53,264 nucleotides of DNA from Bacillota bacterium (GTDB lineage Bacteria > Bacillota > DTU030 > DUMP01): NCBI GenBank assembly GCA_012837285.1, contig DURJ01000025.1:1-53264 (forward strand), written 5' to 3'. Positions 1 to 53,264 of the stretch are shown piece by piece. Below the pieces are notes generated by a model. It was not told where the DNA came from and searched no databases. It worked only from the letters and a program-made list of their open reading frames with translations. The first letter of the stretch is position 1, and the number at the start of each line of letters is the position of its first letter. Both the position numbers and the translations under genes were made by a program.

Positions 1-2
1 CA

Positions 3-398
3 TGGAAAAACCGCCCTACCTTTGAAGAATTGGCTGTCATGTTTGAGGGCAGCTCCGCCAGCGGTGCGGAACGAGCCTACCGGAAAGCAGCGGAACATCT
101 GACACTGCTGTTGGTAGAAAACGGCGGTATCCATGCAGTCCGGCTGAAACAGAAGTCCAAAACCAAACGAAAAAAGAAAATTGCCACCGCAGTCTACGAA
201 TATCAGGCAGACTGCGATGGCGAATGGGGAGAAATTTTATTCGATTTTGAAAACGGCACAGGGTCGATTGTCCGGCTTGCCGACTGGGATACCATGATTT
301 CCAATGTTTTTGCAAAACGGGTGATCCGGTATCTGCTGAATTGCGAAAATGATAGATTGCCAAAAGAAACCATGTTTGCGTTTGAGATGTATGAATAA
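3..398 (+). CDS. Partial hypothetical accessory protein (3' end)
   Basis: The reading frame is open to the left edge of the window, so this is the C-terminal part of a longer protein. The codons before the TTG at 30 (reading WKNRPTFEEL) continue sensibly, so that TTG is probably internal. The visible 131 residues are hydrophilic, with a basic patch (KQKSKTKRKKK) in the middle and an acidic aromatic C-terminus ending in MYE. I recognise no domain; the general look is that of small proteins carried on integrative elements of gut Firmicutes, but this is an impression, not an identification. The gene points towards, and ends at, a bidirectional terminator shared with the NTF2-like gene on the other strand. 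Confidence 0.6.
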   Translation, partial: WKNRPTFEELAVMFEGSSASGAERAYRKAAEHLTLLLVENGGIHAVRLKQKSKTKRKKKIATAVYEYQADCDGEWGEILFDFENGTGSIVRLADWDTMISNVFAKRVIRYLLNCENDRLPKETMFAFEMYE

Positions 399-442
399 AG
401 GCGAGTAAAGTTTACCAGCCATAAGAAGAAAAAACTCGAAAA

Positions 443-490
443 TAAAAAAAGCCGCTGCCGCATGGTTGGTTCCATGTAGCAGCGGTTTTT
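443..490. terminator. Bidirectional Rho-independent terminator
   Basis: The arms gccgctgc (451) and gcagcgg (479) enclose a second stem, catgg/ccatg. There is an A run on the left and a T run on the right, so the hairpin is followed by U residues in both directions. It lies between two convergent genes. Confidence 0.8.
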
Positions 491-506
491 CACCGGCAGC
501 ATTCAA

Positions 507-869
507 TCAATATTCAATAGGCAAATTATGCTGCTTCAAAAAAGACAGTTTATCCCAATATCCTCTCTGGAACAGAATTTTACCATTTACAACATGGAAG
601 AAGCCGCATCCCCGCAGTCCCAGCGGGTCTTTCCACTCCAAAATTGCCCATTGTCCATCTTCAAAAATATTCTCTACAATGGCTGTCATATCGGCAGTGG
701 CAAATTCTGCTGTAAACATTTCTCTGATTGCGTCTATCCCGATCACAGGCTCATTGGTCACCTGATGGTTGGTTGCATTATCATGGTACAGGCTCACGAT
801 TGCATCTACATCGTGGCCATTAAAGGCATCTACCCATTTGCATACTACTTCTTTTGGTCGTAACATCAT
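507..869 (-). CDS. NTF2-like / SnoaL-like nuclear transport factor 2 family protein
   Basis: A 120-residue protein with the SnoaL/NTF2-like fold pattern: an N-terminal helix (VCKWVDAFNGHDVDAIVSLY), a conserved polar loop (HDNATNHQ), then strands that include WAILEWKD and CGFFHVVNGKI. Such proteins form small alpha+beta barrels that act as isomerases, hydrolases or ligand-binding domains; the substrate cannot be told from sequence. I place the start at the ATG-ATG pair at 864-869 because a GGAGG lies six bases upstream; the longer frame starting at 911 has no ribosome binding site. It is monocistronic, between a terminator on each side, inside the putative mobile segment. The family is fairly certain, the function unknown. 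Confidence 0.75.
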   Translation of the reverse strand: MMLRPKEVVCKWVDAFNGHDVDAIVSLYHDNATNHQVTNEPVIGIDAIREMFTAEFATADMTAIVENIFEDGQWAILEWKDPLGLRGCGFFHVVNGKILFQRGYWDKLSFLKQHNLPIEY

Positions 870-920
870 GATTTCCTCCATATATCTTTGTCTACTGTTT
901 TCATTATACAATCTTCATGT

Positions 921-960
921 AAAAAAGCAATTCCCCCATGAAAACAGGAATTGCTTTTTT
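921..960 (-). terminator. Rho-independent terminator of the ABC exporter operon
   Basis: A 14-base stem (aaaaaagcaattcc / ggaattgctttttt) with a 12-base loop. Read leftwards it ends in six T. It lies 43 bases past the stop of the last permease gene. Confidence 0.85.
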
Positions 961-1002
961 ATGTAGACTTGAGACAGTTATACTGAAGATTTGAACATAG
1001 GC

Positions 1003-1788
1003 TTACAATTCACGCCGCTTCCACTGATTCAATGCAGCAACGATACAAGCACCCACAACAGCGAATGTCAAAACGATAAAGGAAAGTCGGAATCCGTGCA
1101 GTGCCACCTCATACACATCGTAGTAGCGCAGAGGGGTCAGGTAATCCAAAATTTGATTTTCTGTGTATTCGGCTGTAAAGGCCAGAGCATAGGCAGCCAG
1201 CATGGAAATCGTACCTGTCCTCACCGCAGCCTTATAGGACATAAACAGGCTGGCAAACAGCAGCCCCAGAGCGAAAAAGAGGAACTGGGTAAAGAACATT
1301 CCCATGGTTGTGGTGAGCACTGCTCCCGGCTGTTCCAGACCGCCCAAAGGAAGAACGATTGTAAAATAATTACATAAACCGCTGAACAGGGCAAACACCA
1401 GCAGATTTACCGCCGAAACGATCACCTTCGCCAGTACAATGGTTTTCCGTTCCACAGGCTTTGTGAACAGGTATTCCGAGGTTCCGAACTTCTTTTCCTT
1501 CGCCACACAGGACAACCCCAGAGACATGGCATAAGGGAACGCCAGCAATCCTTCCCAGAAATAGATGCACACATACCAGCCAAGGGATGTGGTTAAATCG
1601 CCTTTGACCCCAAACATAATCATGATCAATCTCGGAAATTGGCTGACCATCGTTGCCATTTCATTCAGACTGTCCTGTAGAGACAGAAGCTCAAAATAGC
1701 AGAAACCGCACAGAAGCAGCATGATCCCTAACCAGATCAACAAGAGCCTTCTGGTTTGGCGGAACTCATTTTTAATCAATGTTTTCAT
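1003..1788 (-). CDS. ABC-2 type transporter permease
   Basis: A 261-residue integral membrane protein with about six hydrophobic segments. It starts MKTLIKNEFRQTRR, the cytoplasmic amphipathic entry typical of ABC-2 permeases, and carries the sequence TSEYLFTKPVERKTIVLAK between the second and third membrane segments. The same motif (TSEYLFTKPFPRKTIYWAK) occurs in the neighbouring permease, so the two are paralogues that probably form a heterodimeric exporter channel with the upstream ATPase. The start at 1788 is supported by AGGGGGTG upstream. It is the last gene of a four-gene operon (regulator, ATPase, two permeases) ending at the terminator at 921-960. The exported compound is unknown; drugs or peptides are common for this class. 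Confidence 0.88.
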   Translation of the reverse strand: MKTLIKNEFRQTRRLLLIWLGIMLLLCGFCYFELLSLQDSLNEMATMVSQFPRLIMIMFGVKGDLTTSLGWYVCIYFWEGLLAFPYAMSLGLSCVAKEKKFGTSEYLFTKPVERKTIVLAKVIVSAVNLLVFALFSGLCNYFTIVLPLGGLEQPGAVLTTTMGMFFTQFLFFALGLLFASLFMSYKAAVRTGTISMLAAYALAFTAEYTENQILDYLTPLRYYDVYEVALHGFRLSFIVLTFAVVGACIVAALNQWKRREL

Positions 1789-1800
1789 GTTTGCACCCCC

Positions 1801-2595
1801 TTATGAACGAAACTGAATGTCTTTTTTCAGAAAGACACCGTAAGACAGCACCAAAAACAGGGTAACCAGCAGCACGCCCCAGCCAAGATAGGTCATATCA
1901 TAGAAGCCAGTTTCGGAAATTTTTGCAGCTCCAAAGAAGGAGTATGGGGACAGGAAACTGATAGCCCGGTTACTGATGATGTTGGAGAAGCTGGTTATGC
2001 AATACTCCACAAACACGACTAATCCGGCGGTCAGCAGTGGGCTACGGTTGCGGGGAAACAAAATTCCCACCATCAGACCCATTGCAGCAAAGAACAGCGT
2101 AACAAGGGTGAGGGACAGAGCAATCAGAAAAAACTCTCCCCATGGAGTTCCGGAACGAAACATTGCCATGGCCAAAAAAGAAGCCAGCAGATACGCAGCA
2201 CCTACGACCACCACTCCGATCAATACAGTCAATGCCTTTGCCCAATAGATTGTTTTCCGAGGAAAGGGCTTTGTAAACAGGTATTCCGAAGTTCCTTCCG
2301 TACATTCTCTGGTGTGAACGGAAATGCCGAAGTGCATTCCGAAAACGCCGGAGGCAATCATGAAAAAGCTGGTCAGAAACCCATAAATGCCCAACGGGGA
2401 AGTCAAGTATTCCATCGATACGCCGACACTCCTGTAAAAGTCCGTGGTGCCCATGGTTTCAAAGAGTTCCACGGAGGCAACATCCAGGAAGCTGTAATAA
2501 GTCGGTGTCATCAAAAAGATACACACAGCCAAGGCGATGGTCCAGCCCAGGATATAGGTTCGATGCCGTTTCAGTTCATATTTCAAAATGACCAT
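1801..2595 (-). CDS. ABC-2 type transporter permease
   Basis: A 264-residue membrane protein with about six transmembrane segments and the motif TSEYLFTKPFPRKTIYWAK shared with the following permease. The open frame extends upstream to 2790, but those residues are out-of-frame shadow of the ATPase gene. The ATG at 2593-2595 is preceded by a strong AAGGAGGTG, so the protein starts MVILKYELKRH. It lies 13 bases after the ATPase stop and 12 bases before the next permease, all on the minus strand. With the ATPase it should form a membrane exporter. Confidence 0.88.
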   Translation of the reverse strand: MVILKYELKRHRTYILGWTIALAVCIFLMTPTYYSFLDVASVELFETMGTTDFYRSVGVSMEYLTSPLGIYGFLTSFFMIASGVFGMHFGISVHTRECTEGTSEYLFTKPFPRKTIYWAKALTVLIGVVVVGAAYLLASFLAMAMFRSGTPWGEFFLIALSLTLVTLFFAAMGLMVGILFPRNRSPLLTAGLVVFVEYCITSFSNIISNRAISFLSPYSFFGAAKISETGFYDMTYLGWGVLLVTLFLVLSYGVFLKKDIQFRS

Positions 2596-2608
2596 ACCTG
2601 ACACCTCC

Positions 2609-3496
2609 TTACTCATAGTAGTGCATGAAGATTTCCTCCAAAGAGGGCTCTTCCAAAAGCACATCGTCCAAATGCAGCAGGTGAAGTTTATCAATGATTG
2701 CTGTGATATTGCCGTTATACATAAAGGAAACAGAGGTCTTGTCCGGGGTCTCAGAGAAATTCGCAATACCAGGCAGCTCCCAGAAATCACTGGAAATCGG
2801 TGTTTTGGTGGTAAGGCTGACCTTTTTATAACCGCTTTCCCGTAGCTCTCTGATAGACTGGATGCTCATGAGCTTACCCTCTTTTAAGATTGCCACCCGG
2901 TCACACAGCTTCTGTACCTCGCTGAGTACATGGGAGGAGAAGAAAATTGTGGTGCCCCGGTTGTTCTCCTCCTTCAGAATATCATAGAATGCCTGCTGGA
3001 TCAGCGGGTCTAAGCCGCTGGTAGGTTCATCCATAATCAGCAGCTTAGGGGAAGTCATAATGGCAGACACGATGCCCACCTTTTTCTTGTTGCCCAGAGA
3101 CAGGTCTGCAATCTTCCGGGACAAATCCAAATTGAGCCGTTCGGAAAGCTCATACATTTTCGTTTCACAGTTCATGGCGTACAGGTCGGCGGTGTATTGC
3201 AGTAGTTCCCGCACCTTCATGTTTTCATAATAGCTGTTCTCGCTGGGGAGGTAGCCCACATCTCTGGCAATGACACTTGCCTGACTCTGGCAGTCTAAAC
3301 CGAAAATAGAAGCGTTGCCACCGCTGGGACGGATCAGACCCATCAGAGTGCGGATGGTGGTGGACTTACCCGCACCGTTTGGGCCAATGAAGCCAAAGAA
3401 CTCGCCCTGATTAACTGTGAGATTGAGGTTGCTGATACCTCTGTGTTTCCCATAGTGCTTGGTCAGTTGGTTCAAGACAATAGCGTATTCACTCAT
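2609..3496 (-). CDS. ABC transporter ATP-binding protein
   Basis: A 295-residue nucleotide-binding subunit. It has Walker A GPNGAGKST (residues about 38-46), a signature region LSLGNKKK (a variant of LSGGQ, usual in ABC-2 type exporters), Walker B LLIMDEP followed by TSGLDP, and the switch histidine in FFSSHVLSEVQ. The C-terminal 80 or so residues form the extra domain seen in CcmA/DrrA-like ATPases. The start ATG overlaps the stop of the TetR gene by four bases (ATGA), with AGGAGG upstream, which indicates translational coupling. It powers the two permeases that follow. Confidence 0.93.
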   Translation of the reverse strand: MSEYAIVLNQLTKHYGKHRGISNLNLTVNQGEFFGFIGPNGAGKSTTIRTLMGLIRPSGGNASIFGLDCQSQASVIARDVGYLPSENSYYENMKVRELLQYTADLYAMNCETKMYELSERLNLDLSRKIADLSLGNKKKVGIVSAIMTSPKLLIMDEPTSGLDPLIQQAFYDILKEENNRGTTIFFSSHVLSEVQKLCDRVAILKEGKLMSIQSIRELRESGYKKVSLTTKTPISSDFWELPGIANFSETPDKTSVSFMYNGNITAIIDKLHLLHLDDVLLEEPSLEEIFMHYYE

Positions 3497-4110
3497 TTTA
3501 AATATTCCTCCTTATAGAAATTGTTTTTTAGAATTGAAATGGTTTTTTCAAATTCATTCATAACTGTTTCAAAATCAAAAACGGCTGCGTTACGATAACG
3601 GGCTGCATACCCCTCCGCCATCACTAAAAGCATATTGTAAACAGGTTGAGCATCTTCGGGATTTTTGAACTTTAAGGAATCATCCTCTCGTAAAACCATT
3701 TCATTTCTGAAATTCCCTGCTTCCATCTTTAATGAAGCAAGTAGGTCATTGACTTCAGGAGAAGCCTCTTCCCAAACACTTGCCATAAATTGAGTAATAA
3801 ACGGGTGTGTTTTCATTGCAGCCATTTTCATCTTGCTGGAAACCAGAATGCGGTTAAACAGATCGGTTTCTGAATCAAGTATCGTTTGGTCAAACGAAGG
3901 CATAATGATTTTCATACAATATTCCAACAGGTAGGTATACAGTTGTTTTTTGCTGCCAAAGTACTGAAATACGGATGCCTTTGAAATATGCGCCGTTACA
4001 GCAATATCGTTGACAGAAGCCTTATCATATCCAAACTTACCAAAGCACTGGAGTGCCGCATTGATGATGGTAATTTGCTTTTCCTCGCTTAGTGCAAAAA
4101 ATTTGTCCAT
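3493..4110 (-). CDS. TetR/AcrR family transcriptional regulator
   Basis: 205 residues. The N-terminal helix-turn-helix region matches the TetR family: IINAALQCFGKFGYDKASVNDIA, then TAHISKASVFQYFGSKKQLY with the typical recognition helix and F-x-SK-x-LY ending. The C-terminal ligand-binding part is divergent, as usual. It heads the operon of an ABC-2 exporter and overlaps the ATPase start by four bases. Two identical palindromes flank its own promoter (4131-4177), so it is very likely an autorepressor released by the exported compound. The coding sequence is clearly richer in A and T than the genes right of 5 kb. Confidence 0.9.
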   Translation of the reverse strand: MDKFFALSEEKQITIINAALQCFGKFGYDKASVNDIAVTAHISKASVFQYFGSKKQLYTYLLEYCMKIIMPSFDQTILDSETDLFNRILVSSKMKMAAMKTHPFITQFMASVWEEASPEVNDLLASLKMEAGNFRNEMVLREDDSLKFKNPEDAQPVYNMLLVMAEGYAARYRNAAVFDFETVMNEFEKTISILKNNFYKEEYLK

Positions 4111-4130
4111 TTAATTTCTCCTTTCAAGTG

Positions 4131-4177
4131 ACCGATTCGGTTATTCACAGTATAGCACCGATAACCGATTCGGTCAA
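4131..4177 (-). promoter_or_regulatory. SigA-type promoter with two TetR operators
   Basis: Read leftwards, -35 TTGACC (4172-4177) and -10 TATACT (4149-4154) are separated by exactly 17 bases. The 11-base palindrome ACCGATTCGGT occurs at 4131-4141 and at 4164-4174. One copy overlaps the -35 and spacer; the other lies just past the start of transcription. The copies themselves sit in a wider inverted arrangement (ttat...ataa). Binding of the neighbouring TetR protein would block the promoter. Confidence 0.85.
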
Positions 4178-4214
4178 GTGATTAGAAATCTAATTCTATG
4201 CCAACATCCACTAC

Positions 4215-4257
4215 AAAAAAACGCCTGTACGAGCATTTCTCATGCCCGCACAGGCGG
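4215..4257 (-). terminator. Rho-independent terminator after the DUF6061-like gene
   Basis: A stem cgcctgt/acaggcg (4222-4228 and 4250-4256) with a further imperfect inner stem. Read leftwards it is followed by seven T. Confidence 0.8.
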
Positions 4258-4276
4258 CTTGCTTTATCTTTGGCAA

Positions 4277-4522
4277 TCAATCCAAAGGTTTATATTCTGT
4301 TACAGTTTTCAAGTAGGTTTCCGTATCGCCGTTGAGGATCAAATCCGCATAGGCTGCCGGATCGTTGTAAATCAGCCAGTCCAGTTCTGACCGCTGATAC
4401 ATATTGTCTGCAACCTCGTTCTCCACGGCGGTGCAGTCTATAGAAATCATACTGCCGTCTGCATATTTCAGCTCGACACAAGCGGTGTCCATATTGAACT
4501 CACAAGAAATCACCTTATCCAT
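4277..4522 (-). CDS. Small DUF6061-like protein of mobile elements
   Basis: An 81-residue protein starting MDKVISCEFNMDTACVELKY, with a well-conserved-looking centre (DNMYQRSELDWLIYNDP) and an acidic C-terminus. It resembles what I know as the DUF6061 family, short proteins frequent near integrative elements in gut Clostridia; no function is known. I chose the ATG at 4520-4522 rather than 4534 because GGAGG lies seven bases upstream of it. It sits between the altered 3' end of rlmD (21 bases) and a good terminator, so it may be the last gene at this end of the element. The family name is from memory. Confidence 0.7.
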   Translation of the reverse strand: MDKVISCEFNMDTACVELKYADGSMISIDCTAVENEVADNMYQRSELDWLIYNDPAAYADLILNGDTETYLKTVTEYKPLD

Positions 4523-4543
4523 AAGAACCTCCAAAATACGGGA

Positions 4544-6205
4544 TTAAATCATCCCAAAATATTTCATTGCTTCTCGGATTGCGTTCTCTTTCTCGGACGG
4601 ACACTGGGGCTGTCTGGAATCCTCCGCTTTCGGCAGATTGTAGTTCTTTCCGACCTCCAACCCGCACTTTCTTTTGATTTGAGAGATATACAGGTTAGAT
4701 ACCTTTAGTCCGCTATGCTCCAACACATAGTCTTTAATCTGCGTGTAGGTTGCCTTATCTTGAAAATCAGACATATCCATATCTTCCAAAGAGAACTCAA
4801 CCCGAACCTTTTTCGAGTCGATCTCACCCTTGGAAAGCAAGACAACCGTTTCAACGTGATATGTCTGGGGAAACATGTCCACCGGCTGCACTTTATGAAC
4901 TAGGTAGCCTTCATCGGTCAAGCCCCTCAGGTCACGCGCTAAGGTAGCCGGATTACAGGATACATAGACAATTCGTTCCGGCCGAGCCGAAGCCAGCGCC
5001 GCCAGGACTTCCGGACGGCAGCCCTGGCGCGGCGGATCGAGCACCACTACCTCAGGCTGAATACCTTGCGCTCTTAGCTCCGGTAGTACTTTTTCCACCT
5101 CTCCCACCTTAAAACGAGCGTTATCAATGCCGTTCTCCCGGGCATTGCGTCTGGCATCGTCTATTGCTGCCGGTATCACTTCTATACCATGAATGGCTTT
5201 TGCCTGTTCGGCCAAGAACAAAGAAATAGTGCCAATACCACAGTAAGCATCAACAACTACTTCTTTCCCCGTGAGCCCGGCATAGGTCCGGACTTGTTCG
5301 TACAAGCGAACAGTTTGAAAGGGATTGACCTGAAAGAACGATCCCCCGGAAATATGAAATCGGTAAGGACCTAAATAGTCGGTGATTGTAGGTCTGCCAT
5401 GGAGAAGTTGCCATTTAGGTCCCAAGATAACGTTGGTTCGCTTGGCATTGATGTTTAATAGTAAGCTGGTAAGTTCGGGCACGTCGGTGACCAGCCTCTC
5501 GGCTAACCGGGTTAGCCGGGGCCTGTCAGCACCGGTGGTCACCACAACCGTCATAATCTCTCCTGTAGTCACTGCTACTCGAACCAGCAAATGGCGTAGA
5601 AGACCGCTGCCGCTGGTCTCATTGTACGCCGAGATTTTTAGTTGATTGACGGCTGAGACAAACTGCCGCAGGACAACATTTATCTTCGGATGCAGCAGCA
5701 AACACTCTTTCGTCTCTATTACTTGGTGGCTCCGCGGCGCAAACAACCCTGCTGACACCAAGCCGTCTTTTTCCGCCAACGGAAACGAGGCTTTATTCCT
5801 ATACGCCCACGGTCTGTCCATTCCCAAGGTGGGCAATACCTGTACTCGGTCCATCTTGCCGATATGGATAAGGGCCCGCTCTACCACCTGTTGCTTAAAC
5901 TGCAGCTGCTCAGAATAATCTAAGTGCTGCAATTGACAGCCGCCGCAGCGGTCATAGGTGGGGCAGCTGCTATTCGATCGGTGTGGAGACGTACGCACAA
6001 TCCCTTCGGGCAACGCCCGGGCGTAGTGCTTTTGCACCGAAATCACCTGGGCTGTAACTGTCTCTTGAGGTAAGGCGCCAGGGACAAACACTGTGAAGCC
6101 TTTGAATCGCCCTACTCCTTCTGCATTGGACGCTAAATCTTCTACGGTTAGTTGCACCAAATCACCTTTAGCCAGTGGCGGCCTATTCACTCTTACCTCT
6201 CCCAT
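4544..6205 (-). CDS. rlmD: 23S rRNA (uracil-5-)-methyltransferase RlmD/RlmCD with a foreign-looking C-terminal extension
   Basis: This enzyme methylates C5 of uridine in 23S rRNA using SAM. Residues 8-70 form a TRAM RNA-binding domain; the Fe-S cysteines lie in CPTYDRCGGC; the SAM-binding loop is VVDAYCGIGTISLF; DPPRQG and the catalytic cysteine in YVSCNPATLARDL follow. Normal homologues end soon after the HVETVVLLS motif (here residues 450-458). This one continues to residue 553 with KKVRVEFSLEDMDMSDF and a small helical domain ending in KYFGMI, of a type I associate with gut Clostridia and their integrative elements. The last part of the gene also resembles the AT-richer left segment. The ATG at 6205 overlaps the previous gene by 13 bases; a GTG at 6190 has a better placed GAGAGG. 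In B. subtilis the orthologue (yefA) likewise lies near gatCAB. Confidence 0.93.
   Translation of the reverse strand: MGEVRVNRPPLAKGDLVQLTVEDLASNAEGVGRFKGFTVFVPGALPQETVTAQVISVQKHYARALPEGIVRTSPHRSNSSCPTYDRCGGCQLQHLDYSEQLQFKQQVVERALIHIGKMDRVQVLPTLGMDRPWAYRNKASFPLAEKDGLVSAGLFAPRSHQVIETKECLLLHPKINVVLRQFVSAVNQLKISAYNETSGSGLLRHLLVRVAVTTGEIMTVVVTTGADRPRLTRLAERLVTDVPELTSLLLNINAKRTNVILGPKWQLLHGRPTITDYLGPYRFHISGGSFFQVNPFQTVRLYEQVRTYAGLTGKEVVVDAYCGIGTISLFLAEQAKAIHGIEVIPAAIDDARRNARENGIDNARFKVGEVEKVLPELRAQGIQPEVVVLDPPRQGCRPEVLAALASARPERIVYVSCNPATLARDLRGLTDEGYLVHKVQPVDMFPQTYHVETVVLLSKGEIDSKKVRVEFSLEDMDMSDFQDKATYTQIKDYVLEHSGLKVSNLYISQIKRKCGLEVGKNYNLPKAEDSRQPQCPSEKENAIREAMKYFGMI
4841..4858 (-). other. Probable attachment site / element-chromosome junction in rlmD
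   Basis: Read on the minus strand, these bases encode H450-V-E-T-V-V455 (CACGTTGAAACGGTTGTC). Integrative elements of streptococci and other Firmicutes are known to insert in rumA at the codons for the equivalent HVECV motif. Right of this point the sequence has host-like composition; left of it come the atypical tail and accessory genes. The exact crossover and the second copy of the site cannot be seen in this window. Confidence 0.5.
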
Positions 6206-6747
6206 TCCCTCGGTTTACAGATAATCTCGCGGATCTTCGTTTGCAGGAACTGGCCTGAATGGGCCGGACGCAGCACCAAAGCCGTGTCGGCCCCTCGGCT
6301 GGAGCCGCCCACCGCAACAACATCGTGGCCATGAGAAATCAAACCGGCATCCAGGGCCATAACGGCCACTTCCACCGCTACTTTGGTACCTTGCCCGAAT
6401 AATCGCAGAGTATCAGACACCACCATTCCAGGATCGTAACCACCGTGAGCCAGCACGATTCCCCGATTCACTCCCCGAAACAGATGGGTGGTGGTCAACA
6501 CCTTTATTCCTGCTGCCTGCAGTTCGTGCCTTGCGTCTGCCGGCATTTCATCGCCGCCCGGCTCGCGAAATCCCACCTGATGAGTCACGCACACTATGTC
6601 TAAGCCTGAATCTAGAAACTTACGGGCCGTAGCCCCTGTATTGGAGGCCACTACCACTTGCTTAATCCCTAATTCTTTGGCCCTGGTTACAGCCGCCGTT
6701 ACCGTTGCTTCAGTATTAACTCTGCCGCTCTGTTCCCATAAGAGCAT
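6193..6747 (-). CDS. Stand-alone pyruvate kinase C-terminal (alpha/beta) domain-like protein
   Basis: 184 residues resembling the C-terminal domain of pyruvate kinase without the catalytic barrel. It has an N-terminal AVTRAKELGIKQVVVASNTGATARKF segment (a phosphate-binding-like GAT turn), a repeat of hydrophobic strands (IVCVTHQVGF, GIVLAHGGYDPG) and a final VVAVGGSSRGADTALVLRPA. Stand-alone proteins of this kind occur in archaea and Clostridia; their function is not established, with nucleotide or sugar phosphate sensing suggested by the fold only. Its stop lies 13 bases inside rlmD, so the two are co-transcribed. The start ATG at 6747 has only a weak upstream GGGGGCG. The family is likely, the role unknown. 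Confidence 0.75.
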   Translation of the reverse strand: MLLWEQSGRVNTEATVTAAVTRAKELGIKQVVVASNTGATARKFLDSGLDIVCVTHQVGFREPGGDEMPADARHELQAAGIKVLTTTHLFRGVNRGIVLAHGGYDPGMVVSDTLRLFGQGTKVAVEVAVMALDAGLISHGHDVVAVGGSSRGADTALVLRPAHSGQFLQTKIREIICKPREWER

Positions 6748-6928
6748 GACCGCATCGCCCCCTATCTCTTTTTGGATCTATTCGTTCTTAGACCCTCCGT
6801 TTCCTGCTCACTCAGACCTGCACCCACACTGTGTTCACTTATCAATTAGCAAGAACCGGAGCAGTGGATAATTCCGATCACTGTCGGGCACTGATAATTT
6901 AAACTACCACCAGAAGGAGCTGCAGACC

Positions 6929-7351
6929 ATGAATCAACAACAGAGCTACCTGGTCAATCTGGTTAATCAACTACTGGACACTGTTCACCAACAGCAACTA
7001 CAAGCTGACCAAAATAACCAAACTACCCTGAGCCAAGCCTCCAGCGCCAAATTAGATCGGCAACGGTTGGATCAGATTATGCAAGTTCTAACCGAAATTA
7101 AGTCTGGGCTGGCCAACAGCGATCTTACTCTCCCCACTGTACAATCCTATCAAACTCAAATAGAACAAGTGGAAGGCCAACTGCGCCAACAAATCCGTGA
7201 AACCGATAACCAAATCACCCAAGGATTACAACAAGCCGTTGCCGCTCTAGCTCAAGTCCAAGGAGCTATGCTGGACAGCCAAACCTACACCAACATTGAA
7301 CAAATGACCGCTGATCTAAAAACAACCCTTGACCAGCTTCTAATGCAATAG
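6929..7351 (+). CDS. Glutamine-rich coiled-coil protein, function unknown
   Basis: 140 residues on the plus strand, opposite to its neighbours. It is very rich in Q, L, T and N and lacks cysteine, tryptophan and glycine-rich loops. Heptad-like spacing of hydrophobic residues (LVNLVNQLLDTV, LDQIMQVLTEIKSGL, VEGQLRQQI, LQQAVAALAQVQ) suggests an almost entirely helical, possibly spore- or filament-associated protein. No signal peptide or membrane segment is visible. The start ATG follows AGAAGGAG by eight bases. Its end faces the 92-residue gene on the other strand with a gap of only 30 bases and no obvious terminator. I do not recognise the family. Confidence 0.75.
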   Translation: MNQQQSYLVNLVNQLLDTVHQQQLQADQNNQTTLSQASSAKLDRQRLDQIMQVLTEIKSGLANSDLTLPTVQSYQTQIEQVEGQLRQQIRETDNQITQGLQQAVAALAQVQGAMLDSQTYTNIEQMTADLKTTLDQLLMQ

Positions 7352-7381
7352 ATTCCTGGCTTATGAAGACAGTCCAGAGGT

Positions 7382-7660
7382 TTACTCCGGCTGATCTTTT
7401 TTCTGTTGGCAGATCGGTTTCTTAAAACTTAGCCCTAGCGAACTTCCCACTTGGCCTAGTTTGGCTCTTAGCTCCTGTACATCATGTTCACTTACTTCGG
7501 CTAATTCGGCCGCATCCTGGTCGCTCAAGCCCAAGGAAAAAGCATCCAGCAAAGGACCTAAGCTGGTACCCAGCTCCTGCTCAATAGCAGAGCAATCGAC
7601 TTTGCCGTCTGAACTCGGCCCAGCCTGCCCGGCCCCCTCTTTCTTTTGATCGTCATCCAT
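7382..7660 (-). CDS. Small acidic hypothetical protein
   Basis: 92 residues starting MDDDQKKEGAGQ. It has a low-complexity acidic N-terminus, then a predicted helical part (LGPLLDAFSLGLSDQDAAELAEVSEHDVQELRAKLGQVGSS) that resembles a three-helix sigma-factor-like or HTH-like arrangement (DQDAAELAEVSEHDVQELR), without enough signal to claim DNA binding. The start overlaps the stop of the DUF421 gene (TAATG), so it is translationally coupled to it. It is the last gene of the small operon that follows gatB. Confidence 0.65.
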   Translation of the reverse strand: MDDDQKKEGAGQAGPSSDGKVDCSAIEQELGTSLGPLLDAFSLGLSDQDAAELAEVSEHDVQELRAKLGQVGSSLGLSFKKPICQQKKDQPE

Positions 7661-8382
7661 TAGCGTTCGCCCCCCTCTTGCAGCTCAACCGACAGCTTCC
7701 CTGTTTCATCCAGGGTGGCTGCTTTTATTTCTTCTACCCTCCGGATGCCCTGTTCGGCCAGCTCCCGCATGAGCTGCGGCAGACCTAACCGAATCCGATC
7801 CAGATTATCATAAACCACCTCGCCGTTCATCACCAATACCGTGGGATGTACTCCTTCAGCCGTACTGATCCCGATGTCCTTGGGCCGCAGAGGCTGGCAT
7901 TCCGGCTTCAGGATTACACTAAGCAGCCCATTTGGTTCCAACACAGCTTCCTGAACATCTTGAATATTGTTTACGTCCTTCTCCCGCAGCATTATGGCTA
8001 GGTCGGTCATGGAAATTCTCTCCTGTTTCATGTTCTTCACTATAACTTCACCGTTCTCAATCAATACACATGGCTTCCCCTGCAAGACATTCTCAATCCG
8101 CCGACTGCGCAGAATTACTTTCGAAATTAGCCAGCTGATCAGAGTAATCATCACAATAGGTATAAGACCGTGGGTAAAGGGAAGCTTTTCATCCTCCATA
8201 GGAATAGCCACCGCTGCACCCAGGATCACAATCGCCAGCAGATCAAAAGGAGAAAGCTGCCCGATAGTCCGCTTGCCTACCAACCGAATAGCTATCAGCG
8301 ACAGGGCATAAAGTACAGCCGCTCTGAGAACCAACCACAGATCCGATACATGCAAGTGCAAAAACTTAGTTATACCCTTCAC
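7660..8382 (-). CDS. DUF421 (YetF-like) membrane protein
   Basis: 240 residues. Three hydrophobic N-terminal segments (about residues 15-35, 45-62 and 70-90) contain the family motif SLIAIRLVGKRTIGQLSPFDLLAIVILGAA, quoted here in part only as KRTIGQLSPFDL. The C-terminal cytoplasmic part has the paired alpha/beta subdomains of YetF proteins (VLIENGEVI, MKQERISMTDLAIMLRE, VLVMNGEVV). YetF-type proteins in B. subtilis are membrane proteins of unclear function, some linked to spore germination. The start at 8382 lies 17 bases inside the preceding gene, and the stop overlaps the next start. Family assignment is secure. Confidence 0.88.
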   Translation of the reverse strand: MKGITKFLHLHVSDLWLVLRAAVLYALSLIAIRLVGKRTIGQLSPFDLLAIVILGAAVAIPMEDEKLPFTHGLIPIVMITLISWLISKVILRSRRIENVLQGKPCVLIENGEVIVKNMKQERISMTDLAIMLREKDVNNIQDVQEAVLEPNGLLSVILKPECQPLRPKDIGISTAEGVHPTVLVMNGEVVYDNLDRIRLGLPQLMRELAEQGIRRVEEIKAATLDETGKLSVELQEGGER

Positions 8383-8827
8383 TTACCTTGCCCTCCCCGC
8401 TATCCACTAAGACTTTGGCGGCCATAAGTCCCTCGGTCAGTAAGGCTTGTCTCTTTAGAGCTGTTCCCAGCCAAGCCGCCTGCAATAGACTAGCTACGCC
8501 CTGTTCCAACGCCCGCTCACGGGCTTGAGCCCAAGACCGCTCTTCCTGCCACGACATAGCTGCGGCTGCAGTCAATGCTTCTTGAAGTACATCCTTTCTC
8601 TCACCGCCCTGTCGCACCAGCAACTCCCTTAGCACCGCTTCCAGCTCGCGCATATTGCGCGCGCTGCTCAAACCAACCGCTAAATCGGGAATTCCTTGGG
8701 TTAGCGTCTGCTCGATCTGAGTCAATTGATCACTCAACTGGTCGATAATATCATTAAGTATTTGCTTGAGGCGCAACCGTTGCCCACCGCTTAGTGCCGC
8801 CGGCGGTACCGGATTCTCTTGCGTCAT
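8366..8827 (-). CDS. Helical hypothetical protein
   Basis: 153 residues, predicted almost all helical: LKQILNDIIDQLSDQLTQIEQTL, then alternating charged and alanine-rich helices (EALTAAAAMSWQEERSWAQARERALEQGVASLLQAAWLG). No membrane segment, signal peptide or known motif is visible. The start ATG at 8827 is preceded by GGAGGAG with a seven-base spacer, but this ribosome binding site lies inside the 3' arm of the hairpin that ends the gatCAB operon (8828-8870). It is the first of three overlapping genes with DUF421 and the acidic protein, so they are probably expressed together. Function unknown. Confidence 0.7.
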   Translation of the reverse strand: MTQENPVPPAALSGGQRLRLKQILNDIIDQLSDQLTQIEQTLTQGIPDLAVGLSSARNMRELEAVLRELLVRQGGERKDVLQEALTAAAAMSWQEERSWAQARERALEQGVASLLQAAWLGTALKRQALLTEGLMAAKVLVDSGEGKVSEGYN

Positions 8828-8870
8828 AAAAAATCTCCTCCGGCCTTAGATTTTCCCCGACCGGAGGAGA
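8828..8870 (-). terminator. Terminator of gatCAB that also contains the next gene's ribosome binding site
   Basis: The perfect 10-base arms tctcctccgg (8834-8843) and ccggaggaga (8861-8870) are followed, reading leftwards, by six T and then ATG. The downstream arm GGAGGAG is the Shine-Dalgarno sequence of the 153-residue gene, so when the hairpin forms it both ends transcription and hides the ribosome binding site. Confidence 0.8.
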
Positions 8871-8887
8871 GCTATGCGCTAATCTGG

Positions 8888-10333
8888 TTACAGCTTTTCG
8901 CGCAGCAGCTTGTTTACCATCTGCGGGTTAGCTTTCCCGCGGGTGGCCTTCATCACTTGACCGACTAAATAGCCGAGAGCTTTGTCTTTGCCGTTGCGGT
9001 AATCCTCCACTACCTTGGGATTGGCCGCCACCACCTCGGCCACCAGACGGCTGAGCTCATCAGTGTCAGAGATCTGAACCAAACCACGTTCTTTCACTAT
9101 CGCTTCCGGGTCACGGCCGCTGTGGAAGGTCTCCTCGAAGACATCCTTGGCTATCCGGCCGCTGATGGTACCGTCATGTATCAACTGTAACACCTTGGCC
9201 ACATGTTCCGGTGTGAGCGGTGTGTCCTGGATCTCCTTGCCCTCGATATTAAGCAGGCGCAGCACCTCACTCATGATCCAATTGCTAACAGCCTTCGCAT
9301 CCGGATACAGGCGTATGCAGTCATCGAAAAAATCGGCCACCGAGCGGGACGCTGTTAAGACCTCAGCATCATAGGTCGGCAAATTATGTTCTGTTACCAA
9401 GCGGTCAAATCTAGCATCTGGCAATTCCGGCAAACTGGCTTTTGACTCTTCTACCCACTGGCGGTCGATCACTACCGGCGGTAAGTTAGGGTCCGGAAAA
9501 TAACGGTAATCATTAGCCTCTTCCTTGGTACGCATACCTACAGTTACACCCCGGGCCTCATCCCAGTGCCGGGTTTCCTGTATGATCTCCTGACCGGCTA
9601 CTATTGCTTCCTTTTGACGTTCTTCTTCAAACGATAGGCCTCGAAAGACAGCACGGAAAGAATTCATATTCTTAATCTCGGTCTTGGTACCGTACACACT
9701 GCTGCCCCGTGGCCGCACTGACAGATTGGCATCACAACGCAGCGACCCTTCTTCCATCTTGCAGTCAGAAACATCGATGTACTGGAGAACAGTCTTTAAC
9801 TTGGTCAGATAGAGCCGGGCTTCCTCCGGTGATCTAATATCGGGCTCGCTCACAATCTCAATCAGAGGCACTCCGGCTCGATTAAGATCTACCAAGCTGG
9901 TAGCGGCTGCAGCGATATCATCTCCGCTATGTACCAGTTTGCCGGCGTCTTCCTCCAAGTGTACCCTGTTTATCCGGATTCTTCGCTCTTGCCCTTTGAC
10001 AACAAGATCGATATACCCATTTCTGGCCACCGGTTGGTCGGCCTGCGAAATCTGAAAAGCATTAGGCAAATCGGGATAGAAGTAGTTCTTCCGATCAAAC
10101 CGGCATGACGGTTCAATTTGGCAGTTCAGAGCTAATCCGGCCAAAACGGCATACTCTAACGCCTTCTTGTTCAGTACCGGCAGACCACCTGGCAGACCGA
10201 GGCAGACAGGACAAACTTGTGTGTTGGGCGGTGCCCCAAACACAGTGCTGCACCGGCAAAACGCCTTGCTGTTGGTGGACAACTCCACATGCACTTCCAG
10301 GCCAATGACTGTCTCCAGCTCTTGGTTACTCAC
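8888..10333 (-). CDS. gatB: Aspartyl/glutamyl-tRNA(Asn/Gln) amidotransferase subunit B
   Basis: The kinase and tRNA-binding subunit of GatCAB, which converts Glu-tRNA(Gln) and Asp-tRNA(Asn) to the amidated forms. Characteristic parts are [12 protein letters not shown] near the start, CRCSTVFG and [10 protein letters not shown] (the metal-binding cysteines), [17 protein letters not shown], and [11 protein letters not shown]. The C-terminal YqeY-like tail domain ends with [18 protein letters not shown]. The length (about 481 residues) is normal. I favour the GTG at 10333 because AAGGGG lies eight bases upstream; a further GTG at 10342 is possible. It overlaps the gatA stop. It is the last gene of gatCAB and is followed by a strong terminator. 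Confidence 0.97.
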
Positions 10334-11804
10334 GCTGTTCACCCCTTACTGTAAGCTGTGGACGTTGTTGGGAGTAATCAGTGGCTTGCTCAAAGGACGA
10401 AGCAACCTGAAGCAACGTGCCCTCAGCCCAAGGCTTTCCAATTAACTGCATCCCCACCGGTAAACCGTTACTAAAGCCGCTTGGTATGGAAACAGCAGGC
10501 AGACCGGCTAAGTTGACCGGAATGGTACAAATGTCCATCAGATACATCTGGAGCGGATCATCTACCTTTTCACCCAACTTAAACGGGGGCACCGGCGATG
10601 TTGGAGTGAGCAACAGGTCATAGCAGGAAAAAGCCTGTTGAAAATCACGGATAATCAACGTGCGCACCCGTTGCGCCTTCACGTAAATGTCCTTATAGTT
10701 ATTAGCACTTAAGACATAGGTACCTATCATAATGCGTCGGCGGACTTCAGCCCCGAAACCTTGGCTGCGCGTCTTTTTATACAAAGAATCAATATCCGGC
10801 GCCTCAACCCTAAAGCCATAGCGCACCCCGTCAAAGCGGCCCAAATTAGAAGAGGCCTCAGCCGGAGCGATCAAATAGTACACCGCCGGCGCGTACTTCA
10901 CATGAGGAAGTGAGGTCTCCTCCACCACTGCTCCCAAATCCTCTAAAACACCAGCCGCCTTCAGAGTCACATCTTTCACTGCCGGATCGATACCTCGTTC
11001 GAAATACTCACGCGGCAGCCCCACTCGAATTCCCTTGATCTCTCGACCTATAAACTGGGTGTAGTCCGGCACTGGTTCAGGCACCGTGGTGGCATCAAAT
11101 TCGTCCTGGCCGGCAATAGTGTTCAAAACCAAAGCGCAGTCGGTTATATCCTTGGTGAAGCAACCCACCTGATCTAAAGACGAACCAAAAGCCACCACGC
11201 CAAAGCGGGATACCCGTCCGTAGCTGGGTTTAAACCCTACCACCGAACAGAAAGCCGCCGGCTGGCGAATAGATCCGCCCGTATCAGAACCCAAGGCAAA
11301 CACGGCTTGCCCTGCCGCCACCGCTACCGCCGACCCGCCGCTGGAACCACCGGGTACACGGTCCAGGTCCCACGGATTATGGGTCGGGAAAAAGGCCGAA
11401 GTCTCTGTCGACGACCCCATGGCAAATTCATCCATATTGGTCTTACCCACTAAGATGGCGCCGGCGGCTTGTAGACGCTGAGCCACAGTGGCGTCATACG
11501 GCGGCACAAAGTCGGCCAACATCCGTGAGGAGCAGGTGGTCCTAAGACCGCCGGTGCAGATGTTGTCTTTCAGAGCCATGGGTATGCCGGCCAGGAGCCC
11601 TGTTTTTTCCCCTTGGGCCCGGGCGGCATCCACTTGTTTGGCCCTTGCCAGGGCCTGTTCACCCGTGGTGGTAACAAAAGCATGCACTGCCGGTTCTGTT
11701 GCTTGTATTCGATTCAGTACAGATTCCACAATTTCAACCGCACTGATCTCACCTTTGTCCAGCAGGCGTCTTAATCTGTGCCCAGTAAGATCCCATAGTT
11801 CCAC
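10326..11804 (-). CDS. gatA: Aspartyl/glutamyl-tRNA(Asn/Gln) amidotransferase subunit A
   Basis: The amidase subunit, which releases ammonia from glutamine. The Ser-cisSer-Lys catalytic triad is visible: the lysine in MALKDN (residue about 76) and the two serines in the amidase signature [14 protein letters not shown] (about 150) and [14 protein letters not shown]. The length of about 492 residues matches the family. The GTG at 11804 lies nine bases after a GGGGGG run and is the likelier start; the TTG at 11813 directly abuts that run and is less credible. It lies between gatC and gatB with short gaps, in the usual gatCAB order. Confidence 0.97.
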
Positions 11805-11821
11805 TGGTAACAACCCCCCTA

Positions 11822-12115
11822 CTACTCTTCTTCCATAATGCGAGGTACCCTAAAACAGCCATCCTGTACATCTTTGGCCTGAGCTAAAGCTTGTTTCTGG
11901 TCCAACCACGGCAGCACTTCATCTTCACGCCATACATTGATTAAATCTAAAACCGATACAGTGGGCGTGACACCCTCTGTGTCCACCTCCTTGAGCTGGC
12001 GGGCAAAGGCCAAGATATCGCTCAGCTGCTGAGCCAGTTTGCCTATCTCTTCTGGGGTAACTTCCAGTTGGGCAAAGTGGGCAATCCTTTCCACCTCAGC
12101 TTCGGTTATTTTCAT
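11822..12115 (-). CDS. gatC: Aspartyl/glutamyl-tRNA(Asn/Gln) amidotransferase subunit C
   Basis: A 97-residue bridging subunit that stabilises GatA-GatB. It begins MKITEAEVERIAHFAQLEVTPEE, the standard family start, contains LSDILAFARQLKEVDTEGVTPT, and ends with FRVPRIMEEE, as expected. It lies six bases downstream of ligA and 17 bases upstream of the gatA start, so pcrA-ligA-gatCAB probably forms one transcription unit as in B. subtilis. Confidence 0.96.
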   Translation of the reverse strand: MKITEAEVERIAHFAQLEVTPEEIGKLAQQLSDILAFARQLKEVDTEGVTPTVSVLDLINVWREDEVLPWLDQKQALAQAKDVQDGCFRVPRIMEEE

Positions 12116-12121
12116 TATCAG

Positions 12122-14230
<2,109 letters not shown>

Positions 14231-14243
14231 TTATGCACCTAAT

Positions 14244-16439
14244 CTAGACCTTCTTGATGGGGGCGTATCTAAGCGCCAGATCCTTGATACCCACCGCCGG
14301 AAAAGCAACGGTAATTATTATGTCCGGGCTGGTACCCCGCATCGATACCACTGTACCCAGGCCAAACTTTGGATGTTCCAGACGATCACCGGGACACCAC
14401 GTGGGTATTACCGCCTCATCGGCTGCTTGGACTCTGAGTTGCGGGCGCGGGAAAGGGATGATTTTCCCACTCTCCTCTTGTCCCGGACCGTCCACCCGAA
14501 GCATGAACTGAGCCGGTATCTCGTCTAGGAACCGCGACGGCAGACAATATTGCTCACTGCCGTACAGGTACCGGCGCCGAGCATAGGTTAGATATAGCCG
14601 CTTCTTGGCCCGGGTAAGACCCACATAACAAAGTCGTCGCTCCTCTTCCAGCCCTTCTTCCGTCTCCAGCGATCGGTTATGGGGAAACAGCCCTTCTTCC
14701 AAGCCCACCAAAAACACCACTGGAAACTCCAGGCCCTTAGCACTGTGTAAAGTCATGAGAGTTGCCGCCTCGGCCCCGGCATCATAAGAATCCTGGTCGG
14801 TATATAACGACACCGCCGCCAGAAAAGCAGCCAAAGACTTATCCTCGCTACTAGTCTGGACAAAATCCGCCGCCAGGGCCAAAAACTCATCCAAGTTTTC
14901 CAACCGCCCCTGGGCTTCTATCGTCGCCTCCGCTTCCAACTGCGGACGATAACCGGTTTCAGCCCATACGCGAGAAATAAGTTCTGTCAGTGACAGCTCC
15001 GCCGCCAATTCTTGTAGCTGCTGTAAGGTTTGAGCAAACCACACCAGTTCCCGGGCCGTTTTCTGTTGGATTCCCGGTATGTCCTCTGCCCTGGAGCAGG
15101 CCGTCAAGAAGTCCATCCCTTGTTCTTGAGCGAAACCGATAATGCGCTGAAGCGTCCTCGGGCCTACTCCGCGCCGAGGAATATTGATTACCCGCTCCAA
15201 GCTCAGGGTATCGTGCGAGTTCTGCAGTAACCGTAGATAGGCCAGCGTATCCTTGATCTCCATTCGTTCATAGAAGCGTACGCCCCCCACCATTCGGTAG
15301 GCTAAACCAGTGTACAGCATTGCCTCTTCCAGTAATCTTGATTGAGCGTTGGTACGGTACAAAACAGCACAATCTTTCAGGCTAAATCCCCGGTCCAGTA
15401 GATGCAGCAACTCACGCGCTACAAACAAAGCTTCTTCCTCGCCGCTGACAGCTTCGAACAAGCGCAGTCGGTCGCCTTGACCGTTGCTGGTCCACAGCCG
15501 CTTTTCCTTTTGCCGGCTGTTATGGGCAACCAAATAATTGGCTGCGTCCAGAATCGTTTGGGTAGAACGGTAGTTCTGTTCCAGTTTAATCACCTGGGCC
15601 TGGGGAAAATCACGCTCAAATTCCAAAATATTGCGGATGTCGGCTCCGCGAAAGCCATAGATGGACTGGCTGTCGTCCCCCACCACAAATAGGTTTTGGT
15701 GGACCCCAGCCAAAAGCCGTACCAACACATACTGTACCCTATTGGTATCCTGATACTCGTCCACCAAAATGTGGCGAAACTCACCTTGCCACTTGGCCAA
15801 GGCATCAGGCCAAGTCTGCAATATTTCCACCGTGAGCCGTAAGAGATCATCGAAATCCAAGGCATTGTTCTCTTTTAACCGCTGCTGGTACCAAGCATAA
15901 ATAGCTGCCACCTGAGCGAGAAAATAGCCGCTATAATCTCTTGAACCTTCCTGCAACCAATAGCCCTGCACCTGATCCGGATTCACCAGCTCATTTTTCG
16001 AGCGCGAAACCAGGGCTTGTACCGTGCGGGCGTTGTACACTTTTTCGTCTAGGTTCAGCTCTTTCAACGCATAACGAATCAGCCGCAGTTGATCAGCGGC
16101 ATCGTAGATAACAAAGTTCGGTTGGTATCCCACCCGAACGATCTCCGTTCTTAACATGCGACCACATATGGCATGAAAAGTCCCTAGCCAGATACCGTCA
16201 GTAACGGCGGTGCCCACCATACTTGCCACCCGTTGTCGCATTTCGGCAGCCGCCTTATTAGTAAAGGTAATAGCCAGTATATCGCCGGGACCAACGCCCC
16301 TCTGCAGTAAGTAAGCGATACGGTGGGTCAAGACGCGGGTCTTGCCGCTTCCGGCTCCCGCCAGTATCAACAGCGGTCCCTCACCGTGTTCCACCGCCTG
16401 TCGCTGTCTATCGTTCAGCCCCGTCAACAAATCCTGCAT
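14244..16439 (-). CDS. pcrA: ATP-dependent DNA helicase PcrA (UvrD/Rep family)
   Basis: A 3'-5' superfamily 1 helicase of replication and excision repair, about 731 residues. Motifs in order: Q motif LNDRQRQAV, Walker A AGAGSGKT, motif Ia TFTNKAAAEM, motif II VDEYQDTN, motif III VVGDDSQSIYGFRGA, motif IV EQNYRST, motif V TLMTLHSAKGLEFPVVFLVG, and motif VI VGLTRAKKRLYL. The C-terminus carries a Tudor-like segment (PGDRLEHPKFGLGTVVSM) that binds RNA polymerase in B. subtilis PcrA. I prefer the third possible ATG at 16439, where AAGGTGG has proper spacing. pcrB is not adjacent here, unlike in B. subtilis. Confidence 0.96.
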   Translation of the reverse strand: MQDLLTGLNDRQRQAVEHGEGPLLILAGAGSGKTRVLTHRIAYLLQRGVGPGDILAITFTNKAAAEMRQRVASMVGTAVTDGIWLGTFHAICGRMLRTEIVRVGYQPNFVIYDAADQLRLIRYALKELNLDEKVYNARTVQALVSRSKNELVNPDQVQGYWLQEGSRDYSGYFLAQVAAIYAWYQQRLKENNALDFDDLLRLTVEILQTWPDALAKWQGEFRHILVDEYQDTNRVQYVLVRLLAGVHQNLFVVGDDSQSIYGFRGADIRNILEFERDFPQAQVIKLEQNYRSTQTILDAANYLVAHNSRQKEKRLWTSNGQGDRLRLFEAVSGEEEALFVARELLHLLDRGFSLKDCAVLYRTNAQSRLLEEAMLYTGLAYRMVGGVRFYERMEIKDTLAYLRLLQNSHDTLSLERVINIPRRGVGPRTLQRIIGFAQEQGMDFLTACSRAEDIPGIQQKTARELVWFAQTLQQLQELAAELSLTELISRVWAETGYRPQLEAEATIEAQGRLENLDEFLALAADFVQTSSEDKSLAAFLAAVSLYTDQDSYDAGAEAATLMTLHSAKGLEFPVVFLVGLEEGLFPHNRSLETEEGLEEERRLCYVGLTRAKKRLYLTYARRRYLYGSEQYCLPSRFLDEIPAQFMLRVDGPGQEESGKIIPFPRPQLRVQAADEAVIPTWCPGDRLEHPKFGLGTVVSMRGTSPDIIITVAFPAVGIKDLALRYAPIKKV

Positions 16440-16518
16440 CCACATCATCCACCTTGACTGCTAAGTATTCCCACCCCGAACCCAATGTCTATTCGACGTC
16501 TCGACCGCTTTTTCCTCT

Positions 16519-16546
16519 CAGAAAAAACGCCCGCTAAGAGGGCGTT
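16519..16546 (-). terminator. Rho-independent terminator after yerC
   Basis: A stem aacgccc/gggcgtt (16526-16532 and 16540-16546), followed leftwards by six T. It separates the yerC-like gene from pcrA. Confidence 0.85.
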
Positions 16547-16551
16547 CATAC

Positions 16552-16881
16552 TTACTGCTCCCGTGACTGGGGTGAAAACAACTTACCTTCCCGTTCTAAG
16601 CGATCTAAGACTAATTTGTACCCGTCAGCCCCATAATGAAGAAACTTCTTCACCCTACTTATGGTAGCAGTGCTCATACCGGTGCGCGCCGTAATCACAT
16701 CGTAAGTATGGCCAGCTCTGAGCATTCGTGCCGCCTCTAGCCGTTGCGCTAAAGCCTGGATTTCGCCAATGGTGCACACATCTTCTAAAAACCGGCAGCA
16801 TTCTTCCCAAGTTTCAAGGGCCAGGAACGCGTAACACAACTGATCAGTAAGTTCGTCACGCCATTTCGGTTTAAAGCTCAT
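16552..16881 (-). CDS. yerC: YerC/YecD family TrpR-like DNA-binding protein
   Basis: 109 residues with the TrpR-like helical core: CTIGEIQALAQRLEAARML followed by the helix-turn-helix TYDVITARTGMSTATISRVKKFL. The family is widespread in Bacillota, where yerC lies upstream of the pcrB-pcrA-ligA region; the regulon is not well defined. The start at 16881 has AGGGGGAG upstream. It is followed by its own terminator, so it is separate from pcrA-ligA-gatCAB. Family assignment is secure, the target genes unknown. Confidence 0.92.
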   Translation of the reverse strand: MSFKPKWRDELTDQLCYAFLALETWEECCRFLEDVCTIGEIQALAQRLEAARMLRAGHTYDVITARTGMSTATISRVKKFLHYGADGYKLVLDRLEREGKLFSPQSREQ

Positions 16882-16946
16882 GCAGGCACTCCCCCTTTTG
16901 TCATTACGTTAAAGTATTACTTCGCTAACATGCATCTATTTCCTGC

Positions 16947-18473
16947 TCATAAAAATTTATCTGGCGGCAGCCGAAAAACACTGGCTTCAAACAGGCCCAC
17001 GCTGTATGCTAACAAACCGTAACACACTATCCCTATTCCCACCGCCCAAAAGAGTGCCCCTGCCAACGGCCACCCCTGACCCAGGCCAAAAACCAGGGCC
17101 CACCGCACGGCTGGAACCATCAACAGGGAAGCGAGCAGGGGAAACAGTATTATTCCTGGATTCCAAAACCCAGGCACACACTTTCGCAGTGAACCCAAAG
17201 TCAAAAAGGCTGCGACAGTAAAGCCCAATCCGGTGCCCAGAGCCGCACCCCTAATGTTAAAAGCCGGTAGAGCACAAACGTAATAGTCGATACTGGCATT
17301 GACAACCCCGCCGACAAAAATGGCCAGCGCCGCCCAGCGGCCTTGATCCAAGGCATGGAGCAAAGCACTGTTGGTCTCCATCAGGCACAGCCCCACCGTG
17401 CCAAAGGCTAGCCAGCGCAGCGGAATGGCAGCCTCCGGTGTGCCGAATAGCACTTGGCAAATCTCTTCGGCCAGAGCAAACAAACCTACCGCTGCTGGTG
17501 TCGCTAACGTTACCGTCAGCTTTAAGGCTTGGGACACCCGACCTGCTACCATGACTTTATCACCCCGGGCCGAAGCAGCGGCTAAATCAGGAACCAAAGT
17601 CGTTGCCAGCGCCGCGGTGGCTACGGTAGGCAATCCCACCAGGGAAAGGGCCATGCCGGCATGCTGCCCAAACAGGGCCGTGGCTTCACGAACGGAAACG
17701 CCGCCTGCCTGGAGCCTTAACGGCACAATGGCGGCATCCACCATCTGCATAACCGGCATAACAAAAGATCCCAGCATCACCGGTACAGCAAAATGCTGTA
17801 GCAACTGAGCTGACTTATACCAGTTTCCCAGCCTCGGCTGCGAGCCGGCACCCAACTCCGGCCTAAAGTGGGCTTGTAGCAAAATAACAGCTCCCAGGGC
17901 TCCGCCGGCGGCACCGGCGGTGGCTCCGGCGGCCGCATATTCCAAGCCATACGGAAGCAAGAGAAAAGCCAAGATCAGCATAGTTCCTACCCGGCACAAC
18001 TGTTCAAACGCTTGGGCCTTAGCTAACACAACGTGCTGTTGCCGCCCCTGAAAATACCCCCGCAGGCTCCCTTCTACACAGAGCAAGAATACAGCCGGAG
18101 CCAGGGCCTTCAAAGCCAACTCCGAGCGCGGATCTCCCAAGACTCTGGTAGCCAATATGGGGGCTAAGTGATAGAAGATAGTGCCTAACATTAACCCTTG
18201 GGCCCAAAGCAGCAACCGACCCACCTGAAATAGATGCCAGGCAGCCTCGTTCTTGCCTACAGCCAAATGTTCGGCCATGTGCTTAGCCATAGCCAACGGC
18301 AGCCCGCCGGCAGCCACAATAGCAGCTACAGCAAAGACAGGGTATGCCATTTGATAGAGGCCGATCCCTTCGGCCCCTAGTAAGTAACTTAGAGGCACCC
18401 GGTAAAATAGGCCGATGAACTTGCAAAGCAATCCAGCCACTAACAATGAACAGACAGATCGACTCAGGGACAA
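16947..18473 (-). CDS. SpoVB-like polysaccharide flippase (MOP superfamily)
   Basis: 508 residues with about 14 hydrophobic segments. It starts SRSVCSLLVAGLLCKFIGLFYRVPLSYLLG, with the G-x-FYRVPL motif of stage V sporulation protein B and related Wzx/MurJ-like flippases, and later has a QMAYPVFAVAA segment. Proteins of this group move lipid-linked precursors across the membrane; SpoVB acts in spore cortex synthesis. The start codon is TTG at 18473 with GGGGGGAG four bases upstream. It is next to a sporulation lipoprotein gene, which supports a role in spore formation. Other Bacillota have several such paralogues, so I do not assign spoVB itself. Confidence 0.85.
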   Translation of the reverse strand: MSLSRSVCSLLVAGLLCKFIGLFYRVPLSYLLGAEGIGLYQMAYPVFAVAAIVAAGGLPLAMAKHMAEHLAVGKNEAAWHLFQVGRLLLWAQGLMLGTIFYHLAPILATRVLGDPRSELALKALAPAVFLLCVEGSLRGYFQGRQQHVVLAKAQAFEQLCRVGTMLILAFLLLPYGLEYAAAGATAGAAGGALGAVILLQAHFRPELGAGSQPRLGNWYKSAQLLQHFAVPVMLGSFVMPVMQMVDAAIVPLRLQAGGVSVREATALFGQHAGMALSLVGLPTVATAALATTLVPDLAAASARGDKVMVAGRVSQALKLTVTLATPAAVGLFALAEEICQVLFGTPEAAIPLRWLAFGTVGLCLMETNSALLHALDQGRWAALAIFVGGVVNASIDYYVCALPAFNIRGAALGTGLGFTVAAFLTLGSLRKCVPGFWNPGIILFPLLASLLMVPAVRWALVFGLGQGWPLAGALFWAVGIGIVCYGLLAYSVGLFEASVFRLPPDKFL

Positions 18474-18627
18474 GAAGCTCCCCCCTCTTCTTTCCCATCC
18501 TTACGCAAGAAAAGAGCACCTTATGTGCTTTTCTCCTAGTTGGCCCACCACAGCCGCTCTCGATCTTTCTTTACCAGGTTTCTTAGTAAACAACATTTTA
18601 TCCGTATTGTTCCCACCGATTAACACT

Positions 18628-18653
18628 AAAACCCGGGGCCAGCCCCGGGTTTT
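18628..18653 (-). terminator. Rho-independent terminator after the YhcN/YlaJ gene
   Basis: Strong GC-rich arms aaaacccggggc/gccccgggtttt with a two-base centre. It ends three bases from the stop codon. The symmetry allows it to work in both directions. Confidence 0.85.
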
Positions 18654-18655
18654 CT

Positions 18656-19204
18656 CTATCTCATGCCTGGTGTTAGTTTGGTGACTAAATCGTTTACATC
18701 CCGAGTAAAAGTAGTAGTCGTCTTACCGGCTCTCATTCCTTCGGCAACTTTGCGCAATTTGCTCACGGTACCGGCATCAGTAGTAACAGCCACCCCGGTC
18801 AGGCGGGTATCAGCCTTGCGTAACCGCATCATAACTTCGTTTTTTATCCCGGCGGCGTCACCTTGGCTTCCCCGTGGAATATCGCTTTTGAGCTCCGTTC
18901 CCACTAGAGCCGTTCCCCCGGAAAGAACTACCCAGGCCTTGTTTACGCCAGGAACCTTTTCCGCTTCTTTGGCCAGTTTATCCTGCAGGTCTGCTACTTC
19001 TTTAGTCTTGGTCGGCAGCGGTCCGGTGGGAGTCATGGGAGCAGGCGTGGTCCTAGGCGTTGTCCCCATGGGGGAAGGTGTAATGGGCGCCGGTGTTCGG
19101 GTGGAGTAGGGCTTTCGCTGGGCAGCGCGGCAGCCGGCCAACATTATAACTACCAACAAAACAAAGCACAAACAGAGGATCCTCAGCGGATTTTTTGTTT
19201 TCAC
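18656..19204 (-). CDS. YhcN/YlaJ family sporulation lipoprotein
   Basis: 182 residues. The N-terminus is a lipoprotein signal with lipobox LAGC (Cys25), followed by a proline- and threonine-rich linker (about residues 30-65). The conserved YhcN/YlaJ domain follows: VPGVNKAWVVLSGGTALVGTEL, then VMMRLRKADTRLTGVAVTTDAGTVSKL. In B. subtilis the relatives are made in the developing spore and sit in the inner membrane. The start is a GTG at 19204 preceded by GGGAGGTGA. It is monocistronic, with a terminator immediately after the stop. Confidence 0.88.
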   Translation of the reverse strand: MKTKNPLRILCLCFVLLVVIMLAGCRAAQRKPYSTRTPAPITPSPMGTTPRTTPAPMTPTGPLPTKTKEVADLQDKLAKEAEKVPGVNKAWVVLSGGTALVGTELKSDIPRGSQGDAAGIKNEVMMRLRKADTRLTGVAVTTDAGTVSKLRKVAEGMRAGKTTTTFTRDVNDLVTKLTPGMR

Positions 19205-19303
19205 CTTGTCACCTCCCTCATCGTCAAATTTCCTCTGAAATTAGTATCGCAGGGAAGTAAAAAACATATCCGAGGAGAATCCTTCCATCCTTATTTTTCC
19301 ATA

Positions 19304-20761
19304 TTAATTTTGAATCACCCGTAACCGGGCCCAGCCCCCGTCCCGCGGTCCTTGTACCCGATAACCTTCCCGGATCATTAGGGCAATGTAATCTACCACT
19401 TCAGCCGTTATTTCTTCCCCTGGACAGAGGATCGGAATTCCCGGCGGATAACAAGTTACCGTCTCGGTACTGATGCAGCCCACCGCCTCTGCCAGCGGTA
19501 CGCTTTGGGCCGGAGCAAAGAAAGCTTCCCTGGGCGTCAGGACCTGATAAGGTAGCGGGGGTACAATCAGGCCTCGAACTTGGGTCTTTTGGGTCCGGGA
19601 CTGGGCTACCACGTCTCGGAAAGCTGTTATCAAGGCAGTAACATCGTCTTTAGTGTTCCCGGGGCCCACCATCAGCAATACATTGTACAAATCAGACAGT
19701 TCCACTTGAATACCATGTTTGTGCCGCAACAGAATCTCCACTTGTTGTCCTGTGAGCCCTAACCGGCGCACATTCACTGTAACCTTAGTGGGATCCAATT
19801 CCAAAGCCGCCTCATGGCCCAACTGCTCCTGGTCAAGTACAGCTACCCCAGGGACAACCTTGAGTCCTCGACGCAACTCTTCGGCCAACTCGATGGTGCA
19901 CTCCAATATCGTCCGTCCGTCCATAACCATTTGCTGACGGGCCAAGTCTAACGAAGCCAACAGCGGATAAGAAGCGCTGGTGGAAAGCAGCATGGCTAAC
20001 GTAGTCTGCAACCGCTCGCGGTCCAGCCGCGGGCCTTGGATATGCAGCCAAGAACTTTGAGTCAGGCTGCAAAGCGTTTTATGCGCGCCCTGAGCACAAG
20101 CGTCGGCACCTAAAGTTAGAGCCCCCGGTGGCAGCCCCGGATGAAAATAGAAGTGGGGACCATGGGCTTCATCTACCAGCAAAGGCCGCTGATAGCGGTG
20201 AGCTATCGTGGCCAACGCACCCAAGTCGCAAGTAGTACCGTAATAAGTTGGATTGATCAGCAGTGCCGCCTTGGCCTCTGGATAAGCCTGCCAGGCCGCC
20301 TGTATTTGGTCTGCCGTTACGCCCAGAGCAATGCCAAATTCTTCGTTCACCTCCGGTGATAAAAACACTGGCTTGGCTCCGCTGAGAACGACCCCGGCCA
20401 CCATGGATTTGTGCATATTGCGCGGAACTATGATTTTGTCTCCGCTGTTACATACGGTCAAGATCAAAGCTTGCAGTCCCGATGAGGTACCGTTGATAAG
20501 AAAAAAGCTCTCCTCTGCACCGAATGCCTCAGCCAGCAATCTTTCCGCTGTTTTGATCACGCCTGTGGGCTGTAATAGATCATCCATACCTTCCACCCCG
20601 GTGATATCCAGTTCATATAACCTCTTCCCTAAAATCTGTTCGGCTAACGGAGAAATGCCGTGGCTGCCCTTGTGCCCGGGCATGTGGAACCGTACGATCT
20701 TATCCTTGACATAGCCCTCTAATGCTTCTGCTAGCGGAGCACGCACCTGCCTAGCGTGCAT
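19304..20761 (-). CDS. Orn/Lys/Arg decarboxylase family PLP enzyme
   Basis: 485 residues of the fold I aminotransferase-like basic amino acid decarboxylases (B. subtilis SpeA/YaaO type). Visible motifs are VRFHMPGHKG near the start, GTSSGLQAL, DEAHGPHFYFHPGLPPGAL, and the PLP lysine in QGAHKTLCSLTQSSWLH. The C-terminal domain contains VPPLPYQVLTPREAFFAPA and PPGIPILCPGEEI. It removes CO2 from arginine, lysine or ornithine to give a polyamine precursor; substrate cannot be told by eye. Its ATG follows the stop of the CofE-like gene with no gap (TGA-ATG), so the two are translated together. Confidence 0.9.
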   Translation of the reverse strand: MHARQVRAPLAEALEGYVKDKIVRFHMPGHKGSHGISPLAEQILGKRLYELDITGVEGMDDLLQPTGVIKTAERLLAEAFGAEESFFLINGTSSGLQALILTVCNSGDKIIVPRNMHKSMVAGVVLSGAKPVFLSPEVNEEFGIALGVTADQIQAAWQAYPEAKAALLINPTYYGTTCDLGALATIAHRYQRPLLVDEAHGPHFYFHPGLPPGALTLGADACAQGAHKTLCSLTQSSWLHIQGPRLDRERLQTTLAMLLSTSASYPLLASLDLARQQMVMDGRTILECTIELAEELRRGLKVVPGVAVLDQEQLGHEAALELDPTKVTVNVRRLGLTGQQVEILLRHKHGIQVELSDLYNVLLMVGPGNTKDDVTALITAFRDVVAQSRTQKTQVRGLIVPPLPYQVLTPREAFFAPAQSVPLAEAVGCISTETVTCYPPGIPILCPGEEITAEVVDYIALMIREGYRVQGPRDGGWARLRVIQN

Positions 20762-21412
20762 TCAGGCCCACCCCCTTAGTTCCGTGCGGTAGTTTTTGAT
20801 TACCGTTAAAGGTGTCTGCTGTTCGTAATTCCCGGCCGGGTTATCAGCGAACAACATTGGGATGTAGCGGCGGGGTACACCGGAAGAAGCCCCCACCACA
20901 TCTGCTTTACCTAAATCATTAGCATCCATTACCACTGCATCTACCCCGAGACGGTCAGCAATAGCTTGAGCCACCTGATCCGCTTTCTTCGGTCCCAGAA
21001 CAATAAACACGTGATACGGCGGCATGGTTCCGGCCACATCATCGATCAAAGCCACTGCTGGTCCAGCCACCCGGTAGAACAACCCTGGCTTTTTCAGCAC
21101 CCTGCCCACAGCACCGGCGGCAGCTGCTGCTAGCACTCGGCCGGCACCCGCTTCGTTTATGGCCAACTGCATCGTTGCCGCAGAGGTTAAACTGCCGTGA
21201 CGCTGAGGAAAGCGGCAAAGAAAACGAGCCCAAAGTCCCGTCTTGACCTCTTCCTGACGGATAAACCGCCCTTGGGTAATGGCAACCACGCTTTCAGCCA
21301 CCGCCACCAAATCTCCCGGCTGGGCAATATTGCCGGCATAACGATCCACCACAGTCACTATATCATCGTTTTCCGTGATCAGGTGCGTACGCAGAGGGAT
21401 CTTGACCGCCAT
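20762..21412 (-). CDS. CofE-like (F420-0:gamma-glutamyl ligase family) protein
   Basis: 216 residues related to the N-terminal domain of coenzyme F420-0:L-glutamate ligase. It contains IPLRTHLITENDDIVTVVDRYAGNIAQPGDLVAVAESVVAITQGR, quoted by pieces TENDDIV and GDLVAVAESVVAITQGR, the usual CofE start, and a Rossmann-like end with VDAVVMDANDLGKADVVGAS. Clostridia without F420 carry such proteins, whose substrate is not established. I start at the ATG at 21412, with GGAGGTGA eight bases upstream, not at 21436. It is directly followed, without a gap, by the basic amino acid decarboxylase, and it is divergent from the amidase-like gene. Confidence 0.8.
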   Translation of the reverse strand: MAVKIPLRTHLITENDDIVTVVDRYAGNIAQPGDLVAVAESVVAITQGRFIRQEEVKTGLWARFLCRFPQRHGSLTSAATMQLAINEAGAGRVLAAAAAGAVGRVLKKPGLFYRVAGPAVALIDDVAGTMPPYHVFIVLGPKKADQVAQAIADRLGVDAVVMDANDLGKADVVGASSGVPRRYIPMLFADNPAGNYEQQTPLTVIKNYRTELRGWA

Positions 21413-21541
21413 ATTTTCACCTCCCCCTCTCGGCATGCTATGTTGGTCAGCGGATTTTGGTTACAGGGGAGGTCTGCCACTCTTCCTTAGGCATAAATTA
21501 TGTATGAGACAGAAAACACCAACCACCACGAGGTGAACAGC

Positions 21542-22432
21542 ATGGTTTTACCGGCTCTATTGGTAAATCTGCGTACCCATCATGCTCAGGCCGGCGATAC
21601 CACCCTATCTGCCGGCTCCGTTATCGGCATTGACTTCTGGGGTGAACCCTCCTTTTCGGTTGATGAAGACGGCCCCAGCATTGTATTTACGTTCACCCCC
21701 GCAGCCTTAAATATGCCCAGTGGTGAGTTCCCTGTCACCGATAGCCTGGTCAAAAGTGTTACTGTAGGCGAGCAAGCACCTACCGCTGTGATAATTACCA
21801 TCGAGCGCTATTTTCCCGGCCCTTGGCAGCTGGACCAAGATTTGCGGGGTCCTTGCCGGTATAACGTCTATATTGATCCTGCACCGCTGTTCCCCTTGTT
21901 TACCGATAAAGTTGTTTTGCTGGATCCTTGGATTCGCCCCCACGTTTTCAGCCCCACGAATCTACCGGAAAAAGTCCCTACCTATGATATTGCCCGCAGG
22001 CTGGCCCACTTGTTAGCCGGCGTTCAGGCTAAGCCCCACTTTAGTATTTTCTCACCTACTTTTCCTGCTCTTTCACCCACGGCTGTCCGAAACGGTCATC
22101 CGTGTCATGCCGTACTCTCTCTGGCCACTCTTTATCATCCGGCCTGTCCACGTTCCGGTTTCGGAGTCTTAACTGTCCCGGCATCTGCTCCCAGCCAACG
22201 CCTGGTCAATGTCTTGAAACAAGAATTGCAACTGAAGCTCCCGTTACCTTTCATCTCTGAGGGACCCACGTCTTGTCGTCTCTTGAGGGAAATACCGGCT
22301 CCGGTAGCTGTAGTTCAAGTAGGGTGCATATCTCATCGCATTGACGAGGGGTTGTTGCGAGATATCGACTACAAACAAAAAGTCGCGCAAGGGATATTTA
22401 ACGCCTTGCGCCGCTTCTTTAGCCAAAAATAG
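21542..22432 (+). CDS. AMIN/Amidase_3-like protein with apparently lost catalytic residues
   Basis: 296 residues on the plus strand. The start ATG at 21542 has GAGGTGA six bases upstream. Residues about 24-112 look like an AMIN domain (DSLVKSVTVGEQAPTAVIIT, then YNVYID). The rest aligns by eye with N-acetylmuramoyl-L-alanine amidase (Amidase_3): VVLLDPWIRP where active enzymes have DPGHGG, LPEKVPTYDIARRLAHLL where they have LxEKxxxLxIAxxL, SLATLYH where they have SIHAN, and VVQVGCISH where they have VEVGFISN. Two zinc-binding histidines and the catalytic glutamate are therefore missing, while the EK glutamate and scaffold remain. No signal peptide is obvious, although AMIN amidases are secreted. 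It may be a cell-wall-binding pseudoenzyme; the family call rests on pattern reading. Confidence 0.65.
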   Translation: MVLPALLVNLRTHHAQAGDTTLSAGSVIGIDFWGEPSFSVDEDGPSIVFTFTPAALNMPSGEFPVTDSLVKSVTVGEQAPTAVIITIERYFPGPWQLDQDLRGPCRYNVYIDPAPLFPLFTDKVVLLDPWIRPHVFSPTNLPEKVPTYDIARRLAHLLAGVQAKPHFSIFSPTFPALSPTAVRNGHPCHAVLSLATLYHPACPRSGFGVLTVPASAPSQRLVNVLKQELQLKLPLPFISEGPTSCRLLREIPAPVAVVQVGCISHRIDEGLLRDIDYKQKVAQGIFNALRRFFSQK

Positions 22433-22444
22433 CAACTGACCTCC

Positions 22445-24247
22445 TCAGCCGTGCAGGTGGCTGTAAAGGGCTTGGGCTACCGGACGTGTTAACTCAGGCA
22501 CTGCCAGCAAATCCTCTACTGATGCTTGGCGCAGCTTCTCCAAAGAACCGAAATGCAACAGCAGAGCCCGTCTGCGCCGGGGACCGATCCCCGGCACTTC
22601 ATCTAATTCTGACTTGAGCGCATTATGGTGATGCAGCGCCCGATGATAGCTCAAAGCGAACCGATGAGCTTCGTCGCGTACTCGCTGCAACAGCTGCAGT
22701 GCCACTGAATCCCGGGGCAACCGAATCGGCTCCAGACATCCTTCTGTGTACAGCTCCTCCTGCTCCTCTGCCAGACCAAAAGTCGGTACCTGAGCTAAGC
22801 CCAGTTCCGCCAGCACTGCCCGGGCAGCCGACAGCTGGCCTTTGCCACCGTCAATCAAGATCAGATCCGGTACCGGCAGCTTGTCTTTGAGGGTACCGCT
22901 GTACCGCCGCCTTACCGTCTCAGCCATCATGGCAACATCGTTGGCCTGCCATACTGTGCGGATACGAAAGCGGCGATAATCTGATTTCAGTGGTTTTCCA
23001 TCCGCAAATACCACCATGGACCCCACTGCTTCCTGCCCTTGAATGTTTGAAATGTCAAAGCCCTCGATTCGCTGCGGTAGAGCCGGCAAATCTAAGGCTA
23101 CCTTGAGTGCCGCCAACGCTCCTTCGGTCCGTGCCAGCTGCTGGGCCCAAAGCTCTTCCGCTTCCCGCAAGGCCAAGACCGCGTTTTCCGCCGCCATGGC
23201 GGCCAGCGTCTTTTTGGCCCCGCGCTGCGGTACATGAAGCCTGACTTTGCGTCCGCTCCGCCGGCTTAAATAGGTGGACAGTAATTCCTGCTCTTCCGCT
23301 GCTTCGGCCAAAATAATCCGCACTGGCACAACTGCAACTCGAGAGTAATAGTCTTTCAAGAATGCCGCCAATAACTGCGACCGATCGTAACCCTCGCTAC
23401 CTTGAAGGAAAAAGGTCTCGCGCCCTAACAGCTTTCCGGCCCGCACCTGAAATACTTGCACACAAGCCTCGGTAACTCCTCGGGCTAAACCGATCACATC
23501 CTGGTCTTCGCCGCCTAAAGAAACTACTGTTTGCTTTTCCAGTACTCGCTCTACCGCCGCAACCTGATCCCGAAGTTTGGCCGCATCTTCAAATCGAAGT
23601 TCCTGAGCCGCTTCGTCCATTCGCTTCTTCAGGCGTTTCAAAATTACGTCTTGTCGCCCCTCCAAAAACAGCGTCAGTTCGTGCACCAATTCTCCGTACT
23701 GCTCCAGTGTGACTGTTCCCCGACACGGACCCCAGCAGCGGTCAATATGGAAATTGAGACAGGGCCGCTGTCGGCGAGCAAAATCGTAGCTGCTACAGGT
23801 CCTGAGTGGGAACACTTTCTTAAGTAGCTGCAAGGTCTCATTAAGGGCGCCCACGTCAGTATAAGGACCAAAATAACGGGCTCCGTCACCCTTGACGCGT
23901 CGAGTTACCAAGAGGCGCGGAAATTTCTCGTTAAGGGTCAGCTTCAAATAAGGATACTGTTTATCGTCCCGCAGTAGGATATTGTAGCGCGGCTGGTGGC
24001 TCTTGATAAAGTTGCACTCCAAGGCCAGGGCCTCAATTTCGGAACCAGTAACAATATACTCAAAATCGCAAACTTGCTTCAGCATGGCCCGGACTTTGGG
24101 CGGATGATCGTGGCTCCGAAAATACGATCGCACCCGGCTTTTCAGGTTCACCGCCTTACCTACGTAGATAATATTATCCAGCCGGTCTTTCATCAAATAT
24201 ACGCCCGGCTGTTCCGGCACTAAATCCAACTTTTTATCCAGGTCCAC
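22445..24247 (-). CDS. uvrC: Excinuclease ABC subunit C
   Basis: UvrC makes the two incisions in nucleotide excision repair. The 600 residues show the GIY-YIG nuclease domain (PGVYLMKDRLDNIIYVGKA, residues 14-32), a cysteine-rich part (RPCLNFHIDRCWGPC), the UVR domain that binds UvrB (KKRMDEAAQELRFEDAAKLRDQ), the RNase H-like second nuclease (IEGFDISNIQG, DLILIDGGKGQLSAA), and C-terminal helix-hairpin-helix motifs (VPGIGPRRRRALLLHFGS). The start codon is GTG at 24247, 18 bases after uvrA. Its end is only 12 bases from the stop of the convergent amidase-like gene, with no visible terminator. Confidence 0.97.
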   Translation of the reverse strand: MDLDKKLDLVPEQPGVYLMKDRLDNIIYVGKAVNLKSRVRSYFRSHDHPPKVRAMLKQVCDFEYIVTGSEIEALALECNFIKSHQPRYNILLRDDKQYPYLKLTLNEKFPRLLVTRRVKGDGARYFGPYTDVGALNETLQLLKKVFPLRTCSSYDFARRQRPCLNFHIDRCWGPCRGTVTLEQYGELVHELTLFLEGRQDVILKRLKKRMDEAAQELRFEDAAKLRDQVAAVERVLEKQTVVSLGGEDQDVIGLARGVTEACVQVFQVRAGKLLGRETFFLQGSEGYDRSQLLAAFLKDYYSRVAVVPVRIILAEAAEEQELLSTYLSRRSGRKVRLHVPQRGAKKTLAAMAAENAVLALREAEELWAQQLARTEGALAALKVALDLPALPQRIEGFDISNIQGQEAVGSMVVFADGKPLKSDYRRFRIRTVWQANDVAMMAETVRRRYSGTLKDKLPVPDLILIDGGKGQLSAARAVLAELGLAQVPTFGLAEEQEELYTEGCLEPIRLPRDSVALQLLQRVRDEAHRFALSYHRALHHHNALKSELDEVPGIGPRRRRALLLHFGSLEKLRQASVEDLLAVPELTRPVAQALYSHLHG

Positions 24248-24265
24248 CTTACCACCCCACCCCCC

Positions 24266-27106
24266 TTAGCGTCCGGCCAAGACCGCCTTCTCCTTCAGCA
24301 CCCGGCTTAAGAATTGTCCGGTATACGAATGAGGGCAACGAGCAATTGCCTCCGGTGTACCCACGGCTAGCACCTGTCCGCCTTTCTCACCGCCCTCAGG
24401 TCCGAGATCGATCACATAATCCGCAGCCTTAATCACGTCCAGATTGTGCTCAATCACCAGTACGGTGTTACCTGTATCTACCAACCGCTGCAGAACCAGA
24501 ATCAGTTTTTCGATGTCGGCAAAATGCAGTCCGGTGGTGGGTTCATCCAAAATATACAAAGTGCGTCCAGTGGAGCGACGTGAGAGTTCCGTTGCCAGCT
24601 TAACCCGCTGGGCCTCACCACCGGAGAGGGTGGTAGCCGGCTGTCCCAACCGGATATAACCTAAACCGACGTCGTATAATGTCTGTAGCCTCGTGGCCAC
24701 CCGAGGAATATGGGTAAAGAAGGACAACGCCTCTGTGACCGTCATTTCCAGCACATCGGCCACGCTTTTCCCTTTGTACTTAATCTCCAGCGTCTCCCGG
24801 TTGTAGCGCTTACCTTTACACACTTCACAGGGCACGTACACATCAGGTAGAAAATGCATCTCTATTTTGAGGATGCCGTCGCCGCGACAAGCCTCACAGC
24901 GGCCGCCGCGCACATTGAAGCTAAAACGACCTGGCTTATAACCGCGCATTCTAGCCTCAGGCGTAAGACTAAACAACTCCCGGATGGGATCAAAGGCACC
25001 GGTGTAAGTTGCCGGATTGGACCTGGGTGTGCGGCCGATGGGTGCTTGGTCGATAGCAATCACTTTGTCTAAATACTCTTTGCCTAAGATGTCTTTATGA
25101 CGCCCAGCCGGCTGACGCGCCTGATGCAGATCATGAGCTAATTGCCGATACAAAATATCGTTAACTAAAGTGCTCTTCCCTGATCCGGACACACCGGTGA
25201 CGCAAACAAACACGCCCAGGGGTATCCTGACGTCAATATCCTTTAGATTGTGCTCGGCCGCACCGACAACTGTCAGCCAATTACCGTTCAGCTCCCGGCG
25301 GGCCAATGGAACAGGAATACGGCGCCGCCCGCTGAGGTATTGACCGGTAATAGACCGAGGACAAGCCTTAATATCTTTCAACGGCCCGGCCGCTAGCACC
25401 TCGCCTCCTTGCTCTCCGGCTCCCGGCCCCACATCCACCAAGAAGTCGGCCGCTCCCATGGTTTCCGCATCGTGCTCCACTACGATCACGGTGTTCCCTA
25501 AATCCCGCAGATCCTTCAAGGTCTGAAGCAGGCGCTTATTATCGCGCTGATGTAAACCGATACTGGGCTCATCTAAAATATACAAAACCCCGGTCAGGCC
25601 GGAACCGATCTGGGTGGCTAAGCGAATTCGCTGGGCCTCACCGCCGGACAAACTCCCGGCTATACGATCTAAGGTCAGATAGTCTAGACCCACATTGATC
25701 AGAAACCCCAGCCGGGCCTGGATTTCTTTCAGAATACGCTCTGCTATTAATTGCTCCCGTTCCGTAAACTTCACCGCAGCAAAAAACTGCTGCGCCTCGA
25801 GCACAGAACTTTCTGTGACCTGCGCAATGTTCTTTTCCCCGACAGTCACTGCCAACGCTTCCGGCTTCAGCCGTCTGCCCTGACAGGCGGGACAAGGATG
25901 CGTGCTCATAAACTCCTCGTACTCTGTGCGCGCTCCCTCGGACTGCGACTCGCGATGGCGCCGCTCAAGAATAGGAATCACACCTTCAAAATCGGTGGTA
26001 AAAATACGCGACTCACCCCAACGAGTCTCATAGTTGACCCGAAAGCGCTCGCCATTATTACCATAGAGAAGGAGGTCCAAATGCTTTGGCCCCAGTTCCT
26101 TCACCGGGACTTCGGTACTGAAACCGTAATGACGGGCTAAAGCTTCCAGGATCTGGGGGAAATAATTAGCCGACCGGCTAAACGGGGCAATGGCTCCGTC
26201 AGCAATAGACTTATCCGGATCAGGAATAACCAAGTCAGGATCGATTTCCATGGTAATACCCAACCCGGTACACTTGGGACAAGCCCCGTACGGGCTATTA
26301 AAAGAGAACAACCGCGGCGACAATTCCTCAAAGCTGAAGCCACAGTCGGGACAGGCAAAGTTCTGGGAAAAAGTGAGCTCGTCCCCTTCCAGTATAGAAG
26401 CCAGCACCAGACCGCCACTTAAGCCCAGGGCCAGTTCCAGGGAGTCAGCCAGCCGCTTGCGGATATCGCTGCGGATCCGCAGCCTATCCACCACCACCTC
26501 TAGCGTATGCCTCTTATTCTTCTCCAGCCTAATCTCATCGGACAGCTCGCGAACTTGTCCGTCGATACGCATGCGAACAAAACCGTTTCTTCGCGTTTCT
26601 TCAATAATACGTTGGTGTTCGCCCTTGCGGCCACGTACCAGCGGTGCCAAAATCAACACCCGGTTTCCTTCCGGCAGTTCCAGCAACCGGTCCACCATTT
26701 GATCCACTGTCTGTCTTCGGATGCTGCTGCCACAATGGGGGCAATGTGGTTGCCCGATGCGGGCAAACAGCAGCCGCAGATAATCATAGATCTCCGTTAC
26801 CGTACCCACCGTCGAACGGGGATTATGAGTAGTGTTTTTTTGGTCAATGGAAATGGCCGGCGACAGTCCGTCAATAGAGTCCACATCTGGTTTGTCCATT
26901 TGGCCCAAGAACTGGCGAGCATAAGCTGACAGCGATTCCACGTACCGACGCTGGCCCTCGGCATAAATGGTGTCGAAAGCCAAAGACGACTTTCCCGAAC
27001 CCGACAGCCCAGTAATCACTATTAGCCTGTCTCGAGGCAAGTCCACATTGACGTTCTTCAGGTTGTGCTGCCTGGCACCTCGAACCCGAATGTATTGCTC
27101 CGCCAT
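24266..27106 (-). CDS. uvrA: Excinuclease ABC subunit A
   Basis: The damage-recognition ATPase of nucleotide excision repair, 946 residues. First ABC module: Walker [11 protein letters not shown] (residues about 32-41) with the insertion carrying zinc ligands CPHCG; a second zinc site is [21 protein letters not shown] (in part). Second module: GVSGSGKST, the zinc module [18 protein letters not shown]...[10 protein letters not shown], the signature [12 protein letters not shown] and Walker [13 protein letters not shown]. The frame extends 16 codons upstream to 27154, but that ATG overlaps the -10 box of the promoter, so [10 protein letters not shown] at 27106 is the real start. I looked for a LexA box (GAAC-N4-GTTC) upstream and saw none. 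uvrC follows in the same operon. Confidence 0.97.
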
Positions 27107-27152
27107 GGCGGTTTCAGTCCTCACTTTCGTCCCGTCAACTTTCTCGCCCTCC

Positions 27153-27180
27153 ATTATATCACACCGAATAGTAAAGCCAA
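27153..27180 (-). promoter_or_regulatory. Promoter of uvrA-uvrC
   Basis: Read leftwards, TTGGCT (27175-27180), a 16-base spacer and a perfect TATAAT (27153-27158). The -10 box overlaps the most upstream in-frame ATG of uvrA, which rules out that ATG. Confidence 0.65.
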
Positions 27181-27341
27181 CCGGTATTTAATGATAGGCA
27201 TTAGCAATAGAGGCCACAAAAACTCTTCTTCGTTGTCACTTTGCTCCTTCGGAATGACGGGTAATCATTCATTTGCCGTGCATGGGCATCGCTGGATCTT
27301 CAATAACATAATTTACACTTGAATAGACACGCATTTTGAAC
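27181..27341. other. Intergenic region with a degenerate repeat copy
   Basis: There is no credible gene. The stretch around 27222-27262 (actcttcttcgttgtcact, then tccttcggaatgacgg) resembles the repeat family at 52719-52948 in word content (actcttc, gtcac, tccttcg, gaatgac) and is probably a decayed copy. Confidence 0.4.
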
Positions 27342-27366
27342 AAAAAAGAGAGGGTTGCCCCTCTCT
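27342..27366 (-). terminator. Rho-independent terminator of ppsA
   Basis: A stem agagaggg/ccctctct (27347-27354 and 27359-27366), followed leftwards by six T, just past the ppsA stop. Confidence 0.85.
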
Positions 27367-27373
27367 AATCTTC

Positions 27374-29746
27374 TTACGCATTAGATACTTCTTGGCGCAT
27401 ATTTCTCAGCATTATCTTTCGCTCCACTGAAGCCACTATGCGCTTGGTATATACCACTGTATCAGGATTTACACTCATGCTGTCGACGCCTTGCTGCACC
27501 AGAAACGAGGCAAACTCCGGATACTGAGAAGGCCCCTGTCCACAGATGGAAACGGTCTTATCATACTTGTGCGCCGCCTGGATCAAAATTACAATAGCCC
27601 TCTTCACCGCTCGGTTTCGTTCATCAAAGTACCCCATGCGGTTAAGAATCCCTGAATCCCGATCGGCTCCCATGATGAGCTGGGTTAGATCATTGCTGCC
27701 GATACTGAAGCCATCCACCTCTTGGGCAAACTCTTCAGCCTCAAAAATAACCGATGGCACTTCAGCCATAATCCAGAGCTTGAAGTTATTTCCCTGCACC
27801 AAGCCTTCGCTGACCATGATCTTTTTGACTCGCTTCAGTTCCCAGATAGTGCGGACAAAAGGTAACATCACCCAAACATTGGTCAAGCCAAACTCTTCCC
27901 TCACCTTACGGATAGCCTGACATTCCAGCCGAAAACCTTGTTCATACTCAGGTGAAATATAGCGCGCCACACCACGCCAGCCAATCATCGGATTGTTTTC
28001 TATCGGTTCCACCTCTTCGCCGCCCTTTAACCCGCGGAACTCATTAGTACGAAAATCGCTCAGCCTTACCACCACCGGGCGAGGATTAATCACCTGTGCC
28101 ACGGTGCTGATTCCTGCCGCCATTTTCTCCACCAAAACATTCCCTTGACCGGTCTTCACCAAATACATGGGATGCGCCCCAACCAGATCCGAAAAGATAA
28201 ACTCTGTCCGCATCAGTCCGATGCCGTCAAACGGCAATGCCCGATACTTGTCTATCAGCGAAGGCTGACCCAGGTTCATGTAGATCTTGGTAGCAGTGAC
28301 CGGAGTTAGCTGGGTGATAAGCTCTTCGTTGATAACAGCGCTCATTAGGCCCGCTTGATTCCTGGGGCCCGGTTGCTTCTCCTGGATAACTTCCCCGGCA
28401 TAGACAACACCACAGGTGGCATCAACTGTCACCTTACTGCCTTCGGCCAATACCGCTGTTGCCACCTTGGCGCCCACTATGCAAGGGATACCCAGCTCTC
28501 GGGACACAATAGCGGCATGACAAGTGCGCCCGCCTTCGTCCGTCACCACAGCACTGGCCTTGCGCATGGCCGGGACCATGTCGGGATTAGTCATCACCGT
28601 AACCAAGACGTCGCCGGCTTCAATGCGGGCAATTTCAGTTACGTCTTTTATCTTCTTCACCGTTCCGCTACCTAGGCCGGGAGAAGCAGACAATCCCCGC
28701 ACCAATACCTTAGTCTTACCGGCAGCTTCCTTATCCATCGGTTTTCCCTCTCCTTTGAAGGTAGTTACCGGACGGGCCTGCAGAATATACAGTCTGCCTG
28801 TGTCCTGATCATAGCCCCATTCAATGTCTTGATAGCAGCCGTAAAGGTCCTCAATCTTACGCCCGTATTGTACCAACTGCATAATCTCCGCTGCAGTCAG
28901 ACACTGAGCCCGGATCATATCCGGTCCCAACTGATCAGCTACCGGCACGTTTCTAGTGCCCGACCCGTCTGGGCAATCTACAATCATGACGGTTTTCTCA
29001 GCTATGTTCTGATCAACAATGGACAGGGTATTCTTATCTACCAGGTATTCATCCGGCGTCACTAGGCCGGAAACCACGGCTTCGCCTAAACCCCAGCTGG
29101 CATTGATCATCATCTGCTCCGGATCGTTGGTTACCGGATTGGCTGTGAACATCACCCCCGACTTGCCGCTGTTTATCATCTTTTGGACCACAACACTAAG
29201 GGCCACTTCCAAATGGTCAAACCCTTGCTTTTCCCGGTAGTATACTGCCCTGGCGGTCCACAGAGAGGCCCAGCACTGTCGTACATATTCCACCACCGGC
29301 GCCGGACCGCGAACCTGCAAGAATGTGTCCTGTTGCCCGGCAAAAGATGCCTCCGGCAGATCTTCAGCCGTGGCCGAACTGCGCACTGCCACCGCCGGAT
29401 CGGTTGTGTTTATCTGCTGGCCGAGCTGCTCATAGGCGGTGCGAACTTCCAATGAAATCTCCTCCGGTACAGCCGAGTTGACAACAAGCTCTCGTATCCG
29501 TGCGCTCTCGGTCTGCAGCCGGGAAGAATCCTCCACCTCCAGCCCGTGAATAATCGCAGCTATTTTCCTTTCCAGCCCGGCAGCCCGAAGAAAATACCTA
29601 TAGGCATCAGCCGTTAGGCAAAAGCCCGGTGGCACTTCTATCTTATTTTGGGTCAGCTCGCCCAAATTAGCCCCCTTCCCCCCCACTAGCGCCACGTCAT
29701 CTTTAGTAACTTCGTCCAGCCATTTCACGAACCGATACTGGTGCAA
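27374..29746 (-). CDS. ppsA: Phosphoenolpyruvate synthase
   Basis: Converts pyruvate and ATP to phosphoenolpyruvate, AMP and phosphate for gluconeogenesis. About 790 residues: an N-terminal ATP-binding domain (VALVGGKGANLGELT, AVRSSATAEDLPEASFAGQQDTFL in pieces), the swivelling phosphohistidine domain with the catalytic histidine in DEGGRTCHAAIVSREL, and the C-terminal PEP/pyruvate barrel (GLMRTEFIF, IGSNDLTQLIMGADRDS, SICGQGPSQYPEF). The best start is the TTG at 29746, seven bases after GGAGG; ATGs at 29770 and 29788 lie upstream of that site, the latter on the promoter. It is monocistronic, between its own promoter and terminator, inside the uvr gene group. Confidence 0.95.
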   Translation of the reverse strand: MHQYRFVKWLDEVTKDDVALVGGKGANLGELTQNKIEVPPGFCLTADAYRYFLRAAGLERKIAAIIHGLEVEDSSRLQTESARIRELVVNSAVPEEISLEVRTAYEQLGQQINTTDPAVAVRSSATAEDLPEASFAGQQDTFLQVRGPAPVVEYVRQCWASLWTARAVYYREKQGFDHLEVALSVVVQKMINSGKSGVMFTANPVTNDPEQMMINASWGLGEAVVSGLVTPDEYLVDKNTLSIVDQNIAEKTVMIVDCPDGSGTRNVPVADQLGPDMIRAQCLTAAEIMQLVQYGRKIEDLYGCYQDIEWGYDQDTGRLYILQARPVTTFKGEGKPMDKEAAGKTKVLVRGLSASPGLGSGTVKKIKDVTEIARIEAGDVLVTVMTNPDMVPAMRKASAVVTDEGGRTCHAAIVSRELGIPCIVGAKVATAVLAEGSKVTVDATCGVVYAGEVIQEKQPGPRNQAGLMSAVINEELITQLTPVTATKIYMNLGQPSLIDKYRALPFDGIGLMRTEFIFSDLVGAHPMYLVKTGQGNVLVEKMAAGISTVAQVINPRPVVVRLSDFRTNEFRGLKGGEEVEPIENNPMIGWRGVARYISPEYEQGFRLECQAIRKVREEFGLTNVWVMLPFVRTIWELKRVKKIMVSEGLVQGNNFKLWIMAEVPSVIFEAEEFAQEVDGFSIGSNDLTQLIMGADRDSGILNRMGYFDERNRAVKRAIVILIQAAHKYDKTVSICGQGPSQYPEFASFLVQQGVDSMSVNPDTVVYTKRIVASVERKIMLRNMRQEVSNA

Positions 29747-29776
29747 GACAAGTCCTCCTTTTTGTCTCATGGTTAC

Positions 29777-29804
29777 ATTATAGCACATTTAACGCAATGT
29801 GCTA
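29777..29804 (-). promoter_or_regulatory. Promoter -10 of ppsA overlapped by a palindrome
   Basis: TATAAT (29777-29782, minus strand) lies 30 bases before the TTG start. The inverted repeat TAGCACAT-N8-ATGTGCTA (29781-29804) overlaps the -10 edge and the -35 spacer, a typical repressor position. No clear -35 hexamer is visible, which suits an activated or regulated promoter. Confidence 0.55.
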
Positions 29805-29867
29805 TCCCATGTTCTCCACACTAAGATTATATGCCTACAACTTTCTGTTACTTGCTCATATTGACAT

Positions 29868-29922
29868 AAAAAAGCCTCGCCCTCCCCACCACCTACCATC
29901 AGGTCAGAGGGGACGGCGAGGC
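29868..29922 (-). terminator. Rho-independent terminator after the glutaredoxin gene
   Basis: A stem gcctcgcc/ggcgaggc (29874-29881 and 29915-29922), with further pairing ctcccc/gggga inside. Read leftwards it is followed by six T. Confidence 0.85.
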
Positions 29923-29936
29923 CGCCAAATTACTTG

Positions 29937-30179
29937 TTATAAGCCTAACAGCTCACTGATCCGAGTGCGGTCGAAACCGACTACCACCTGATTGCCAATC
30001 TTAAGTGCCGGTACGGCCGAGCGACCGGTCAATCCGAGCATTTCCTGCCTCGCTTCTCGATCAGCCGCCACATCCTTTTCTGTGAAGGTGACGTTATGCT
30101 GGGAAAGAAACTCCTTCACCAAAGTGCAATAGGGTCACGTCGGCGTAGAATACACGATCACCGGAACCTGTGTTGACAT
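29937..30179 (-). CDS. Glutaredoxin-like protein with in-frame TGA at the catalytic cysteine (probable selenoprotein)
   Basis: An 80-residue glutaredoxin/NrdH-type thiol oxidoreductase, read from the ATG at 30179 (preceded by AGGAGG) through an in-frame TGA at 30135-30137. The N-terminal reading is MSTQVPVIVYSTPT, then TGA at residue 15, then PYC. The TGA is thus exactly the first cysteine of the CPYC redox motif, giving U-P-Y-C. Downstream follow KEFLSQHNVTFTEKDVAAD, the cis-proline region SAVPALKIGNQVVVGFD and RISELLGL, all typical of the family and in frame. Selenocysteine at this place is known in bacterial glutaredoxins. Only weak hairpin potential (GGA/TCC with loop gtttctt, about 24 bases past the TGA) is visible as SECIS. 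An alternative is an inactivating mutation. Confidence 0.8.
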
Positions 30180-30254
30180 ACTTTTTCCTCCTCTTAGCCT
30201 TTACTCATATTCTATCCACATTTTCCTTGCCTGTACAGGGTTTTTCTGCCAAAC

Positions 30255-32243
30255 CTATTTCCCCAGCAACATCTTGGCCTCTAACAACAAATCCCGCCAC
30301 TGGGCTGCCTCCTCGAAGGCCAAGCGTTTGGCAGCTGCGTGCATCTTTTGTTCCAGCTCACTCACCCACTGCCGTAATTCGGCCGCTGACATGGCTTTAA
30401 CGCTCTTTTCCCGGGGCAGATATTCTTCCACCTTCTCGGCTACTTTAGTCGCTTCGATTACATCACGAACGGCTTTCTGTACTGTTTGCGGTGTGATCCC
30501 ATGATCCTGGTTATACTGGGCTTGGATCTGTCGCCGCCGATTGGTCTCCTCCAGGGCTTGGCGCATAGAATCGGTCACCGTGTCAGCATACATAATTACT
30601 CGGCCGTCTACGTTCCGCGCTGCTCGACCGATGGTCTGAATTAGGGACCGGTGCGACCGCAAAAAACCTTCCTTGTCGGCATCCAAGATCGCCACCAAAG
30701 ATACTTCCGGTAAATCTAGGCCTTCACGCAGAAGGTTAATGCCAACTAATACATCAAATTCGCCCAGACGTAGGTCGCGAATTATCTCCATTCGTTCCAA
30801 GGTACCGATGTCCGAGTGTAAGTAACGCACGCGCACACCGGCATCGAGGAGGTAATCGGTTAAGTCCTCGGCCATGCGTTTAGTTAAAGTGGTTACCAAC
30901 ACCCGTTGACTTTGTTCGACTCTAAGGCCGATTTCGTGCAGCAAATCATCTATTTGACCCTGAGTAGGCCGAACCTCAACCTCCGGATCCAGCAACCCAG
31001 TAGGCCTTACCACCTGTTCCACTACCTGCTCACTAACCTCAAGTTCAAACGGTCCCGGGGTAGCCGAGGTAAAGATTACCTCTTTGACCCGGTGGATAAA
31101 CTCATCAAACACCAACGGCCGGTTGTCGTAGGCGGAAGGCAAGCGAAAACCGTACTCCACCAAACTGTCCTTGCGCGAACGATCGCCGGCATACATAGCA
31201 TGCAGTTGCGGAATAGTCATATGCGACTCGTCAATGATAACTAAGTAGTCTTGGGGGAAAAAGTCCAGCAACGTATACGGCGGCTCTCCCGGAGCTCGAC
31301 CGGTCAGATGGCGGGAGTAGTTTTCTATCCCCTGGCAGTAGCCCAGCTCGGCCAGCATCTCCAGATCATAGCGGGTTCGCTGCTCCAAGCGATGGGCCTC
31401 AAACTGTTTGTCTTGAGATCTAAGTTCGGCTAACCGCTGCTTTAGTTCAGCTTCTATGGAGGCCATGGCCCGCACTCGAGTCTGGATCGAGGTAACATAG
31501 TGGCTGGCCGGATAAATGGCCACATGCCGCCGTTGTCCCAGCACCTCACCGGTTAAGGTGTCGAATTCCAGCAGCGAATCGATCTCATCGCCAAAAAATT
31601 CCACCCTAATTGCCCGAGCGCTGGCAGCAGCCGGAAATATTTCCACCACATCACCGCGTACCCGAAACTTTCCTCGGCTCAGCTCTAAGTCATTACGACT
31701 GTATTGCATCTGCACCAGTTTCTTCAATACTTCATCACGATCCCGCTCATCTCCGGGCCATAAAGACAACACCTGTTCCCGGTACTCTTCCGGTGAGCCT
31801 AAGCCGTAAATGCACGAGACGCTGGCCACCACAATCACATCTCGCCGCTCCAGTAAAGCACTGGTGGCAGCATGGCGCAGTTTATCTATTTCATCGTTGA
31901 TGGACGCATCTTTTTCAATGTAAGTATCAGTGGTGGCAATATAAGCTTCCGGTTGATAGTAGTCATAGTAGCTGACAAAATATTCCACAGCGTTGTCCGG
32001 AAAAAACTCGCGGAATTCACTGCACAACTGAGCCGCCAGAGTCTTGTTATGGGCGATTACCAAGGTAGGTCGCTGCACAGCTTCAATCACCCCGGCCATG
32101 GTAAAAGTTTTACCGGATCCGGTAACCCCAAGTAAAGTTTGGTGTTTATAACCCGCCCGTATCCCTTGGGCCAAGCCCTCAATAGCTTTAGCTTGGTCGC
32201 CCCTGGGAACAAGGTCGGTTTGTAAGCGCAGTCTCTGCTCCAT
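30255..32243 (-). CDS. uvrB: Excinuclease ABC subunit B
   Basis: The DNA-loading helicase-like subunit of nucleotide excision repair, 662 residues. Walker A is [10 protein letters not shown] (residues about 39-48). The beta-hairpin region has [11 protein letters not shown]; motif II is [10 protein letters not shown]; further motifs are [54 protein letters not shown] (in pieces) and QTIGRAARN. The C-terminal UVR domain ([30 protein letters not shown] in pieces) contacts UvrC. The ATG at 32243 has AGGGGAAG upstream. uvrB stands apart from uvrA-uvrC, with the glutaredoxin and ppsA genes between. Confidence 0.97.
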
Positions 32244-32322
32244 GCTAACTCACTTCCCCTTTTAGAGAGCCTGAGATCACGGTCCCACCGGCCCTGGCTT
32301 CGCCGCAACTCCTTCATCAAAA

Positions 32323-32343
32323 AGCGCGGGCCGTTACGCCCGC
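32323..32343 (-). terminator. Hairpin upstream of uvrB
   Basis: The arms gcgggc/gcccgc (32326-32331 and 32338-32343) are followed leftwards by a CTTTTTG run. It is the last of four hairpins between htrA and uvrB. Confidence 0.55.
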
Positions 32344-32370
32344 CCTGGTTTCTTAATTTTATTCTAACAC

Positions 32371-32392
32371 AAAACATTGCCTCCCGGCAATG
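32371..32392 (-). terminator. Rho-independent terminator between htrA and uvrB
   Basis: A stem cattgcc/ggcaatg (32375-32381 and 32386-32392) with a four-base loop. Read leftwards it is followed by TTTTGTGTT. Confidence 0.65.
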
Positions 32393-32434
32393 AACATAAA
32401 ATCGCCATGTTCACAGACTACCCGCACATTTTAC

Positions 32435-32526
32435 GGGCCGGGACAAAGCCCGGCCCCCACGTGTCGGTTCACAGGTTGTATCAGTGTCAAGGAGCTAAGA
32501 GCAGGGGAGGGTCTCTGCGCCCTCCC
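32435..32526 (-). repeat. Two further GC-rich hairpins downstream of htrA
   Basis: gggccggg/cccggccc (32435-32442 and 32449-32456) and gggaggg/ccctccc (32505-32511 and 32520-32526). Neither has a good T run; they may protect the 3' end of the htrA message. No gene is seen in 32244-32531. Confidence 0.5.
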
Positions 32527-32531
32527 GGTAC

Positions 32532-33725
32532 TTATGGTTTCTCCTCGATCTCCACTAAGCGGAACAATGTTCGTCCGTTGCGGTAAACCTCTAGCCCTAC
32601 GTTGCTGCCTATTTTCTTCTTTTGAATGATTTCCACCAGGTCTTGAGCGCTCTCCACCACATCATCATCTACTTTTTTGATCACATCGCCCACCTGGATA
32701 CCTGCCTTAGCAGCCGGGCTCCCGCCTATAACTTCACCCACAATGGCTCCGCGTCGATCCGGCAACTTAAAGTACTGCTGCAGATCTGCGGTTACATCTA
32801 AGATGGATACCCCCAGCCAAGGACGTATTACTTTGCCCTCGGTCCGTAGCGAACCCATCACTTCCTTAGCCGTATTGATGGGAATGGCAAATCCCAGGCC
32901 TTGACCTTCAGTATTCACAGCGGTATTGATACCGATTACTTCGCCGTTCAGATTTAGCAGGGGGCCGCCGCTATTACCGGGATTGATTGCCGCATCAGTT
33001 TGCAGCAGGTTCTTGTAAATTCGATCCTGTACCGGTACCGGCCGTCCTTTGGCACTCACCACACCTACAGTAACCGTGTGATCCAGCCCATAAGGGTTGC
33101 CGATGGCCACCACCCACTCGCCTACCCGCGTACGGTCCGAATTGCCCAGTTTGACCGTAGGTAGGGGCTTGGGAGCATCGATCTTCAATATGGCCAAGTC
33201 CAGCTCCTTGTCCGTTCCAACTACTTTGGCCGGAAAAACATCATCATAGCCGGACACAGTAACTTGCACTTCTTCAGCACCGTCCACCACATGCTCATTG
33301 GTGAGGATATAACCATCGGAACTGGTGATAAACCCGCTGCCTAAACCTTGGCTTCGACGATCCCCTGGAACCGACGGAATGCGATCACCAAAGAAGTAAC
33401 GGAAAAAAGGATCGTCCAAAAAAGGATCAATTCCCTGACGTTTTTGTACTACAGTGGTATTGATCATCACCACTGCCGGCCCTACCTGATCCACCATATC
33501 AGCAATGGCATCAGGATCTCCCCCGGGGAGAGTACTTAAGACCGGCGCCGCTGCCTCCTCGGCTGGAGCAGCTTGAGCCTGTCGGTCGCTCTTTTGGGCC
33601 GAATCCCCTTTGGCATCAAAAACAGCCGTGCACCCGGCAGTTACGATAACACCAATCAGAAGAGCAACCACTGCCACCCAGACATAACTGTTCTTCTGGT
33701 TGAAGCGGCACCAAAAGTTACCCAT
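32532..33725 (-). CDS. HtrA/DegP-like serine protease with PDZ domain
   Basis: A membrane-anchored envelope quality-control protease of about 397 residues. One N-terminal hydrophobic segment (VWVAVVALLIGVIVTAGC, possibly a lipobox) is followed by an A/E/Q-rich linker. The trypsin-like domain has the catalytic triad His in LTNEHVV, Asp in DLAILKI and Ser in NPGNSGGPL. A single PDZ domain follows (GAIVGEVIGGSPAAKAGIQVGDVI in pieces). I take the ATG at 33725; the GTG at 33737 is part of the AGGAGGTG ribosome site itself. A SigA-like promoter lies just upstream. Bacillota carry several paralogues, so no specific symbol is given. Confidence 0.93.
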   Translation of the reverse strand: MGNFWCRFNQKNSYVWVAVVALLIGVIVTAGCTAVFDAKGDSAQKSDRQAQAAPAEEAAAPVLSTLPGGDPDAIADMVDQVGPAVVMINTTVVQKRQGIDPFLDDPFFRYFFGDRIPSVPGDRRSQGLGSGFITSSDGYILTNEHVVDGAEEVQVTVSGYDDVFPAKVVGTDKELDLAILKIDAPKPLPTVKLGNSDRTRVGEWVVAIGNPYGLDHTVTVGVVSAKGRPVPVQDRIYKNLLQTDAAINPGNSGGPLLNLNGEVIGINTAVNTEGQGLGFAIPINTAKEVMGSLRTEGKVIRPWLGVSILDVTADLQQYFKLPDRRGAIVGEVIGGSPAAKAGIQVGDVIKKVDDDVVESAQDLVEIIQKKKIGSNVGLEVYRNGRTLFRLVEIEEKP

Positions 33726-33733
33726 CTGAACAT

Positions 33734-33810
33734 GCACCTCCTAAACATAACCTAGTTACCCTTCTACCTTAAGATTGTACTATCCAGGCTTATCTCTGTC
33801 TAGGAGGTGC
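33734..33810 (-). promoter_or_regulatory. htrA promoter flanked by a long-range inverted repeat
   Basis: Read leftwards, TAGACA (33797-33802), 17 bases, TACAAT (33774-33779). The 10-base arms gcacctccta (33734-33743) and taggaggtgc (33801-33810) flank it; the first contains the htrA Shine-Dalgarno sequence. A transcript starting at this promoter lacks the far arm, but read-through RNA from the TRAP operon would contain both and could hide the ribosome site. Confidence 0.5.
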
Positions 33811-33851
33811 ACAATGTTTTCACAAATTCTTCAAAAAGATCCCCGCTCAAT

Positions 33852-35828
33852 CTAGGCCGCAGTTGTCTTTTCTTCAGCTCTTCTAGCCCTTAGTACTTGG
33901 ATAAAGAATCCTCCTCCTAGAAGAGCGAGCCCGATAAAGTCAGTGAATTTGCCCGGGTCCAGCATTAGCAGCCCGCCGGCCAGTAAAAGCAACCGTTCCG
34001 GCCAAGTAACATCTGTTAGCAGATACCCCTCCACCGCCGCCCCAATACCAACCATGCCAATTATGGCTGTGGCCATTACCCTAAGCACCAACGGCAAGGT
34101 AGCATTCATCATCAGCAGTACTGGCGACATTACAAACATATAAGGTACTAGAAAGGCGGCAATAGCCAGCTTAGAGGCATTAAAAGCCGTTTTCATCGGG
34201 TCTCCCTTAGCAATTCCGGATCCGGCATAAGCAGCCAACGCCACCGGCGGGGTAACGTCAGCAATAATGCCAAAGTAAAAAGCAAACATGTGGGCGGCCA
34301 TGGTCGGTACCCCCAGCTGGAGTAAAGCCGGGGCCGCAATCGTAGAGGTAATAACATAGTTGGCCGTGGTGGGAACACCCATGCCCAGAATAATAGAGGC
34401 GATCATGGTAAAGAACAAAGTCGGAAGCAGTTTTCCCCCGGCAAAGTCAATCAGGGCGGTAGCCATCTTTAAACCCAGCCCGGTCTTGGTAACCACGCCG
34501 ATAATAATACCGGCGGTAGCGCAAGCGATCACCACGCCGAGGGCTCCCCGGGCACCCTGCTCCAAACCGTCCACAATATCTATCAGCTTTATTCGTGTGG
34601 ACCGACGCAGCATACAGGCCACAATGGACAGCAAAATAGCCCATAAGGCGGCTCTCATGGGTGTGCGCCCGGTTACTAACAGATACACAATAGCTACCAA
34701 CGGTAAGATCAGGTGCCCTTTCTCCAGTAACAACGGGCCCACTTTAGGCAGTTGGTCGCGCGGTATCCCTTTTAGTCCCAACCGCTTAGCTTCCAGATGC
34801 ACTCCACTCCAAATGCCGATGTAGTATAAGACAGCCGGAATCACCGCCGCTTTCACCACTTGGATATAGGGTACGCCGGTAAATTCGGCCATTAAGAAAG
34901 CGGCTGCTCCCATAATCGGCGGCATCAGCTGACCCCCGGTAGAAGCCGCCGCCTCCACAGCACCGGCAAATTCGGGGCTGTATCCCAAGCTTTTCATCAT
35001 GGGGATAGTAAAGCTACCGGTGCCGGCCACATTGGCCACAGAGCTCCCGGACACAGTGCCCATTAGTGCACTGGACAGCACTGCCACCTTGGCCGGTCCG
35101 CCACTGGCCCAGCCGGCTAAAGCGTTGGCCAAATCAATAAAGAGCTTGCCCATTCCGGTTTTTTCCAGATAAGCTCCAAAGAGAATAAACAGAAAGATAA
35201 ATGTTGAAGATACCCCTAGCGGAATACCGAAAATCCCCTCTGTAGTAAAGTACAGGTGGTATACCAACTGTCTCAAGCCCACACCCTTATGGGCCAAAAT
35301 CTGGAGCTGCTTAATTGGTAACCCTACCAAATAGGGTCCAATAAACGCGTAGACTACAAAGATGCTGGCCACCAATACTATAGGCAATCCTACTACGCGC
35401 CGCGCTGCTTCCAGCACAAACAACACCCCGATGGCACCGACAACCAGGTCTGCCGGTGTAACGGTTCCGGCTCTGAGCACCAACTCTTGGTAATTCACCA
35501 CAACATACAGCGGAACACACGCCGCTACTATAGCCAGCACCACATCCAGCGGATGCAGCTTGGTTCGGGACCAACTGCCCCGGCTGGGATAAAGGAGGAA
35601 TACCAATGCCATACCAAAAGACAAATGAATAGAGCGCTGAATCTGAGCATCCAGCACACCAAAAATAGCAGTATAAAGTTGAAACAACGAGAAGCAGATG
35701 GCAATAGCCGATATCACTCGACTGGCGAATCCTGTCAGGCGACGATAATCCGATTCCCGGTCGTATTTGGCCAAAAACTCATCTACGTCAATTGTCTCTT
35801 CCGATTGAATCTTCGGTGTATCCACCAA
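33852..35828 (-). CDS. TRAP transporter fused permease (4TM + 12TM)
   Basis: A 658-residue membrane protein of the TRAP-TAXI type, in which the small DctQ-like and large DctM-like subunits are fused. The N-terminal cytoplasmic part is followed by hydrophobic segments throughout. The large-subunit signature ALMGTVSGSSVANVAGTGSFTIPMMKSLGYSPEFAGAVEAAASTGGQLMPPIMGAAAFLMAEF is visible (key parts GSSVANVAGTGSFTIPMMK and GGQLMPPIMGAAAF), with a second repeat ILGMGVPTTANYVITST. It imports an organic acid or amino acid using an ion gradient. The start is TTG at 35828 or GTG at 35825, just after the DUF1850 stop, behind AAGGAGGAAGGG. The substrate is unknown. Confidence 0.93.
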   Translation of the reverse strand: MVDTPKIQSEETIDVDEFLAKYDRESDYRRLTGFASRVISAIAICFSLFQLYTAIFGVLDAQIQRSIHLSFGMALVFLLYPSRGSWSRTKLHPLDVVLAIVAACVPLYVVVNYQELVLRAGTVTPADLVVGAIGVLFVLEAARRVVGLPIVLVASIFVVYAFIGPYLVGLPIKQLQILAHKGVGLRQLVYHLYFTTEGIFGIPLGVSSTFIFLFILFGAYLEKTGMGKLFIDLANALAGWASGGPAKVAVLSSALMGTVSGSSVANVAGTGSFTIPMMKSLGYSPEFAGAVEAAASTGGQLMPPIMGAAAFLMAEFTGVPYIQVVKAAVIPAVLYYIGIWSGVHLEAKRLGLKGIPRDQLPKVGPLLLEKGHLILPLVAIVYLLVTGRTPMRAALWAILLSIVACMLRRSTRIKLIDIVDGLEQGARGALGVVIACATAGIIIGVVTKTGLGLKMATALIDFAGGKLLPTLFFTMIASIILGMGVPTTANYVITSTIAAPALLQLGVPTMAAHMFAFYFGIIADVTPPVALAAYAGSGIAKGDPMKTAFNASKLAIAAFLVPYMFVMSPVLLMMNATLPLVLRVMATAIIGMVGIGAAVEGYLLTDVTWPERLLLLAGGLLMLDPGKFTDFIGLALLGGGFFIQVLRARRAEEKTTAA

Positions 35829-35829
35829 G

Positions 35830-36333
35830 TTACCCTTCCTCCTTACTCAGTTTGTAGCTGAGAAGCTGAAGCAGCGACAGGTCTTTAGCTCTGAGCTTTA
35901 TCTTCGCTCCGGGAGCGAAAGAATCATTAAATTTATAAGTCCGACCTCGCACCACCAGCGCTTGTTCGGCCACAGGCATCGCTCGAAGGACCAAATCGGG
36001 GAAATGCCTGTTCAGGCCGGTCAAATGAAACTGCCCTTCTTTGTTAAGTAGCTGGCCTTCGCCAACAGCAAAAGGCAAACCCACCCCTAAAGATTCGTAC
36101 CGTGTGGCTACCAAAACCAAATCGCCGTTTTCTCCCACAATAAAATCTTCCCAGCAAAGTGTCTTCTGAACTGAATGCCGATACCGCAAGCTAAAACGCC
36201 GCTCCAGCCCCAGAAAGGGTTGCCAAACCAGCTGTCCATGGGCGTCCTCAACAGCGAGATGAGGTAAAGGGAAATACAATAACCCTACTATCCATACCAG
36301 CGCCAGCAGCAATATCGCATATCTTCTGCTCAT
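35830..36333 (-). CDS. DUF1850 protein of the TRAP-TAXI operon
   Basis: 167 residues. One N-terminal hydrophobic segment (YAILLLALVWIVGLLYF) suggests a signal anchor. The body carries the family features LERRFSLRYRHSVQKTLCWEDFIV (key part RYRHSVQKTLCWEDF), then LVLVATRYESLGVGLPF and the C-terminal AKIKLRAKDLSLLQLLSYKL. DUF1850 genes usually sit between TAXI solute-binding and fused TRAP permease genes, as here, but their task is not known. Its stop is directly followed by the permease start. A strong hairpin separates it from the upstream binding-protein gene. Confidence 0.88.
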   Translation of the reverse strand: MSRRYAILLLALVWIVGLLYFPLPHLAVEDAHGQLVWQPFLGLERRFSLRYRHSVQKTLCWEDFIVGENGDLVLVATRYESLGVGLPFAVGEGQLLNKEGQFHLTGLNRHFPDLVLRAMPVAEQALVVRGRTYKFNDSFAPGAKIKLRAKDLSLLQLLSYKLSKEEG

Positions 36334-36339
36334 ATAGAG

Positions 36340-36391
36340 CTGGGCACTGGACGAACCAGTGCCCAGTCACCTCCAACTATAGTGCCCCGAG
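36340..36391 (-). other. Hairpin between TAXI binding protein and DUF1850 genes
   Basis: A perfect 11-base stem ctgggcactgg/ccagtgcccag with a five-base loop (36340-36366). A second, weaker pairing cccgag/ctcggg (36386-36391 with 36415-36420) lies next to the binding-protein stop. No T run follows, so this looks like an RNA-stability element that would favour the binding protein over the permease. Confidence 0.55.
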
Positions 36392-36423
36392 GGCAGCTAG
36401 AGTACCTGTGCCGGCTCGGGTTT

Positions 36424-37428
36424 TTACAGGATTCCCTCTTCCTTGAAGTACTTTTCCGCGCCTGGATGCAGCTCTACGGGCATACCATCCAGAGCTCCTT
36501 CTTTGGTGATCATTTTGCCCACTGCATGGGCCGTCACTAACCGATCCAGGTTACTGTAGATGGCTTTGGTGACGTCATAAGCCAGGTCTTCATCCATATC
36601 CTCCGTGACCACCAACATAGCCATTACAGCCACAGAGTCCACATCAGCATCCTGTTTTGGATAAGTTCCCGCCGGAATCACCACTTTGGTATAGAACGGG
36701 TACTGTTCAATCAGTTTGTCGGCAATGCTCTCTTCAACCTCCAGCAATACCACCTCGTGCTGAGCAGCGATATCCTGGATAGCAGCCGTGGGGAACCCAG
36801 CGGTTACAAACGCCACATCTACGTTGCCGTCTTTAAGGTTGCTGGCCGCTTCAGCAAAGGACAGGTATTGAACGGTAATATCATTGTAAGTGATCCCGTG
36901 AGCTGCCAGAATCTGGCGGGCATTAGCTTCCGTGCCGCTGCCAGCCGCTCCCACAGCCACGCGTTTACCTTTCACATCGGCAATACTCTTAATTCCGGTT
37001 CTGCCCAAAGTAACGATCTGAATGGTTTCCGGATAGATGGTAGAAATACCGTACAGTCCGCCTACCTTCTTGCCTTCGAACATCTCTTCGCCGTTAGCAG
37101 CATAATAGGTGATGTCGTTTTGAATAAAAGCCATCTCTACTTCGCCGTCTTTTAACATGTTGATATTGGCAACCGAAGCCCCCGTGCTCTGAGCACTGGC
37201 GTTAACACCTTCCACGTTCTTGTTCAGTATGTCGGCCACAGCACCACCCAACGGGAAATAAACTCCAGCCGTTCCACCGGTAGCAATGTTGACAAATTGC
37301 GTTTCGGCCGGTTCCTCTGGTTCTTTCTCGGCCTCTGGTTCTGGTTTGGGAGTACAACCTGCTACCAGAACCAGCACCAAAAACATTGCCAGCAGAATTA
37401 GGAACCCATTACGTCTGACTGTTAACAC
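36424..37428 (-). CDS. TAXI family TRAP transporter solute-binding lipoprotein
   Basis: 334 residues. The lipobox LVAGC puts the lipidated cysteine at residue 25, followed by a P/E-rich linker. The mature part begins FVNIATGGTAGVYFPLGGAVADILN, the TAXI signature (ATGGTAGVYFPLG), and contains VGAAGSGTEANARQILAAHGI and YNDITVQYLSFAEA. It captures the substrate outside the cell and delivers it to the fused permease encoded two genes later. The start is GTG at 37428 with GGGAGGGG five bases upstream. TAXI proteins for glutamate and other carboxylates are known, but substrate cannot be assigned. Confidence 0.94.
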   Translation of the reverse strand: MLTVRRNGFLILLAMFLVLVLVAGCTPKPEPEAEKEPEEPAETQFVNIATGGTAGVYFPLGGAVADILNKNVEGVNASAQSTGASVANINMLKDGEVEMAFIQNDITYYAANGEEMFEGKKVGGLYGISTIYPETIQIVTLGRTGIKSIADVKGKRVAVGAAGSGTEANARQILAAHGITYNDITVQYLSFAEAASNLKDGNVDVAFVTAGFPTAAIQDIAAQHEVVLLEVEESIADKLIEQYPFYTKVVIPAGTYPKQDADVDSVAVMAMLVVTEDMDEDLAYDVTKAIYSNLDRLVTAHAVGKMITKEGALDGMPVELHPGAEKYFKEEGIL

Positions 37429-37540
37429 TTGAACCCCTCCCTATGAGTATTCAATGCTTTGCATTAATTCTACCTGTATAACCCAAACTCCTTCTTTTTT
37501 GTAACCAGTTTGTAATAAAAAATCTGTACTCAATGTATAA

Positions 37541-37575
37541 ACACCGGAGCCGGCCTTATTCAGGTCGCTCCGGTG
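37541..37575 (-). terminator. Terminator-like hairpin after the M23 peptidase gene
   Basis: A nine-base stem caccggagc/gctccggtg (37542-37550 and 37567-37575) directly after the stop. It is followed leftwards by TTTATAC, a modest U tract. Confidence 0.65.
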
Positions 37576-37580
37576 CTGTG

Positions 37581-38747
37581 CTATAACCAGCCCAACGGAT
37601 CTTCCGGTGTGCCGTTGACCCTTACTTCAAAGTGTAAATGCGGCCCGGTGGAAACACCGGTACTGCCTGCTTTGGCAATAGCTTGTCCCCGCTGCACTTT
37701 TTGACCCACCTTTACCAGTAAAGCTGAGTTATGTCCGTACAGGGTAGACGTGCCGCCGCCGTGATCGATAATTACTGCCTTGCCATAGCCACCGTACGAA
37801 CCGGACATAATAACCGTGCCATCGGCCGCCGCTACCACTGTCTGACCGTATGATGCAGCAATGTCCAGTCCGCTGTGAAGTCTTCTCGTTCCAAAAACCG
37901 GATGGGTCCTGTAGCCAAAGTAAGAAGTGATGGATCCCGCTGTGGGCCAGGCCATGGCCCCTTTTCCCCGCACGACGGTGGCCGGATCATCAGGCGACTG
38001 CAAGCGGCGGATAGCCAGTTCCAGTTCTCGCGATGTTCGTTCCAGTTCGTTTAGTGCTTGCTCATAAGCCTTCTTCTCATTAGTGATCTGCGCCAACAAT
38101 TCTCCTCGGGCCCTACTTCTGGATTCGATAGTCTGCTTCTTGGTTCGAACCGAACCCTGAAGGCTGAGCAGCTCTGTCCGTTTTTTCTCCAGAGCTTGCT
38201 TCTGAACTTCAATTTCCGCTTGTTTCTTTTTAATACTTTCCATGAGCACAACATCTTGGGCCACGATTTCTTTTAGTAAATCAAACCGGTTTAATAGATC
38301 GCTGAAGTCCCCAGAAGAGAGCAGGACTTCTATGTAGCTCACCGATCCATTTTCCTGCATGGCCCGCAGGCGTTCGCCCAGGATGTCAATTTGTTCGGCC
38401 AGTTCGGCTTCAGTTTTCTTCAACTCCGCCTCAGTCTGACGCAGATTATGTTCAGTAGTTTGCATTTTTTGGTTCAGAACGGCCAGCTCATGTTCTGCTT
38501 CTTCTAACTGCCTCTCCAGCGTATTAAGCTCCGCCGTTAGGTTCCGTTCTTGTTTCTTGGCCTGCTGTAGTTGCTGCGAGGTAGCTGCTTTCTTTTCTTC
38601 AACCTGACGCAATTCCCGCTGCTTCTCATCCAGAGGATTAGCTTGGCCCCAGGCCGGAACCGCGGCTGTCCATAGAGCCACCAGGCAAAGTACCATGGCC
38701 ATGGATGCCAGCCAACAGCGTCCCCTTCTCCGATCTTGCTTACGCAT
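37581..38747 (-). CDS. Coiled-coil M23 metallopeptidase (EnvC/PcsB-like murein hydrolase or activator)
   Basis: A 388-residue exported protein with a signal peptide ending near PAWGQA (about residue 34). A long coiled coil (about residues 40-250) is rich in K, E, Q and L. The C-terminal LytM/M23 domain shows zinc-binding residues in GYRTHPVFGTRRLHSGLDIA (H and D) and in GPHLHFEVRVNG (HLH), so the site looks intact. It lies directly downstream of ftsE-ftsX on the same strand. In several bacteria FtsEX controls just such coiled-coil hydrolases at the division site; here the order suggests the same. The start at 38747 has GGGGAGG upstream. Confidence 0.92.
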   Translation of the reverse strand: MRKQDRRRGRCWLASMAMVLCLVALWTAAVPAWGQANPLDEKQRELRQVEEKKAATSQQLQQAKKQERNLTAELNTLERQLEEAEHELAVLNQKMQTTEHNLRQTEAELKKTEAELAEQIDILGERLRAMQENGSVSYIEVLLSSGDFSDLLNRFDLLKEIVAQDVVLMESIKKKQAEIEVQKQALEKKRTELLSLQGSVRTKKQTIESRSRARGELLAQITNEKKAYEQALNELERTSRELELAIRRLQSPDDPATVVRGKGAMAWPTAGSITSYFGYRTHPVFGTRRLHSGLDIAASYGQTVVAAADGTVIMSGSYGGYGKAVIIDHGGGTSTLYGHNSALLVKVGQKVQRGQAIAKAGSTGVSTGPHLHFEVRVNGTPEDPLGWL

Positions 38748-38771
38748 AGTTATTCCTCCCCGTGCTCATGT

Positions 38772-39665
38772 TCAGACCCGCAAGAACCGGCGCATGGAAA
38801 TGGCACTGCCCAAAGTCCCCACTAGAATACCGATCCCAACCAACAGCAGCTGCAACCGACCCAGTATGCTATCAGGGTGCAGCAAGGGAATAAACGGCAG
38901 TGTCTGGTAAACACCGGCGGCCAACCAATGGTAAAAGCGAACCACCAATATTAGCGCCGGAACACTGCCCAGCAGGCCCAAACATAGACCTTCGAGAACA
39001 AAGGGCCAACGAATAAACCAATCGGTAGCTCCCACCAGTTTCATGATGCTAATCTCCCGGCGCCGGGCAAAAACCGTCAACCGTATCGTGTTGGAAATAA
39101 GAAAGATTGTTGCCCCCACTAACAGCAGCACCACTGCCAAACCGGCCAAGCGGATGGCTTTAGTCAGTGCAAACAAGCGTTCAATAATTTCTTCCTTAAA
39201 ACTGACTTTGGCCACGCCGGGTAGCCCTTTCAGTTCTTCCACCACCGGCTTTACATTGGTGGGTGTTAGGGTACGTACCTCCAGGGCATTGCGCAGAGGA
39301 TTGTTCTTTTCCACCGAAGCCAACAGATCCTTGCGCTCACCGAACTGCTCCTTGAGCCGCTCCAAAGCCTCTTCTTTGCTGATGAATTTGACCTCCCGTA
39401 CACCAGTCAGCCCCTGGACTCGGGCTGTGATAGCTGTAATTTCTTCCGCCTCGAGCTCATCTTCTAAGTAAGCACTGACTTCCACCTGGTTTTCCAGTGT
39501 CAAAGCTATGTGGTTAAGATTAACCGCTCCCAGCAGAAACAGGCCCAGAATCAAGAGCGACAACGCCACCGTACTTATTGAGGCCAAAGTCATAAACCGG
39601 TTACGCACCAAGCTGCGGCCGGCTTCGCGCAGGTAAAACTCCCAGGTGCTAAATCTCACCGCCAT
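38772..39665 (-). CDS. ftsX: Cell division ABC transporter permease FtsX
   Basis: 297 residues with four membrane segments: one near residues 25-48, then a large extracellular domain (VEVSAYLEDELEAEEI to VSFKEEIIERLF), and three at the C-terminus (LAGLAVVLLLVGATIFLIS and others) with the family motif RRREISIMKLVGATDWFIRWPF in part (REISIMKLVGAT). The ATG at 39665 overlaps ftsE by 17 bases and has AAAAGGGGG before it; the frame further upstream to 39695 is ftsE shadow. FtsX passes the ATPase state of FtsE to a cell wall hydrolase outside. Confidence 0.95.
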   Translation of the reverse strand: MAVRFSTWEFYLREAGRSLVRNRFMTLASISTVALSLLILGLFLLGAVNLNHIALTLENQVEVSAYLEDELEAEEITAITARVQGLTGVREVKFISKEEALERLKEQFGERKDLLASVEKNNPLRNALEVRTLTPTNVKPVVEELKGLPGVAKVSFKEEIIERLFALTKAIRLAGLAVVLLLVGATIFLISNTIRLTVFARRREISIMKLVGATDWFIRWPFVLEGLCLGLLGSVPALILVVRFYHWLAAGVYQTLPFIPLLHPDSILGRLQLLLVGIGILVGTLGSAISMRRFLRV

Positions 39666-40335
39666 AGGCCCCCTTTTCCTCGTCCCGCACCACACGCCCT
39701 CGTTCTAGCTCCACTACCCGGCGCCGGACGCGATCTACTATCTCGTGGGCATGGGTGGCCACCACCACGGTAGTGCCGCGTTGGTTAATCTCCAGCAGCA
39801 ACTTAACTATTTCCCACGAAGTCTCCGGATCCAAGTTCCCAGTTGGTTCATCGGCCAACAAAATAGGCGGATTATTCACTAAGGCTCGGGCTAACGCCAC
39901 CCGCTGCTGCTCTCCCCCTGACAGTTCTGCCGGTTTGGCTCGTGACTTGTGCGCCAGTCCTACCAAATGCAACACCTGCGGTACCCGCCGGTAGATTTCG
40001 CGGCGCGGCACTTCCACTACTCGCAGAGCAAAAGCGACGTTTTCAGACACAGTTCTTTCCGGTAGCAGGCGAAAATCTTGAAAGACCATCCCGATGCGGC
40101 GACGGAAAAACGGTACCTCCCTGGGACGTAACCGCCCGGTTTCCACTCCGTCTACTACAATTCGTCCTTCGGTAGGAAGCTCTTCGCGCAACAGCAAGCG
40201 GACAAAAGTGCTCTTGCCGGCGCCACTGGGCCCCACCAGAAATATAAACTCACCCTTGTTTATCTTCAACGTCACCTTATCAAGAGCGTACGTATCGCGA
40301 TTATAAATCTTGGTGACCCGGTCAAACTCGATCAC
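39649..40335 (-). CDS. ftsE: Cell division ATP-binding protein FtsE
   Basis: 228 residues with Walker [10 protein letters not shown] (residues 35-43), Q-loop [10 protein letters not shown], signature [16 protein letters not shown], Walker [17 protein letters not shown] and switch histidine [11 protein letters not shown]. It begins [20 protein letters not shown], the typical FtsE start. The initiation codon is GTG at 40335. It overlaps ftsX by 17 bases and forms with it and the M23 peptidase gene an ftsE-ftsX-hydrolase unit. Confidence 0.96.
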
Positions 40336-40456
40336 CTGTTGTCACACTCCCTATTTCGACTGCTTTTATGTCTTGTTCTTCTCTTTCGCCAGATGATGTA
40401 AGTTCTTCGACAGGGGTAGATAAAAATCCTTTTTTCACTTGCTTTCCTTCTCAGGC

Positions 40457-40486
40457 AAAATAAGGAACCGGCAATCTACCGGTTCC
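40457..40486 (-). terminator. Rho-independent terminator after the DUF523 gene
   Basis: A stem ggaaccgg/ccggttcc (40464-40471 and 40479-40486), followed leftwards by TTATTTT. It closes the transketolase-DUF523 unit. Confidence 0.8.
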
Positions 40487-40508
40487 AACCCAAACAGTTG
40501 TGGTTATC

Positions 40509-40955
40509 TTATGCTTTCTTTACCTCTATGCCAGTAGCTGTCAAGGCAGCGGCCAAAACCCCCTGCCCCTGGCGTAGACGGCGCTTAAAGCTGCCGTCGT
40601 AAATTAGGTACACCCCGCAAGCCGGGCTCTTCTCTTTTAAGATGGCCTGCCGAACACCTAAGCTCTGGGCCAAAGCCACTCCTGCTTGGGCTCCGCAGAC
40701 ATAAGCTTCAGTTACATCCTGGCCGTGCGAATTAACTACTCGGGCTTTACCCTCCAGCACGTCTTCGCCGCTGCCGCCTTGAATCTCCGCCGGCCAGCGT
40801 GGCACCGCCAGGCCGCCGGCAACCTCGGGGCAAAAGGGCACCGCCCGTCCCTCTTTTACCATAGCTTCTATGTCTGGACACCCACTGGCGGCCCCATCGT
40901 AGCGACACCGCCTCCCGCTCAGACAGGCGCTTACTAAGACCGGTGCCGCTTTCAT
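40509..40955 (-). CDS. DUF523 family protein
   Basis: 148 residues with the conserved DUF523 cysteines and motifs: VSACLSGRRCRYDG at the start, PFCPEVAGGLAVPRWPAEI, GQDVTEAYVCGA, AILKEKSPACGVYLIYDGSF and GQGVLAAALTATGIEV. The four or more conserved cysteines suggest metal or Fe-S binding; a desulfidase or tRNA thiolation-related role has been discussed for relatives, without certainty. The ATG overlaps the stop of the transketolase C-terminal subunit (ATGA), so translation is coupled. Confidence 0.9.
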   Translation of the reverse strand: MKAAPVLVSACLSGRRCRYDGAASGCPDIEAMVKEGRAVPFCPEVAGGLAVPRWPAEIQGGSGEDVLEGKARVVNSHGQDVTEAYVCGAQAGVALAQSLGVRQAILKEKSPACGVYLIYDGSFKRRLRQGQGVLAAALTATGIEVKKA

Positions 40956-41896
40956 ATCCTTTTCCGGGCCAAAACCCGTTCCGCCGCCGCGCCCACGTCC
41001 TTGGCCGTCAAGCCATAGAGCTCCAACAGCTCAGTCGGCTTGCCCGACTGACCAAACACATCTTTAACCCCAACCCGTTCCAGCGGAACCGGACAGTGTT
41101 CGGCCAAAACTTCGGCCACAGCGCTTCCCAACCCGCCGATAATACTATGTTCCTCGCAGGTCACCACGGCTCCGGTTTGCGCCGCCGCCTGAGCCACCTG
41201 CTGCACATTCAAGGGCTTAACAGTGGCCACATTAACCACTTGGGCGCTAATACCCTTTCGAGCCAAATACTCCGCTGCTTCCAAGGCCACCGCTACCATA
41301 AAGCCGCAAGCAAAAACAGTCAGATCACAGCCGGAACGCAAAGTCGCAATCTCCCCTAGCTTAAACTCATAGTCACCGTCACAGACCACTGGCACACCTG
41401 CCCGTCCCAAGCGAACATAGACCGGTCCCTGATGCCGCGCTGCCGCTCGAATCACCTGCTTCGTCTCCGGAGCGTCTGCCGGTACCAACACTGTCATCCC
41501 CGGTAAAGCTCGCATTAAGGCCAAATCTTCCAGAGTTTGGTGGGAAGCCCCGTCTTCACCCACGGTAATGCCGGCATGAGTGGCACAAATCTTGACATTG
41601 AGCTCTGGATAAGCGATGGAATTGCGCACCTGGTCAAAAGCCCGACCAGTGGCAAACACAGCAAAAGTGCTGGCAAAAGGAATCTTCCCAGCCGCTGCTA
41701 AACCGGCTGCAGTTCCCATAAGATTCGCCTCGGCAATACCCATGTTGAAAAACCGCTCCGGAAACAGCTTGGCAAAGCCAGCCGTTTTCGTAGATTGGGA
41801 TAGATCCGCGTCCAGCACCACTAACTCCTTCAGCTCCCGACCCAGCTCTATCAGGGCCTGGCCGTAGGCGTCCCGGGTAGCAATTCTTTCGGTCAC
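40952..41896 (-). CDS. Transketolase, C-terminal subunit
   Basis: 314 residues comprising the pyrimidine-binding and C-terminal domains of a split transketolase. Visible parts are TRDAYGQALIELGRE, the catalytic glutamate region FFNMGIAEANLMGTAAGLA, FATGRAFDQVRNSIAY, and a typical Transketolase_C domain starting VVTCEEHSIIGGLGSAVAEVL. With the N-terminal subunit it moves two-carbon units in the non-oxidative pentose phosphate pathway; a DXS-like role is less likely. The start is a GTG at 41896 with GGAGGG upstream, 13 bases after the N-subunit stop. Confidence 0.92.
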   Translation of the reverse strand: MTERIATRDAYGQALIELGRELKELVVLDADLSQSTKTAGFAKLFPERFFNMGIAEANLMGTAAGLAAAGKIPFASTFAVFATGRAFDQVRNSIAYPELNVKICATHAGITVGEDGASHQTLEDLALMRALPGMTVLVPADAPETKQVIRAAARHQGPVYVRLGRAGVPVVCDGDYEFKLGEIATLRSGCDLTVFACGFMVAVALEAAEYLARKGISAQVVNVATVKPLNVQQVAQAAAQTGAVVTCEEHSIIGGLGSAVAEVLAEHCPVPLERVGVKDVFGQSGKPTELLELYGLTAKDVGAAAERVLARKRI

Positions 41897-41909
41897 GTCC
41901 CGACCCTCC

Positions 41910-42734
41910 TTACACCAACTCAGCTAAGGCGATTTTGGCTTGCTCATCAGTCGGCGCCTTGCCGTGCCAGCCAGCCTCATTTTCCATAAAGGACACGCCT
42001 TTGCCTTTAATTGTATGACAAATAATCATGCTGGGGCGCCCAGTGGAAAGCTGGGCCGCTTCGGTAGCAGCAATAATCTCCGTTAAGGAATGTCCGTCCA
42101 CAGTGAATACCTGCCAGCCAAAAGCCTTCCACTTGTCCGGAAATGGCTCCGGGTTTAGCACCGACCTAATCGGGCCGTCGATCTGCAACTGGTTATAATC
42201 CAAGTAGGCAATGAGATTGTCCAGCTTGTAATGGGCTGCCGCCATGGCCGCCTCCCATATTTGGCCTTCCTGGCACTCGCCGTCACCCAGCAGCGCATAC
42301 ACCCGCCAACCGGCCTTATCCAGCTGTCCGGCCAGCGCCATGCCACAGGCGCATGATAAGCCTTGGCCTAAAGACCCGGTGGACATTTCCACCCCCGGGA
42401 CTTTTTTCATGTCCGGGTGCCCTTGAAGCGGGCTGCCCAGCTGACGGAGTGAAATCAAGTCAGCCACTGGGAAAAAACCCCGCTCAGCCAAGGTTGCATA
42501 CAGCGCCGGTGCGGCATGTCCCTTAGACAGCACAAACCGGTCCCGCTCCGGCCAGTCGGGTCTGCCCGCGTCCAGTTGCATAAAATAAAAATACAACACC
42601 GTCAGAATTTCCACCGCCGATAACGATCCTCCGGGGTGCCCTGACTTGGCAGCCTGAGTCATTCTGATGATGTGTTGCCTAATAAGCCGAGCCTTTTCCT
42701 CCAGGTGCTGCTCCAATTCAGGATCCAGTGCCAT
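41910..42734 (-). CDS. Transketolase, N-terminal subunit
   Basis: 274 residues holding the thiamine diphosphate-binding domain. Motifs are SGHPGGSLSAVEILTVLYF, FVLSKGHAAPALYATLAERG, GVEMSTGSLGQGLSCACGMAL and the ThDP motif LLGDGECQEGQIWEAAMAAAHYKLDNLIAYLDYNQ (key residues GDGE...N). Split transketolases are common in archaea and anaerobic Bacillota. The C-terminal subunit gene follows immediately on the same strand. Confidence 0.93.
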   Translation of the reverse strand: MALDPELEQHLEEKARLIRQHIIRMTQAAKSGHPGGSLSAVEILTVLYFYFMQLDAGRPDWPERDRFVLSKGHAAPALYATLAERGFFPVADLISLRQLGSPLQGHPDMKKVPGVEMSTGSLGQGLSCACGMALAGQLDKAGWRVYALLGDGECQEGQIWEAAMAAAHYKLDNLIAYLDYNQLQIDGPIRSVLNPEPFPDKWKAFGWQVFTVDGHSLTEIIAATEAAQLSTGRPSMIICHTIKGKGVSFMENEAGWHGKAPTDEQAKIALAELV

Positions 42735-42763
42735 TTCCCTGCCTCCAGTTCATTATGTATTCC

Positions 42764-43501
42764 TTATTCTGTCCCTGGGCGTCTCGCCTTCAATACCATC
42801 CCCGCAAAGCGCGGCAACTGCCAGGCCCGCTTCAGCCGGCGTGGGTCGGTTACAATCCGATACAGCCATTCCAGACCCAACCGTTGCCACAACAGCGGCG
42901 CCCGCTTAACCTGTCCAGCCATAACATCCAAACTTCCGCCCACCCCCAGGGCCACCTTTACCGGGAGCCGGTTAACATAACGGGTAAGCCACAGCTCTTG
43001 TTTCGGCGCCCCTAAAGCCAACACTAGGATATCCGGCTGCAAAGCTTGAAGCTGAACTAGAATCTGTTCTTCTTCCCCGGGGTCGAAATAGCCATGGTGA
43101 GTCCCGACCACCAGCAAATTGTCATAACGGGCCTGCACACGCTGCGCCGCCTCGGCCGCCACCCCCGGACGGCCTCCGAAAAAGTAGACTGTATAACCCT
43201 CAGCCGCTGCCAGGGCCAGGAGGCGCTCCAGCAGGTCGATACCTGGTACCCGCTCCTTAAGCGGAGTACCTAGCTGCCGTGCCGCCCAAACAACTCCGAT
43301 CCCGTCCGGCACCGTAAGGTCGGCCGCTGTTAAGGCAGCCTTGAGTTCCGGATTATCCTGAGCCAAAGCAATAATCTCGGCATTAGGAGTAAAGACTAAC
43401 CGGGTTTTGTCCTCTCTCAGCCAGACAGACAACTGGGCTAGGGCCTGGTCGGCAGTAACGGAACTTAAGGGTACACCTAGAATCCAAACTCTATCATCCA
43501 C
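42764..43501 (-). CDS. WecB/TagA/CpsF family glycosyltransferase
   Basis: About 245 residues of the GT26 family, which transfers N-acetylmannosamine-type sugars to lipid-linked precursors of teichoic acid or related polymers. Conserved parts: FTPNAEIIALAQDNPELKAAL, LTVPDGIGVVWAAR, RVPGIDLLERLL, YTVYFFGGRPGVAAEAA, LVLALGAPKQELWL and ALGVGGSLDVMAGQVKRAP. I place the start at the GTG at 43501, with GGAG nine bases upstream; the frame to 43528 is csaB shadow. It follows csaB within a cell-surface polysaccharide cluster. Confidence 0.93.
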   Translation of the reverse strand: MDDRVWILGVPLSSVTADQALAQLSVWLREDKTRLVFTPNAEIIALAQDNPELKAALTAADLTVPDGIGVVWAARQLGTPLKERVPGIDLLERLLALAAAEGYTVYFFGGRPGVAAEAAQRVQARYDNLLVVGTHHGYFDPGEEEQILVQLQALQPDILVLALGAPKQELWLTRYVNRLPVKVALGVGGSLDVMAGQVKRAPLLWQRLGLEWLYRIVTDPRRLKRAWQLPRFAGMVLKARRPGTE

Positions 43502-43502
43502 C

Positions 43503-44600
43503 CTAATTTTCTCCTTTAAGCAGAGCAACAGCCAGCTCGGCGTTGCGCCAGGCCAGTTCAGCTAACTGTTTGGCGGCTACTTCTAAATCTGTCTTGGCTT
43601 GCCGCCGCTTGAGCCACAGATTGGCCAGCTGCTCAGCCACATGATCTCCATCCAGGCATTCCACCGGTCCGCCCACCGGCTGCCCGACAATATCCAAGAA
43701 GCTGGCCACCTTAGGATCATAGACAATACCCACATGGGGCACAGCCTGCAAAGCGGCAAAGACCAAAGCATGTAAGCGGATCCCCAGCACTATATCCATC
43801 GCCCCGTACAAAGCCATGGTGGTGGGAACAGCGGTGCGTTCAGTAATAATTGTGGCCGGCTGCTCCATAAAGGAGGCCACTTGTTCTGACGCCGTTACGT
43901 CCCCTGGGTGCTGTAGCGGCAAGAAAACCACTTCGGCCTTATGAGCCGCGGCAAACTTATCAATGGCCGACGACATCACTTCCTTGAACTCTTGCCGGTC
44001 CTGCCACTCCCGTACCGACACCCCGATACGGGGCCGGTCTGAGCCTACCCCGCCGCGCCGTAGCACTTCCTCGGCCGCCTCTCTTGAGGCCGGCTCCAGT
44101 GTAAAGACAGCATCAGCAGTGAGCAGCAGTGGCGGCCGGGTCACCCCTAATTCTTGCAGGATTCTCTTGGACCCTTCATCGCGCACCGTGATCAAATCGA
44201 CCCAATTTCCCAGCCAACGTACCAACAGCCGGTTAAACGGGTTTCTGATCGGCCCAACCCCGTTACCATAGAGCATCACTTTCTTACCTAACAGTTTGGC
44301 TAGTGCCACCACACCCAGATAATAGGGGATCGAACGGTTGCTGGTAATATCTTGCAGCAGGCTCCCGCCACCGCTGATCAACAGATCAGCCGACCGCAAA
44401 GCCCGGCTCACCGCCCACAAATTACCTCTGGGCTCGGCTTCCACGTTATAAGTGGCCGCCGTCTCGTGCGGGTTTCCCGATAACACCGCAATCTCCACTT
44501 GGGGGATAAGCTGCCTTAATGCCGCCACCTCAGCCGCCAAAATGGCTTCATCACCTGCATTGCCAAAGCCAAAGTAACCGGAGAGCACCACTTTAGGCAT
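43503..44600 (-). CDS. csaB: Polysaccharide pyruvyl transferase CsaB
   Basis: 365 residues. It begins [22 protein letters not shown], the standard CsaB start, and has [42 protein letters not shown]-like IGVSVREWQ and [11 protein letters not shown]. CsaB adds pyruvate ketals to the secondary cell wall polymer, the ligand by which S-layer homology domain proteins hold on to the wall. It thus predicts SLH-anchored surface proteins in this organism. The ATG overlaps the end of the DUF5693 gene by eight bases, with AGGAGGGG upstream. Confidence 0.94.
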
Positions 44601-46473
44601 TACGCTTTCCCCTCCTTGCTACAAAATTACCGACCCCCAGCAGAAGGGCCCCCACCAGAGCCCCGCCGCCCAATCCCAACAGCGATCGTACCAGGGAAAT
44701 CGCAACCGGAGTATGGAGATGAACAAACGTATTTATCAGCGAAGCCTGCCCCACTGCTGCTAGAACCAACAGCTGCGGCCGGTAAAACTTATCCTCAGCC
44801 CAACCGGCAGCAGCCAACATCAGTGCCGGATGTCCCACTAGAAACTCTTTTGTCCGCGGCCGGGCAAAAAGAGCCGCCTCCAAAAAACTGCGGGCCTTAA
44901 GCTCCCAGGCCGGTATCGGGATAATAGAGGCGTTACCGCTGCGGTTAAACAACACCCACACCGCTACCCCCAGCAACCCTGTTACTAGCAGCTCCACTGG
45001 AGCAATCTGTTTCTCCTGCCACCAGCGGCGGCCCCGCCATTGTTCCCCATAGGCTACCGCCAGTACCAAAGCAAAGGTAATCAAGTAAGCCACTTTAATG
45101 CCGGAAAATACATGCAGCTTTAGCAGGAAGTCAATATCCCCCAATAAGCCTTGGACAACAACTCCACCCAGCAGAGTCAGTGCCGCTGAACCCATCAGGG
45201 CTGTCAGCCCCCGCATCACCGGTGCGGCTGTCTGGCGCTGGGCGGTGCTTAAAGCCTGAAACATGGCTCTGGCCGGCAAAAAACCGGCGATGGCCAAGGC
45301 CGCCCCTTTGCGCAACCACATCAGTATCAGCGGCGGCACCAATAGCGCCACCAAACCGGTACCGGCACCAACTAGCACCCAGAGCATCCACGGCCACCGC
45401 TGCCGGTAGACAAACAGGGCCGGCGTCAAACCTAACATGGCCGCCACAACTGCGCGGTTGGCCTGCCGGGGCGGAAACGACTGCAAAGTACCCAGCTTCA
45501 TGCCGGCGGCGGTTAGGGCTGCGGCCGTACGGCTCAGATGGGTCCGATTAGCATCCACCAGCGACTGACCTTTTTGGGCCGCCGGTACCTGCCACAGCAA
45601 ATGTAATACCACTAAGCGTACATTGCGATCTCGCACAGCCAGCAAATACTCCTGGTAGATAGTATGTACCGGCCGCTCGTAGACACGCACAGTTTTGTAA
45701 TCGCCGGCGGCTGCCACAGCGGCTGCCCCTAACGGCGGGTCAAATTCGGGCACCCCCTGGACAATATCCAGTTGAGCCAGCCTAGATCCTACTTCCGGCC
45801 CAGCCGCCGCCGGCAGCGGGCCCGGAATCAGGGCTGCCGGTTGCAGTTGGGCCACATCATTTAGATCCAGCTTTAGTTCTCCCAGCGTTTTCGCACCGTC
45901 CAGCCAAACCAACACCGGTTCAAAGCCCAAGGCTCGAACAGCAGCTACTTCGCTGGGTGAAATACCAATCCCCACTGGAGTCAATTGATCCCGGTGCACC
46001 GACACAGCCAAGGCGTACGTATTATCCGCTGCCCAGGCCAAAGTGCGTACTTGATCCGGAAAACGCCGCTGTAGACGCTCCTTTAGCCGGTTAAACAACT
46101 CCTGGTTAGTCGTCAGCACATAAGTGTCCTGAAGCCGAAATTCCTCCTCCGCTGCGTCCTCTGAGCTCAGCATCTGAGTCAGTTGGTAGAGTTCCCAGCC
46201 GGTCAGAACTTGAATGCGCCCCGTTTGCTTCAGTCGGCCCAGGGTATCCTCACGCACAGTCATATACCCGGCTCCTTCCGGCTGCAGTTGCTGGACCAGC
46301 TCGGCGGTCGGAACCCCTGCGGCTTGAGCCACACCTTGGGCCTCCTGCCAATCCAGAGCCAACCCCACCTGATCATTATTGCTGATTAGAACATTATTCG
46401 GTATTACAATTGTCAGGGCCAGCACCGCCAGTACCAATAGAATTACCATCCAGTATGGGTGACCTGTGCGCAA
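44593..46473 (-). CDS. DUF5693 family multi-pass membrane protein
   Basis: About 626 residues. There is one hydrophobic segment at the N-terminus ([17 protein letters not shown]), then a large extracellular domain of about 370 residues ([29 protein letters not shown] onward), then about eight membrane segments. It matches the DUF5693 family that accompanies csaB in Clostridia; no activity is known. The frame runs on to 46800, but that part is low-quality shadow of the glycosyltransferase gene. The TTG at 46473 has GGGGAGG seven bases upstream and removes the overlap; the ATG at 46449 is the alternative. Confidence 0.85.
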
Positions 46474-46489
46474 AGGCCCAGCCTCCCCT

Positions 46490-47578
46490 CTAGCTCTCCA
46501 CCAGCTCGCGGTATAGTTCTGCTGTACGCTGAGCCATAGCCGCCTGGGAAAATTGTCGCCGTACCAGTTCCTGTCCGGCCCGGCCCATGGCCAGTGCCTG
46601 CTCCTCATGCTCCAGCAGTTGCAATACCGCCTGGGCCACTGCCTGCGGCATCCCCGGTGGTACCAGTAGGCCGGTGTGTTTCGGTTGCACCACCTCAGTA
46701 ATTCCTCCCACTGCCGTGGCCACCAGGGGCTTACCGGCCGCCATGGCCTCCAACAGTACCAACCCCTGGCCCTCCTGGCAAGAAGTAAGCACCGCCACAT
46801 CCAGCGCCGCCGTTACCGCCGCAATATCGGGCCGATAGCCGAGAAACTTGAACTCCTGGTGTAAATTCAGCTTCTGGGCCAGATCCGTTAACCTTTGCTT
46901 GAGCGGACCTGTTCCCACCAGGACAAACATACAATCAGGGCGCTGCTGCTTAATCAAGGCCGCTGCCTGGACAAAATTCTCGGGTGCCTTCTCCGGAACC
47001 AGCCGGGCCACCATCCCTACCAGCGGCCGGCTGCCTACCCCTAGCTCCATCCGTACCGCCGCCCCGCTGCAGTTGGAAAACTCCTCCACTGCGATCCCGT
47101 TGGGAATAACTCTTATCTGCTCCGGCAGCACACCCTCGTTCACTAGGCCCACAGCCACCGCCTGCGATATGGCAATAATCCGGTCAGTGAGCAGCGTGTT
47201 GGCCCAAGTGTTAAGATAACGGCGCCCCTTAGGCACCTCTTTCCTTGCACCTAATCTATGCCGGGTCAATACTATTTTCGGGCTGTGCGCCAGCCGGGCC
47301 GCCACCCGCCCAGCCAAACTGGCATGGGTGTGCACCACCTGGTAGTTCTCCCGTGCCAGCAGAGCATAGACCTGGCCCAATACCGGCCAGCTCCAGGAAG
47401 CGTCAGCTCCACTCAGCCGATGAGGGTGAAAACCGTGTCGCCTGAGCTCCTGCTCCAGCTCGCCCCCGCCGGGACAGGCCACGCTTACCTCCCATCCTTC
47501 TTTAGCCAGGCCGGGCAATAAGTTCAACAAATAGCGTCCAGCCCCGCCTACCTGAAGGTCACTGGTTACATGCAGCAC
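46490..47578 (-). CDS. Glycosyltransferase family 4 protein
   Basis: 362 residues with the GT-B fold pattern of GT4 enzymes. The N-terminal donor-acceptor loop is HVTSDLQVGGAGRYLLNLLPGLA; the C-terminal nucleotide-sugar site shows VGMVARLVPEKAPENFVQAA, FVLVGTGPLKQRL, FLGYRPDIAAV and the E-x7-E type motif SCQEGQGLVLLEAMAAGKPLVATAVGGITEVV in part. It presumably adds a hexose to the surface polymer made by this cluster. The start is GTG at 47578, 20 bases inside the ligase/polymerase gene. Donor and acceptor are unknown. Confidence 0.92.
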   Translation of the reverse strand: MLHVTSDLQVGGAGRYLLNLLPGLAKEGWEVSVACPGGGELEQELRRHGFHPHRLSGADASWSWPVLGQVYALLARENYQVVHTHASLAGRVAARLAHSPKIVLTRHRLGARKEVPKGRRYLNTWANTLLTDRIIAISQAVAVGLVNEGVLPEQIRVIPNGIAVEEFSNCSGAAVRMELGVGSRPLVGMVARLVPEKAPENFVQAAALIKQQRPDCMFVLVGTGPLKQRLTDLAQKLNLHQEFKFLGYRPDIAAVTAALDVAVLTSCQEGQGLVLLEAMAAGKPLVATAVGGITEVVQPKHTGLLVPPGMPQAVAQAVLQLLEHEEQALAMGRAGQELVRRQFSQAAMAQRTAELYRELVES

Positions 47579-48917
47579 CCGCAGAGCCGCCCGCCCCCTT
47601 TCCCATGGCCACCGCTAGCCCCAGCGTCAGCCAAAAAAGCAAGGTTAGCTTAGGACTGTACCAAACATTATCCACTGCTCCATGGAGCAAAAAACCGGTT
47701 AGAGCGGCCAATAGCGCCGCTAACACCCCCCGGTCATGGTAAGAAAGCCGGGGCAATACCATAAATGAACGGGAAAACACCGCCAGCAGCAGCCAGAGGA
47801 AGGCCAGCAACCCCGGCACCCCCAGCTCCAATGCCAACTGCAAGTAAAGATTATGGCTATGAATAGCCGGAGTCCCTGCGATCATAAAGCGGGGATAAAC
47901 CTGATTAAAGGCTGCCGTCCCCGGTCCGATACCGGTGAGCCAATAAGCGGCAATCATTTTGAGAGATGCCGCCCAAATAGACAAGCGGAACACATTGGAG
48001 CTGTCCTCCAAACTGCCGATACTGGCCGCTCGACTCACCACCTGCTGTGGAGCCAAAGCCGGCAGGGCCATGGCCACCAGCGCCGTCAATACCAGCAAAC
48101 GCGGCTCCCAAACCAGGCCGAGAACCAACACCCCGGTCAACGCCGCCAACCAGCCGCCGCGGGAAAAAGTAGCCACCAGGGCCGCCCCGGTCACAACTGC
48201 CACTCCGGTCCAAATTAGCTTGCCCCCGAACCGCCGCTCTGTCAGCCACAATACCAGTGCCACCGGCAAGACAAAGGTTAGGTACTCAGCAAAAATGTTC
48301 GGATTGTCAAAGGGGCCAAAGACTCGGGTTTTAATTTCCTCAGCCTGTTTCAGATCGATCCAGGACAAAGAAGTTTGAATCCCGCTCTTGTATTGCAGCA
48401 AACCCATAAGGCCAGCCAGCATTCCAGCCAACAACAAGCCCCCCAACAGCCAGGATACATCCCGCGGCCGCGGCAACATCGCGGCCAGATAAAAAGTCGC
48501 CAAGTATAACCCATAAAGAGGCAATACACTCAGGCTGCCGGTTTTAGCCACCGAGGAACAGGCAGCCAAGCCCACCAGGGCAAAGAATATCCCGCAAGGC
48601 AAATCTACACCGGTGAGCAAAGTCAGGCTCCGCCCTCGGACCCACCTCTTAACTATAGCCACCCCTGTTGTGAGCAACACTAACCGGCCGATAAGAGACG
48701 TGGGCAAAAAAGCCAGTCCGGCCAGGATCAAATACAAGCCCCATTGCGGTCGCTGCCAAATGTAATAAACAGCAATGGCCGCCACTACATACTTAGCTGC
48801 CTCCTTAGCCGGCAGCATTGTCACCAGCAAGGCCAGCAGGAGCCCTCCGGCCAACCCCCAGCCTAAGCCAGGGCCATCTATACGCTTGTCCAGAGTTGTC
48901 AAGGAATCCACTGGCAT
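47559..48917 (-). CDS. O-antigen ligase/polymerase-like membrane protein
   Basis: 452 residues with about 12 hydrophobic segments. The Wzy_C/WaaL-type features are visible: ATFSRGGWLAALTG in the middle, and the large outer loop with WLTGIGPGTAAFNQVYPRF and IHSHNLYLQLALELGVPGLLAFL. Such proteins polymerise or ligate lipid-linked glycan repeat units on the outer face of the membrane; here most likely the secondary cell wall polymer. It overlaps the downstream GT4 gene and follows a hypothetical gene by 28 bases. Confidence 0.9.
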   Translation of the reverse strand: MPVDSLTTLDKRIDGPGLGWGLAGGLLLALLVTMLPAKEAAKYVVAAIAVYYIWQRPQWGLYLILAGLAFLPTSLIGRLVLLTTGVAIVKRWVRGRSLTLLTGVDLPCGIFFALVGLAACSSVAKTGSLSVLPLYGLYLATFYLAAMLPRPRDVSWLLGGLLLAGMLAGLMGLLQYKSGIQTSLSWIDLKQAEEIKTRVFGPFDNPNIFAEYLTFVLPVALVLWLTERRFGGKLIWTGVAVVTGAALVATFSRGGWLAALTGVLVLGLVWEPRLLVLTALVAMALPALAPQQVVSRAASIGSLEDSSNVFRLSIWAASLKMIAAYWLTGIGPGTAAFNQVYPRFMIAGTPAIHSHNLYLQLALELGVPGLLAFLWLLLAVFSRSFMVLPRLSYHDRGVLAALLAALTGFLLHGAVDNVWYSPKLTLLFWLTLGLAVAMGKGAGGSAGAACNQ

Positions 48918-48945
48918 AGTGCCGGCCTCCTTACGCCTGAATCAA

Positions 48946-49509
48946 TCACTCTGCTCCCGCTCCCAGGTTGAGCAACCAGCCGGCCCACTGCAGCAACCTG
49001 CTGCCGCTGGCCCATTGCTGCCAATTACAGGGACGAAGCAGCATTAGTCCCCCCAGGGGAACCAGTACGGCCGCTGCCGCTAGCCGCCGGCCCGTCAGTG
49101 TACCTAAGAATCGTCCCCAAACCACCATGCCTAAAGCCAAGCCCAGCAGCAGTCCGGCCCCAAACCGGGCTGCCCCGGTCTGGCCTGACTCACAACGGCT
49201 GGCCCAGCGACCCACCCAGCTAGCGCGCCAGGCTGTTTGCAGCCGCTTGGCCCCGGCCAGGCCCAGCGTATTTAGCCCCTGACCGAGCCGCGCCGCCATC
49301 TGAGCCATCCGGCTGTGAGCCAACCATCCCTGGGCTCCCCAGTCCAGGCGCACCACCTGGGCCGGAAAACTGCCCCGGCCCAACCAAGACAGGGCTTGAC
49401 CCAATCGGGTTAGAGCCTGGTCCGTAACACTGGTTTCAGCCGCTGTCGCTATGGCAGCCACAATCCGTAAAGTTATGCTAGTCTGCCCATATTTTTTCTT
49501 AAGGTCCAC
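48946..49509 (-). CDS. Hypothetical membrane protein of the polysaccharide cluster
   Basis: 187 residues, unusually rich in A, G, L, W and R. The first 100 residues are helical and amphipathic with several tryptophans (LSWLGRGSF, WGAQGWLAHS); the C-terminal part contains two or three hydrophobic segments (FGAGLLLGLALGMVVWG, RLAAAAVLVPLGGLMLL). The start is GTG at 49509, directly after the DUF4330 stop. I recognise no family. Its place between DUF4330 and the Wzy-like gene suggests an accessory role in polymer assembly or export, which is inference from position only. Confidence 0.7.
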   Translation of the reverse strand: MDLKKKYGQTSITLRIVAAIATAAETSVTDQALTRLGQALSWLGRGSFPAQVVRLDWGAQGWLAHSRMAQMAARLGQGLNTLGLAGAKRLQTAWRASWVGRWASRCESGQTGAARFGAGLLLGLALGMVVWGRFLGTLTGRRLAAAAVLVPLGGLMLLRPCNWQQWASGSRLLQWAGWLLNLGAGAE

Positions 49510-49510
49510 T

Positions 49511-50002
49511 TTATTCGTCCACCTTCACACCAAATACAATGCTGTTCACAGCCGATTTTTGTCCCTTCACCTGGGCATTGGCTCCCACTCTCATCTCATA
49601 ACCGCCCAGAATAATTACATTTTCTGTCACCTGACCCTGGCCGCGAACAGTTATATAGACATCCTTGCGATACGGGGCTTCAGCCAACACCAGCTGTCCG
49701 TCCGCCGTCTCCACTTCTTTCAGGGCCGGGACCACTTCTTTCTGAACCAATTTACCCAGCACCGCATTGGATTTGGTATTGAAGATGGTGTCGCCTTCAG
49801 CCAGAGCGTCAGCGGTGGCCGGTCTCACGTCTTCTACCAGCAGTACTACTTCTACTGTCTTTAGTGAGCTTGGGTTCACTGCCCGGAGCAGCCGGGATTT
49901 CAGTCCCACTCTGGTGGCCACAGCAGCAAGCAAAAGTATCACCGCCAAATCCACAATGTTTATCAGCCCCAATAGACGTCCTTTGTCATCTATTAGCCGC
50001 AT
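49511..50002 (-). CDS. DUF4330 domain protein
   Basis: 163 residues: a short cytoplasmic start (MRLIDDKGRLLGLINIVD), one membrane segment (LAVILLLAAVATRVGL), and an extracytoplasmic beta-rich domain with LLVEDVRPATADALAEGDTIFNTKSNAVLGKLV (key part GDTIFNTKSN) and GGYEMRVGANAQVKG. This arrangement is the DUF4330 family, which appears in surface polysaccharide clusters of Clostridia. It overlaps the upstream GT4 gene by 17 bases and has AAGGAGGAG before the ATG. Function not known. Confidence 0.87.
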   Translation of the reverse strand: MRLIDDKGRLLGLINIVDLAVILLLAAVATRVGLKSRLLRAVNPSSLKTVEVVLLVEDVRPATADALAEGDTIFNTKSNAVLGKLVQKEVVPALKEVETADGQLVLAEAPYRKDVYITVRGQGQVTENVIILGGYEMRVGANAQVKGQKSAVNSIVFGVKVDE

Positions 50003-51131
50003 GATCGCTCCTCCTTAGGGCCTTATAATATACCTGTTCTACTTCTTGTGCCATCTGGGCCAGAGAGAACTCTGTTAGCACCGTCTCCCGACCAAACTCT
50101 CCCAGTTCGCCAGCCAGATGTGAATCAGCCAATACCTTGTCCACAGCACCGACAATAGCTTGGGCCGCTGTCTGGTGATTGCTCCCCCGGCCGCTGAAGT
50201 TGTGCCGTCGGGCTGCCGGCAGCAGGTCCGGAGTCAGAAGTCCCATAAACCCGGCCTCACCGGCAATCACCACTGGCTTAGCCGAAGACATACCCTCCAA
50301 GATCACCCGGCCGACCCCAATCACCACCGTAGCCGTGGCGATAATCGCCGCCGTATCGGTCCGGGAACCGGTCACCAAAATGGCCGGCCGCCGAAAGTCC
50401 TCGTTCACCTTTTCGGCCCAGCGCTCAACCTCCAGCAACTTGTCTCCTTCGCCCACAATGAAAGCAGTCAAGGTGGGATAGCGTCGGAGCAGTTCCGGTA
50501 CAGCCTCAATCACCTTCAAGGCGATCTCGCCTCGGGCTCCGGTTAAGCGGCTGATGTAAACCACTTTTGGATCCGCCGCCGACAATCCAAACTCGTCCAA
50601 AATCGGCTGGGGGTCCACATCAGCGGCGAACCGAGCCGTATCCACTCCGTTCGGAATCACAGTGACATTATCCTCCGGCACCCCGAAATTGCGCACCATA
50701 TGGGCTTTCACATCCTGGCTCACAGCAATGGCTTCATCGCCCCAAGCTGTCAAAGCCCTCAACCCCAGGTTGGTACTATAAATACCATGCGCCGTGGTTA
50801 CCAACGGCCGCCTAGTCCAAGAAGAAACAAAGTGCCCTATCCAAGCCGGGATGCGTGCGTGGGCGTGAATCAAGTTAATATTCTGGTCGTGGATAATGTT
50901 ATTCATGAGCCGCAGGGCGCGCAGCATATCCCAAGGGGCGCGGCTGTGTAGCGGCACCTTAACATGCTTAATTCCGGCTGCCCGAAGCTCTGCTTCCAGA
51001 CAGCCGCCCTGTGAAGCCACCACCACTCGGTGGCCGCGCTTATTTAGTTCCTGAGCCAACCCCACTACATGGGTCTCAGCGCCCCCGGTCTCTAGAGCCA
51101 TAAGCGCTAGCAGCACATTTAGGCTGGGCAT
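49986..51131 (-). CDS. Glycosyltransferase family 4 protein
   Basis: 381 residues, GT-B fold. The N-terminal acceptor region is LLALMALETGGAETHVVGLAQEL; ARIPAWIGHFVSSW and LVTTAHGIYSTNLGLRAL follow; the donor half has VIPNGVDTARF, VVYISRLTGARGEIALKVIEAVPELL and AFIVGEGDKLLEVE. The expected acidic catalytic motif region reads VVIGVGRVILEGMSSAKPVVIAGEAGFMGLL in part (VILEGMSSAKPVV), with a G in place of the more common E-x-F before it. It is the first gene of the DUF4330-Wzy-GT4-DUF5693-csaB-tagA run. Donor sugar unknown. Confidence 0.92.
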   Translation of the reverse strand: MPSLNVLLALMALETGGAETHVVGLAQELNKRGHRVVVASQGGCLEAELRAAGIKHVKVPLHSRAPWDMLRALRLMNNIIHDQNINLIHAHARIPAWIGHFVSSWTRRPLVTTAHGIYSTNLGLRALTAWGDEAIAVSQDVKAHMVRNFGVPEDNVTVIPNGVDTARFAADVDPQPILDEFGLSAADPKVVYISRLTGARGEIALKVIEAVPELLRRYPTLTAFIVGEGDKLLEVERWAEKVNEDFRRPAILVTGSRTDTAAIIATATVVIGVGRVILEGMSSAKPVVIAGEAGFMGLLTPDLLPAARRHNFSGRGSNHQTAAQAIVGAVDKVLADSHLAGELGEFGRETVLTEFSLAQMAQEVEQVYYKALRRSDHAANR

Positions 51132-51162
51132 CTTCGTTCCCCTTTCCTCGCTGCTAATTCTA

Positions 51163-51573
51163 TCACTCCAAGGTCATACCGCCGCGCACCAGTACCACTA
51201 TATCTGTCAGTGCCTTCAGACCCCGACCGTCGCTCCGCGGTATCAATAATAAATGGTTAGCTGGTATAGCTTCTCCGGCTTGAATGTCCCTGCCGGCAGT
51301 GAGATCCGATATACCTCCCTGAGGCGTGGTAATGGCTGCAGCCCGGCCGGCGCGCAGAACCATCTCCGTTCCGGCCTCTCCCCTCAGTACCGCTCCCGCT
51401 TCCAGCTCCAGCACTTGCAAGCGGACCAGTTGATCCAAATAACTCTTGGCCACCAGGGGATCCTCAGCCGTCCCCGGGTCCATTCCCGAAGCCGCTCCAT
51501 CGGTTGGCATCAGTGCCAAACCCACCGCCATCATCAACACCAGTCCCAACAGCAACCAGTTGTTTCGGTTCAT
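51163..51573 (-). CDS. Secreted or membrane-anchored hypothetical protein
   Basis: 136 residues. An N-terminal hydrophobic segment (NWLLLGLVLMMAVGLAL) acts as signal peptide or anchor. The rest is a small beta-rich domain: PLVAKSYLDQLVRLQVLELEAGAVL, then GEAGTEMVLRAGRAAAITTPQGGISDLTAG and a closing NHLLLIPRSDGRGLKAL. I have seen this layout in proteins next to prfB in other Clostridia but know no family name or function. It starts at the ATG 51573, with GGGGAGA upstream, 16 bases after prfB. Confidence 0.75.
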   Translation of the reverse strand: MNRNNWLLLGLVLMMAVGLALMPTDGAASGMDPGTAEDPLVAKSYLDQLVRLQVLELEAGAVLRGEAGTEMVLRAGRAAAITTPQGGISDLTAGRDIQAGEAIPANHLLLIPRSDGRGLKALTDIVVLVRGGMTLE

Positions 51574-51589
51574 CTCTTCTCCCCCTGTG

Positions 51590-52691
51590 CTATAACTTCA
51601 GCTTCAAATAGGCAGCAATAAAAGCATCGATGTCACCGTCCATAACAGCTTGCACATTCCCGGCCTGTTCCCCAGTACGATGATCCTTTACCATGGTATA
51701 GGGTTCAAATACATAAGATCTGATCTGACTGCCCCAAGCAATTTCCCGCTGCTCGCCGCGCAGTGCCGCCAGCTTCTGCTCTTCCTCTTTGTGTTTAATA
51801 TCGAACAACCGGGCCTTTAGAATCCGCATGGCCGTCATCCGATTGGAATGTTGAGACCGCTCATTTTGACAAGTCACCACAATCCCTGTGGGTAAATGAG
51901 TAATACGGACAGCGGAATCAGTCTTATTTACATGCTGACCTCCGGCTCCACCGGCCCTGAAGGTGTCGATCTTGAGGTCATCCGGTTTAATTTCCACGTC
52001 CAGATCGTGATCCACCTCCGGGATTACATCCACCGACGAAAAAGACGTATGTCGCCGTCCGGCCGCATCAAAGGGCGAGTGTCGCACCAACCGGTGCACC
52101 CCTCGTTCCCCTTTCAGATAACCGTAAGCATTCGGACCCGCCACCAGAAAAGTAGCGCTCTTAACCCCGGCCTCATCGCCGGGAAGCAAATCCCAAAGTT
52201 CTACTTTGTAATCGTTTTTCTCCGCCCAGCGGGTGTACATCCGCAGCAGCATGCTCACCCAATCCTGAGCCTCGGTACCGCCGGCACCGGCATGGAGCGA
52301 CACAATGGCGTTGCACCGATCATACGGTCCCGCCAACAGCGCTGCCAATTCTAGGGCCTCATAACGCTGACGCAGCGGTACCAACGCCGTCGCCACTTCC
52401 TTGGCCGTGTCAGCGTCGCTCGCCTCAGCTCCCAGTTCACATAGAACCAGCAGGTCTTCCGCTTCCTTATTCAGCTCGGTAAACCGCTGAACCTCTTCTT
52501 TCAGCCCTGTCAGGTCCGGCATAATCTTTTCTGCCTGAGTCGGGTCGTCCCAAAAGCCGGGCTGAGCCAGCAGTGCCTCTAGCTCTTGTACCCGGGCCCT
52601 CTTACCGGCGATGTCAAAGAGAAGCCCCCATTTCCTCTATTTGCTGGATCAACTCAGCCGTTTCCCGGCAGAGATCGTCGTACAGTAGCAT
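51590..52691 (-). CDS. prfB: Peptide chain release factor 2, made by programmed +1 frameshift
   Basis: RF2 reads UGA and UAA stop codons. The gene is in two frames: ATG at 52691 through CTT at 52617 (25 codons, MLLYDDLCRETAEL onward), then after skipping T52616 the frame 52615-51590 starts with DIAGKRARVQELEALLAQPGFWDDP (in part). The total of 366 residues matches normal RF2. The catalytic GGQ lies in RAGGAGGQHVNKTDSAVRITHLP (in part), and the anticodon-like tripeptide is SPF in RHSPFDAAGRRHTSF. A second possible ATG is at 52697. secA lies upstream, as in B. subtilis. Confidence 0.96.
52612..52632 (-). promoter_or_regulatory. RF2 autoregulatory frameshift site
   Basis: Minus strand ATGGGGGCTTCTCTTTGAC: a Shine-Dalgarno-like GGGGG a few bases before CTT TGA C, the classical slippery site. 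Low RF2 lets the ribosome slip +1 at the TGA (52614-52616) and finish the protein. Confidence 0.93.
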
Positions 52692-52718
52692 CTGCATCAC
52701 CCCTTCAGTTTTATCGTT

Positions 52719-52948
52719 AGCGAAGGAGACAAGACTCTTCACTCCGTTCAGAGTGACACGGACGACATACCCCTTTACTGTCATCCTGAGCGCGCCTTAC
52801 ACTGTCATCCTGAGCCCCTTATACTTTGTCCTCAGCGAAGGAGCCAAGACTCTTCACTCCGTTCAGAGTGACAGGGACGACATGCCCCTTTACTGTCATC
52901 CTAAGCGCGCCTTGCACTGTCATCCTGAGCCCCTTATACTGTCATCCT
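52719..52948. repeat. 115-bp tandem duplication made of shorter 'gtcatcctgagc' repeats
   Basis: Copy 1 is 52719-52833 and copy 2 is 52834-52948, with about five base differences over the first 107 bases. Each copy holds agcgaaggag, actcttcactccgttcagag and two or three copies of actgtcatcctgagc; a last partial copy (gtcatcctgaacgcagtgaa) follows up to about 52970. Words of this type form dispersed intergenic repeats in many bacteria. No gene is seen between prfB and secA (52698-53034). Confidence 0.8.
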
Positions 52949-53034
52949 GAACGCAGTGAAGGATCTTTTGCTCTTCACCGCACCTAGAACCATGGATTGC
53001 CTGGTTTTCATATCCATTGACCTTGTATTAGCTA

Positions 53035-53264
53035 TCAGCCTCCGCAACATTTTTTATATTTCTTGCCGCTGCCGCAAGGGCAGGGATCGTTGCGTTCGAT
53101 TTTTTTGCCCTGACGCCGATAAGGCTGCTGCGGCCTGTCGCTGTCACCGCCGGCGGTGACGTTGCGCACCGCGCTTCGACGCTGGGGTGCCTGGGCAGTT
53201 AACCTAATCTTAAACAAGTAGCGTACCGTATCCTCCTGGATCCGGGCCACCATTCCTTGGAACA
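53035..53264 (-). CDS. secA: Preprotein translocase subunit SecA, C-terminal part
   Basis: Only the 3' end is in the window; the frame is open to the right edge. The visible residues include [19 protein letters not shown] from the SecA helical wing/C-terminal region, a linker rich in R and Q, and the terminal zinc-binding SEC-C motif [17 protein letters not shown], which binds SecB or ribosomes and phospholipid in other bacteria. SecA is the ATPase motor of protein export. The stop codon at 53035 is followed by the repeat region and then prfB. Confidence 0.94.

Follow-up and report, generated by a model that had tools for sequence, protein, structure and literature searches.

Selenocysteine (Sec)-containing glutaredoxins (Grx) are an established kind of bacterial selenoprotein. 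A 2006 survey described them in Geobacter sulfurreducens, Alkaliphilus metalliredigenes, and Moorella thermoacetica; its table counted three Cys-to-Sec events for Grx and none from Sec to Cys, and remnants of the SECIS element were described there in FdhA and in HesB-like proteins (PMC1794560). A 2026 review lists Grx among the experimentally verified selenoproteins, with Kim et al. 2011 on Clostridium oremlandii Grx1 as cited therein (PMC13188914). The selenoprotein Grx1 of Clostridium (Alkaliphilus) oremlandii has been made and studied, including U13C/C16S constructs (PMC4479559). For the hairpin that directs Sec insertion, the bSECIS model describes a loop of 3 to 9 nt with a G at one of the first two loop positions, a stem of 4 to 16 bp, a distance of 16 to 37 nt from the UGA, and a folding energy of -7.5 kcal/mol or lower (PMC13188914).

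Here, we analyzed a stretch of 53,264 nucleotides from a Bacillota bacterium (contig DURJ01000025.1, hereafter the window) and found a glutaredoxin gene at 29937..30179 that, judging from its sequence and that of its relatives, almost certainly encodes a functional selenoprotein. The gene is a new example of a kind of selenoprotein already known. Like C. oremlandii Grx1, its product is a small Grx of the same type with Sec as the first residue of UxxC (U13 in Grx1). Among solved structures, PDB 7c10 comes closest, with E 7e-22 over 75 residues and an identity that we estimate by eye at about 60%; its C13 aligns with residue 15 of the window's protein. The C13 and C16 of PDB 7c10 agree in number with the U13C/C16S constructs of Clostridium Grx1, whose numbering also fits PDB 7c12, and from this we infer that PDB 7c10 is Clostridium Grx1. 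Grx1 and the window's protein differ in their partners: Clostridium Grx1 reduces a selenoprotein MsrA, whereas no MsrA match was found in the window's genome, so the partner here must be a different one. The M. thermoacetica Grx (L121/L018) is 53 to 54% identical, with a TGA at the same codon and near-identical SECIS nucleotides, GTGAAAGAGTATCTTTC, but its active site is UPSC rather than UPYC and its hairpin loop is GUA rather than GUU.

Gene structure and genomic neighborhood

The features of the locus are collected in Table 1. Read on the minus strand with TGA as U, the frame is MSTQVPVIVYSTPT-U-PYCTLVKEFLSQHNVTFTEKDVAADREARQEMLGLTGRSAVPALKIGNQVVVGFDRTRISELLGL*, in which U15 is the sole recoded codon, and residues 7 to 66 match the full Pfam Glutaredoxin model PF00462 (E 1.1e-18). 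An earlier note on this DNA had given the coordinates of the gene exactly but left its strand unstated; it is the minus strand that carries the gene, and the plus strand at this place reads as noise. What the note said of the gene's architecture stood up well. Its AGGAGG is found immediately ahead of the ATG, the full-model match with a single recoded codon bears out its complete glutaredoxin, and its expectation that a gene finder would lose the first 19 residues is what a plain open reading frame (ORF) caller produced, namely, 61 amino acids from TTG 30122. The good terminator that it saw corresponds to a hairpin at 29923-29873, directly past the TAA and followed by a T run (-38.9 kcal/mol for the fold of 29940-29870). 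The automatic terminator scan did not pick up this hairpin (29867..29923), an omission that its long, interrupted arms probably account for. Among the NCBI families, the nearest by score were UXX-star (NF041212, 61.8 bits against a cut-off of 66) and YruB (TIGR02196, 82.0 against 88.55); since both scores fall just under the cut-off, the glutaredoxin is formally a member of neither.

Table 1. Features of the glutaredoxin locus, in window coordinates
Feature	Position	Strand	Remarks
Glutaredoxin gene	29937..30179	-	ATG 30179-30177, TAA 29939-29937; 80 aa with U15
TGA codon, selenocysteine 15	30135..30137	-	First residue of the UPYC active site
Ribosome binding site GAGGAGG	30186..30192	-	Sequence 5' of the ATG
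Bacterial SECIS hairpin UGG-u-GAAGGA-[GUU]-UCUUUC-CCA	30100..30121	-	Loop 30111-30109, 23 nt after the UGA
Intrinsic terminator	29867..29923	-	Long GC-rich hairpin, then T run
uvrB	30255..32243	-	Immediately upstream, 75-nt gap; Pfam UvrB domains
PEP synthase-like/PPDK-family gene	27374..29788	-	Downstream, past the terminator; Pfam PPDK_N and PEP-utilizers

The 61-residue ORF also raises the question of whether translation might restart at the internal TTG or at a GTG, with or without Sec read-through, to give a product devoid of the active site. The mechanical ORF does begin at such a codon, but no ribosome site is evident for this start, the VIVYSTPT codons ahead of the TGA are as conserved at the protein level as the remainder of the gene, and the product would be missing the first strand together with both catalytic residues. 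We therefore regard an internal restart as very improbable.

The upstream gene uvrB is possibly cotranscribed with the glutaredoxin gene, and the two adjoin each other in all six family relatives tested, in Sec and Cys forms alike. A PEP synthase-like/PPDK-family gene is likewise found 3' of the glutaredoxin gene in three relatives (L009, L010, and L011). The surrounding region of the window, 12122-32243, is a minus-strand stretch rich in DNA repair genes, with uvrB and uvrA recognized by Pfam and uvrC-like and ligA-like ORFs by eye.

Conservation of the TGA codon

A homologue search covered 150 related genomes, and 72 of them had a match. The aligned homologues have either TGA or a Cys codon at exactly the active-site position, with TGA in 31 and TGY in 74 distinct genes. 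Five of the seven family members at E < 1e-30 have TGA at the same codon (the window's own gene, L010, L011, L012, and L013). By genome, orthologues with a single TGA, again at this codon, are present in four members of the family (G001, G003, G004, and G006), and Cys forms are present in G002 (TGT) and G005 (TGC). Across the phylum, 30 genomes carried the TGA form at E < 1e-9. It recurs in many Bacillota, and a scan of named genomes added Moorella, Pelotomaculum, Desulfofundulus, and some Chloroflexota.

This distribution bears on whether the TGA instead marks a Cys-glutaredoxin gene in decay, disabled by a nonsense mutation. Orthologues encoding Cys do occur close by, L009 (TGT) within the genus and L014 (TGC) within the family. 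However, the same TGA is common to relatives down to approximately 50% protein identity, and the scattered stops that would mark gene decay were looked for in close relatives and were absent. In addition, the remainder of the gene and its ribosome site are intact, and synonymous sites within the hairpin described below are frozen. Conservation across genera and families already refutes a pseudogene, and we assign this reading next to no probability. A sequencing or assembly error for TGT or TGC, conceivable in a draft assembly fragmented into 204 contigs, is just as implausible and is ruled out by the many independent genomes, including the single-contig G003, that share the TGA, along with the presence of a SECIS.

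A genome-wide reassignment of TGA was also considered and rejected, as other genes in the window appear to use TGA as a normal stop, e.g., a ligase-like ORF after its codon 675. A search of the window for further genes with an in-frame TGA was judged by eye; all that it gave were frames that seem to run through ordinary stops, and short frames due to chance.

A canonical SECIS hairpin downstream of the UGA

The RNA after the UGA folds into a hairpin with a GUU loop on a 6-bp stem, a bulged U, and 3 further base pairs, at -12.4 kcal/mol for the 52 nt from the UGA and -9.1 kcal/mol for the 51 nt after it. Its loop, stem, G position, distance, and energy all agree with the bSECIS model. The earlier note had placed the SECIS correctly but had misjudged its pairing and strength: the GTTTCTT loop closed by GGA/TCC that it described is displaced by the longer stem, and its suspicion of a weak and possibly unusual recoding signal gives way to a canonical hairpin within all published limits.

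The hairpin distinguishes Sec from Cys genes. An automatic test of the SECIS criteria was passed by 29 of the 31 distinct Sec genes, one of which (L019) passes via a different hairpin, versus 4 of the 74 Cys genes; the exact SECIS motif occurs in 30/33 TGA genes versus 3/74 TGY genes. In L019, L022, and L095, the motif is present but the RNA folds otherwise. Within the hairpin, the wobble positions of the distinct Sec genes are frozen, with Val21 as GTG in 30/30, Glu23 as GAG in 31/31, and Leu25 as CTT in 31/31, whereas conserved residues outside it vary freely in their codons. As CTT makes up 7% of Leu codons in five genes of the window, this pattern indicates selection on the RNA. Covariation was almost nil and uninformative because the hairpin hardly varies. 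Scanned against Rfam, neither the window nor the gene gave a relevant RNA family.

Two further Sec-Grx genes, L083 and L147, have GAGTTCCTTTC in place of GAGTTTCTTTC. This change removes the closing A-U pair and makes the loop AGUUC, whose second nucleotide is G, still in keeping with the SECIS model.

Selenocysteine machinery

A search of the window's own genome for the sel genes, which the earlier note had suggested, recovered selA, selB, and selD, but tRNA-Sec (selC) was not found in the fragmented assembly. The selB match is full length (360 bits), and selA (356 bits) is cut by the end of the same 3.2-kb contig. The selD gene (L070, G000:C195; 389 bits) also encodes a selenoprotein, its TGA standing at the usual Sec site (ASG-U-GAK). 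selC was likewise not found in G001 of the same genus. Elsewhere in the family, G002 to G007 all have it. Its absence from our assembly is likely to be an assembly gap, because contig C132 of the window's genome continues for just 93 nt beyond selB, the selC of G004 starts approximately 117 nt past the end of the selB match, and in G002 the two tRNA-Sec genes (C62:38-132 and C79:4-98), nearly identical to each other, both lie where a contig ends. Duplication of the selC region may interrupt assemblies in this genus and thus account for its absence in both the window's genome (G000) and G001.

Across genomes, selB was above cut-off in 30 of 30 with a strong TGA form versus 11 of 22 with Cys forms only (Fisher p = 1.2e-5, a rough value as the genomes are related). 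Taken together, the relatives, selA, selB, and selD, and the SECIS support what the earlier note had proposed, a probable selenoprotein with TGA at the first Cys of CPYC.

Probable Sec-to-Cys reversion

Some Cys-encoding relatives retain the hairpin sequence. L014 (G005, TGC) keeps GTGAAAGAGTTTCTTTC unchanged and is nested in a supported Sec clade (96/89, 100/97). The sequence is also kept in the Cys-encoding L025 (G011) and L090 (Syntrophomonadaceae) and, in part, in L029 (G008), while the SECIS sequence of L009 (TGT) is lost. Because uvrB adjoins the glutaredoxin gene at all six family loci, L009 and L014 are positional orthologues.

The Cys relatives with an intact SECIS point to a Sec-to-Cys reversion, and Cys genes that keep the hairpin are likely fossils of a recent change of this kind. 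The lineage was probably ancestrally Sec in the family and has probably undergone at least two in-place changes back to Cys, once with the SECIS intact (L014) and once with it decayed (L009), with further fossil SECIS elements in L025, L090, and partly L029. The glutaredoxin tree covers 76 columns with many forks open, so that the number of events is uncertain. The direction for Grx would be opposite to that scored in the 2006 survey, a modest extension of a known phenomenon.

Proposed mechanism

In the route that we propose, the ribosome would start at ATG 30179, and SelB bound to the hairpin would deliver Sec-tRNA(Sec) at the UGA, the Sec-tRNA(Sec) being formed by SelA with selenophosphate from SelD. 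After Sec insertion, translation would presumably run on to the TAA. The predicted product is a selenol/thiol (UPYC) redoxin, in which Sec15 would attack a disulfide or an oxidized cysteine of a target protein, and Cys18 would then resolve the mixed selenenylsulfide.

By inspection, the protein has AVP and VGFDR where E. coli Grx3 has TVP and GGCDD in its glutathione-binding regions. A Glu-Cys ligase of the PF04262 type was not found in the window's own genome or in eight related genomes, and classical glutathione dependence is doubtful for this reason. Inspection suggests re-reduction via a thioredoxin reductase-type or other low-molecular-weight-thiol route rather than via classical glutathione.

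Significance

The rules of selenocysteine decoding are unchanged by this gene. Its identification corrects the gene itself and its Bacillota orthologues, which automatic annotation likely truncates or drops. Moreover, the Sec orthologues, the Cys orthologues with an intact SECIS, and the Cys orthologues with a decayed SECIS, all at one uvrB-linked locus, form a natural series for the study of selenoprotein loss.
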